Source of the DNA: Pelagibacteraceae bacterium AG-325-C10
Lineage (GTDB): Bacteria > Pseudomonadota > Alphaproteobacteria > Pelagibacterales > Pelagibacteraceae
Reading direction: 5' to 3'
Assembly: GCA_003282975.1 (NCBI GenBank)
Contig: QBYD01000011.1
Location: 1 to 38,984 of the forward strand
Length of the DNA stretch: 38,984 bases
In this document: positions 1 through 38,984 of the stretch, piece by piece
Position numbering within the stretch: the first letter of the stretch is position 1
Layout of the letters: every line of letters begins with the position of its first letter
Made by a program: the position numbers and the translations under genes
The notes under the pieces: generated by a model
The model's input: the letters and a program-made list of their open reading frames with translations, nothing else
What the model was told of the DNA's origin: nothing
Database searches by the model: none

Positions 1-1637
1 AATCCTCCAGGGCCTAAAGCTGATACTCTTCTTTTATGGGTAATTTCAGATAATGGATTTGTTTGATCCATAAACTGAGAAAGTTGTGAGCTCGCAAAAA
101 AATCTTTTAATGAAACTGTTAATGGTTTTGCATTAATTAAATCTTGAGGCATAGCTGACTCAACATCAAGCGTTGTCATTTTTTCTTTAATCGCTCTTTC
201 CATTCTGTAAACGCCAATTCTCGCTTGATTTTCAACTAATTCACCGACAGATCTAACTCTTCTATTTCCAAGGTGATCAATATCATCTACATCATCTTTT
301 CCATCTCTTAGATCCAGCATTTTATGAACTATCGCAATAATATCGTCGTTTCTTAAAATAGTTATTTTATCTGAACAATCTTGATTTAATCTTGAGTTCA
401 TTTTTACTCTTCCAACATCTGATAAGTCGTATCTGTCAGAACTAAAGAATAAATTATTAAAAATTTGTGTAGCTATTTCAATTGTAGGTGGCTCACCCGG
501 TCTTAGCATTTTATAAATTTCAGTTATGGCCTCATCTTTAGAATTATTTTTGTCGTTTAAGATTGTAGTTAATAAATAAGGACCTTTATTAATAGAATTT
601 GTTACTGATATTTGTAAAGAATGGATATTTGTATCTAAAATTTGCTGAATTATTGTATCGTTAAGCTCAGTTCCAATTCTAAATACACCCTCTTGCTCTT
701 CGCTGATCTTAATATCTCTATGTAAAAATTTACCAAATAAAGACTCTCTCGAAACTAAAATGTCTTTTAAACCATCATTTGCTAATTTTTTTGCATTTAA
801 AAAGTTAATTTTATCACCTAATTTAATTACAACTTCTCCAGTTTTAGCATCAATTACCTCTTCAGAGAAATTTTTAGCTTTATAATTTTCAGGGTTAAAT
901 TTAGTTTTCCATTTTTCAGTTTTTGGATCAAAAGTATATTGTTCATTTGCATAAAATTCATCGGCAATCTCTGCTTTTGAATATCCAAGTGCTAATAATA
1001 ATGTTGAAGCAAATATTTTCTTTTTTCTATCAATCTTAAAATATAAAAAATCCTTTACGTCATACTCAAAATCTAACCAAGATCCTCTATTTGGAATTAC
1101 TCTACAGTTAAATAATAGTTTACCACTCGCGTGAGTTTTCCCTTTATCATGATCAAAAAACACACCTGGACTTCTGTGCATTTGATTAACTACAACTCTT
1201 TGAACTCCATTAGTTATAAAAGTACCACTGTTTGTCATCATAGGTACTTCACCCATGTAAACTTCTTGCTCTTTTGCAGATAAAATATCTTTAGTATTGT
1301 TATCTTGATCTATTTCATACACAACTAATCTTAATGTGCATTTAAGTGCAGATGAATAAGTTAGGCCTCTAGTTATACATTCTTCAACATCAAATTTAGG
1401 TTTATCTAATCTATAAGACACATATTCCAATGTTGCTTTATCGTTTAAATCTTCAATAGGAAATATACTTTTAAATACTCTATCAAAGCCTTTTGTAAGC
1501 TCTGCCTCAGAATAAAACTCAGTTAGTTCTTTGTAAGAATTTTTTTGTACTTCAATAAGATTTGGAATAGATAAACTTTCTTTAAGTTTACCAAAACTTT
1601 TTCTTATATTTTTCTTTTCAGTAAAAGATAATTGCAT
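1..1637 (-). CDS. rpoB: RNA polymerase beta subunit RpoB, N-terminal part (cut by window edge)
   Basis: This is the catalytic beta subunit of RNA polymerase. The frame opens with ATG at 1635-1637 (MQLSFTEKKNIRKSFGKL) and stays open for 545 codons to the left edge, so the stop codon lies outside. The last codons in view are rifampicin cluster I: QLSQFMDQ, then a stretch with SEITHKRR, then SALGPGG. The residues matching E. coli Asp516, His526, Arg529 and Ser531 are the usual drug-sensitive ones; Thr replaces Asn518 and Val replaces Ile530. It follows rplL by 56 bases that contain a strong hairpin, the classical rplJL-rpoB order. Identification is certain; only roughly the first 40 percent of the protein is visible. 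Confidence 0.98.
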   Translation of the reverse strand, partial: MQLSFTEKKNIRKSFGKLKESLSIPNLIEVQKNSYKELTEFYSEAELTKGFDRVFKSIFPIEDLNDKATLEYVSYRLDKPKFDVEECITRGLTYSSALKCTLRLVVYEIDQDNNTKDILSAKEQEVYMGEVPMMTNSGTFITNGVQRVVVNQMHRSPGVFFDHDKGKTHASGKLLFNCRVIPNRGSWLDFEYDVKDFLYFKIDRKKKIFASTLLLALGYSKAEIADEFYANEQYTFDPKTEKWKTKFNPENYKAKNFSEEVIDAKTGEVVIKLGDKINFLNAKKLANDGLKDILVSRESLFGKFLHRDIKISEEQEGVFRIGTELNDTIIQQILDTNIHSLQISVTNSINKGPYLLTTILNDKNNSKDEAITEIYKMLRPGEPPTIEIATQIFNNLFFSSDRYDLSDVGRVKMNSRLNQDCSDKITILRNDDIIAIVHKMLDLRDGKDDVDDIDHLGNRRVRSVGELVENQARIGVYRMERAIKEKMTTLDVESAMPQDLINAKPLTVSLKDFFASSQLSQFMDQTNPLSEITHKRRVSALGPGG

Positions 1638-1648
1638 TTATATTTATT

Positions 1649-1674
1649 AATACTGATTAAAAATAATCAGTATT
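1649..1674 (-). promoter_or_regulatory. Perfect 11-bp hairpin between rplL and rpoB
   Basis: The arms AATACTGATTA (1649-1659) and TAATCAGTATT (1664-1674) are perfect complements around a four-base AAAA loop. The hairpin lies 19 bases after the rplL stop and 11 bases before the rpoB ATG. On the transcribed strand it is followed by mixed A/U, not a clean U tract, so it is not a standard terminator. In E. coli this same gap holds an attenuator and an RNase III cut site that set the beta/L12 ratio; a similar role here is inference. Confidence 0.65.
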
Positions 1675-1693
1675 CGAATTCTTTCTTATTAAT

Positions 1694-2059
1694 TTATTTA
1701 AGTTCTACTTTAGCGCCTGCAGCTTCTAACTTAGCTTTGATCTCTTCAGCTTCTTTTTTATTAACACCGGATTTAACTTCTTTTGGTGCTCCCTCTACAA
1801 GATCTTTAGCTTCTTTTAAACCTAATGAAGTTGCTGCTCTAACTTCTTTGATAACGTTAATTTTTTTCTCGCCAGCTGACATAAGCATAATTGTAAAATC
1901 ATCTTTATCTTCTGCTGGGGCTGCACCACCTGCTGCAGCTGGAGCTGCTGCTGCCATTGGAGTAACACCCCATTTTTCTTCTAATTGTTTTGAAAGTTCA
2001 GCTGCCTCTGCAACAGTTAAACTTGAAAGGTCTTCAATAATTTTATTTAGGTCAGGCAT
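1694..2059 (-). CDS. rplL: Ribosomal protein L7/L12
   Basis: This is the 50S stalk protein that recruits and stimulates the translational GTPases. The 121 residues equal the usual length. An N-terminal dimerisation helix (about 1-33, beginning [19 protein letters not shown]) is followed by an Ala/Gly/Pro-rich hinge (about 34-52) and the C-terminal factor-binding domain with the conserved [14 protein letters not shown] motif and the ending [13 protein letters not shown]. It starts 6 bases after the rplJ stop, so the two stalk genes are cotranscribed and probably translationally coupled. Family assignment is unambiguous. Confidence 0.99.
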
Positions 2060-2065
2060 ATTTTA

Positions 2066-2587
2066 TTACTCTTTAGGTTGTGTTTCAGAATTTTCTGCGG
2101 TCAAACTACTCATTTTTTCTGAGTATGCAAGCAAAATACTCACTAATTTAGATGCTGGAGCATTTAAAATACCAACAATATTAGCTCTTGCTTCATCTAA
2201 TGTTGGTAAACTTGCTACATTTTGGACACCGGCCTGATCTAAGACCTCATTATCCATAATTCCACCAATTAATTTTAAATTATCGTTATCTTTTGCAAAT
2301 TTAGACAAAATTCTTGCAGACATGATTGCATCTTCACCAAAAGCTACTGCCGTTGGTCCTGTAAACAAGTCTGATAATTCTTTACACTTAGTTTTCTCTA
2401 ACGCCAATTTAGTAATTCTATTTTTTGTAATTTTAAAAATTATACCATGTTCTCTCATTTGAGCTCTTAATTCATCTAGTTGAACCATTGTTAATCCCTG
2501 GTAATGAGTAACCATTACAGCTTTACTGTTCTCAAATTGTGTTGACATTTCAGCAATATAATTTTTTTTCTGGTCCTTGGTCATCAT
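2066..2587 (-). CDS. rplJ: Ribosomal protein L10
   Basis: L10 forms the base of the ribosomal stalk: it binds 23S rRNA together with L11 and carries L7/L12 dimers on its C-terminal helix. The protein is 173 residues, close to the usual 165-175. It contains the N-terminal motifs YQGLTMVQLDELRAQMRE and KNRITKLAL and a C-terminal helix rich in Leu and Ser that would receive L7/L12. Two ATG codons stand in a row at the start (2582-2587) and either could serve. A GGAAGG stretch shortly upstream could act as a ribosome-binding site. It lies 2 bases after rplA. Confidence 0.98.
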   Translation of the reverse strand: MMTKDQKKNYIAEMSTQFENSKAVMVTHYQGLTMVQLDELRAQMREHGIIFKITKNRITKLALEKTKCKELSDLFTGPTAVAFGEDAIMSARILSKFAKDNDNLKLIGGIMDNEVLDQAGVQNVASLPTLDEARANIVGILNAPASKLVSILLAYSEKMSSLTAENSETQPKE

Positions 2588-2589
2588 AA

Positions 2590-3279
2590 CTATATCGCCT
2601 TCCCTAATTTAACTTTGTAAGAAACGCCCATAGTTGAAGTTACAAAAGTATTTTTAATTAAATCACCTTTAAGAGTATTATTTGATTTTTCTTTTTCTAA
2701 AGCATCTAACACTGCATGAAAATTTTTTAATAACTGGTCATCATGAAAAGATTTTTTTCCAATACTAACACCTATGTTACCATCTTTATCATTTCTAATC
2801 TCAACTTGACCTGATTTTGCATTTGTTACAGCTTCTTTAATATTTTCAGATACAGAACCAAGTTTTGGATTAGGCATCAACCCTTTTGGACCTAAAACTT
2901 TTCCTAATTTTGATAGTTTAATCATCATACCAGGTGTACAAATTAATTTTTCAAAATTTAATTCGCCACCTTTAATTTTTTCAACAAATTCATCGCTTCC
3001 GACAATATCTGCTCCAGCATCTTTTGCTTCTTGAGCTTTATTATCTTCACAAACAACAGCAACTTTAACATCTTTACCAGTTCCACCAGGTAAGTTTACA
3101 ACTGTTCTAATGTTAACTTCACTCTTCTTTTGTTTGTTATTAATTTGAAAGCTTAAATCTAAAGATTCATCAAATTTAGTTGTGCAATTTTTTTTTACTT
3201 GAGGTAATAATTTTTCAATTATATCAGCATTTAAATCTTTTGTTTTTTCGGGTAATTTTTTATATCTCTTCGAAGCCAT
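2590..3279 (-). CDS. rplA: Ribosomal protein L1
   Basis: L1 forms the mobile L1 stalk of the 50S subunit that guides deacylated tRNA out of the E site. In many bacteria it also represses its own rplKA mRNA; that regulation is not visible here. At 229 residues it has the usual length. The family signature is present (KLICTPGMMIKLSKLGKVLG, then GLMPNPKLG), as is the C-terminal NTFVTSTMGVSYKVKL. The start overlaps the rplK stop by one base (TAATG arrangement), which indicates translational coupling. Confidence 0.99.
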   Translation of the reverse strand: MASKRYKKLPEKTKDLNADIIEKLLPQVKKNCTTKFDESLDLSFQINNKQKKSEVNIRTVVNLPGGTGKDVKVAVVCEDNKAQEAKDAGADIVGSDEFVEKIKGGELNFEKLICTPGMMIKLSKLGKVLGPKGLMPNPKLGSVSENIKEAVTNAKSGQVEIRNDKDGNIGVSIGKKSFHDDQLLKNFHAVLDALEKEKSNNTLKGDLIKNTFVTSTMGVSYKVKLGKAI

Positions 3280-3704
3280 TATTCTTTTACCTCTATACCC
3301 ATTGATCTTGCAGAACCTGCAATAATTTTTATAGCTTCATCTAAATCATGAGCATTTAAGTCAGCCATTTTTTGATTTGCAATATCTTCTAATTGTTTTT
3401 TTGAAATTGTTGCAACAATATTTCTTCCTGGTTCTTTTGACCCACCTTTAAGTTTGACTGCTTCTTTTATAAAAAAAGATGCTGGTGGTGATTTAATTTT
3501 AAAGTCAAATTTTTTGTCTTTATATACAGTTATTTCAACCGGCACAGGTTTACCTGCCATTGATTTTGTTTTGTCATTAAACGCTTTGCAAAATTCCATA
3601 ATGTTTACACCACGTTGACCTAATGCTGGACCAACTGGTGGCGCTGGATTCGCTTGACCGCCTTTAATTTGTAATTTTATAAATCCACTAATTTCTTTTG
3701 CCAT
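3279..3704 (-). CDS. rplK: Ribosomal protein L11
   Basis: L11 binds the GTPase-associated region of 23S rRNA and is needed for RelA-type stringent activation. The 141-residue protein has the normal two-domain layout. The N-terminal Pro-rich segment [17 protein letters not shown] (about 18-34) is the region linked to thiostrepton binding and factor contact, and the C-terminal rRNA-binding domain includes [11 protein letters not shown]. It shares one base with both neighbours (nusG stop/rplK start and rplK stop/rplA start). Confidence 0.99.
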
Positions 3705-4234
3705 TAACTTACTTTCTCAACTTGGTTATATTCTAAATCTACTGGTGTTGGACGTCCAAATATAGAAACTGAGACCTTAAGCCTAGACTTTTCTTCATCA
3801 ATATCTTCCACCATTCCACTGAATGATGCAAAAGGACCATCAACAACCTGAACTTTTTCACCAACGCTGTACTCTATACCAGATTTTGGCTGAGCCACAC
3901 CATCTTTTATTTGACCTAATATCTTTTCTATTTCTTTATCTGAAACTGGAACAGGTATTCCTTTAGAACCAAGAAAACCACTTACTCTCTTAATATTTTT
4001 AATCATGTGATAAATATTATTATCCATCTCACTTTTAATTAGTACGTATCCTGGAAAATATTTCTTTTTTCTTTGAACTCTCTTGCCTCTTTTAACTTCA
4101 GTTACGTCGTGAGTTGGAACAATAATTTCCTCAAATTTTTCACCTATTTTAGCTTTATCAGCCTCTTCTTTAATAAGGCCAGCCACTTTGTTTTCAAAGC
4201 TTGAGTGTGATTGAACAATGTACCAATTTTTCAT
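3704..4234 (-). CDS. nusG: Transcription elongation/antitermination factor NusG
   Basis: NusG binds the RNA polymerase clamp and links transcription to Rho or to the leading ribosome. The 176-residue protein (E. coli has 181) shows the NGN domain opening with [17 protein letters not shown], the [16 protein letters not shown] segment that forms the polymerase-facing strand and loop, and a C-terminal KOW domain (about 123-176) with [17 protein letters not shown]. It sits between secE and rplK, its standard position, and overlaps secE by one base. Confidence 0.98.
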
Positions 4235-4425
4235 TATATGCTCACTTTAAGAAGTAATTCTAAAAAAAACTTTAAAACCTGATCTAAAAGAAGAAAAAAC
4301 AATGACATAACAACAGCCATTACAAATACCATTAAAGCTCCTTGTAGTGTCTCTTTCCATGTGGGCCATGAAACTTTAAAAGCCTCTTGTTTTACTTCTT
4401 GTATGAATTTGATCGGGTTTCTCAT
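4234..4425 (-). CDS. secE: Protein translocase subunit SecE (short single-helix form)
   Basis: SecE is the clamp subunit of the SecYEG channel in the inner membrane. At 63 residues this is the minimal form: an amphipathic N-terminal helix with the conserved KVSWPTWKETLQG motif (about 18-30) and one membrane segment (about 31-55). E. coli SecE has two additional membrane helices and 127 residues; the short form is common outside enterobacteria. The gene lies between tRNA-Trp and nusG, a conserved order. Confidence 0.95.
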   Translation of the reverse strand: MRNPIKFIQEVKQEAFKVSWPTWKETLQGALMVFVMAVVMSLFFLLLDQVLKFFLELLLKVSI

Positions 4426-4442
4426 AATTTTTAAGCTCTAAT

Positions 4443-4518
4443 TGGCAGGAGCGGAGGGACTCGAACCCTCAGCCTCCGGTTTTGGAGACCGGCGCTCTAC
4501 CAATTGAGCTACACTCCT
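4443..4518 (-). tRNA. tRNA-Trp (anticodon CCA)
   Basis: A 76-base cloverleaf on the minus strand. The acceptor stem pairs AGGAGUG with CGCUCCU (one G-U pair), the discriminator is G and the terminal CCA is encoded. The anticodon stem CCGGU/ACCGG holds the loop CUCCAAA, giving anticodon CCA. The T-arm contains GGUUCGAGUCC. It sits between tuf and secE with only 10-17 bases on each side, so it must be cut from the operon transcript. Confidence 0.97.
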
Positions 4519-4528
4519 ATTTATAGAG

Positions 4529-5719
4529 TTACTCTATAATTTTAGTTACTACTCCTGCTCCAACAGTTCTTCCACCTTCTCTAATAGCAAAGTTAAGTTG
4601 TTCTGCCATAGCAATCGGTGTAATTAGTTTAACAGTAAATTTAGCATCATCACCTGGCATAACCATTTCTGTTCCTGCTGGTAATTCTACTTCTCCTGTT
4701 ACGTCTGTTGTTCTAAAGTAAAACTGTGGTCTGTATTTAGTAAAAAAAGGAGTGTGTCTTCCACCCTCATCTTTTTTAAGTACATAAGCCTGAGCTTCAA
4801 ATTTAGTATGTGGAGTAATTGATCCAGATTTACAAAGAACTTGACCTCTTTCAATGTCAGTTCTTTCAATCCCTCTCAATAAAATTCCAACGTTATCACC
4901 AGCCTCACCTGAGTCTAGAAGTTTTCTAAACATTTCAACTCCAGTACAAACTGATTTTTTAGTTTCTTTAATACCAACGATTTCAACTTCTTCACCAGTT
5001 TTAATTACACCTGATTCAATTCTACCAGTTGCAACTGTTCCTCTTCCTGAGATTGAAAATACATCCTCAACAGGCATCAAGAATGGTTTATCAACATCTC
5101 TTGCTGGTTGTGGAATATGTTCGTCAACAGCTTTCATTAATTCTAAAATTGAATTTTTTCCAATTTCATCATCTCTTTTTTCAACAGCCGCTAAAGCTGA
5201 ACCTTTAACGATAGGAGTTGTTTCTCCAGGATATTTATAAGATGTTAAAAGTTCTCTGATTTCTTCTTCAACAAGTTCGATCATATCTTTATCATCCACT
5301 TGATCAACTTTATTTAAGTAAACAACAATTGCTGGAATTCCAACTTGTCTTCCTAAAAGAATGTGTTCTCTAGTTTGAGGCATAGGACCATCAGCAGCAT
5401 TAACTACTAAGATAGCACCATCCATTTGTGCAGCACCAGTGATCATGTTTTTTACATAATCGGCGTGACCTGGACAATCAACGTGAGCGTAATGTCTTTT
5501 TTCTGTTTCGTATTCAACGTGTGCAGTTGAAATTGTAATTCCTCTTTCTTTTTCTTCCGGAGCTTTATCGATTTGATCGTAAGCTACAGCAGTTCCACCA
5601 CCAGCTTCTGCTAATACATTTGTAATAGCTGCAGTAAGTGTTGTTTTACCATGGTCGACATGACCAATAGTCCCAATGTTACAGTGGGGTTTGTTTCTAA
5701 CAAATTTTTCTTTTGACAT
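4529..5719 (-). CDS. tuf: Elongation factor Tu
   Basis: EF-Tu delivers aminoacyl-tRNA to the ribosome using GTP. The protein has 396 residues, the normal length. Domain 1 carries all G motifs: GHVDHGKT (P-loop, about 19-26), the switch I segment [16 protein letters not shown] (about 81-88) and NKVD. Domains 2 and 3 follow, ending [11 protein letters not shown]. Only this copy is visible; whether a second tuf exists elsewhere cannot be told. It lies between tRNA-Gly and tRNA-Trp, an arrangement similar to tRNA-tuf operons of other bacteria. Confidence 0.99.
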
Positions 5720-5765
5720 TACTTTTTTACCTCAGTTTTTGTTTTCATTAATAATTTCTTTTTCT

Positions 5766-5839
5766 TGGAGCGGGTAAAGGGAATCGAACCCTTACATCCA
5801 GCTTGGAAGGCTAGCGTTCTACCATTGAACTACACCCGC
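5766..5839 (-). tRNA. tRNA-Gly (anticodon UCC)
   Basis: A 74-base cloverleaf on the minus strand. The acceptor strands are GCGGGUG and UACCCGC, the discriminator is U and CCA is encoded. The anticodon stem CUAGC/GCUGG holds loop CUUCCAA, giving UCC. It lies 46 bases upstream of tuf and 45 bases downstream of tRNA-Tyr, so it is probably part of the tuf operon transcript. Confidence 0.96.
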
Positions 5840-5884
5840 ACAACCCCAAGAGTAACACTCCACGTTATTAAAATTTCTATTGAA

Positions 5885-5970
5885 TGGTGGAGGGGGAAAG
5901 ATTCGAACTTTCGAAGACCGAAGTCAACGGGTTTACAGCCCGCCCCATTTGACCGCTCTGGAACCCCTCC
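5885..5970 (-). tRNA. tRNA-Tyr (anticodon GUA)
   Basis: An 86-base class II tRNA on the minus strand with the long variable arm expected for Tyr. The acceptor is GGAGGGG paired with CCCCUCC, the discriminator is A and CCA is encoded. The anticodon loop between GGGCU and AACCC gives GUA. It appears to be the first gene of the tRNA-Tyr/tRNA-Gly/tuf transcript; a plausible promoter lies about 50 bases upstream. Confidence 0.96.
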
Positions 5971-6016
5971 TTTGGGGAAGTGTCCCCTGTTCAATAAAGC
6001 TTCAAACAACATGCGT

Positions 6017-6044
6017 TTTATATATTTTATTTATGCAAATGCAA
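6017..6044 (-). promoter_or_regulatory. Putative promoter of the tRNA-Tyr/tRNA-Gly/tuf operon
   Basis: On the minus strand, TTGCAT (6039-6044) and TATAAA (6017-6022) are separated by 16 bases. A GC-rich stretch (GGGGACACTTCCCC) follows just before the tRNA-Tyr 5' end. Placement is by consensus only, in an AT-rich background where chance matches are common. Confidence 0.45.
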
Positions 6045-6098
6045 CACGTGATTTAATAAGAAAATATTCAAAAAAACGTGTAAAACTCTATTAAATTT

Positions 6099-6842
6099 AT
6101 GGATAAATCATCTTTTTTCATTGCTGGTCAACATGCTGTTATAGAAGCTTTAAGAAATCCTAATAGAAAGGTTTTAAGAGTATTTTTAACTGAAGATGCG
6201 AAGAAAAATATACATAAAAAGAATCCTAGAAAAAATGTCTTAGAGGATGTTAAAGTTTATTATAAATCCAAAAAGGAATTAGACAAATACACTTCAAAAG
6301 AACAATTAATGCATAATGGATACATTGCAGAAGTTGAGCATCTTGAACAATCTGACCTTAAAGAGTTTATAAAAGAAAAAAAAGATTGTACTTTTGTTTG
6401 CTTGGATGAAGTAACTGATCCAAGAAATATTGGCTCATTAATAAGAAGTGCCGCATCTTTTAAAATTGATGGATTAATTGTTAAGGAAAGACATTTTCCA
6501 AGTGATAGCAAACTTATGTATAAATCTGCAAGTGGGTGTATGGAGCATCTAAACATTTTTAAAGTATCAAATATAAATTCTACACTTAAAAATTTAAGAG
6601 AAAAAAACTTTTGGGTTTATGGTTTTGATGCAAGAGGTGAAAAAAATTTTACTGATGTTAAATGGGAAGGGAAAAATGTTCTTCTGTTTGGATCTGAAGG
6701 TTTTGGTATGAAAGAGCACACAGGTAAATATGCTGATTTTTTTGTTAAAATAGATATTAATAAAGATATTGAAAGTCTAAATATCTCAAATAGTGCAGCA
6801 ATTGTGTTTCACCATTTAAGTTATTTAAAAAAAAAGGGTTGA
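6099..6842 (+). CDS. rlmB: 23S rRNA (guanosine-2'-O-)-methyltransferase, RlmB/TrmH type
   Basis: This SpoU/TrmH-family SPOUT enzyme transfers a methyl group from S-adenosylmethionine to a ribose 2'-OH; RlmB acts on G2251 of 23S rRNA in E. coli. The 247 residues match the family. An N-terminal RNA-binding domain (about 1-85, including AGQHAVIEAL) precedes the knotted catalytic domain with motif 1 EVTDPRNIGSLIRSA, motif 2 LLFGSEGFGM and motif 3 SLNISNSAAIVF. It reads away from the tRNA-Tyr/tuf operon and ends 33 bases before tRNA-Thr. The exact target (23S rRNA or tRNA Gm18) cannot be proven from sequence alone. Confidence 0.9.
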   Translation: MDKSSFFIAGQHAVIEALRNPNRKVLRVFLTEDAKKNIHKKNPRKNVLEDVKVYYKSKKELDKYTSKEQLMHNGYIAEVEHLEQSDLKEFIKEKKDCTFVCLDEVTDPRNIGSLIRSAASFKIDGLIVKERHFPSDSKLMYKSASGCMEHLNIFKVSNINSTLKNLREKNFWVYGFDARGEKNFTDVKWEGKNVLLFGSEGFGMKEHTGKYADFFVKIDINKDIESLNISNSAAIVFHHLSYLKKKG

Positions 6843-6875
6843 TTATTTGAAAAATAATTAATAGTTATTGCGCAT

Positions 6876-6951
6876 GCCCTTGTAGCTCAGTTGGTAGAGC
6901 AATTGATTTGTAATCAATAGGTCCGCGGTTCGAATCCGTGCGGGGGCACCA
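6876..6951 (+). tRNA. tRNA-Thr (anticodon UGU), attachment site of the adjacent island
   Basis: A complete 76-base cloverleaf. The acceptor is GCCCUUG with CGGGGGC, the discriminator is A and CCA is encoded. The anticodon stem AUUGA/UCAAU holds loop UUUGUAA, giving UGU. Bases 29-76 of this tRNA plus three following bases (6904-6954) recur exactly at 8621-8671 and in degenerate form at 9419-9482. The gene has therefore served as an integration target and remains intact at the left edge of the island. Confidence 0.97.
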
Positions 6952-7016
6952 TCACTCAATAAAATCAACGTTAAATTTTTTCATAATTCTAGTTTTTTTA
7001 TTAAATTTATTATCGA

Positions 7017-7049
7017 GTGTGACGCTGGTGTGACGTGAGTGTGATACAA
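7017..7049. repeat. TGTGAC direct-repeat cluster, left end of island (three 11-bp units)
   Basis: Three tandem 11-bp units: GTGTGACGCTG (7017-7027), GTGTGACGTGA (7028-7038) and GTGTGATACAA (7039-7049). The first 17 bases of TGTGACGCTRGTGTGAC match the cluster at 8544-8560 with one difference. It starts 65 bases after the tRNA-Thr end. An 11-bp spacing puts all units on one face of the helix, as for a cooperative protein-binding site. Confidence 0.6.
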
Positions 7050-7061
7050 TCAAGTAGTCGT

Positions 7062-8198
7062 TTAATTATTTTTTTTGTATTGTTGAAAATGATAATTTAA
7101 GAAATCTTTATCTATTTTATGCTTATTATTAATAGTTATTTTTTTTCCCACAAAATTTTCTAGTCCTTTTATATCAAATGTTTCTGGGTCAATATAATAA
7201 CCGTAGTCATCAAATTGTTCGTGATGGTTTGGACATAAGCAAATCATATTCTCAATAACATCAGGTCCGTTATGAGGTTTTCCTAAACCTTTAATGTGAG
7301 CACCAATAGCTATACCTCCATATGGAGTTTTTAAATAGATGTCACAAACCTGACATTTATAATCATACAATCTTTTAATTTCCTCACTAAGTTTAACATT
7401 TCTTTTTAATCTATTAACAGTAGCTGAAGCTCTTTCTGTTCTTTTATAATCTGATTTTAAAGTTGGTTTTAATTCGGTTTCTAATTTTTCAATTTCTTTT
7501 TCACTACTCAAATGAAAACGGCAAATATAATAGCCACTCTGACCTTTAATTCTTTCAAACTTATTAACATAATAAAGTCCATCGTATCTATATCCTTTAT
7601 CAGGACCGTTAGGAATTTGATGACCTCGTGTCACACGAACAGGCAAATCATATTTAGAACTTAAAACTAAAGCTTTATTTCCTCTAACATATTCTTGGTC
7701 TGCAACTTGTTTTCCACCAGGTTTATCCTGGCCTCCTTGACCGGTATAAAGAATATAATTTAAATCATCTATATCGTCTTCATAACCACCAGATAAAACA
7801 ATTGAGCAAGCTCCTTCGCTTTCCCTGCCCCAAATACCAGACATCGTTGGACCGTGAACTCTAGTTTTTGAAAGCTCATCTCTATCTTTAAAAATTTGAC
7901 CAACTTTTATGTTTTCTAGTTCACCAAAAAATAATTTTCCATCATCGAAATTTCGAAGACCCCAAACTCCTTTTCCTTTTCCTTCAGCCATATAAAAAAG
8001 ATCATCACCTTTCCTATCCTTTTTAAATGCATCTGAGTCTGAAGAATTAGTTTCTAATTCTCTTTGAACTGTTCTATCCCAAGTAGGGTTTAAATTTCCT
8101 TCTCTTATGCGTTCTACTTCTTTATAAATTTTTGATAAATGTGCTACGCCACCTAAATTTTCTAAAGCCTTAATTATATCTTCTTTCCAAGTTGCCAT
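7062..8198 (-). CDS. SRA (YDG)-HNH modification-dependent restriction endonuclease
   Basis: This is a likely type IV restriction enzyme that cuts DNA carrying modified cytosine. The 378 residues have three parts. Residues 1-85 look like a winged-helix module (WKEDIIKALENLGGVAHLSKI). Residues about 90-232 form an SRA/YDG domain, with the motifs GACSIVLSGGYEDD (129-142), YTGQGG (151-156) and GYRYDGLYYV (202-211); SRA domains flip out and read 5-methyl- or 5-hydroxymethylcytosine. Residues about 278-330 form an HNH nuclease with zinc ligands C282/C285 and C322/H325, and H301, N317 and H326. TagI- and ScoMcrA-type enzymes combine the same domains. It lies inside the tRNA-Thr island, 36 bases downstream of a small exported protein. 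No partner methylase is present, as expected for type IV enzymes. Target modification and cutting are inferred. Confidence 0.88.
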   Translation of the reverse strand: MATWKEDIIKALENLGGVAHLSKIYKEVERIREGNLNPTWDRTVQRELETNSSDSDAFKKDRKGDDLFYMAEGKGKGVWGLRNFDDGKLFFGELENIKVGQIFKDRDELSKTRVHGPTMSGIWGRESEGACSIVLSGGYEDDIDDLNYILYTGQGGQDKPGGKQVADQEYVRGNKALVLSSKYDLPVRVTRGHQIPNGPDKGYRYDGLYYVNKFERIKGQSGYYICRFHLSSEKEIEKLETELKPTLKSDYKRTERASATVNRLKRNVKLSEEIKRLYDYKCQVCDIYLKTPYGGIAIGAHIKGLGKPHNGPDVIENMICLCPNHHEQFDDYGYYIDPETFDIKGLENFVGKKITINNKHKIDKDFLNYHFQQYKKNN

Positions 8199-8234
8199 TT
8201 AACTCGGAACCACAATCCCTAAAAGTTTCTTCAT

Positions 8235-8528
8235 TTAATTATAAGGAGATGCATTCATATCATAGCACCCTTCAATTGAATAATTTGAATGTCCTGCATC
8301 ATAGGCCTGTTCTCTTAAATAAGAGAGGCAATAATTTTCTGCTCTACTTAGACTACCAGGATCTTTTCTTTCATTGTAGGTTATACCTCCGATGCAATCA
8401 ATTTTTTCTCCTGTATCCTGACTATAAACGCATCCTTCTACATCTGGATCACAAAAGAAAATACAAAATGCATAAGACGGTGTTTGAAAAAATAGAATAA
8501 TAAACAAAGAAAGAATAATTTTTCTCAT
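8235..8528 (-). CDS. Small exported cysteine-rich protein, unknown function
   Basis: I do not recognise this 97-residue protein. From the ATG at 8526-8528 it begins MRKIILSLFIILFFQTPSYA, a textbook signal peptide with probable cleavage after SYA. The mature part of about 77 residues is acidic and holds seven cysteines (including FCIFFC near its start), which suggests disulfide bonds in the periplasm. A longer reading from GTG at 8541-8543 would put five residues ahead of the signal peptide and is less likely. It shares a cassette with the SRA-HNH gene. A two-unit GTCACA repeat lies 15-36 bases upstream of its start, exactly as in the MORN gene of the next cassette. Confidence 0.65.
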   Translation of the reverse strand: MRKIILSLFIILFFQTPSYAFCIFFCDPDVEGCVYSQDTGEKIDCIGGITYNERKDPGSLSRAENYCLSYLREQAYDAGHSNYSIEGCYDMNASPYN

Positions 8529-8542
8529 AATAAATAGTATCA

Positions 8543-8564
8543 CTGTGACGCTAGTGTGACTAGA
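8543..8564. repeat. TGTGAC direct-repeat cluster, right end of cassette A (two 11-bp units)
   Basis: Two units, CTGTGACGCTA (8543-8553) and GTGTGACTAGA (8554-8564). They lie 56 bases before the tRNA-Thr copy at 8621 and 15 bases upstream of the ATG of the small exported protein. The equivalent cluster at 9344-9365 matches at 18 of 24 positions over the CACTGTG...AGA stretch. Confidence 0.6.
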
Positions 8565-8568
8565 TCAA

Positions 8569-8597
8569 TATTAAATATCAAATTTCATTGGAAACAA
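8569..8597 (-). promoter_or_regulatory. Putative promoter of cassette A genes
   Basis: On the minus strand, TTGTTT (8592-8597) and TTAATA (8569-8574) are 17 bases apart. The predicted start point falls beside or within the GTCACA repeats. The same arrangement, collinear without gaps, is found ahead of the MORN gene. Assignment is by consensus only. Confidence 0.35.
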
Positions 8598-8620
8598 ATA
8601 TCTATTTTAACTTTTATTCC

Positions 8621-8671
8621 TGATTTGTAATCAATAGGTCCGCGGTTCGAATCCGTGCGGGGGCACCATCA
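8621..8671 (+). repeat. Exact 51-bp copy of the tRNA-Thr 3' end (att site)
   Basis: Identical to 6904-6954: from base 29 of tRNA-Thr (anticodon stem) through the encoded CCA and three following bases. Weaker similarity continues for about 15 bases (CAATTAAATCAA against CAATAAAATCAA after the tRNA). The 5' half of the tRNA is missing, so this is not a functional tRNA. It marks the boundary between cassettes A and B. Confidence 0.92.
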
Positions 8672-8730
8672 ACCAATTAAATCAAGGACAACTATTTTTT
8701 TTCAAATAAAATTTAACTAGATTTTGAAAA

Positions 8731-9330
8731 CTACAATTCACTCTTAATTTTTCCATTCTCCCATTCACCTGAATACTTTTTTCCATCAGGGTAATTTATA
8801 ATACCTTTTCCATGTTTACGACTATTCTTAAATTCTCCTTCATATTTTTCACCATTAGGTGATGTAAATATACCTTTTCCATTTAATTGATCATCAGTCC
8901 ATAAACCAATAAATTTTTCTCCTGTTTTTGAAATATAAGTACCTTCTCCATGTTGGCGAGAATTTTTAAAATTCCCAATATATTTTGCACCATTCGGATA
9001 TGAAAATACACCTTCTCCATTTTGTTTGCCATCTTTCCAATTACCAACATATTTTGCTCCATCAGGATAAGTAAAAGTTCCTTTACCATCATGAGAACCA
9101 TTTTTCCATTCACCAACATATTTTCTGCCGTCTTGATATGTTAAACTCCCTTGTCCATTTGGATTACCTTCTTTCCACTCTCCAATAAACTTAGTTCCAT
9201 CAGGTATATTTACCTCGCCTTTACAGTTAGTCCATTTTCTTACATCAGCATCTGTACACAATGGTAATGATAAAGATATATCTGCCCAAAAAAAAATATA
9301 ACAAATGATATATAAAAGTATTTTCATCAT
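8731..9330 (-). CDS. Exported MORN-repeat protein
   Basis: A 199-residue protein with an N-terminal signal peptide (MMKILLYIICYIFFWADIS, probable cleavage near residue 22), Cys25 and Cys36 in a short linker, then seven MORN repeats of 23 residues starting at about 47, 70, 93, 116, 139, 162 and 185 (the last is partial). Each repeat follows the pattern K-Y/F-x-G-x-W/F-K-x-x-x-x-x-G-x-G. MORN arrays form elongated beta sheets used for protein or membrane-surface binding; no catalytic domain is visible. The signal peptide places it in the periplasm or outside. It is the only gene in cassette B. Its role is unknown; possibilities include an envelope-surface scaffold or an effector-like protein. 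Confidence 0.82.
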   Translation of the reverse strand: MMKILLYIICYIFFWADISLSLPLCTDADVRKWTNCKGEVNIPDGTKFIGEWKEGNPNGQGSLTYQDGRKYVGEWKNGSHDGKGTFTYPDGAKYVGNWKDGKQNGEGVFSYPNGAKYIGNFKNSRQHGEGTYISKTGEKFIGLWTDDQLNGKGIFTSPNGEKYEGEFKNSRKHGKGIINYPDGKKYSGEWENGKIKSEL

Positions 9331-9343
9331 AAAAACTTTACCA

Positions 9344-9365
9344 CTGTGCCAAGAATGTGACCAGA
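9344..9365. repeat. TGTGAC-type direct-repeat cluster, right end of cassette B
   Basis: Two 11-bp units, CTGTGCCAAGA (9344-9354) and ATGTGACCAGA (9355-9365). It lies 14 bases upstream of the MORN start and 53 bases before the degenerate tRNA-Thr copy, the same position as the cluster of cassette A, but more diverged. Confidence 0.55.
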
Positions 9366-9368
9366 CTA

Positions 9369-9398
9369 AAAATATTTTAAATAAATTAATGCAATCAA
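9369..9398 (-). promoter_or_regulatory. Putative promoter of the MORN gene
   Basis: On the minus strand, TTGATT (9393-9398) and TATTTT (9369-9374) are 18 bases apart, immediately upstream of the GTCACA repeats. The segment lines up without gaps against the cassette A promoter region. Consensus quality is low. Confidence 0.3.
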
Positions 9399-9418
9399 AT
9401 GTTTATTTAAACTTTAGT

Positions 9419-9482
9419 AATTGATTTTTTATCAATAGGTCACGGTTCGAAACCGAGCGAGGTCACCATCACTCAATAAAAT
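9419..9482 (+). repeat. Degenerate copy of the tRNA-Thr 3' end plus flank (outer att site)
   Basis: Matches tRNA-Thr from the anticodon stem (AATTGATT) to the encoded CCA (9466-9468) with several substitutions and one deleted base. It then matches the bases after the tRNA (ATCACTCAATAAAAT) perfectly. The T-loop GGTTCGA is kept. It is the right boundary of the island; nadK ends 22 bases later. Its decay suggests it is the oldest junction. Confidence 0.85.
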
Positions 9483-9490
9483 TAAATAAG

Positions 9491-10261
9491 TTAGCTCGTT
9501 TCTCCTCTTAATTGTTCAATTTTAATTTTTTTTTGTAAGCTTTTGCTTTTATCATACAGAAGATTGAATTTTATTTTATTATTAGTTTGAACAGAAATAG
9601 ATTTAGCATTTCTAACTTCTAAATTATCAGCAACAGCGCTAATTGGTCTTTTGGTTGGATTTAAATTGGTAATTATAATTTTAAGTTTATCATTAACTAT
9701 TTTACCCCTCCATCTTCTGGGTCTAAATGGACTAATAGGAGCAATAGATAATTTTTTTGAATTTAAACTCAAGATAGGTCCATGAACTGAAAGATTGTAG
9801 GCAGTACTACCTGCAGGAGTTGATACTAGCACTCCATCTGCAACTAAATTTTTAATAATTTGTTTTGAACCATGTTTGATTGATAAAGATGCAGCTTGTC
9901 TGCTTTGTCTTAAAACTGATACCTCATTTATCGCTAATGATTTTTTTGTTTGATTATTCTTATTTTTTACGATCATTTCTAGTGGTGAAATTGAAATCAT
10001 ATTAGCATTAGTCAAATTCTTAATAATATTTTTTGAAGAAAACTTATTCATTAGAAATCCATAATTTCCTGAATTAATTCCATAAAATCTTTTTTTTAAA
10101 TTCTTGTTTTTTTTTAAAGTTTCAAGCATAAAGCCATCACCACCAATAACGATTACAAGATTGTCTTGTTTAAATTGGTAATTTTTAATTTTTTTTAAAA
10201 GTAAATTTTTAATATTGGATGATTTTTTATTTTTATCAGAAATAATTTGAGGATTACTCAT
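9491..10261 (-). CDS. nadK: NAD kinase
   Basis: NAD kinase phosphorylates NAD to NADP in the cytoplasm and is the only route to NADP. The 256 residues show the GGDG motif (40-43) of the diacylglycerol-kinase-like fold, INEVSVLRQ, DGVLVSTPAGSTAYN and GPIL, all typical of the family. It is slightly shorter than the usual 290 residues: the opening Rossmann strand before GGDG is reduced, as in several alphaproteobacteria. It starts 4 bases after the tRNA-Leu end, so the two are probably cotranscribed, and the chromosomal backbone resumes here after the island. Confidence 0.93.
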   Translation of the reverse strand: MSNPQIISDKNKKSSNIKNLLLKKIKNYQFKQDNLVIVIGGDGFMLETLKKNKNLKKRFYGINSGNYGFLMNKFSSKNIIKNLTNANMISISPLEMIVKNKNNQTKKSLAINEVSVLRQSRQAASLSIKHGSKQIIKNLVADGVLVSTPAGSTAYNLSVHGPILSLNSKKLSIAPISPFRPRRWRGKIVNDKLKIIITNLNPTKRPISAVADNLEVRNAKSISVQTNNKIKFNLLYDKSKSLQKKIKIEQLRGETS

Positions 10262-10265
10262 TTAG

Positions 10266-10351
10266 TGGTGCCCTCGGCCAGACTCGAACTGGCACTCCGC
10301 AAGCGGCAAGGATTTTAAGTCCTTTGTGTCTACCAATTTCACCACGAGGGC
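10266..10351 (-). tRNA. tRNA-Leu (anticodon UAA)
   Basis: An 86-base class II tRNA on the minus strand. The acceptor is GCCCUCG with CGAGGGC, the discriminator is A and CCA is encoded. The anticodon stem AAGGA/UCCUU holds loop CUUAAAA, giving UAA, and the variable arm is long (GCCGCUUGCGG). The D-arm is typical for Leu. Confidence 0.96.
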
Positions 10352-10369
10352 ATTAATGAATTTCATGAG

Positions 10370-10398
10370 TATTTATGCTAATATTTATAATTGAACAA
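10370..10398 (-). promoter_or_regulatory. Putative promoter of tRNA-Leu/nadK
   Basis: On the minus strand, TTGTTC (10393-10398) and TAAATA (10370-10375) are separated by exactly 17 bases. The -10 element lies 18 bases upstream of the tRNA-Leu 5' end. Found by consensus only. Confidence 0.45.
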
Positions 10399-10423
10399 GT
10401 CTAATAAGTAAAATTTTTTTATC

Positions 10424-11215
10424 TTAATGAATCGTTATTCTATGCATTACTCTATTACCTTTAAATGGTGTTGCTTGATGAAGCATTGATCTATTGTCCC
10501 AAATAGCAAGCTGGTTTTTTTCCCATTGTAACGAATATTGAAATTTTTTCTTAACTTGATGATTTAATAATAATTTTTTTAGTTTTATTTGATTTTTAAT
10601 TTTAGGCTTAAAATCTATTAAATGACCAGGGCTACAATAAATTGCGTAATTTGTATTTATCTTTTTTAAAATTTTATGAGTGGAAATTAATTCTTTGATT
10701 TTTCTACCCTTTTCTTTAACTCTTTCTTGTGTAGTGATTGATATTGGTCCCTCAGATGAATAAACACCTTTTGACAATTTTAATTTTTTCTTAATTCCAG
10801 CTGGTAATTGTTTATAGGCTAAATATTGAGAGCAAAACTCTGTATTAGCTAAACCTTTCTTTGGTACAAGTTTTGATAACAACATCGTAAATCTTGGAGG
10901 TTTTTTTGTGTAAATTGAATCTGTATGAAATTGTTCTCCAAAACTTGGTCCTTTATCGGTAGCTTTTCGTTGTACAACAGTGATTTGAGGATATTTTTTA
11001 TTTAGACCTTTTAATCTTGGATATTTTGCTAATTTTCCAAAATTCTTAGCAAACTTAATGTACGAACTTGATGTTAAAATTTGTTTTCTAAAAAAAATTA
11101 CACCATATTTATAGAGCGCTTGTTTTATTTTTTTCAAATCATGATTTGAGATTTTCTTTAAATCGCATTCAATCTCAGCTCCAATTTCTTTTTTATTTGG
11201 AATAATTTTAATCAT
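10424..11215 (-). CDS. TauD/TfdA-family Fe(II)/2-oxoglutarate dioxygenase
   Basis: A non-haem iron enzyme that couples oxidation of 2-oxoglutarate to hydroxylation of a small organic substrate. In 263 residues it keeps the iron ligands H97 and D99 (QFHTDS) and the distal H246 in the WDNRSMLHQATP motif, with R255 or R259 as the likely 2-oxoglutarate clamp. Family members release sulfite from taurine or oxidise phenoxyacetates, carnitine precursors and other acids; the substrate here cannot be read from sequence. It lies 6 bases downstream of a tartrate/D-malate dehydrogenase-like gene, so the two may serve one catabolic route. The lysine-rich composition is like its neighbours and gives no sign of transfer. 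Confidence 0.85.
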   Translation of the reverse strand: MIKIIPNKKEIGAEIECDLKKISNHDLKKIKQALYKYGVIFFRKQILTSSSYIKFAKNFGKLAKYPRLKGLNKKYPQITVVQRKATDKGPSFGEQFHTDSIYTKKPPRFTMLLSKLVPKKGLANTEFCSQYLAYKQLPAGIKKKLKLSKGVYSSEGPISITTQERVKEKGRKIKELISTHKILKKINTNYAIYCSPGHLIDFKPKIKNQIKLKKLLLNHQVKKKFQYSLQWEKNQLAIWDNRSMLHQATPFKGNRVMHRITIH

Positions 11216-11221
11216 TATTAA

Positions 11222-12286
11222 TTACAAATTGTCTAATACTGCTTGAGCACACTGAATAGTATTGCTTTCTCCATTTAAATCTTTTGTTCTATTCTTTTTA
11301 TCAAATAAAGTTTTTTCAATTGATGTCATAATTGAATTAGCAGCTTCTTTTTCACCAAGATAATTCAACATCAAAGCACCAGACCAAATTTGACCAATAG
11401 GATTGGCAATACCTTTTCCTGCAATATCAGGTGCAGATCCATGAACTGGTTCAAATAATGATGGAAATTTTTTTTCAGGATTTATATTTGCAGATGGTGC
11501 AATACCAATGGTTCCAGTACAGGCTGGACCTAAATCTGACAAAATATCTCCAAATAAATTAGAAGCTACAACAACATCAAACCACTCAGGATTTAAAACA
11601 AATCGAGCAACTAAAATATCAATATGAAATTGATCAGTTTCAATATCTGAATAGTCTTTTTTATTTTCATTAAATCTCTCATCCCAGTACGGCATTGTAA
11701 TTGAAATACCATTTGATTTAGTTGCACTAGTAAGTTTTTTTCTTTTTCTAGATTTAGCTAATTCAAAAGCAAATTTTTGCACTCTATCAATTCCATGCTT
11801 AGACATAATGGTTTCCTGAAGAGCCATTTCTCTATCAGTTCCTTCAAACATTCTTCCACCAACTGATGAATATTCTCCCTCAGTATTTTCTCTAATAATT
11901 ACCATATCAATATCACCAGGTTTTTTGTCAGCTAATGGTGATTTAACACCTGGGAATAATTTAACAGGTCTTAAATTTATGTATTGATCAAATTCTCTTC
12001 TAAACTTTAATAATGATCCCCATAAAGTTATATGATCAGGATATCTGTCTGGCATTCCAACAGCTCCAAAAAAAATAGCATCGTGTTTTTCAATTTTTTC
12101 TTTCCAGTTATCTGGCATCATTTTTCCATGTTTTTCATAGTAATCACAAGATGCAAAATCAAATTCATCAATTACTAATTTAAATTGATGTTGTTCTGAA
12201 ATTTTTTTTAAAACTTTATGAGCTTCAGGAACAACTTCAGTTCCTATCCCGTCACCTGCAATTGATGCAATGTTATAAGTTTTCAT
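11222..12286 (-). CDS. Tartrate/D-malate dehydrogenase (decarboxylating), isocitrate/isopropylmalate dehydrogenase family
   Basis: An NAD-dependent beta-decarboxylating dehydrogenase that converts D-malate, tartrate or a similar 2-hydroxyacid to a keto acid plus CO2. The 354 residues contain AGDGIGTEVVPEA (about 10-22), LRPVKLFPGVKSPL, RENTEGEYSS, the metal-binding SNLFGDILSDLG segment and the coenzyme loop EPVHGSAPDIAGKGIANPIG. These features fit the DmlA/TtuC branch better than LeuB or Icd. It forms a pair with the dioxygenase gene 6 bases downstream. The exact substrate is inference. Confidence 0.85.
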   Translation of the reverse strand: MKTYNIASIAGDGIGTEVVPEAHKVLKKISEQHQFKLVIDEFDFASCDYYEKHGKMMPDNWKEKIEKHDAIFFGAVGMPDRYPDHITLWGSLLKFRREFDQYINLRPVKLFPGVKSPLADKKPGDIDMVIIRENTEGEYSSVGGRMFEGTDREMALQETIMSKHGIDRVQKFAFELAKSRKRKKLTSATKSNGISITMPYWDERFNENKKDYSDIETDQFHIDILVARFVLNPEWFDVVVASNLFGDILSDLGPACTGTIGIAPSANINPEKKFPSLFEPVHGSAPDIAGKGIANPIGQIWSGALMLNYLGEKEAANSIMTSIEKTLFDKKNRTKDLNGESNTIQCAQAVLDNL

Positions 12287-12363
12287 AATATCATTTATAT
12301 CTTAACTTTATTAAATTTGAACAATTTAAAGATAATTGAGATAAAATTTATTAGACAAAATAT

Positions 12364-12639
12364 TTATCTCTGTTGTTTTTCAATTTCTAAAGAACCGTTA
12401 AAATTAACATTTGCTTTTACATGTTTGTAATAACTGGGATTATTAATAAGTTTTATAAGATCAATTCCCTTATTTTCATATCTTCTTTTAATAGTATTTC
12501 TAGGAAGGATAACTAGATTTAAATCATCAACATAATGTTCGGACCATTCTTTTTCTATCTTGTCTTTTATTAATTTTTTTAAAAATAACCTGAAATCTGT
12601 ACAGGAAATCATTTTTAATTTATCATTTAATAAAGGCAT
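12364..12639 (-). CDS. Unrecognised small protein (91 residues)
   Basis: I do not recognise this protein. It is highly charged, has no signal peptide or membrane segment, and has a middle part with an IxLPRNTIKRRYENKGIDL stretch that could be helix-turn-helix-like, though this is weak. It begins 2 bases after the stop of the COG4091 gene and is followed by 77 bases before the tartrate/D-malate dehydrogenase gene. An alternative start is Met10 (MISCTDF). Codon use matches its neighbours, and the tight spacing argues that it is real and cotranscribed. Confidence 0.55.
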   Translation of the reverse strand: MPLLNDKLKMISCTDFRLFLKKLIKDKIEKEWSEHYVDDLNLVILPRNTIKRRYENKGIDLIKLINNPSYYKHVKANVNFNGSLEIEKQQR

Positions 12640-12641
12640 AA

Positions 12642-13937
12642 TTAATTTAGATTATTATACTGATATTCTCTTGCTTTAACAATATCTTCAGGAATATCTA
12701 AATCAACATCATCTAATTTTATAATGTCATCTTTATTAATATCTCTTACTAAAATTGCGTTATCTGTAAGGCCTAACGGTAAGATTTTTTCTCTTTTTGA
12801 TTTTTCAGATGTAACTAGACGACCTCTTGCGCAAAACCCTCCTTCCCCGTCAAGTTTATCTCCTTTTTTTAAATCCTTTTTTGCATAACTTGCAACATCA
12901 GCATTATAATTCTTAGTAAAACCAGTTGCTCTATTATCTAAAGCTATTGAATAAATAGATTGAGCAAGTTCTAAACCTATATAATGATAAGGTCTCCAAA
13001 TAGCTGAGTAATTTCCTGATGTGTCTGTAACCATTCCATAATCTTTAAAACAATTTTTTACATATTCATTTTGTGCTTTAATGACAATGTAAACACCCCA
13101 TCTTAAATCATTTGCAATATCTTTTTTATCAAAATCAATACTTGATATAACTTCAACTTGACCCTCAAAGTCTATTAATCCTCCCTCAGACTTTGGTATC
13201 ATTTTTTTTGCAATATCATAAACACCTATTGGTGGAAATGTTAAGCCATTTTCAGGACACTTTAGATTAGCAGCATTGCTTACAGCACACATTTCAATAG
13301 CTGATTTGTCTCCACATAAAAAACTGTTAAACATTTTAGGATTCATGCCAGACTCAATTTCAGCACGTTCTTTGGTTAATCCATAATAATCCCAAACTGT
13401 ATCAGGTGTAGAGTATTCAAATGTGGGGTGATACTTTGTGCCTTTTCCTGCACATACTACAGAAAAACCATTTAATCTTGCCCATTCAATTTGCTCTAAT
13501 ATTAATGACGGCTGATCACCATAAGCCATAGAGCAGATAACATTATTCTCTTTTGCAAGATCGGATAGATATTTGCCACAAGTTATATCTGCTTCAACAT
13601 TAACCAAAATTAAGTTTTTCTTATTTTTAATTATCTTTACTGCATGAACAGTCCCAACAATTGGATTACCTGTTGCCTCAATAAAAATTTCAATATTTCT
13701 ATCTAAAATATCATCTAAAGAATTTGTAAAATTTATTTCATCAATTGAAGATTGTTTAATGCCACTATTTATACAATTTTTCTTTGCTCTATCTATATTT
13801 AAATCAACTATGCTATCAATTTGAATTTTATCTAAATGATTATATTGAGCTAGAAACATGCTAACGAATTTTCCACAACCTATAAAAGCAATTCTTATAG
13901 GTTCTTTTCTATTTTCTAATTTTGTGTGTAAAAACAT
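12642..13937 (-). CDS. Homoserine-dehydrogenase-like NAD(P)-binding protein with C-terminal SAF domain (COG4091 type)
   Basis: The N-terminal part (about 13-140) is a Rossmann domain with IRIAFIGCGKFVSMF and a conserved EATGNPIVG segment, like homoserine dehydrogenase. The centre (about 150-330) holds conserved stretches such as YGDQPSLILEQIEWARLNG and KGTKYHPTFEYSTP. The C-terminal part (about 340-425) looks like a SAF domain, found in sialic-acid synthase and altronate dehydratase. The 431 residues match COG4091, whose members occur in sugar-acid gene clusters; the reaction is not settled for this copy. It probably oxidises or reduces a polyhydroxy or keto acid in the same route as its neighbours. 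A true Hom role is unlikely because the substrate domain differs. Confidence 0.75.
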   Translation of the reverse strand: MFLHTKLENRKEPIRIAFIGCGKFVSMFLAQYNHLDKIQIDSIVDLNIDRAKKNCINSGIKQSSIDEINFTNSLDDILDRNIEIFIEATGNPIVGTVHAVKIIKNKKNLILVNVEADITCGKYLSDLAKENNVICSMAYGDQPSLILEQIEWARLNGFSVVCAGKGTKYHPTFEYSTPDTVWDYYGLTKERAEIESGMNPKMFNSFLCGDKSAIEMCAVSNAANLKCPENGLTFPPIGVYDIAKKMIPKSEGGLIDFEGQVEVISSIDFDKKDIANDLRWGVYIVIKAQNEYVKNCFKDYGMVTDTSGNYSAIWRPYHYIGLELAQSIYSIALDNRATGFTKNYNADVASYAKKDLKKGDKLDGEGGFCARGRLVTSEKSKREKILPLGLTDNAILVRDINKDDIIKLDDVDLDIPEDIVKAREYQYNNLN

Positions 13938-13942
13938 TTATA

Positions 13943-14347
13943 TTAAATAGCTTTTAATCCATGAGTAAGAAATTTTTTATCAAGACCACAATCTTTATAT
14001 CCACGTTTTACAACATTGAGATATCGTTCTGTTGGAAATTTAAAAGGAGATTTTTTAACCATTGTGTAGGTCATTACTTTTTTTCCATAGTAACTAAAGT
14101 AATATTTCTTATATAAAATTGGATAATCTTCATAAAGATCTAATTTTTTTTCATCACTTTTTGAAATTTCAAACAAACCACCTGGTACAATAGAGTTTTT
14201 CTTTGGTTCAATATCAGCTGCTCTATATTTACTTCTAAATGTTAATCTAAAATCTTTAAGATTTATCTTTTTTAAAAAAATACTATCTTTACATCTACGT
14301 TTCATTTGAAAATGATGTAAATTACTTCCATAGGCAAAATAAAGCAT
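13943..14347 (-). CDS. Gamma-glutamylcyclotransferase-like protein
   Basis: A small cytoplasmic enzyme of the GGCT/AIG2 fold that releases 5-oxoproline from gamma-glutamyl amino compounds. The 134 residues show the substrate-loop motif FAYGSNL (4-10) and the catalytic Glu73 in LDLYEDYP. The protein is compact, in line with bacterial members. Its start abuts the cinA stop with no gap, and it ends 5 bases before the COG4091 gene, so all three are probably one transcript. The physiological substrate is unknown. Confidence 0.82.
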   Translation of the reverse strand: MLYFAYGSNLHHFQMKRRCKDSIFLKKINLKDFRLTFRSKYRAADIEPKKNSIVPGGLFEISKSDEKKLDLYEDYPILYKKYYFSYYGKKVMTYTMVKKSPFKFPTERYLNVVKRGYKDCGLDKKFLTHGLKAI

Positions 14348-15097
14348 TTACCGGTCCACTACTTCAATATTTTTTTCATTAACAAACTTTAAAATCTGGG
14401 AACTACATTCGTCAATTTTAGATTGATCCTCTGAACGTATTACAATTGAAACACCTAATTTTCCTGCATGAAAAAAAGGGTAGCTTCCAATTTCAACATC
14501 TTGATTATTGTTTTGAACTTTTGTTAAAGAGTCTGCAATTTCACTTTCAACTGTTTTTAAACTCACAGTTAAACTTAAAATAGGTTTTCCTCCTACTATT
14601 TCATTTTTTAAGCCACCCAACATTGATTTTAAAATTGATGGTACTCCAGGTAAACAAAATACATTCTCCACACTAAATCCAGGTGCACCACTTGTAGGAT
14701 TTAAAATTAAATTTGCATTTTCAGGCATCCAAACCATTTTTTGTCTACCTTCATTAAATTCACCAGTTTTATAATATGCCTCTAAAATTTTATAAGCTTC
14801 CTTATGTATTTCATATTTAATTCCAAATGCTTTCGAAACAGACTGTGCAGTTATATCATCGTGAGTTGGTCCAATACCACCAGTTGTAAAAACATAATTA
14901 TATTCTGACCTTAATAAATTTAATACATCAATAATTGTTTTCTCTACATCTGGAATAACTCTAACCTCACCAACTTTTACACCAATTGAATTAAGCCAAG
15001 TTGCTAAGGTTGAAGTATTAGTATCTTGAGTTCTTCCTGATAAAATTTCATTACCTATGATTAAAATTGCAGCATTAACTTTTGTGTTTTTAGTCAT
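14348..15097 (-). CDS. CinA N-terminal-domain protein (molybdopterin-binding/COG1058 family)
   Basis: The 249 residues form the MoaB/Mog-like domain of CinA with AILIIGNEILSGRTQDTN near the start, TTGGIGPTHDDITAQSV and LPGVPSILKSML. In two-domain CinA this part acts on ADP-ribose-type compounds, and a C-terminal amidase deamidates nicotinamide mononucleotide. The amidase half (about 150 residues) is absent here. The stop is followed directly by the cyclotransferase ATG. The gene is divergent from sfsA with only about 20 bases between the two start codons. A pyrophosphatase role in NAD cleanup is likely but inferred. Confidence 0.85.
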   Translation of the reverse strand: MTKNTKVNAAILIIGNEILSGRTQDTNTSTLATWLNSIGVKVGEVRVIPDVEKTIIDVLNLLRSEYNYVFTTGGIGPTHDDITAQSVSKAFGIKYEIHKEAYKILEAYYKTGEFNEGRQKMVWMPENANLILNPTSGAPGFSVENVFCLPGVPSILKSMLGGLKNEIVGGKPILSLTVSLKTVESEIADSLTKVQNNNQDVEIGSYPFFHAGKLGVSIVIRSEDQSKIDECSSQILKFVNEKNIEVVDR

Positions 15098-15111
15098 TTT
15101 AATTGTATAAT
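15082..15111 (+). promoter_or_regulatory. sfsA: Putative promoter giving a leaderless sfsA transcript
   Basis: A perfect TATAAT lies at 15106-15111, only six bases before the sfsA ATG at 15118. A weak -35 (TTGTGT, 15082-15087) stands 18 bases upstream, inside the divergent cinA-type gene. Transcription would start at or next to the ATG, so the long sfsA-to-grxD run may begin with a leaderless mRNA. Confidence 0.5.
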
Positions 15112-15117
15112 TTAGAA

Positions 15118-15816
15118 ATGGAATTTACCAAGTCTTTAGTAAAAGGCAAATTAATCAAAAGATATAAACGCTTCTTTACTGATATAAAATTGGGTAAAGA
15201 AATTGTCACAGCACATTGTCCTAATACAGGTTCTATGAAAGGCTTATTGGATGAAGGAAACGATGTCTATCTACTTCCAAATAATGATCCAAAAAGAAAA
15301 CTTAAATATGGACTTGAAATCATAAAAGCCCGAAAAAATCTAGTTGGGGTTAATACTCACATGGCTAATAAAATAGCCCAACATGGTTTAGAAAATAATC
15401 TTATAAAAGAACTTAAAGACAATGATTTAATAAAACCTGAGGTTTTTTTTAATAAAGAAACTAGATTTGATTTTCTACTCGAGAAAAAAAAACAAAAAAT
15501 TTTTGTTGAAGTTAAAAATGTGACTTTATTTAGAGATAAAAATACTGCTGAATTTCCAGACGCTATCACTTCTCGAGGCTCTAAACATTTGCTTACCCTT
15601 ATTGATGCCATAAAAAAAGGTTATAAAACTTATTTATTGTTTTTAGTGCAAATTCAAAATATGAAATATTTTAAAATAGCAAAAGATATTGACAATGAAT
15701 ATTATAAAAATTATTTAATTGCAAAAAAAGCAGGTGTAAATTTTTTAGCGTATAGATGTGATGTTAGTTCTAAAAAAATTTTTATAGATAAAAAACTTAA
15801 AATTATTGATGACTGA
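15118..15816 (+). CDS. sfsA: SfsA family protein (sugar fermentation stimulation protein homologue)
   Basis: SfsA is a conserved protein with an OB-like N-terminal domain and a nuclease-fold C-terminal domain; it was reported to bind DNA and affect maltose metabolism in E. coli, but its true role is unclear. The 232 residues begin MEFTKSLVKGKLIKRYKRFF, which aligns with the usual SfsA start. I therefore use the ATG at 15118 and not the TTG at 15103. Other family segments are HCPNTGSMKGLL, RFDFLLE, VEVKNVTL and FPDAITSRGSKHL. It is the first gene of the map/purine run and overlaps map by 8 bases. Confidence 0.92.
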   Translation: MEFTKSLVKGKLIKRYKRFFTDIKLGKEIVTAHCPNTGSMKGLLDEGNDVYLLPNNDPKRKLKYGLEIIKARKNLVGVNTHMANKIAQHGLENNLIKELKDNDLIKPEVFFNKETRFDFLLEKKKQKIFVEVKNVTLFRDKNTAEFPDAITSRGSKHLLTLIDAIKKGYKTYLLFLVQIQNMKYFKIAKDIDNEYYKNYLIAKKAGVNFLAYRCDVSSKKIFIDKKLKIIDD

Positions 15817-16579
15817 TTATAAAGAAAAATTTGAAAAAATGAGAATTGCAGGAAGACTAGCTGCAAACACACTGGATATGCTAACTGAAAATATTAAAGA
15901 AGGTGTTTCAACAGACTTTATAGATAAACTTGGATACGAATTTATTAGAGACAATGGTGGTCATTCAGCACCACTATATTACAGAGGCTTTACAAAATCA
16001 CTTTGCACATCTTTAAATCACGTAGTTTGTCATGGTATTCCATCTGATAGAACTTTAAGAGATGGAGACGCTATTAATGTAGATGTGACTGCTATTGTTG
16101 ACAATCACTATGGTGACACTAGTAAAATGTTTTCAGTAGGTAAGACTTCAGTCAAATTGAGTAATCTTATAGATATAACATATGAGTCTATGATGAGAGC
16201 TATCAAAATATTAAAACCTGGAATTAGATTAGGTGATATAGGATATGAAATTCAATCTTTTGTCGAAGAAAAAGGTTTTTCTGTTGTAAGAGATTTTTGT
16301 GGTCATGGAATAAGCACAACCTTTCATGAACCACCAAATATTTTACACTATGGAAGTAAAAATTCAGGCATGGATTTAAGACCTGGTATGACATTTACAA
16401 TTGAACCTATGATTAATGCTGGTAAATATGATGTAAAAATGTTGAATGATGGTTGGACAGCTGTTACAAAAGATAAATCTTTATCTGCACAATTTGAACA
16501 TACAATAGGAATTACTGAAAATGGTTATGAAATCTTTACAGAATCTGCTAAAGGTTTTTCTAAGCCCCCATACTTATAA
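15809..16579 (+). CDS. map: Methionine aminopeptidase, type I
   Basis: The enzyme removes the initiator methionine from nascent proteins and uses two divalent metals. The 256 residues carry all expected ligands: the first Asp in NVDVTAIVD, the second in GDTSKMF, His in GHGISTTFHEPPN, Glu in TIEPMI and Glu in FEHTIGI. HVVCHGIPSD near residue 70 is also typical. The ATG at 15809 lies inside the end of sfsA (ATGACTGA overlap); a TTG three bases earlier is less likely. purB begins 3 bases after the stop. Confidence 0.96.
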   Translation: MTDYKEKFEKMRIAGRLAANTLDMLTENIKEGVSTDFIDKLGYEFIRDNGGHSAPLYYRGFTKSLCTSLNHVVCHGIPSDRTLRDGDAINVDVTAIVDNHYGDTSKMFSVGKTSVKLSNLIDITYESMMRAIKILKPGIRLGDIGYEIQSFVEEKGFSVVRDFCGHGISTTFHEPPNILHYGSKNSGMDLRPGMTFTIEPMINAGKYDVKMLNDGWTAVTKDKSLSAQFEHTIGITENGYEIFTESAKGFSKPPYL

Positions 16580-16582
16580 TTA

Positions 16583-17875
16583 ATGATTAAAAGATATTCT
16601 CGTAAAGAATTAACTGACATTTGGTCAGAAGAAAATAAATATCAAATTTGGCTTGATGTTGAGATTGCTGCAGCTGAAGCAATGGAAAAAATAGGTCAAA
16701 TACCAAAAGGTGTTGCTTCAATTGTAAGAAAAAAAGCAAAAATTAATGTTAATAGAATTCATAAAATAGAGTCTGAAGTCAAACATGATGTAATTGCATT
16801 TTTAACATCGGTTACTGAAAAAGCTGGTATTAAAGCTAGATATTTACATCAAGGAATGACTTCATCTGATGTATTGGACACTAGCTTTAATATTCAAATG
16901 GTTCAATCAGGAAAAATAATTCTTAAAGATATTGATCAAATTTTAAAAGTTATAAAAAAACAAGCTAAAAAATATAAATTTACTCCGTGCATGGGAAGAA
17001 GCCATGGCATTCATGCGGAGCCTGTAACCTTTGGGTTAAAATTAGCTTCGTTTTACGAAGAATTTAAGAGAAATAGAAAAAGATTAGTTGATGCCATAGA
17101 TGAAGTTTCAACTTGTGCAATTTCAGGTGCTGTTGGGACTTTTGCAAATATCAATCCAAATGTTGAAAAACATGTTGCAAAAAAATTGGGTTTAAAAGTA
17201 GAACCCATATCAACACAAGTGATCCCTAGAGATAGACATGCTTTTTATTTTTCAGTTTTAGGAATTATTGCAGGATCAATAGAAAGAGTTGCAATTGAGA
17301 TAAGACATTTACAAAGAACAGAAGTGTATGAATTACAAGAATATTTTTCAAAAAATCAAAAGGGCTCTTCAGCAATGCCACATAAAAAAAATCCTATTTT
17401 AAGTGAAAACTTAACGGGACTTACTCGAATGGTCAGAAGTGCTGTAATACCTGCTTTAGAAAATATTGCTTTATGGCATGAAAGAGATATTTCTCATTCA
17501 AGTGTTGAAAGAAATATTGGTCCTGATGCAAATATTACAACTGACTTTGCTTTAGTAAGATTAACCAATATTTTAGATAATATGATTGTGTATCCAAAAA
17601 AAATGTTAGAAAATTTGAATATCACCAAAGGTTTAATCTTTTCACAAGAAGTTATGTTAGAATTAACAAAATCAGGTTTAAGTAGAGAACAATCGTATAA
17701 AGTGGTTCAAAGTTATGCCAAGAAATGTTTTGCTGAAAATCTAGATTTATTTGATGTTATCTCCTCTGATAAATTAATTATGAATAAAATTACCCCAAAA
17801 AAATTAAAATCTATATTTAGTTACGTAAAACACTTTAAAAATGTAAATTTGATCTTTAGAAGAGTTTTTAAATAA
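16583..17875 (+). CDS. purB: Adenylosuccinate lyase
   Basis: PurB acts twice in purine synthesis: it removes fumarate from SAICAR and from adenylosuccinate. The 430 residues belong to the fumarase/aspartase superfamily. Visible motifs are [14 protein letters not shown] (near residue 93), [14 protein letters not shown] with the catalytic His, and the mobile signature loop [12 protein letters not shown] with the catalytic Ser. It is followed by purC with a one-base overlap (TAATG), which matches the order of steps in the pathway. Confidence 0.97.
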
Positions 17876-18660
17876 TGAAAAAAGGAAAAAAATTATACGA
17901 AGGTAAAGCTAAGATCATTTATGCTACAAATGATAAAGGTTTAGTTATTCAGTATTTTAAAGACGATGCAACAGCTTTTAATAATCAAAAAAAATCTGTT
18001 ATCGAAGGGAAAGGTGTTTTAAACAATAGAATATCTGAACATATTCTTTCAAATTTATCACAAATAGGAATTAAAAATCATTTGGTAAAAAGACTCAATA
18101 TGCGTGAACAAGTTATTAAGTTAGTTGAAATTATACCTATTGAATTCATTGTTAGAAATGTAGCATCTGGTTCTATTACTAAAAGACTAGGTATCGAGGA
18201 TGGTACTGTTTTAAAAGAGCCATTAATAGAGTATTGCTTAAAGGATGACAAATTGGGTGATCCATTAATTGCAGAGGAACATATTTTGGCTTTTGAATGG
18301 GCTACTAAAAAAGAGGTCGAAAAGGTAAAAAAGATGATCTTAAGAATTAATGATTTTATGATTGGAATGTTTAGAGGTGTTGGGATTAAACTCATTGATT
18401 TTAAACTAGAATTTGGAAGACTTAAAATTAATGGTAAAGATGAGGTTATACTTGCAGATGAAATAAGCCCTGACACATGTAGACTTTGGGACAGTATAAC
18501 TGATAAAAAATTAGATAAAGACAGATTTAGAAAAAATTTAGGCGATCTCATTCCAGCATACACAGAGGTTGCAAAAAGACTTGGTATCCTTCATGAACAA
18601 TCAAATGTTTCAGCAGTAAATGTTACAAAACTATCATCTGTTAAAAGAAAACGTAAATGA
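17875..18660 (+). CDS. purC: SAICAR synthetase
   Basis: PurC joins aspartate to CAIR with ATP. The 261-residue protein begins [17 protein letters not shown], the family start, and contains [14 protein letters not shown], the ATP-site segment [10 protein letters not shown] and [14 protein letters not shown]. Length is a little over the usual 240, with a charged C-terminal tail ending KRKRK. It overlaps purB by one base and purS by four (ATGA). Confidence 0.97.
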
Positions 18661-18899
18661 AAATTTCAGTAATTATAACTCTTAAAAAAGATGTACTTGA
18701 TCCTCAAGGTAAAGTTATCCATCAAACTTTAGATGGAATGGGTTTCAACGATGTCAATGAAGTTAGACAAGGAAAATATTTTGAAATTGATACTAAAGAG
18801 AGTGTTCCAAACAAAGCTAAAGAAAAAGTTGAAGAAATGTGTAAAAAACTTTTAGCTAATTTAGTTATCGAAAATTATAAAATTATTGATGTACAATAA
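18657..18899 (+). CDS. purS: FGAM synthase subunit PurS
   Basis: PurS is the small bridging subunit of the three-part FGAM synthase (PurS, PurQ and small PurL) found in alphaproteobacteria and Gram-positives. At 80 residues it has the normal length and shows the motifs [14 protein letters not shown] and [10 protein letters not shown]. The ATG sits in the purC stop (ATGA overlap), and purQ starts 4 bases later. Confidence 0.95.
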
Positions 18900-18903
18900 T
18901 TAA

Positions 18904-19587
18904 ATGAAATCATCTGTTATTACATTTCCTGGTTCTAATTGTGATAGAGATATGGACGTTGCTCTAAAAAAATTTGGTTTTAAAAATAAAATGGTTTGGC
19001 ATGATGATACTGAACTTCCCAAAAGTGATTTAGTCGTATTACCGGGGGGTTTTTCTTATGGAGATTATCTAAGATGTGGAAGCATGGCTTCAAAGTCAAA
19101 AATAATGAAATCAGTTATGAACTTTGCTAACTCGGGTGGAATGGTGATGGGAATTTGCAATGGATTTCAAATTTTAGTTGAAACAGGGCTTGTTCCAGGA
19201 GTTTTGCTAAGAAACAAATATTTAGAATTTATTTGTAAAAATGTATTCGTAAAAATTAAAAATAAAAAAAATACCTTCTTTAAAAATATTGATAATGATG
19301 TTTTAGAATTTCATATTGCTCATAATGAAGGAAATTATTTTTGTACAAAAGATCAATTAAAAGAAATTGAAGATAATGAACAAGTTGCAATTAATTACTG
19401 TGATAAAGATGGAAAAACAGAAGAACAATTTAATCCGAATGGGTCAATTAAAAATATTGCAGGTATATTTAATAAAGAAAAAAATGTTTTAGGAATGATG
19501 CCTCATCCTGAGAGGATGATTGACCTTTCTCTATCAGGTGAAGATGGTTCACTTTTTTTTAATAATTTGATTAATAACCTTAAATGA
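18904..19587 (+). CDS. purQ: FGAM synthase glutaminase subunit PurQ
   Basis: PurQ releases ammonia from glutamine for FGAM synthase. The 227-residue class I glutamine amidotransferase shows the catalytic triad Cys85 (GICNGFQ), His201 and Glu203 (MMPHPERM). The start [16 protein letters not shown] and the [16 protein letters not shown] segment are typical. It overlaps purL by four bases. Confidence 0.97.
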
Positions 19588-21776
19588 CAGCAAACGAACA
19601 AGTAGCTATAGATCATGGTCTTAAAAAAGACGAATATGCTAAAATTTGTAAGTTACTTAAACGAACTCCAAATATTACAGAACTTGGTATTTTCTCCGCT
19701 ATGTGGAATGAGCATTGCTCTTATAAATCATCAAGACTTCACTTAAAAAAACTTCCTACTAAGGGCAAACAAGTAATTCAAGGACCAGGAGAAAATGCTG
19801 GAGTAATTGATATTGGTGACGATGATGCTATAGTTTTTAAAATTGAAAGTCACAACCACCCTTCTTTTATTGAGCCTTATCAGGGAGCTGCAACCGGTGT
19901 TGGTGGAATAATGAGAGATGTATTTACAATGGGAGCTAGACCTATTGCTAATTTAAACTCTATTCATTTTGGATCCCCTCAACATAAAAAAACTAAAAAC
20001 CTATTAAGAGGTGTGGTTCACGGTATTGGTGGCTACGGAAATTGTATGGGAGTTCCAACTGTGGCTGGTCAAACTAACTTTGATAGTTCATATAATGGTA
20101 ATATCCTAGTAAATGCAATGACTTTGGGGTTAGTTAAAAAAGATAAGATTTTCTACTCTAAAGCTGCAGGATTAAATAAACCTGTAATTTATGTCGGATC
20201 TAAAACAGGTCGTGATGGAATTCACGGTGCCAGTATGGCTTCAGCTAGTTTCGATGAAAAAATTGAAGAAAAAAAACCAACAGTTCAAGTTGGAGATCCT
20301 TTTACAGAAAAATTACTCCTTGAAGCTTGTTTAGAATTAATGGCAGGAGACTCAATTATTGCTATACAAGACATGGGTGCTGCTGGACTTACTTCATCTA
20401 GTATTGAAATGGCATCTAAAGGAAATCTTGGAATTGAAATTAATCTAAATAAAGTTCCTTGTAGAGAAGCAAAGATGACACCATATGAAATTATGCTTTC
20501 AGAAAGCCAAGAAAGAATGTTGATTGTTTTAGAAAGTGGAAAAGAAGAACAAGCTAAAAAAATATTTGATAAATGGAACTTGGATTTTGCTGTTATTGGT
20601 AAAACTACTAAATCAAAAAAAATTGAGCTTTATTTTAATGATGAGCAAGTTGCTGACATTCCAGTGAATACTTTAGTTGAAAATTCGCCTATGTATGACC
20701 GTAAATGGAAAAAAACAAAACTACCTAAAAAAAATAAAATTAAAAAAGAAGATCTTAAAAATTTAAAGATAATTGATGTCTTAAAAAAAATTTTAGCAAA
20801 TCCAAATGTTTGTAGCAAAGAATGGATTTGGCAACAATATGATCATACTGTTATGGGAGACACCATTCAAAAACCAGGTGGAGACTCGGGAGTTGTTAGA
20901 GTTCATGGAACTGATAAAGCTGTTGCAGCATCAGTTGATAGCTCTGCTGTATATTGTTGGGCACACCCTTTAACAGGTGGAAAACAAGTTGTTTGCGAAA
21001 GTTTTAGAAACTTAATTTCTGTTGGTGCTAAACCAATAGCTATTACAAACTGTTTAAACTTTGGTAGTCCTGAAAATGAAGAAAACATGGGTGAGTTTGT
21101 AGAGTGTGTTCAGGGTATAGGTGAAGCAGCTGAATACTTAAAATTCCCAGTTGTTTCAGGAAATGTATCTTTTTATAATCAAACGAAAGATGAAGGTATC
21201 AAGCCAACTCCATCGATTGGTGGTGTTGGTTTAATTAAAGATTATAAAAAAATGATCACAATGAACCTTAAAAAGGTTGATAATATAATTTTAGTTATCG
21301 GTAAAACTGAAGGTCATATAGATCAAAGTTTATTTGCGAGAAATATATTAGATGAAAAAAATGGACCACCACCAGAAATAAATCTATTTAATGAAAAAAA
21401 TAATGGAGAAACTTTATTAAAATTAATAAATAGCAACCTAGTTCAAAGTGCTCACGATGTATCAGTTGGTGGTATAATTACTGCTGTTAGCAAGATGTGT
21501 ATTAAAGGAAATAAGGGTATAAATCTTAAAAAACCAAAATATTTAATTAATGAAATTGAATACTTTTTTGCTGAAGATCAAGGTCGATATATAATTGAGA
21601 TTACCAAAAAGGATCTTAAAAAAGTAACTGATATACTTAATAAAAATGCTGTCCATTTTGATGAATTAGGAACAGTGAATGAAAACGAGCTATTTATTAA
21701 TGAAAAGACAAAAGTTACAATTGACGAATTAAAAACATCTAATACAAGTTGGTTAACTACATATATGAGTAAATAA
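19584..21776 (+). CDS. purL: FGAM synthase subunit PurL (small type)
   Basis: PurL carries the ATP-dependent synthase activity that converts FGAR to FGAM with ammonia supplied by PurQ. The 730 residues match the small PurL used with separate PurS and PurQ. Motifs include [16 protein letters not shown] near residue 40, [36 protein letters not shown] and, in the repeated second half, [14 protein letters not shown] and [12 protein letters not shown]. It is followed by bolA with a one-base overlap. Confidence 0.98.
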
Positions 21777-22006
21777 TGGCAATGGATTTAAAAGAAATTG
21801 AGAGTTTAATTAAAGAGGCACTTTCTGATGCTATAGTTGAAATTCAAGATTTAGCTGGAGATGGTAATCATTATTCAGCAACAGTGACTTCATCTCAATT
21901 TTCAGGGAAAAGTAAAATTGAACAACATAAAATGGTATATAATTCACTTAAAGGTAAAATGGGTAACGAACTTCATGCCCTAGCAATTAAAACAAAGGAG
22001 CAGTAA
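21776..22006 (+). CDS. bolA: BolA-family protein
   Basis: A 76-residue BolA protein with the class II KH-like fold. The family segments are the helix LKEIESLIKEALSDAIVEIQDL, DGNHYSATVTSSQFSGKSKIEQHKMVYNSLKG with the conserved His positions, and the C-terminal HALAIKTKEQ. BolA proteins bind a 2Fe-2S cluster together with a monothiol glutaredoxin, and the very next gene is that partner. It shares single bases with purL and grxD, so all are probably one transcript. Confidence 0.92.
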   Translation: MAMDLKEIESLIKEALSDAIVEIQDLAGDGNHYSATVTSSQFSGKSKIEQHKMVYNSLKGKMGNELHALAIKTKEQ

Positions 22007-22344
22007 TGGACGAAAATACAAAAAACACAATTCAAAATCATATAGACACAAATGAAATTTGTTTGTTTATGAAAGGAACACCTGATGCTCCTCAGTGTGG
22101 ATTTTCAATGGCAGTAACAAATATGTTAAAACTTCTTGAAGTAAAATTTCATAGCGTTAATGTTTTAGAAGATCAAAACATTAGAGAAGGTATTAAAACT
22201 TTCAGTGACTGGCCAACTATCCCTCAACTATATATTCAAAAAGAATTTATTGGTGGTTGTGATATCGTAAAAGAGATGTATGAAAGTGGAGAATTAGCAA
22301 AATTGTTTGGGGCTAAAGGAATTAGTTTTAAAGCTAAAAATTAA
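22006..22344 (+). CDS. grxD: Monothiol glutaredoxin (Grx4/GrxD family)
   Basis: A 112-residue cytoplasmic glutaredoxin with the single-cysteine CGFS active site (APQCGFS, about residues 28-34) and the glutathione-binding segments WPTIPQLYI and GGCDIVKEM. This class carries and delivers Fe-S clusters and does not reduce disulfides. The BolA gene precedes it directly. An AGGAG stretch before the start offers a good ribosome-binding site. It is the last gene of the plus-strand run and ends 6 bases from the convergent rpsD. Confidence 0.96.
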   Translation: MDENTKNTIQNHIDTNEICLFMKGTPDAPQCGFSMAVTNMLKLLEVKFHSVNVLEDQNIREGIKTFSDWPTIPQLYIQKEFIGGCDIVKEMYESGELAKLFGAKGISFKAKN

Positions 22345-22350
22345 TTATTA

Positions 22351-22968
22351 TTATCTAGAGTAATATTCAATTACTAAATTTGGTTCCATGACGATTGGAT
22401 AAGGAACTTCTTCAAATTTAGGAGTTCTTACAAATTTAAATTTTTTATTTTTCTCATCCATCTGGATGTACTCTGGAGCTTCTCTTTCTTTATTAGCTAA
22501 AGCGATATCAATTATTGCAAGTTGTTTAGATTTATCTCTGATCTCAATTGTATCTTCTTCTTTAACTAAATAACTTCCAATGTTAACCTTTTTGCCGTTT
22601 ACTCTTACATGGTTATGATTGATTAATTGTCTTGCAGAAAAAATTGTAGTTGCAAACTTCGCTCTGTAAATTACTGCATCTAATCTTCTTTCAAGTAATC
22701 CAATTAAGTTTTCACCAGTATCACCTTTAAGCATAACTGCTTTTTTATAAATATTTCTAAATTGTCTTTCGTTAATGTTTCCATAATAAGCTTTTAATTT
22801 TTGCTTAGCTTGTAACTGAATTCCATAGTCTGATGGTTTACCTTGTCTTGACTGTCCGTGCTGGCCTGGTCCGTAAGCTCTAGTATTGAAAGGACTTTTG
22901 GGTCTTCCCCATAGGTTAACCTTTAATCTTCTATCTACTTTATGTTTAGAGTTTAATCTTTTTGTCAT
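22351..22968 (-). CDS. rpsD: Ribosomal protein S4
   Basis: S4 is a primary 16S rRNA-binding protein that starts assembly of the 30S body. The 205 residues begin [20 protein letters not shown] and show the S4/RNA-binding domain with [39 protein letters not shown] and the ending [12 protein letters not shown]. The gene stands alone here, away from the rpoA/alpha operon, as in many alphaproteobacteria. It has its own promoter. Confidence 0.98.
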
Positions 22969-22980
22969 TTAATAATGGGG

Positions 22981-23008
22981 TTTATAAGCTTACAGGATAT
23001 TTTGTCAA
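22981..23008 (-). promoter_or_regulatory. rpsD: Strong predicted promoter of rpsD
   Basis: On the minus strand a perfect TTGACA (23003-23008) and TATAAA (22981-22986) are 16 bases apart. The -35 box abuts the trmJ stop codon. The predicted start leaves a leader of only about six bases before the rpsD ATG, with no Shine-Dalgarno site. Confidence 0.6.
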
Positions 23009-23722
23009 TCAACGTTTTTTACCTAAACTGGCGAATACACTAGCTAATATTCGTGTCTCTTTAGCTGATAATTCCATTTTATAGAAAATATTTCTAAGAT
23101 TTTCCAACATTATAGGTTTCTTTTCTTTAGGTTTAAAAAAGTTTATTTCATCCAAGTTTTTAATACATAAGTTGGTCATAGCATGTATTTCTTTTTTTGA
23201 TGCAGCTTTAACTTTTTTTGATTTTTTAAAATTAGAAGTCTTTGATTTAATTATACTTGAAACATATTGAGCAATAATGATTAGACTATGAGAAAGATTT
23301 AAAGATTTAAAATCAGGATTAGTTGGAATTTGCAATGTATAATTTGCATAACTTACCTCATTATTTGATAAGCCTGATGCCTCTGATCCAAAAAGAAATG
23401 CCACTTTTTTAGTAAAATCAATTTTTTTTAAATCTTCTAATTGGATGTGTTTAATATTTTTGTTTCTAAATCTTGCTGATGTCGCAATCACATATTCAAT
23501 ATTTTTTAATGCTGGCTCTAAATTATCAAAAACTTTACTTTTACTGATTATATTTTTTGCACCAACAGATGTTGCTAAAATTTTATCATTTGGAAAAATA
23601 GGTTTTGGATCTATTACAGTTAATTTTTGAAAATTAAAGTTCTTCATCCCTCTAGCGCAAGCACCAATGTTTTCTGATAGTTGGGGTTTATGTAAGATAA
23701 AAGTAATATTGTTTGATGACAT
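23009..23722 (-). CDS. trmJ: tRNA (cytidine/uridine-2'-O-)-methyltransferase TrmJ
   Basis: A SPOUT-class enzyme that methylates the ribose of position 32 in the anticodon loop of several tRNAs. The 237 residues show the N-terminal ITFILHKPQLSENIGACARGMKNF, motif 2 FLFGSEASGLSNNEV and motif 3 IPTNPDFKSLNLSHSL, followed by a lysine-rich C-terminal extension (about 165-237) typical of TrmJ and not of TrmL. It lies between cimA and rpsD on the same strand. Confidence 0.9.
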   Translation of the reverse strand: MSSNNITFILHKPQLSENIGACARGMKNFNFQKLTVIDPKPIFPNDKILATSVGAKNIISKSKVFDNLEPALKNIEYVIATSARFRNKNIKHIQLEDLKKIDFTKKVAFLFGSEASGLSNNEVSYANYTLQIPTNPDFKSLNLSHSLIIIAQYVSSIIKSKTSNFKKSKKVKAASKKEIHAMTNLCIKNLDEINFFKPKEKKPIMLENLRNIFYKMELSAKETRILASVFASLGKKR

Positions 23723-23741
23723 AATGTTAATGTATCAATTC

Positions 23742-25343
23742 TTATAAGCTTGCAGGAGCTTTATCCTTAAACAGCTTGTAATCTAAACTATCAACTAATG
23801 CCTTAAAAGAAGCATCGATTATGTTAGGTGATACCCCAATTGTAAACCAATTTACTCCTTTTGAGTCTGTGCTTTCAATTGAAACTCTAGTTACCGCTTC
23901 TGTACCAGTGTTTAAAATTCTAACTTTATAATCAACTAATTTTAAATCTTTTAAATATTCAGAATATTTTGCAAGCTTATTCACATTTTTTCTAATCGCA
24001 TTATCTAAAGCATTTACAGGTCCGTTACCTTGACCTTCACACAATATTTTTTCACCATCAACAACTAGGTTGGCTTTTGCATGAGAAATAATTTCACCTG
24101 CATTATCTTTTTTAACTGAAACATCGTATTCATTAATCAAGATATATCTCGGAATTTCACCCATTAATCTTCTGGCTAATAATTCAAACGAAGCATCAGC
24201 TCCATCATAACTATAACCGATAAATTCTCTGTCTTTTACTTCTTCTAAAAGTTTTTTAATTTTTGGATCATTTTTTTCAACCTCAATACCAATTGATTTT
24301 AATCTAGACATTATATTTGATTGACCAGCCTGATCTGACACAACTATATTTCTTGAATTTCCAACTTCCTCTGGATCAATATGTTCATAAGTTTTAGGGT
24401 TTTTTTGTACTGCTGACACATGCATGCCACCTTTATGTGAAAATGCTGATGCACCAACATAAGGCAAATGTTTATTAGGTTTTCTATTTAATATTTCATC
24501 TAATAAACGAGAACATTGAGTTAAATTTTGTAAATTTTCACGTTTAATATTTATTTCAAATTTTTCACTAAAATCTTTCTTTAAAAATAATGTTGGAATT
24601 AAAGACATTAAATTTGCATTTCCACATCTCTCCCCTAATCCATTTATAGTTCCTTGAATTTGTCTCACTCCAGCTTGAACTGCAGCTAAACTATTTGCAA
24701 CAGCATTTTCTGTATCGTTATGTGCATGAATTCCTAAATTTTCACCTGGAATATGTTTTGCAATCTCTGAAACTATCTTTGATACTTCATGTGGAAGAGT
24801 TCCCCCATTGGTATCACATAATACAATCCATCTAGCACCTTGATTATAAGCTGCCTTTAAACATGAAAGTGTGTATTCTGGATTAGCTTTATAACCATCA
24901 AAACAATGTTCTGCATCAAACATAAACTCTTTACCTGAGCTAACTATATGTTTTGCACTCTCGCTGATATTTTCTAAATTTTGTTCATTAGTTATTCCAA
25001 GTGCTACATCAACTTGAAAATCCCAAGATTTACCAAATAAACATACTGAAGAACTTTTTGAATTGATTAGTGATGCCAGCATAGGATCATTTTCAGCACT
25101 ATGTTCAGACTTTTTAGTCATTCCAAAAGCAGTAAGTTTAGCGTTTTTAAAACCATGGTCTTTATTAAAAAATTCAGTATCTGTTGGATTGGCTCCAGGC
25201 CACCCACCTTCAATATAATCAACACCTAAAACATCTAAAGAAGCAGATATTTTTTCCTTATCATCAATTGAAAAATCAACTCCTTGAGTTTGTGCACCGT
25301 CTCTTAACGTTGTATCAAATATATATAGCTTTTCTTTACTCAT
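23742..25343 (-). CDS. cimA: (R)-citramalate synthase
   Basis: CimA condenses acetyl-CoA with pyruvate to citramalate, the first step of a threonine-independent route to isoleucine. The 533 residues start with a DRE-TIM barrel showing FDTTLRDGAQTQG (about 9-21), GWPGANPTD and LGIHAHNDTENAVANSLAAV. A C-terminal LeuA-type allosteric domain follows (about 380-515) and would sense isoleucine. The GWPGANP segment and the overall length fit CimA better than LeuA or homocitrate synthase. It overlaps cysS by four bases. Confidence 0.92.
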   Translation of the reverse strand: MSKEKLYIFDTTLRDGAQTQGVDFSIDDKEKISASLDVLGVDYIEGGWPGANPTDTEFFNKDHGFKNAKLTAFGMTKKSEHSAENDPMLASLINSKSSSVCLFGKSWDFQVDVALGITNEQNLENISESAKHIVSSGKEFMFDAEHCFDGYKANPEYTLSCLKAAYNQGARWIVLCDTNGGTLPHEVSKIVSEIAKHIPGENLGIHAHNDTENAVANSLAAVQAGVRQIQGTINGLGERCGNANLMSLIPTLFLKKDFSEKFEINIKRENLQNLTQCSRLLDEILNRKPNKHLPYVGASAFSHKGGMHVSAVQKNPKTYEHIDPEEVGNSRNIVVSDQAGQSNIMSRLKSIGIEVEKNDPKIKKLLEEVKDREFIGYSYDGADASFELLARRLMGEIPRYILINEYDVSVKKDNAGEIISHAKANLVVDGEKILCEGQGNGPVNALDNAIRKNVNKLAKYSEYLKDLKLVDYKVRILNTGTEAVTRVSIESTDSKGVNWFTIGVSPNIIDASFKALVDSLDYKLFKDKAPASL

Positions 25344-26689
25344 TTAAATTTCCAAATCGTTTTACCATCTTTATCCTCTATTAAAACTCCTTTATCTAAA
25401 AGATAATCTCTAATATTATCAGCTTCTTTATAATCTTTATTTGCTCTTGCATTATTTCTTAGCTGTATCTTATTTTCTATTTCTTTTTCAGAGATATCTA
25501 CTTTACCTTTTTTGTGATTTAACCACTCTTCTTTTGTCTCTTTAAGTAAACCTATAAAATTACATGCTGAGTTAAAAATTTGTTTATCTTTTTCATCTCC
25601 TTTGTTGGCTTTATCATAAAGCTTATGTAAATTTGCAATATAACCAGGTGTATTGATATCATCATATAAAGGTTGGATGATTTCATCATCTAAATCATTT
25701 TCTGATGGTAAATAAACATTATACCATTTATCAATTGTATTTTGACAATCCTCTAAAAGTTTATCATTCCAATCTAAGGGTTGTTTATAATGAGCACTTA
25801 TCAACGCTAGTCTTAAAACTTGACCACTAACTTTATTTCTAAAATCTTTTATCTTTAAAATATTTCCCTGAGATTTTGCCATTTTCTCATTAGACATTGT
25901 AATAAAAGCATTATGCAACCAATAATTAGCAAAAACATCAGTATCATTTGCACATCTTGATTGTGCAATTTCATTTTCATGATGAGGAAAAATTAAATCT
26001 ATACCTCCTCCATGAATATCAAATTCATTACCTAAAAACTTTTTAGACATTGCTGAGCATTCTAAATGCCAACCAGGCCTTCCTTTGCCCCATGGTGAAT
26101 CCCATGCTGGTTCATCATCTATTGATGGTTTCCACAATACAAAATCTTCTGAATTTTTTTTGTTATCACTAACTTCAATTCTAGATCCTGCTAATAAATC
26201 CTCTAATTTTTTATTTGATAGTTTTCCATAATCATCAAATTTTTTAACTTCAAAATAAACATGTTGATTATTTTCATAAGCAAAGCCTTTTTTAATTAAC
26301 TCAGAAATCATCTCAATCATTAAATCAATATGCTCAGTTGCTTTTGGTTGTTGTGAAGGGTTTTCACAATTTAAATAATTGCAGTCTTCATTAAAACTTT
26401 TAATAACAGTTTGAGTTAAATCAGAGATCGATATGTTTTTTTCTTTTGATGATTTAATTATTTTATCATCAACATCAGTAATATTTCTAACATAAGTTAC
26501 ATTTGAAAATTTATTTTTAAGAACTTTAAAAAGAATATCAAAAATTACAATCGGTCTTGCATTTCCTATATGTGGGTCATCATAGACAGTTGGGCCACAT
26601 ACATACATACCTATATTATTTTCATCTATTGGAACAAATTTTTCTTTTTTGTTACTCAGATTATTTGTTAAAAAAATATCTTTATTCAT
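25340..26689 (-). CDS. cysS: Cysteinyl-tRNA synthetase
   Basis: A class I aminoacyl-tRNA synthetase that charges tRNA-Cys. The 449 residues carry the HIGH-type motif in GPTVYDDPHIGNARP (about 32-46), the zinc/cysteine-site region with WHLECSAMSKKFLG and DIHGGGIDLIFPHHENEIAQ, and the KMSKS-type motif KMAKSQGN. The gene ends within the cimA start (ATGA). A hairpin lies just upstream, after nadE. Confidence 0.98.
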   Translation of the reverse strand: MNKDIFLTNNLSNKKEKFVPIDENNIGMYVCGPTVYDDPHIGNARPIVIFDILFKVLKNKFSNVTYVRNITDVDDKIIKSSKEKNISISDLTQTVIKSFNEDCNYLNCENPSQQPKATEHIDLMIEMISELIKKGFAYENNQHVYFEVKKFDDYGKLSNKKLEDLLAGSRIEVSDNKKNSEDFVLWKPSIDDEPAWDSPWGKGRPGWHLECSAMSKKFLGNEFDIHGGGIDLIFPHHENEIAQSRCANDTDVFANYWLHNAFITMSNEKMAKSQGNILKIKDFRNKVSGQVLRLALISAHYKQPLDWNDKLLEDCQNTIDKWYNVYLPSENDLDDEIIQPLYDDINTPGYIANLHKLYDKANKGDEKDKQIFNSACNFIGLLKETKEEWLNHKKGKVDISEKEIENKIQLRNNARANKDYKEADNIRDYLLDKGVLIEDKDGKTIWKFK

Positions 26690-26711
26690 TATTTTAGAGA
26701 TATACTTAAAT

Positions 26712-26731
26712 AATAGATTTGTGAATCTATT
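26712..26731 (-). terminator. Hairpin between nadE and cysS, possible weak terminator
   Basis: Perfect 8-bp arms AATAGATT (26712-26719) and AATCTATT (26724-26731) enclose a four-base loop. The element starts 3 bases after the nadE stop. On the transcribed strand it is followed by AUUUAAG, a poor U tract. It is AU-rich, so it may be an mRNA 3'-end or processing hairpin instead of a true terminator. Confidence 0.35.
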
Positions 26732-26734
26732 TGA

Positions 26735-27472
26735 TTAATTAGGAATTTTGCATACTGGAATTGGCTCCATTTTATGCAAATTTTGTTTTCTTATTATTTC
26801 GTATTTCGCTCTATTAGGTGAATTTGGATTATTCATAGCTTCTTCTAATTCATGATATTGTAATCCAAGCTGTCCTTCATCAGTTCGACCATCGTCCCAT
26901 AATCCATCAGTGGGCGCTGCTTCAATTATCTCTTTTAAAATTCCAAGTTCTTTTCCAAGATCCCAAACTTCAGTTTTTTTACAATCAGCTATTGGTGAAA
27001 TATCAACACCACCATCTCCGTATTTTGTATAAAATCCAACACCAAAATCCTCAACTTTGTTACCAGTTCCAACAACAATACCCTTGTTTGCTGCCGCTAC
27101 TTGATAAAGTGTTGTCATTCTAAGTCTAGCTCTAGAATTTGCCATTCCATGTTCATTATCAAATTTAGATAGACTTGCCGAAAAAGCTAAAAATAATTCA
27201 TCTAGATTAATTGTATGAGCTTCAACATTATTGAATTTATTAACCAACCATTCTTGATGTTTTAAACTTAAATCATGTTGATGAGATTTTTGTTTTATTG
27301 GCATTGATAAAACAATTGTCTTTAATCCAGTCATTGCACTCAAAGTACTTGATACCGATGAATCTATTCCACCAGAAATTCCAATAACTAATGATTGGGC
27401 CTTACTTGGCATATTTTCTGCATAATCTCTTATCCAGTTAGAAATAAATTTAACTTTTTCTGAAGCGTTCAT
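26735..27472 (-). CDS. nadE: NAD synthetase (ammonia-type)
   Basis: NadE converts nicotinate adenine dinucleotide to NAD with ATP and ammonia, the last step of NAD synthesis. The 245 residues form only the synthetase domain: the P-loop GISGGIDSSVSS (about 29-40), VVGTGNKVEDFGVGFYTKYGDGGVD is split by the ATP site, and the C-terminal DDGRTDEGQLGLQYHELE. No nitrilase-like glutaminase domain is present, so it should use free ammonia. nadK lies elsewhere in the window, so the window encodes both the making and the phosphorylation of NAD. Confidence 0.95.
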   Translation of the reverse strand: MNASEKVKFISNWIRDYAENMPSKAQSLVIGISGGIDSSVSSTLSAMTGLKTIVLSMPIKQKSHQHDLSLKHQEWLVNKFNNVEAHTINLDELFLAFSASLSKFDNEHGMANSRARLRMTTLYQVAAANKGIVVGTGNKVEDFGVGFYTKYGDGGVDISPIADCKKTEVWDLGKELGILKEIIEAAPTDGLWDDGRTDEGQLGLQYHELEEAMNNPNSPNRAKYEIIRKQNLHKMEPIPVCKIPN

Positions 27473-27512
27473 ATTTACTAAAGTAGTATTTGTTATTGTG
27501 TTTTACAATGAC

Positions 27513-28892
27513 TTAAGATGCCGCTCTGTTTGCATTTTTAGAATATGAGCTATTCTTTTTTATCTCATCAGAAATTAAAAAAGCTAATTCTAGAGCTTGA
27601 TTTGCATTAAGTCTTGGGTCACAATGAGTTCGATATCTTGATGACAGATCCTTTTCTGAAATCTTTTGAGCTCCACCAATACATTCTGTAACATTTTGAC
27701 CTGTTAATTCTATATGAAGACCTCCAGCATAACTTCCTTCACTTAAATGACACGCGAATACATTTTTAACTTCTTTAATAACACTATTAAAAGGTCTTGT
27801 TTTAAATCCTGTGGCAGCCTGAATAGTGTTTCCGTGGCATGGGTCACATGACCAAATGACATTTAATCCCTCTTTTTTAATCGCTCTAATTAATTTTGGA
27901 AGATGTTTTGAAACATTATCAGCACCAAATCTTGAAATTAAAGTAATTTTACCTTTTTCATTTTTTGGATTTATTCTATTACACAAATTAATTAAATCAT
28001 CAGCTTTTAAAGTGGGTCCACATTTAATCCCAATTGGGTTTTCAATACCTCTACAAAATTCTACATGTCCTCCATCTAACTGCCTCGTTCTATCTCCAAT
28101 CCAAACGAAGTGAGCTGAAGTATCATGATTTTCACCCGTAATAGAGTCTGTACGTGTCATAGTTTCTTCAAATGGAAGCAATAAAGCTTCGTGTGAAGTC
28201 CAAAAATTAACTGTTTTTAGTCTTCTGTTAAAGTCAGAATTAATTCCACAAGCTTGCATAAATGCTAAAGAATCAGCAATTCTATCTTCTAATTCTTTAA
28301 ATCTTTTTAACTCAGGACTATTTTTTATAAAACCAAGGTTCCAATTATGGACATTTTGGAGGTCTGCAAAACCACCATGGCAAAAAGCTCTGATCAAATT
28401 TAATGTAGCCGCAGATTGAGAGTAAGCTTTAAATAATCTTTTAGGATCTGGAACTCTAGCTTTTTCTGTAAATTCCATACCATTTATATTGTCTCCTAAG
28501 TAACTAGGTAACTCTACTCCATTCTTAGTTTCTACAGGTGAGCTTCTAGGTTTTGAAAATTGCCCAGCTATTCTTCCTAACTTTACAACAGGTAAAGATG
28601 CTGAATAAGTAAGAACTAATGACATTTGTAACATTAGTTTGAATGTATCTCTTATATTGTCTGGATTAAATTCTGCAAAACTTTCTGCACAATCTCCACC
28701 TTGGAGTAAAAAAGCTTTACCATCCACTACATCAGCAAGTTGATCTTTTAAATGTCTTGTCTCACCAGCAAATACTAGAGGTGGAAACGTACTCATTTTA
28801 TCCAGAACCATCCCCAGTTCTTTTTTATCTGGATACTCGGGAATATGTTTTACGGGATATTTTCTCCAACTATTTTTTTTCCAATTTTTCAT
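27513..28892 (-). CDS. aroG: 3-deoxy-7-phosphoheptulonate (DAHP) synthase, class II
   Basis: This enzyme condenses phosphoenolpyruvate and erythrose 4-phosphate at the entry of the shikimate pathway. The 459 residues follow the plant-type class II pattern with KKNSWRKYPVKHIPEYPD at the start, the metal-binding Cys in LLQGGDCAESFAEF, GRIAGQFSKPRS, and the C-terminal WSCDPCHGNT and HIELTGQNVTECIGG. I choose the ATG at 28890-28892; a TTG two codons earlier would only add two residues. The symbol is conventional; class II enzymes are not orthologous to E. coli AroG. Confidence 0.93.
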   Translation of the reverse strand: MKNWKKNSWRKYPVKHIPEYPDKKELGMVLDKMSTFPPLVFAGETRHLKDQLADVVDGKAFLLQGGDCAESFAEFNPDNIRDTFKLMLQMSLVLTYSASLPVVKLGRIAGQFSKPRSSPVETKNGVELPSYLGDNINGMEFTEKARVPDPKRLFKAYSQSAATLNLIRAFCHGGFADLQNVHNWNLGFIKNSPELKRFKELEDRIADSLAFMQACGINSDFNRRLKTVNFWTSHEALLLPFEETMTRTDSITGENHDTSAHFVWIGDRTRQLDGGHVEFCRGIENPIGIKCGPTLKADDLINLCNRINPKNEKGKITLISRFGADNVSKHLPKLIRAIKKEGLNVIWSCDPCHGNTIQAATGFKTRPFNSVIKEVKNVFACHLSEGSYAGGLHIELTGQNVTECIGGAQKISEKDLSSRYRTHCDPRLNANQALELAFLISDEIKKNSSYSKNANRAAS

Positions 28893-28927
28893 ATTCAACT
28901 GGCGATTGTTTTAACAGAGTTTACGTT

Positions 28928-30748
28928 TTATTCAACTGTTACAGATTTAGCTAAATTTCTTGGTTTATCTATATCATAACCTTTTTTAAGGGCTGAGTAA
29001 TAAGCCAGTTTTTGGAGAGGAATTGTTAAAAGAAAAGGTAATAAATCATCATTTGTACTTTCAACTTCAATTGTTTCCCAAATATTTTCAGATACAACTT
29101 CATCTGTGCTTTTATTTGTTATTAATAAAACTTTCGCACCTCTTGCTACTACTTCCTGCATATTAGAAATAGTTTTTTTGTAATAACTATCTCTTGGAGC
29201 TAATACTACAACAGGCATACCTTCTTCTATTAATGCTAAAGGTCCATGTTTCATTTCTCCAGCTGGATACCCTTCAGCATGCACATACGATAATTCTTTA
29301 AGTTTTAAAGCACCCTCTAAAGCTATTGGGTAAGAAAAGCCTCTTCCTAAAAACATAGATCCTTTTGCTTCATTAAACGTAGATGCAATTGATTGAATAT
29401 CATTGTCAATTAATAAAGTCTTTTCAATTAAGGTTGGTAAATTTTTTAAATCTTTAATTTTGTCTTGGTAAACTTTATTTTCAATCTCACTCCTTAAAGA
29501 TCCTAATTTAATAGCAAGTATATAAAGAACAAGTATTTGACCTAAAAATGCTTTGGTAGAAGCAACACCGATTTCAGGTCCACAATGAATTGGTAATACA
29601 AAATTAGAGTCCCTTGCAATTGAGCTTTCAATTACATTTACAACTGCACATGTTTTCATATTGTTTTTATTGCATATGTCTAAAGCGGCATAAGTATCAG
29701 CTGTTTCACCTGATTGTGAAACAAATACATATAAAGTATCACTCTTGAATCTATTTTTTCGGTATCTAAATTCTGATGCAATATCAATATTTACATCTAA
29801 AGAAGTTAATTCTTCAAACCAATATTTTGCCATTAAACATGAGTGATATGCGGTACCGCAACCTATTAAAGTTATTGAATTAATTTCATTAATTTTCCAA
29901 GGAAAATTATAAATATTAATGTCATTATTAATATTATCTACATATTCTTTAATACCTGTTTTTAAAGTCAGTGGCTGCTCTTCAATCTCTTTAGCCATAA
30001 AGTGCTTAAAATCACCTTTATCATAACTTTCTTCTTTTGATGAAAGTTCTAAAATTTTTTTATTAATCTTTTTTCCCTCATTATTAAAAAAATTAACTTC
30101 ATCTTTTTTGATTATACAAAATTCTCCATCTTCCAAATATGTAATTTTATTTGTCATTGATTTTAATGCATAAGAGTCTGATCCTAGATAATTTTCGTTT
30201 GGACCATATCCAACAGCAAGGGGTGAACCACGTCTTGCTCCAACAATTAAATCTGGTTTATCTTTAAAAATAACACCTAAAGCAAAACTACCATGAAGTT
30301 GTTTAAGTGTTTTTGTAATAGCTTCCTGTAACTCAGAAGATTTTAAATTTTCTGTAATCAAATGAACAATTACTTCTGTATCAGTTTGTGATTTAAATTT
30401 ATGGCCCTGATTTATTAAATATTTTTTAAGTAGTGTTGAGTTTTCTATTATACCGTTATGTACAACAGAAACATTATCTGATGAATGTGGGTGTGCATTT
30501 ATGCTATTAGGTACCCCATGTGTAGCCCATCTAACATGGCCTATTCCAATATTTCCAGATAAAACCTTTAAATCAAAATTTTTTTCTAAATTTTCAACTC
30601 TACCTTCAGACTTTACTTCGTTAATATAACCGTCAGATAAAGTTGCAATACCAGCTGAGTCATAGCCTCTGTACTCTAATTTTTTTAAAGAATTAATTAT
30701 ATTAGCTGAAACAGGTTTATTGCTGGAAATTCCAATTATTCCACACAT
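28928..30748 (-). CDS. glmS: Glutamine-fructose-6-phosphate aminotransferase
   Basis: GlmS makes glucosamine 6-phosphate, the first step toward UDP-GlcNAc for peptidoglycan and lipopolysaccharide. The 606 residues are full length. The N-terminal class II glutaminase has the nucleophile Cys2 (MCGIIGISS) plus GHVRWATHG. Two SIS domains follow, with SQSGETADTYAAL and a C-terminal end of DKPRNLAKSVTVE. It lies 3 bases downstream of glmU, so the sugar-nucleotide steps are coexpressed. No glmS ribozyme is evident in the short glmU-glmS gap. Confidence 0.98.
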   Translation of the reverse strand: MCGIIGISSNKPVSANIINSLKKLEYRGYDSAGIATLSDGYINEVKSEGRVENLEKNFDLKVLSGNIGIGHVRWATHGVPNSINAHPHSSDNVSVVHNGIIENSTLLKKYLINQGHKFKSQTDTEVIVHLITENLKSSELQEAITKTLKQLHGSFALGVIFKDKPDLIVGARRGSPLAVGYGPNENYLGSDSYALKSMTNKITYLEDGEFCIIKKDEVNFFNNEGKKINKKILELSSKEESYDKGDFKHFMAKEIEEQPLTLKTGIKEYVDNINNDINIYNFPWKINEINSITLIGCGTAYHSCLMAKYWFEELTSLDVNIDIASEFRYRKNRFKSDTLYVFVSQSGETADTYAALDICNKNNMKTCAVVNVIESSIARDSNFVLPIHCGPEIGVASTKAFLGQILVLYILAIKLGSLRSEIENKVYQDKIKDLKNLPTLIEKTLLIDNDIQSIASTFNEAKGSMFLGRGFSYPIALEGALKLKELSYVHAEGYPAGEMKHGPLALIEEGMPVVVLAPRDSYYKKTISNMQEVVARGAKVLLITNKSTDEVVSENIWETIEVESTNDDLLPFLLTIPLQKLAYYSALKKGYDIDKPRNLAKSVTVE

Positions 30749-30751
30749 AAA

Positions 30752-31369
30752 TTATTTTCTCTTATAGTTTTTAATTTCAGTTTGTAACGATCTTGTTAGC
30801 GCTAAAGATTTCTTTTTAACACTTTTAGTAATTACAGAGCCTGCTCCAACAATACTTTTTTCTTCAATAGTAACTGGCGCTACTAATGCAGAATTAGAGC
30901 CTATAAAAACATTGTCTTTAATTTTTGTTTTACTCTTTTTAACTCCATCATAATTACATGTAATTGTTCCAGCACCAATATTTGAAGATTTTCCAATAGT
31001 GGTGTCGCCAATATAAGATAAGTGATTTACTTTAGATTTTTTTCCTACAATACTTTTTTTTACTTCCACAAAATTTCCAATCTTTGAACCTTCTTTTAAA
31101 ATTGTCTCAGGTCTTATTCTTGCATAAGGTCCTACCTCAACTTTATTTTCGATTTTGCAAGATTCTAGGTGGGAAAAAGATTTAACAATCACATTGTTTC
31201 CTATGTTAACTTTTTTTCCAATTACAACATAAGGTTCAATAGTAACATTTTTTCCAATTTTAGTATCCGTAGAGAAAAAAATTGTTTCAGGTCCCATCAT
31301 TTTAACACCTGATTTTAAAAATTTATTTCTAAGTTTATTTTGAATTTTATATAAATTTAATTCTTTCAT
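30752..31369 (-). CDS. glmU: GlmU C-terminal acetyltransferase domain only
   Basis: GlmU normally acetylates glucosamine 1-phosphate and then makes UDP-GlcNAc. This 205-residue protein corresponds only to the second half of the usual 450-residue enzyme: a linker helix (LYKIQNKLRNKFLKSGVKMMGPETIFF), left-handed beta-helix hexapeptide repeats (about 35-185), and the acetyltransferase signatures GPYARIRPE, VGNFVEVKK and NIGAGTITCNYDG. The pyrophosphorylase domain with its LAAGKGTRM-type motif is missing. A TAA stop 11 codons upstream (31403-31405) and the divergent gph gene exclude an upstream extension. It is followed by glmS. The uridylyltransferase step must be encoded elsewhere. Confidence 0.88.
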   Translation of the reverse strand: MKELNLYKIQNKLRNKFLKSGVKMMGPETIFFSTDTKIGKNVTIEPYVVIGKKVNIGNNVIVKSFSHLESCKIENKVEVGPYARIRPETILKEGSKIGNFVEVKKSIVGKKSKVNHLSYIGDTTIGKSSNIGAGTITCNYDGVKKSKTKIKDNVFIGSNSALVAPVTIEEKSIVGAGSVITKSVKKKSLALTRSLQTEIKNYKRK

Positions 31370-31438
31370 TTTTAAATTCTTTACATTAAGTATACTTCTT
31401 AATTAATTCACATAATATTTCTTTAAAATACTTTTAAA

Positions 31439-32122
31439 ATGAAGCAAAAATTTACAGTTTTATTTGATCTTGATGGCACACTTGTTGATACGGCACCAGA
31501 TCTTATGCGTGCTCATAATCATGTAATGAAAAAATTTGGATATCCAACAAAATCTACTGAAGAAATTAGAAATTTAGTTGGTAAAGGTGCTGGAGCCTTA
31601 ATTGGAAGATCTATTTGGGGTCAAGCAAAAAAAGAATTTCATAGCGTAATTGATTTAAAGATAAAAGATGAAATGTCTAAAGAGTTTGTAAATTATTATG
31701 GAAAAAATATTATTAACGAAAGTACACTGATCAAAGGTGTAAAAGATTTTTTAATCTGGTGTAAAAATCAAAACATATCAATGGCTGTATGTACAAATAA
31801 ACAAGAACATTTATCAAATGATCTTTTAAAGAAAATTGGTATTTATGATTTTTTTGAATATGTGGCTGGTTCAGATACTTTTGATTATTGTAAACCTGAT
31901 CCTAGACATCTTACTTCAGTAGTTGAAATATTAGATGGCGATGTAAATAAAACTATTATGATTGGAGATAGTGAGACAGATGCAAATGCAGCAAAAGCTG
32001 CAGAGATCCCAATTATTTTACTTGAAAACGGTTATACTGAAAAAAATACAACCGAAATCTATCATAATCACTTAATAAAAGACTTTATCGGAATTGAAAA
32101 AATAATTTCAAAATATCTTTAA
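31439..32122 (+). CDS. gph: Phosphoglycolate phosphatase-type HAD hydrolase
   Basis: A 227-residue HAD-superfamily phosphatase. Motif I FDLDGTLVDTAPDL places the nucleophile at Asp10 and the acid at Asp12, motif II is VCTNK and motif IV is MIGDSETDANAA, with an alpha-helical cap between. This is the Gph pattern for 2-phosphoglycolate, which arises in DNA repair. Specificity within HAD enzymes is hard to prove from sequence. The gene is divergent from glmU with a 69-base gap and lies ahead of the prp genes, probably as a separate unit. Confidence 0.85.
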   Translation: MKQKFTVLFDLDGTLVDTAPDLMRAHNHVMKKFGYPTKSTEEIRNLVGKGAGALIGRSIWGQAKKEFHSVIDLKIKDEMSKEFVNYYGKNIINESTLIKGVKDFLIWCKNQNISMAVCTNKQEHLSNDLLKKIGIYDFFEYVAGSDTFDYCKPDPRHLTSVVEILDGDVNKTIMIGDSETDANAAKAAEIPIILLENGYTEKNTTEIYHNHLIKDFIGIEKIISKYL

Positions 32123-32164
32123 TATTGATTATTTTTTTTTAACTATTAAAACAAAATCACTACT

Positions 32165-32178
32165 AAGGAGTTTTTTTG
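32165..32178 (+). promoter_or_regulatory. prpD: Ribosome-binding site fixing a TTG start for prpD
   Basis: AAGGAG (32165-32170) stands five bases ahead of TTG at 32176-32178. No ATG or GTG occurs nearby in frame, and the reading frame is prpD-like from this point on. This is one of the few clear Shine-Dalgarno sites in the window. Confidence 0.7.
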
Positions 32179-33678
32179 TTATTACACACAGTTAAAGTTT
32201 ATCCGTCTAAAATACACCTTCCAAAAAAGAAACAGCTTGCTTGGAAAATTGCTGAGATTGCAAGCGACAATGCAAAATTAAATAAAGACGCAATAGAGAT
32301 GGTAATCAATAGAATAATTGATAATGCATCGGTTGCTATAGCCTCTTTAAATAGAAAACCTGTAATTTCTTCTAGGGAAATGGCTTTAAAACATTCAAGA
32401 AAAAATGGTGCTACTTTATTTGGAGTAAATTCAAAATTAAAATTTGATTGTGAATGGGCTGCTTGGTCAAACGGCACTGCTGTTAGAGAATTAGATTTTC
32501 ATGATACTTTCTTAGCAGCAGACTACAGTCATCCTGGAGATAACATTCCACCATTATTAAGCGTTGCTCAACAAAATAAAAAAAGTGGCCTAGATTTACT
32601 GAGAGGAATTATTACTGCTTATGAAGTGCAAGTAAATCTCGTAAAAGGCATTTGTCTTCATAAACACAAAGTAGATCATATTGCACATTTAGGTCCAAGT
32701 GTTGCTGCTGGATTAGGTTCTATGCTAAAACTTAATACCGAAACTATTTATCAGGCTGTTCAACAAGCTTTACATACTACAGTCTCTACAAGACAATCTA
32801 GAAAAGGTGAAATTTCAAGTTGGAAAGCTTATGCGCCAGCGCATGCAGGTAAACTTGCTATTGAAGCTGTGGACAGAGTTATGCGTGGTGAAGGTGCACC
32901 TAGTCCGATATATGAAGGTGAAGATAGTGTAATTGCTAGAATATTAGATGGAAAAAAAGCAAATTACAAAGTCCCACTACCAAAAAAAAATGAGAGTAAA
33001 AAGGCAATACTTGAAACATATACAAAAGAATATTCTGCAGAGTATCAATCACAAGCATTAATTGATTTAGCTAAAAAATTAAAAACTAAAGTTCCAAATT
33101 TAAGTCAAATCAAAAAAATAGATATATTTACAAGTCATCATACACACTATGTGATTGGAACTGGCGCTAATGATCCTCAAAAAATGGATCCAAATGCAAG
33201 TAGAGAAACACTAGATCACTCTATAATGTATATTTTTGCTGTAGCATTAGAAGATGGTGATTGGCATCATGTAAAATCTTATACAAAAGCTAGAGCAAAT
33301 AAAAAAAACACACTAAAGATTTGGAAATCAATTACAACATATGAGGATAAGAAGTGGACAAAAAAATACCATGATCCTAATCCAATGAAAAAATCTTTTG
33401 GAGCAAAAGTTGTTATTACTTTAAATAATAGAAAAAAAATATCAGAGCAACTTGATCGGGCAGATGCACATCCTTATGGAGCAAGACCGTTTAAAAGACA
33501 AAACTATATTAATAAATTCAAAGCATTAACAGATAGCATTTTAGAAAAAAAAGAAAGTGATCGTTTTTTAAAAGTAGTTCAAAATTTAAAAAATTTAAAA
33601 CCAGGTCAACTAGATAAACTAAATATAGAAATTAAAAAAAATAAATTAAAAAGAAATTTAAAAAAAGGAATATTTTAG
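32176..33678 (+). CDS. prpD: 2-methylcitrate dehydratase (MmgE/PrpD family)
   Basis: PrpD dehydrates 2-methylcitrate to 2-methyl-cis-aconitate in the methylcitrate cycle for propionyl-CoA. The 500 residues show family segments [25 protein letters not shown]-type (here split by position), a Lys/Arg stretch [20 protein letters not shown] and PIYEGEDSV. The TTG start is supported by AAGGAG. prpB overlaps its stop by one base. MmgE/PrpD homologues can also act on citrate, but the operon partners favour the methylcitrate role. Confidence 0.93.
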
Positions 33679-34574
33679 TGCATTTCGTTAACAAAGAGCC
33701 AAGTCAAAAAAGAATAGATTTTGTTGATAAATTAAATTCCAATAAAATTTTAAGAGTTCCTGGAGCTTATAATCCTTTAACTGCAAAACTAATTGAAGAG
33801 ATTGGATACGATGCTGTTTATATTTCGGGTGGTGTAATGGCTAACGACCTTGGTTTTCCTGATATTGGTTTAACTACCCTGCAAGATGTAAGTACAAGAT
33901 CATACTTAATTTCGAGAGTTACAAACTTACCTACAATTGTGGATATAGATACAGGATTTAAATCTTGTAAAGAAACTATAGAAACTTTTGAAGAATTTGG
34001 AATTACAGCTGTTCATCTAGAGGATCAAATAGAAAGAAAAAGGTGTGGTCACTTAGATAATAAAGAGCTGATTTCAACTGAAGCAATGGTAAAAAAAATT
34101 AAAGAATGTGTAGCGGCTAAAAAAGACTCTAATTTTAAAATTATTGCAAGATCAGATGCTAAAGGTGTTGAAGGAATAGAAAAGATGATTGATAGATGTA
34201 AAGCTTATATAGATGCTGGAGCTGAAATAATATTTCCTGAAGCCTTATATGATGAAAAAGATTTTGAAAAAGTAAGAAAAGAACTTTCTTGTTACTTGCT
34301 AGCTAATATGACTGAATTTGGAAAATCAAAACTCTTCAATTATAAAGAGTTAGAGGACTTTGGTTATAATATTGTAATTTATCCAGTTACAACTCAAAGA
34401 TTAGCTATGAAAAATGTCGAAGATGGCTTAAGAGACATTTATGCGAATGGACACCAAAATAACGTTATTGATAAGATGCAAACTAGAAAAAGGCTTTATG
34501 AATTGGTTGAGTATGAAAAGTATAACTCACTAGATGAAAAAATTTATAATTTTAGTACGGAAGGACATGAATAA
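33678..34574 (+). CDS. prpB: 2-methylisocitrate lyase
   Basis: PrpB cleaves 2-methylisocitrate to pyruvate and succinate. The 298 residues are of the isocitrate lyase/PEP mutase fold with the loop motif KRCGH (in ERKRCGHLDNKEL), VDIDTGF near residue 94 and IIARSDA. It starts with GTG at 33678-33680, overlapping the prpD TAG; an AGGA lies 8 bases ahead. prpC overlaps its end by one base. Confidence 0.93.
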   Translation: MHFVNKEPSQKRIDFVDKLNSNKILRVPGAYNPLTAKLIEEIGYDAVYISGGVMANDLGFPDIGLTTLQDVSTRSYLISRVTNLPTIVDIDTGFKSCKETIETFEEFGITAVHLEDQIERKRCGHLDNKELISTEAMVKKIKECVAAKKDSNFKIIARSDAKGVEGIEKMIDRCKAYIDAGAEIIFPEALYDEKDFEKVRKELSCYLLANMTEFGKSKLFNYKELEDFGYNIVIYPVTTQRLAMKNVEDGLRDIYANGHQNNVIDKMQTRKRLYELVEYEKYNSLDEKIYNFSTEGHE

Positions 34575-35698
34575 TGAGTGATGAAATTAAAAAAGGTTTA
34601 CTGGGTATAGTTGTTGACGAAACTGAAGTTTCAAAGGTAATGCCTGAAATTAATTCTTTAACTTATAGAGGTTATGCGGCTCAAGATTTATGTGAATATT
34701 GTAGATTTGAAGAAGTTGCGTATTTAATCTTAAATAAAGATCTTCCAAATTCCATACAACTTAAAAAGTTTGAAAAAGAAGAAAAAGACAATAGAGAATT
34801 ATCCAAAAATTTATATCAAGTAATTAAAAATATGCCAAAAAAGTCTCATCCTATGGATGTGGCAAGAACAGCTGTAAGCATAATGGGATTAGAAGATAAA
34901 GAAACTTCAAACTCCTCTCTTGAAGCTAACATGAGAAAAGCTTTAAGAATTTTTTCAAAAACTCCGACAGCGTTAGCTGCTTTTTATAGAATTAGAAGTG
35001 GTAAAAAAATTATAAAACCTAAAAAATCTTTATCATTTTCTGAAAACTTTTTTTATATGTGTTTTGGAAAAGTACCTCAAAAAGAAATTGTCAAAGCGTT
35101 TGATGTATCTTTAATATTATATGCTGAACATAGCTTTAACGTTTCAACATTTACTGCAAGAACTATTACAAGTAGCTTATCAGATATTCATGGAGCAATT
35201 ACTGGAGCTATTGCCAGCTTAAAAGGACCATTGCACGGTGGAGCAAATGAAGAAGTGATGCATATGATGAATAAAATTAAAAAACCTTCAAATGCATTAA
35301 AATGGATCAACAATGCTTTAAAAAATAAAGATGTAGTCATGGGTTTTGGTCACAGAGTTTATAAATCAGGAGATTCTAGAGTTCCAACAATGAGGGAATA
35401 TTTTGGAAAAGTTGCAAAAATTAAAAAAGATAAAACTTTCGAAAAAATTTATGACATTGTTGAAAAAGTTATGATTAAGAAAAAAAATATTCATCCAAAT
35501 GTAGACTACCCTACTGGTCCAACTTATCATTTAATGGGATTTGATACTGATTTTTTTACACCGATATTTGTAATTTCAAGAATTACAGGATGGTCAGCTC
35601 ATATTATGGAGCAACATGCTGCAAATAAATTAATTCGACCACTTGCTAAGTACAAAGGTAACAAGCATCGAAAAGTTATGGAATTAAATTACCGTTAA
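34574..35698 (+). CDS. prpC: 2-methylcitrate synthase
   Basis: PrpC joins propionyl-CoA with oxaloacetate. The 374-residue citrate-synthase-fold protein shows YRGYAAQDLCEYC near the start, the active-site His stretch GPLHGGANEEVM, GFGHRVYKSGDSRVPTM and the catalytic Asp region GFDTDFFTPIF. The GDSRVPTM form is typical of methylcitrate synthases, and residue count fits PrpC better than the longer GltA. No prpE lies beside it, so propionyl-CoA must come from another route. Confidence 0.92.
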   Translation: MSDEIKKGLLGIVVDETEVSKVMPEINSLTYRGYAAQDLCEYCRFEEVAYLILNKDLPNSIQLKKFEKEEKDNRELSKNLYQVIKNMPKKSHPMDVARTAVSIMGLEDKETSNSSLEANMRKALRIFSKTPTALAAFYRIRSGKKIIKPKKSLSFSENFFYMCFGKVPQKEIVKAFDVSLILYAEHSFNVSTFTARTITSSLSDIHGAITGAIASLKGPLHGGANEEVMHMMNKIKKPSNALKWINNALKNKDVVMGFGHRVYKSGDSRVPTMREYFGKVAKIKKDKTFEKIYDIVEKVMIKKKNIHPNVDYPTGPTYHLMGFDTDFFTPIFVISRITGWSAHIMEQHAANKLIRPLAKYKGNKHRKVMELNYR

Positions 35699-35701
35699 TT
35701 A

Positions 35702-36091
35702 CTATATTAGTATTAATACTAATAAGATCATTTGCACAAAATTAATTGCTACTGAAATAAAGTGAGAATATTTAAATTTTTTATCTTGGTTTGTATCTCT
35801 ATATTTATTTATCAAAGGCATTAATACAAAATTTGAAATTACGAATAAGATTGCAATTAATGATATTAAATAAAAATCAATTGAGAATTTTTTGATAAAT
35901 ACAAAAGAAAGTATTGTTAAGATACTGATTGTTAAATTAAATAAATAATAATAAGGAAATATTTTTCTAATAAATTTTCTTGCATTTTCTTCATTTAACG
36001 TTGTGAATGTAACTGGAGCTACAACAAATGAAAAAAATACCATTGTTCCCAAAATAACACTGGTAAGATAAAGACTTATTTGCTCAATCAT
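35702..36091 (-). CDS. Small four-helix membrane protein (DUF4149/TMEM205-like)
   Basis: A 129-residue inner-membrane protein with four predicted membrane segments at about 4-27, 47-66, 72-93 and 107-128. The segment FFSFVVAPVTFTTLNEENARKFIRKIFPYYY resembles the DUF4149 group; it is quoted here only to show the P-x-x-F-x-x-L pattern after the first helix. Function is unknown. It overlaps the nitroreductase gene by four bases and is convergent with prpC, 3 bases away. Confidence 0.7.
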   Translation of the reverse strand: MIEQISLYLTSVILGTMVFFSFVVAPVTFTTLNEENARKFIRKIFPYYYLFNLTISILTILSFVFIKKFSIDFYLISLIAILFVISNFVLMPLINKYRDTNQDKKFKYSHFISVAINFVQMILLVLILI

Positions 36092-36657
36092 AAATAAGAA
36101 ATTACTTTTTCTGGGTCGGGTCTTCTTCGCTCGTTAGGCTCTTCTATTTTATGGCCTATATAAATAAATCCAGATATTTTATCTTTATTTGGTCTTCCGC
36201 CTAAATATTCCAACATCTTTTCATTATATGCATACCATTCTGTTAGCCATTGAGCAGCATAACCTAAAGATTGCGCACAAGATAAAAGGTTCATACATAC
36301 AGCACCTGAAGATAGAACCATTTCCCAATTAGGAATTTTTGGGTGTTCTACTGGTGTTGACAATACTGCTAACACGACTGAAGCTCTTTGAAGACGATTT
36401 GCTTCTATTTGTAAGTTATGCTCATTTGCATCCAGATTTTCTTTTTTATATTCTGACAAAATAATCTGTTCATCGATAGTTTTTTGTTTTTCTTTATTTA
36501 TAACTAATATTTTCCAGGGGTTTAGAGCTCCATGATCTGGAACTCTTATGCCAGCATCTAATATTGTCTTTAGATCCACATCTTTGATTGGTTCAGAAGA
36601 CATTTTTCTAGCTAAAACAGATCTTCTTTTTATATAGAAATTGCCACCTACACTCAT
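36088..36657 (-). CDS. Nitroreductase-family flavoprotein (YdjA-like)
   Basis: An FMN-dependent oxidoreductase of 189 residues. It has the N-terminal RRSV motif (about 11-14), the segment RVPDHGALNPWKILVI (33-48) characteristic of the minimal YdjA branch, GAVCMNLLSCAQSLGYAAQW in the middle and a C-terminal FIYIGHK. Natural substrates of this branch are unknown; nitro compounds or quinones are reduced in vitro by relatives. It overlaps the DUF4149 gene by four bases and lies 31 bases downstream of nrdB. Confidence 0.86.
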   Translation of the reverse strand: MSVGGNFYIKRRSVLARKMSSEPIKDVDLKTILDAGIRVPDHGALNPWKILVINKEKQKTIDEQIILSEYKKENLDANEHNLQIEANRLQRASVVLAVLSTPVEHPKIPNWEMVLSSGAVCMNLLSCAQSLGYAAQWLTEWYAYNEKMLEYLGGRPNKDKISGFIYIGHKIEEPNERRRPDPEKVISYL

Positions 36658-36688
36658 CTAGTAACTTTTTTGGAAAATGTATTTAATA

Positions 36689-37720
36689 TTAATTAAATGC
36701 TTCTGCCCAAGTACCTTGCGTTGATGCTTTAGAATATTCTGTAGCTCTTCCTTCAAAGAAGTTCATATGCTCCACGGCATTTAACATTGTGTCTAACCAG
36801 CCAAGTGGATTTTTATCAATGTCATAAATTGGCTCTAAACCTAATTGAGTAAGTCTTCTGTTCCCAATAAATCTTATGTAATCTTTTACTTCTTGAGCAG
36901 TTAAACCTTCCATTGGACCCATTTCAAAAGCTAAATCTATAAAAGCATCTTCATGAGCTATAATAGTTCTGCACGCTTCATAAAGTTCTTTTTTTAATTT
37001 AGGAGTCCATATTTCAGGATTTTCGTTGATGAATTCTTTAAAAATTCTAATCATAGAATTACAGTGAAGAGTTTCATCTCTAACAGACCAAGTTACGATT
37101 TGGCCCATTCCTTTCATCTTATTGTGTCTTGGGAAATTCAAAAGAATTGCAAAACTAGCAAACAATTGTAGTCCTTCAGTAAAAGCACTAAACACAGCTA
37201 CAGTTTTTGCAATATCTTCTTTAGAATTTACATTAAAGTCTTGCATGTAATCATACTTATCTTTCATTTCTTTATATTTCATGAAAGCAGAATATTCAGA
37301 CTCTGGCATACCAATAGTATCTAAAAGATGTGAGTAAGCTGCTACGTGAACAGTTTCCATTGCAGCAAAAGCTGTCATCATCATTAATACCTCTGTTGGT
37401 TTAAAAACAGTTGTGTAATGTCTTAAATAGCAATTATTAACTTCAACATCTGCTTGAGTAAAAAATCTAAAAATTTGTGTTAATAAATTTTTCTCAGCTG
37501 TAGATAAATTTTTCTGCCAGTCCCTTACGTCATCACCTAGTGGAACTTCTTCTGGTAACCAATGAATTCTTTGTTGAGTTAACCATGCATCGTAACACCA
37601 CGGATATCTAAAAGGTTTGTAAACAGGATTTTCAACTAGTAATCCCATTTTTTTTGGTTGAATAATTTCTTTTTTTTCAGGTTGAATAATTTCTGAATTT
37701 ACTTTTTCTACTACTGACAT
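36689..37720 (-). CDS. nrdB: Ribonucleotide reductase class Ia beta subunit
   Basis: NrdB houses the diiron-tyrosyl radical that starts reduction of ribonucleotides. Counting from the ATG at 37718-37720 the protein has 343 residues. Iron ligands are visible as D91, E122 and H125 (METVH), with the radical Tyr129 four residues after His, as in class Ia and not class Ic. Further ligands lie in AFTEGLQ and RDETLH. An AGGAG at 37729-37733 sits 8 bases ahead of this ATG and too close to the GTG at 37727-37729. An N-terminal linker repeats IIQP-x-KK twice (24-bp DNA period). It overlaps nrdA by 10 bases. Confidence 0.96.
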   Translation of the reverse strand: MSVVEKVNSEIIQPEKKEIIQPKKMGLLVENPVYKPFRYPWCYDAWLTQQRIHWLPEEVPLGDDVRDWQKNLSTAEKNLLTQIFRFFTQADVEVNNCYLRHYTTVFKPTEVLMMMTAFAAMETVHVAAYSHLLDTIGMPESEYSAFMKYKEMKDKYDYMQDFNVNSKEDIAKTVAVFSAFTEGLQLFASFAILLNFPRHNKMKGMGQIVTWSVRDETLHCNSMIRIFKEFINENPEIWTPKLKKELYEACRTIIAHEDAFIDLAFEMGPMEGLTAQEVKDYIRFIGNRRLTQLGLEPIYDIDKNPLGWLDTMLNAVEHMNFFEGRATEYSKASTQGTWAEAFN

Positions 37721-38984
37721 GATAGACACTCCTCGTACTCTGGTTCTTCGGTTTTGGTTGCTTTATTTTTATAAACGTTAGCCATAATATCTGTTGATTT
37801 TGCATCATTGATATTTTCAGCTCTTTGAATTGATTTTGATCTACAGTAGTAAAGACTCTTTAAGCCCTTCTTCCAAGCATCAAAATGAATTTTGTGTAAT
37901 TCTTTTTTATGAACATCAGCTGGTAAAAATAAATTAACAGACTGAGCTTGTGAAATAAATGGAGTTCTATCTCCACTTAATTCTATAATCCAGTTTTGAT
38001 TAAGTTCAAAAGCTGTTTTAAAAACATCTTTCTCTAAATCAGTTAAAAAATCTAGGTGTGAAACTGAACCTTGATTTGTCGTGATTGTAGACCAAGTTTC
38101 ATCATCATTTTTTCCATGATTTTCCAATATTTCCTCTAAATATCTATTTCTAACATTAAAAGATCCAGATAGTGTTTTGTGAGTATAACTATTTGCTGCA
38201 ATTGGCTCGACACCTGGTGAAGCTCCACCACAAATTATTGAAATAGAAGCTGTTGGTGCTATTGCAGTTTTATTTGAAAATCTCTCTTGATAACCATACT
38301 CTGCGGCATCAGGACAAGCTCCTCTTTCTTCAGCTAGATCTTTTGATGCTTGATTTACTTGTGAATCAATTTGTTTGAATATTTTCTTATTCCAAGATTT
38401 TGCCATCACTGACTCAAGAGGAATTCTATTTTTTTGTAAGAAAGAATGGAAGCCCATTACACCTAAACCAACACTTCTTTCTCTACCTGCCGAATATTTT
38501 GCATCTTTAAATTGATCAGGAGCTTTATTTATAAAATCAGATAAGACATTATCTAAAAATCTCATTACATCGCTAATCATGTCAGGATCGTCTTTCCATT
38601 CATCATATTTTTCTAAGTTAAGTGATGATAAGCAGCATACAGCAGTTCTATCATGTCCGTCTTTATCAATTCCTGTAGGTAAAGTTATTTCACTGCAAAG
38701 ATTTGAAGTCTTAACAGTTAGATTAGCAAGCTTATGATGCTGTGGTATCAACCTATTAACTGTATCAATGTAGATGATATATGGTTCACCAGTTTCAATT
38801 CTTGCAGTTAATAATCTTATCCATAAATTTCTAGCAGAAATAGTTTGTTGAATTGTGCCATCGGCTGGACTTTTTAATGCCCATTGTTCATCAGTTTCAA
38901 CAGCTCTCATGAATGCATCTGAAACTAAAACACCATGGTGTAAATTTAATGCTTTTCTATTTGGATCTCCACCTGTTGGTCTTC
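37711..38984 (-). CDS. nrdA: Ribonucleotide reductase class Ia alpha subunit, C-terminal part (cut by window edge)
   Basis: NrdA holds the active site that reduces ribonucleoside diphosphates. The frame is open to the right edge (RPTGGDPNRKALNLHHG at the edge), so the N-terminal half, including any ATP-cone regulatory domain, lies outside. Visible motifs are NLCSEITLPTG (active-site Asn, Cys, Glu), AVCCLSSLNLE with the paired redox Cys, and KSLYYCRSKS with the tyrosine pair of the radical relay. The extreme C-terminus ECLSCQ provides the CxxC that is reduced by thioredoxin. It ends inside the nrdB start region. Confidence 0.96.
   Translation of the reverse strand, partial: RPTGGDPNRKALNLHHGVLVSDAFMRAVETDEQWALKSPADGTIQQTISARNLWIRLLTARIETGEPYIIYIDTVNRLIPQHHKLANLTVKTSNLCSEITLPTGIDKDGHDRTAVCCLSSLNLEKYDEWKDDPDMISDVMRFLDNVLSDFINKAPDQFKDAKYSAGRERSVGLGVMGFHSFLQKNRIPLESVMAKSWNKKIFKQIDSQVNQASKDLAEERGACPDAAEYGYQERFSNKTAIAPTASISIICGGASPGVEPIAANSYTHKTLSGSFNVRNRYLEEILENHGKNDDETWSTITTNQGSVSHLDFLTDLEKDVFKTAFELNQNWIIELSGDRTPFISQAQSVNLFLPADVHKKELHKIHFDAWKKGLKSLYYCRSKSIQRAENINDAKSTDIMANVYKNKATKTEEPEYEECLSCQ

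What the first reader, a model, noticed from the sequence alone, without database searches (positions are those of the whole stretch)
7062..8198. SRA-HNH type IV restriction enzyme in a streamlined marine genome
Restriction systems are rare in SAR11-type genomes. This protein joins a winged-helix-like N-terminus, an SRA domain and an HNH nuclease with a full set of likely zinc and catalytic residues. Being in a tRNA-linked cassette suggests an exchangeable defence gene against phages with modified cytosine.
Basis: partly seen in the sequence, partly recalled or inferred. Interest (0 to 1): 0.62.

Follow-up and report, generated by a model that had tools for sequence, protein, structure and literature searches.

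The report
Modified-DNA cutter in SAR11 tRNA cassette
An ocean SAR11 bacterium carries a gene for an enzyme that very probably cuts foreign DNA bearing chemically modified cytosines, and the gene sits in a small insertion beside a tRNA gene, one of many interchangeable insertions found at that spot in related cells.

Summary
The gene at 7062-8198(-) is real: a winged-helix/SRA/HNH protein whose SRA-HNH part is homologous to the solved enzyme TagI (E 1.5e-49; 104 of 284 aligned residues identical). Pocket, zinc and catalytic residues are kept; two TagI thumb residues are not. Cutting of 5mC/5hmC DNA is inferred, not shown. The cassette idea holds and sharpens: a 51-bp exact copy of the tRNA-Thr 3' end bounds a 1,717-bp insertion with this gene and a small ORF, no integrase, and paired ~11-bp-period end repeats resembling integrase arm sites. 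The rlmB-tRNAThr-nadK site is empty in three sampled relatives and filled or stacked in others; 73 of 250 genomes hold two or more copies of the tRNA end. The ~83-residue winged helix is a module fused in other SAR11 cells to different nucleases, 7 of 14 such genes lying between tRNA or tmRNA repeats. Tyrosine integrases at the same tRNA-Thr sequence, on a viral contig and in a SAR11 cell, suggest mobilisation in trans; none with this cassette's arm sequence was found. New variant of a known kind; target DNA and winged-helix role stay open.

The parts
7062..8198 (-). wH-SRA-HNH type IV restriction enzyme gene, 378 aa
7950..8198 (-). residues 1-83: winged-helix module shared with other SAR11 nucleases
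7503..7928 (-). residues 91-232: SRA domain; pocket residues I122, Y139, D142, Y151, T152
7200..7355 (-). residues 282-333: HNH nuclease; Zn C282 C285 C322 H325, catalytic H301 N317 H326 D330
8235..8543 (-). small ORF, signal-peptide-like start by eye, 36 bp upstream of the nuclease gene on the same strand; no Pfam family
6876..6951 (+). intact tRNA-Thr(TGT), the integration target
6904..6954 (+). att-like direct repeat, copy 1 (tRNA-Thr 3' part), 51 bp
8621..8671 (+). att-like direct repeat, copy 2, 51 of 51 identical; cassette period 1717 bp
7018..7045 (+). left-end tandem repeats (TGTGACG-GTGTGAC type, 11-bp step), arm-site-like
8544..8560 (+). right-end repeats of the same type, arm-site-like
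9416..9485 (+). third, degenerate tRNA-Thr copy (86%) next to nadK: end of a second, probably older cassette
8731..9330 (-). MORN-repeat protein gene, cargo of the second cassette
6099..6842 (+). SpoU-family (rlmB-type) rRNA methyltransferase gene, left flank of the site
9491..10261 (-). NAD kinase gene, right flank of the site

Best explanation
The protein is a TagI-like modification-dependent (type IV) restriction endonuclease. Its SRA domain flips out and holds a 5-methyl- or 5-hydroxymethylcytosine, its HNH domains dimerise and break the DNA nearby, and its N-terminal winged helix adds a DNA contact whose specificity is unknown. It is cargo of an integrase-less cassette that entered the 3' end of tRNA-Thr by site-specific recombination and can be replaced by other cassettes at the same site. 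It restricts incoming DNA carrying modified cytosine: DNA from C5-methylating neighbours, or cytosine-modified phages. Shown: gene, domains, residues by alignment, repeats, empty and occupied sites, end motifs. Inferred: cutting activity, its target, dimerisation (from TagI), and mobilisation by an integrase supplied in trans.
For: SRA and HNH above Pfam cut-offs; TagI E 1.5e-49; 104 of 284 aligned residues identical, with TagI's pocket (Y55, D58, Y67, I38, T68), zinc (three Cys, H for D) and H229, N245, H254, D258, D241 kept (TagI roles from sections read). No C5 methyltransferase (PF00145) in the own genome, about 80% complete, nor in 10 genomes holding related nucleases. 51-bp exact tRNA repeat. 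Empty site rlmB-tRNAThr-nadK, with 4-9 bp between tRNA and nadK match, in L088, L089, L091. Left and right end motifs agree within an interval: 261 shared 7-mers in 54 intervals against 78.7 +/- 13.8, maximum 144, in 5000 permutations; 252 in 52 intervals against 76.3 +/- 13.3, maximum 149, without L107 and L108.
Against: No activity data. TagI thumb residues His33 and Gln35 are Pro117 and Met119 here. The lack of a C5 methyltransferase is weak evidence: the base rate is 49 of 247, so 0 of 4 SRA-HNH carriers is unremarkable, and the own genome is incomplete. PADLOC gives only a weak match (mREase_IV, E 1.3e-4). No integrase with this cassette's arms was found: of 96 viral stretches with the arm pattern, the 13 hits in stretches under 42% GC (12 loci) lie in loci without the tRNA T-loop string tested. 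L090 has a gene between tRNA-Thr and nadK with no second repeat, so not every insertion there is a bounded cassette. The SRA/HNH part of the structural model is unusable.
Confidence: 0.74

Rival explanations
1. The winged helix is the main modification reader (for example of N6-methyladenine, as in DpnI and HhiV4I) and the SRA domain is auxiliary.
For: Prokaryotic wH fusions with HNH and other nucleases read G6mATC (PMC11037411, abstract, passages and one section). The same wH module is fused to HNH without an SRA hit in Marinospirillum L028 and in Clostridia L029, L031, L032. Foldseek lists DpnI among wH matches (4kyw, TMq 0.56, E 1.2).
Against: The SRA pocket is intact, unlike a vestigial domain. 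The structural match to DpnI is no better than to many unrelated wH proteins. The host has an N6/N4 methyltransferase of its own and a SAR11 genome is methylated at GANTC (PMC9516812, passages), which would limit some adenine-methyl readers, though not one strict for GATC. No credible sequence match to any PDB wH. The paper says only about 10% of wH fusions have the 6mA/GATC motif; that motif was not compared here.
Confidence: 0.15
2. It is a ScoMcrA-type enzyme: the N-terminal domain is a sulfur-binding (SBD) winged helix and the target includes phosphorothioate DNA.
For: Same domain order wHTH-SRA-HNH as ScoMcrA (PMC10853773 passages; PMC7461809 section read). NCBIfam PT-DNA_restrict matches the HNH region.
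Against: That match covers residues 240-337 only and scores 44.2 bits against a cut-off of 180. The PDB entry 'Uncharacterized protein McrA' (5zmm; taken from recall to be ScoMcrA) aligns only at residues 300-327, E 0.025. The N-terminal module is only ~83 aa.
Confidence: 0.07
3. The cassette is no longer mobile; such cassettes spread by homologous recombination between conserved flanks and tRNA repeats, without any integrase.
For: With four query integrases, the array ORFs gave one clear integrase (L101, itself a query) and one weak hit (L095 1114-1563, E 3.6e-4). Degenerate end repeats, as at 9416-9485, show decay. SAR11 exchanges DNA often (PMC7542561, passage). A close copy of the SRA-HNH part in L018 carries different end repeats.
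Against: Paired, interval-specific end repeats with ~11-bp period are not expected from homologous exchange alone. Integrases at the same tRNA-Thr sequence exist (L040; L215).
Confidence: 0.3
4. The enzyme is not mainly anti-phage; it excludes DNA, including methyltransferase-bearing mobile elements, from C5-methylating neighbours.
For: C5 methyltransferases exceed the cut-off in 49 of 247 order genomes. In the pelagimyophage paper the words cytosine, methyltransferase and methylase do not occur (PMC7029224, find).
Against: The same paper reports a 2OGFeDO superfamily protein, said to catalyse nucleic acid modifications, in freshwater SAR11 phages (passage). TagI's modification dependence agrees with phage restriction assays (PMC6212794, abstract). 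Phages carry the methylation of their last host, so the two roles overlap.
Confidence: 0.35

Closest known systems
TagI (SRA-HNH family, 6ghs)
   Same: SRA then HNH, same pocket and catalytic residues, 104 of 284 aligned residues identical
   Different: TagI's match starts at its residue 6, with no domain before the SRA; here a winged helix precedes it; thumb residues H33/Q35 replaced by P/M; zinc ligand D253 is H, a variant reported in the family
ScoMcrA (SBD-SRA-HNH)
   Same: A winged-helix-type domain before SRA and HNH
   Different: N-terminal module is much smaller and without detectable sequence similarity; only HNH-region matches
HhiV4I and wH-HNH enzymes (6mA-dependent)
   Same: wH plus HNH combination; module swapping between nucleases
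   Different: PUA-wH-HNH order there; here wH-SRA-HNH with an SRA pocket like TagI's. The wH profile has no credible match (best 3.0 bits) in three haloarchaeal HNH proteins fetched for their HNH similarity
Additive flexible genomic islands marked by tRNA repeats (Actinomarinales, Methylophilaceae)
   Same: Small cassettes at tRNA genes with partial tRNA direct repeats (PMC7771536 passages; PMC10872708 passages)
   Different: Here in SAR11 at tRNA-Thr, with paired arm-like end repeats and type IV nucleases among the cargo
cis-mobilizable elements / tandem ssrA islands of Dehalococcoides
   Same: Elements that keep att sites but lack integration genes, stacked in tandem (PMC5704250 passages; PMC3146451 passages: 15 ssrA islands without integration modules)
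   Different: Small here (median interval 1,582 bp), tyrosine- rather than serine-recombinase context, tRNA-Thr target
Tycheposons (Prochlorococcus)
   Same: Cargo elements at tRNA genes with a tyrosine recombinase, as described in passages of PMC10872708
   Different: Given there as 4-200 kb with recombinase; the window's cassette is 1.7 kb without one. The original tycheposon paper was not held

Membership tests
SRA-HNH type IV restriction enzymes (TagI) | SRA domain followed by HNH nuclease in one chain | tested here: met
SRA-HNH type IV restriction enzymes (TagI) | Flipped-base pocket: two aromatic walls and a carboxylate | tested here: met
   by alignment only: Y139, D142, Y151 align with TagI Y55, D58, Y67
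SRA-HNH type IV restriction enzymes (TagI) | HNH motif, metal Asp and structural zinc ligands | tested here: met
   by alignment only: H301, N317, H326, D330; C282, C285, C322, H325
SRA-HNH type IV restriction enzymes (TagI) | TagI thumb residues H33 and Q35 (a TagI feature; not stated as a family requirement in the section read) | tested here: not met
   P117 and M119; UHRF1 also has a hydrophobic residue (V) aligned with M119
SRA-HNH type IV restriction enzymes (TagI) | Cleavage dependent on 5mC or 5hmC | not testable with these tools
   needs purified protein
SBD-SRA-HNH (ScoMcrA, phosphorothioate) | Sulfur-binding domain at the N-terminus | tested here: inconclusive
   No sequence match over the N-terminus; fold search lists winged helices in general
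wH 6mA-reader endonucleases (DpnI, HhiV4I) | Winged helix with the 6mA/GATC-recognition motif | tested here: inconclusive
   wH fold supported; the motif was not compared residue by residue; DpnI is a weak fold match
cis-mobilizable element (CIME) | Flanking att sites retained, integration genes absent | tested here: met
   51-bp repeats; Pfam on the three cassette proteins of the window shows no integrase
cis-mobilizable element (CIME) | Excision or transfer with a helper element | not testable with these tools
   needs culture or read data
Tycheposon | Encoded tyrosine recombinase, 4-200 kb | tested here: not met
   1,717 bp, no recombinase in the cassette; definition from passages

The most novel reading that the evidence does not exclude
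SAR11 genomes hold a population of minimal, integrase-less gene cassettes that hitchhike on the integrases of temperate phages or satellites using the same tRNA-Thr site: each cassette copies the tRNA core and a matching pair of arm-type sites, and the cassettes spread modular type IV nucleases in which one winged-helix 'reader' is fused to interchangeable sensor and nuclease domains.
Probability: 0.4. Interest if true: 0.75.

Novelty: new variant of a known kind. Interest (0 to 1): 0.52.

Why it matters
SAR11 is described as having almost no restriction systems: PMC9516812 (passages) says none had been reported apart from a few common defence systems on some genomes, and PMC7029224 (passage) counts one genome in more than 100. 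Here a compact type IV enzyme is cargo of a tRNA-Thr cassette site that is empty in some relatives and stacked in others. That gives a concrete place to look for defence genes in a streamlined lineage, and a testable idea of how very small cassettes could move although the sampled ones rarely carry an integrase of their own.

Tried and rejected
Searches that found nothing: no relative of the full protein among 85 candidate stretches of viral contigs, none in the phage records by tblastn, no DNA match in E. coli genomes. In plasmids 14 records matched and none covered 80% of the query; the best (Janthinobacterium, 39.7%) matches from residue 87 onward and has a different N-terminus. In 289 class genomes 2 matched at E 1e-10: the own genome, and one with the wH part only and a stop inside.

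Rejected or weakened: (a) the winged helix as a named sequence family: no Pfam hit up to E 0.5 and no credible PDB sequence match (best E 0.084 to Cas12a, taken as chance). HARE-HTH was considered from passages; the fold search neither supports nor excludes it. (b) A viral integrase with the window's arm sequence: 96 viral stretches hold the pattern; the 13 hits in stretches under 42% GC (12 loci) lie in loci without the T-loop string tested, and ARAGORN found no tRNA-Thr in the 13 of 96 loci that I gave it (tRNA-Gln and tRNA-Cys in L164). (c) L040's arms as a general match to cassettes: within the control range, 8-mers at either end in 39 of 54 intervals against control mean 30.0, maximum 37, of 50, and at both ends in 12 of 54 against mean 6.1, maximum 11, of 50; the clear match is one interval, L072, with 13 shared 8-mers at its left end. 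(d) Full-length structure prediction: mean pLDDT 44.3, only the wH part usable. (e) Alignment A4 misplaced L003; it was redone with L003 cut to its SRA-HNH part.

Limits of counts: the 54 intervals come from 40 of 44 loci analysed (window, 39 fetched regions, L018, L021, L024, L025); one interval (L108) spans nadK and is not a cassette. The 39 regions (leaving out L102) were chosen mostly because they had two or more repeats, plus a few single-copy sites, so they are no random sample. The 73 of 250 counts copies anywhere in a genome at up to two mismatches; in G374 and G540 copies lie on different contigs. ORFs in arrays were picked by a simple greedy rule, not a gene finder. Of 142 ORFs of 100 aa or more, 111 proteins were passed to the family searches; most pilin-like and some repeated ORFs were dropped, and the opposite-strand ORF 8192-8500 was replaced by 8235-8543. 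The PADLOC tally (28 families, 25 shown, each matched by 1-2 of 111 proteins at E 1e-5) mixes candidate models and was not read as a count of defence systems.

Full report
Observation. The ORF lies at 7062-8198 on the minus strand, 378 aa with an ATG start. Pfam places SAD_SRA at residues 91-232 (E 1.7e-43) and HNH_2 at 282-333 (E 8.1e-9), both over the curated cut-offs; residues 1-83 have no Pfam hit. Among solved structures TagI (6ghs) matches residues 90-373 at E 1.5e-49, ahead of the SRA domains of UHRF1 and SUVH proteins. From the alignment printed there, 104 of 284 aligned residues are identical and the functional residues described for TagI map as follows: pocket Y55/D58/Y67/I38/T68 to Y139/D142/Y151/I122/T152, all identical; HNH H229/N245/H254 and metal D258 to H301/N317/H326/D330, identical; zinc C210/C213/C250 to C282/C285/C322, identical, with D253 replaced by H325; dimer-interface N259 is D331; the thumb residues H33 and Q35 are P117 and M119. 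The residue roles come from three sections of PMC6212794 that I read, which also report CxxH as a family variant of the zinc site.

The N-terminal winged helix. An alignment of 17 sequences gave a model with pLDDT 86.5 and pTM 0.77. The best VIA-align matches are winged helices: linker histone H1 (5nl0, Z 10.2, rmsd 1.9 over 70 residues) and forkhead domains (Z 8-9); Foldseek finds nothing at E 0.001 or better and lists DpnI weakly (TMq 0.56, E 1.2). So the fold is supported, the role is not. The full-length model was good only for the winged helix.

The winged helix is a shared module. A profile of it found 6 of 397 genomes of the order, own included, and 21 loci in named genomes. Its partners differ by Pfam: SRA-HNH in the window and L021 (= L002) and, by sequence, L018; MrcB_N with HNH in L023 and L024 (HNH below the cut-off in L024) and by sequence L025; MrcB_N with NOV_C in L026 (= L008); an unnamed middle region with NOV_C in L019, L022, L027, and by sequence L020; an unnamed middle region with HNH_2 in L034 (= L009) and L036, and by sequence L035; and HNH alone in L028 (Marinospirillum) and the Clostridia L029, L031, L032. 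Conversely the SRA-HNH part occurs with a different N-terminus in L003. Between the window and L018, the wH coding part is 186 of 240 bases identical, the SRA part 409 of 456 and the rest 399 of 429, so the wH part is the more diverged.

The cassette. ARAGORN finds one intact tRNA-Thr(TGT) at 6876-6951. Its 3' part recurs exactly over 51 bp, copies at 6904-6954 and 8621-8671, 1,717 bp apart, and again in degenerate form (86%) at 9416-9485 beside nadK. The first interval holds the nuclease gene and a small ORF 36 bp upstream of it; the second holds a MORN-repeat gene. None of these three proteins is an integrase by Pfam.

The site in relatives. The tRNA-Thr end pattern was present in 177 of 250 genomes of the genus, and 73 of 250 hold two to five copies. 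In L088, L089 and L091 the order is rlmB, tRNA-Thr, then a nadK match after 4-9 bp: an empty site; L108 looks the same on that side but has a further repeat beyond nadK. In L090 a 464-aa ORF lies between tRNA-Thr and nadK with no second repeat, an exception. In the other 40 of 44 loci, L108 among them, 54 intervals of 352-7,696 bp lie between successive repeats. Of 142 ORFs of 100 aa or more in these arrays, 132 run opposite to the tRNA. wH nuclease genes bounded by repeats of the tRNA-Thr end are seen in the window, L018, L021, L024 and L025 (far repeat 88% in L025), and by 30-bp repeats of tmRNA in L023 (30 of 30) and L036 (96.7%): 7 of the 14 SAR11 wH loci (window, L018-L027, L034-L036; the truncated L037 left out). 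L019, L020 and L022 lie beside tRNA-Ser without such bracketing (L020 has one tRNA-Ser repeat, between tRNA and gene); in L026, L027, L034 and L035 no tRNA was found in the stretch held.

End motifs. Most intervals carry, at both ends, short repeats with an ~11-bp step and an interval-specific sequence. In the window the pattern TGTGACGNNNGTGTGAC occurs at 7018 and 8544 exactly and at 7029 with one mismatch, against 0.03 matches expected in shuffles at up to two mismatches. Left and right ends of the same interval share 261 7-mers (47 of 54 intervals with at least one) against 78.7 +/- 13.8, maximum 144, in 5000 permutations, and 38 when the right end is reverse-complemented; leaving out L107 and L108 the figures are 252 against 76.3 +/- 13.3, maximum 149. 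The permutation does not remove all relatedness between intervals. This looks like the arm-type sites of tyrosine recombinases; that label is my inference.

Possible helpers. Viral contig L040 (8.9 kb) has an exact 47-bp tRNA-Thr end without a tRNA gene, about 100 bp from a 328-aa tyrosine integrase. A relative of that integrase, 73% identical over 287 residues at a contig end, lies in SAR11 genome G563 next to a 55-bp exact tRNA-Thr end that is followed directly by nadK (79% identical over 256 residues) and tRNA-Leu: the right border of the same site. Its integrase-side sequence shares 8-mers with an end of 37 of 54 intervals (control from interval interiors: mean 12.0, maximum 18, of 50) and with both ends of 8 (control mean 0.76, maximum 3). 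For L040 the same test stays within the control range; one interval (L072) shares 13 8-mers at one end. Among the array ORFs, four query integrases find L101 (itself a query) and one weak hit in L095 (E 3.6e-4). So mobilisation in trans is a hypothesis with partial support.

Target. The own genome shows no C5 methyltransferase, nor do 10 genomes with wH nucleases or the L003 enzyme, as an enzyme against 5mC would need; but the base rate in the order is only 49 of 247 over the cut-off and the own genome is incomplete, so this is consistent rather than telling. Those 49 genomes also mean that 5mC DNA may be common around SAR11, a simpler target than cytosine-substituted phages. On the phage side, PMC7029224 mentions in one passage a 2OGFeDO superfamily protein, said to catalyse nucleic acid modifications, among unique genes of freshwater SAR11 phages. 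PMC6212794 discusses the same choice of targets for TagI (discussion read).

Known and new. As an enzyme it is a member of the SRA-HNH kind with a compact winged helix in front, the order also known from ScoMcrA. tRNA-marked additive islands are described in other streamlined bacteria (passages), and integrase-less tandem elements are known as CIMEs and in Dehalococcoides ssrA islands (passages). I found no description of the SAR11 tRNA-Thr array or of its paired end repeats in the listings and in passages of PMC7318151 and PMC7542561; the library lacks most subscription papers, so this is no proof of absence in print.

Noticed in passing
window 8731-9330 and 9416-9485: A second, older-looking cassette with a MORN-repeat protein lies between the SRA-HNH cassette and nadK, ending in a degenerate tRNA-Thr copy.
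   Followed up: partly
L072, L076, L095, L111 (tRNA-Thr arrays): Runs of pilin-like genes with an almost constant start (TLIELLVVVAIIGILAAVGVVAYNGYT) and variable remainders, and many otherwise different small proteins in the arrays sharing a leader like MKKLLGIVVLGLLLSGNAYA (by eye).
   Followed up: no
G013:C1:487195-489740 (L010): Two adjacent C5-methyltransferase genes followed by an HNH_2 protein gene, possibly a restriction-modification system in a SAR11 genome.
   Followed up: no
order-level sample: C5 methyltransferases over the Pfam cut-off in 49 of 247 genomes, more than the literature passages on SAR11 restriction-modification suggest.
   Followed up: no
L004, L005: Other SAR11 SRA proteins (455-456 aa) with a different N-terminus and a C-terminus without Pfam hit; genome G210 of L005 also has a short C5-methyltransferase match in a 150-aa frame.
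   Followed up: no
L101 (oriented 1921-8032): A 7.7-kb interval at the same tRNA-Thr site with its own integrase (Arm-DNA-bind_3 plus Phage_integrase) and a 768-aa DUF5906 protein, possibly a phage satellite.
   Followed up: partly
L103 (5341-8457): A tRNA-Thr cassette gene with Mrr_cat_2, ResIII and helicase domains; a nearby small ORF resembles one in viral contig L040 by eye.
   Followed up: no
PMC7029224, section 8: Freshwater SAR11 phages are reported to encode a 2OGFeDO superfamily protein that may modify DNA bases (passage); worth checking as a source of modified phage DNA.
   Followed up: no
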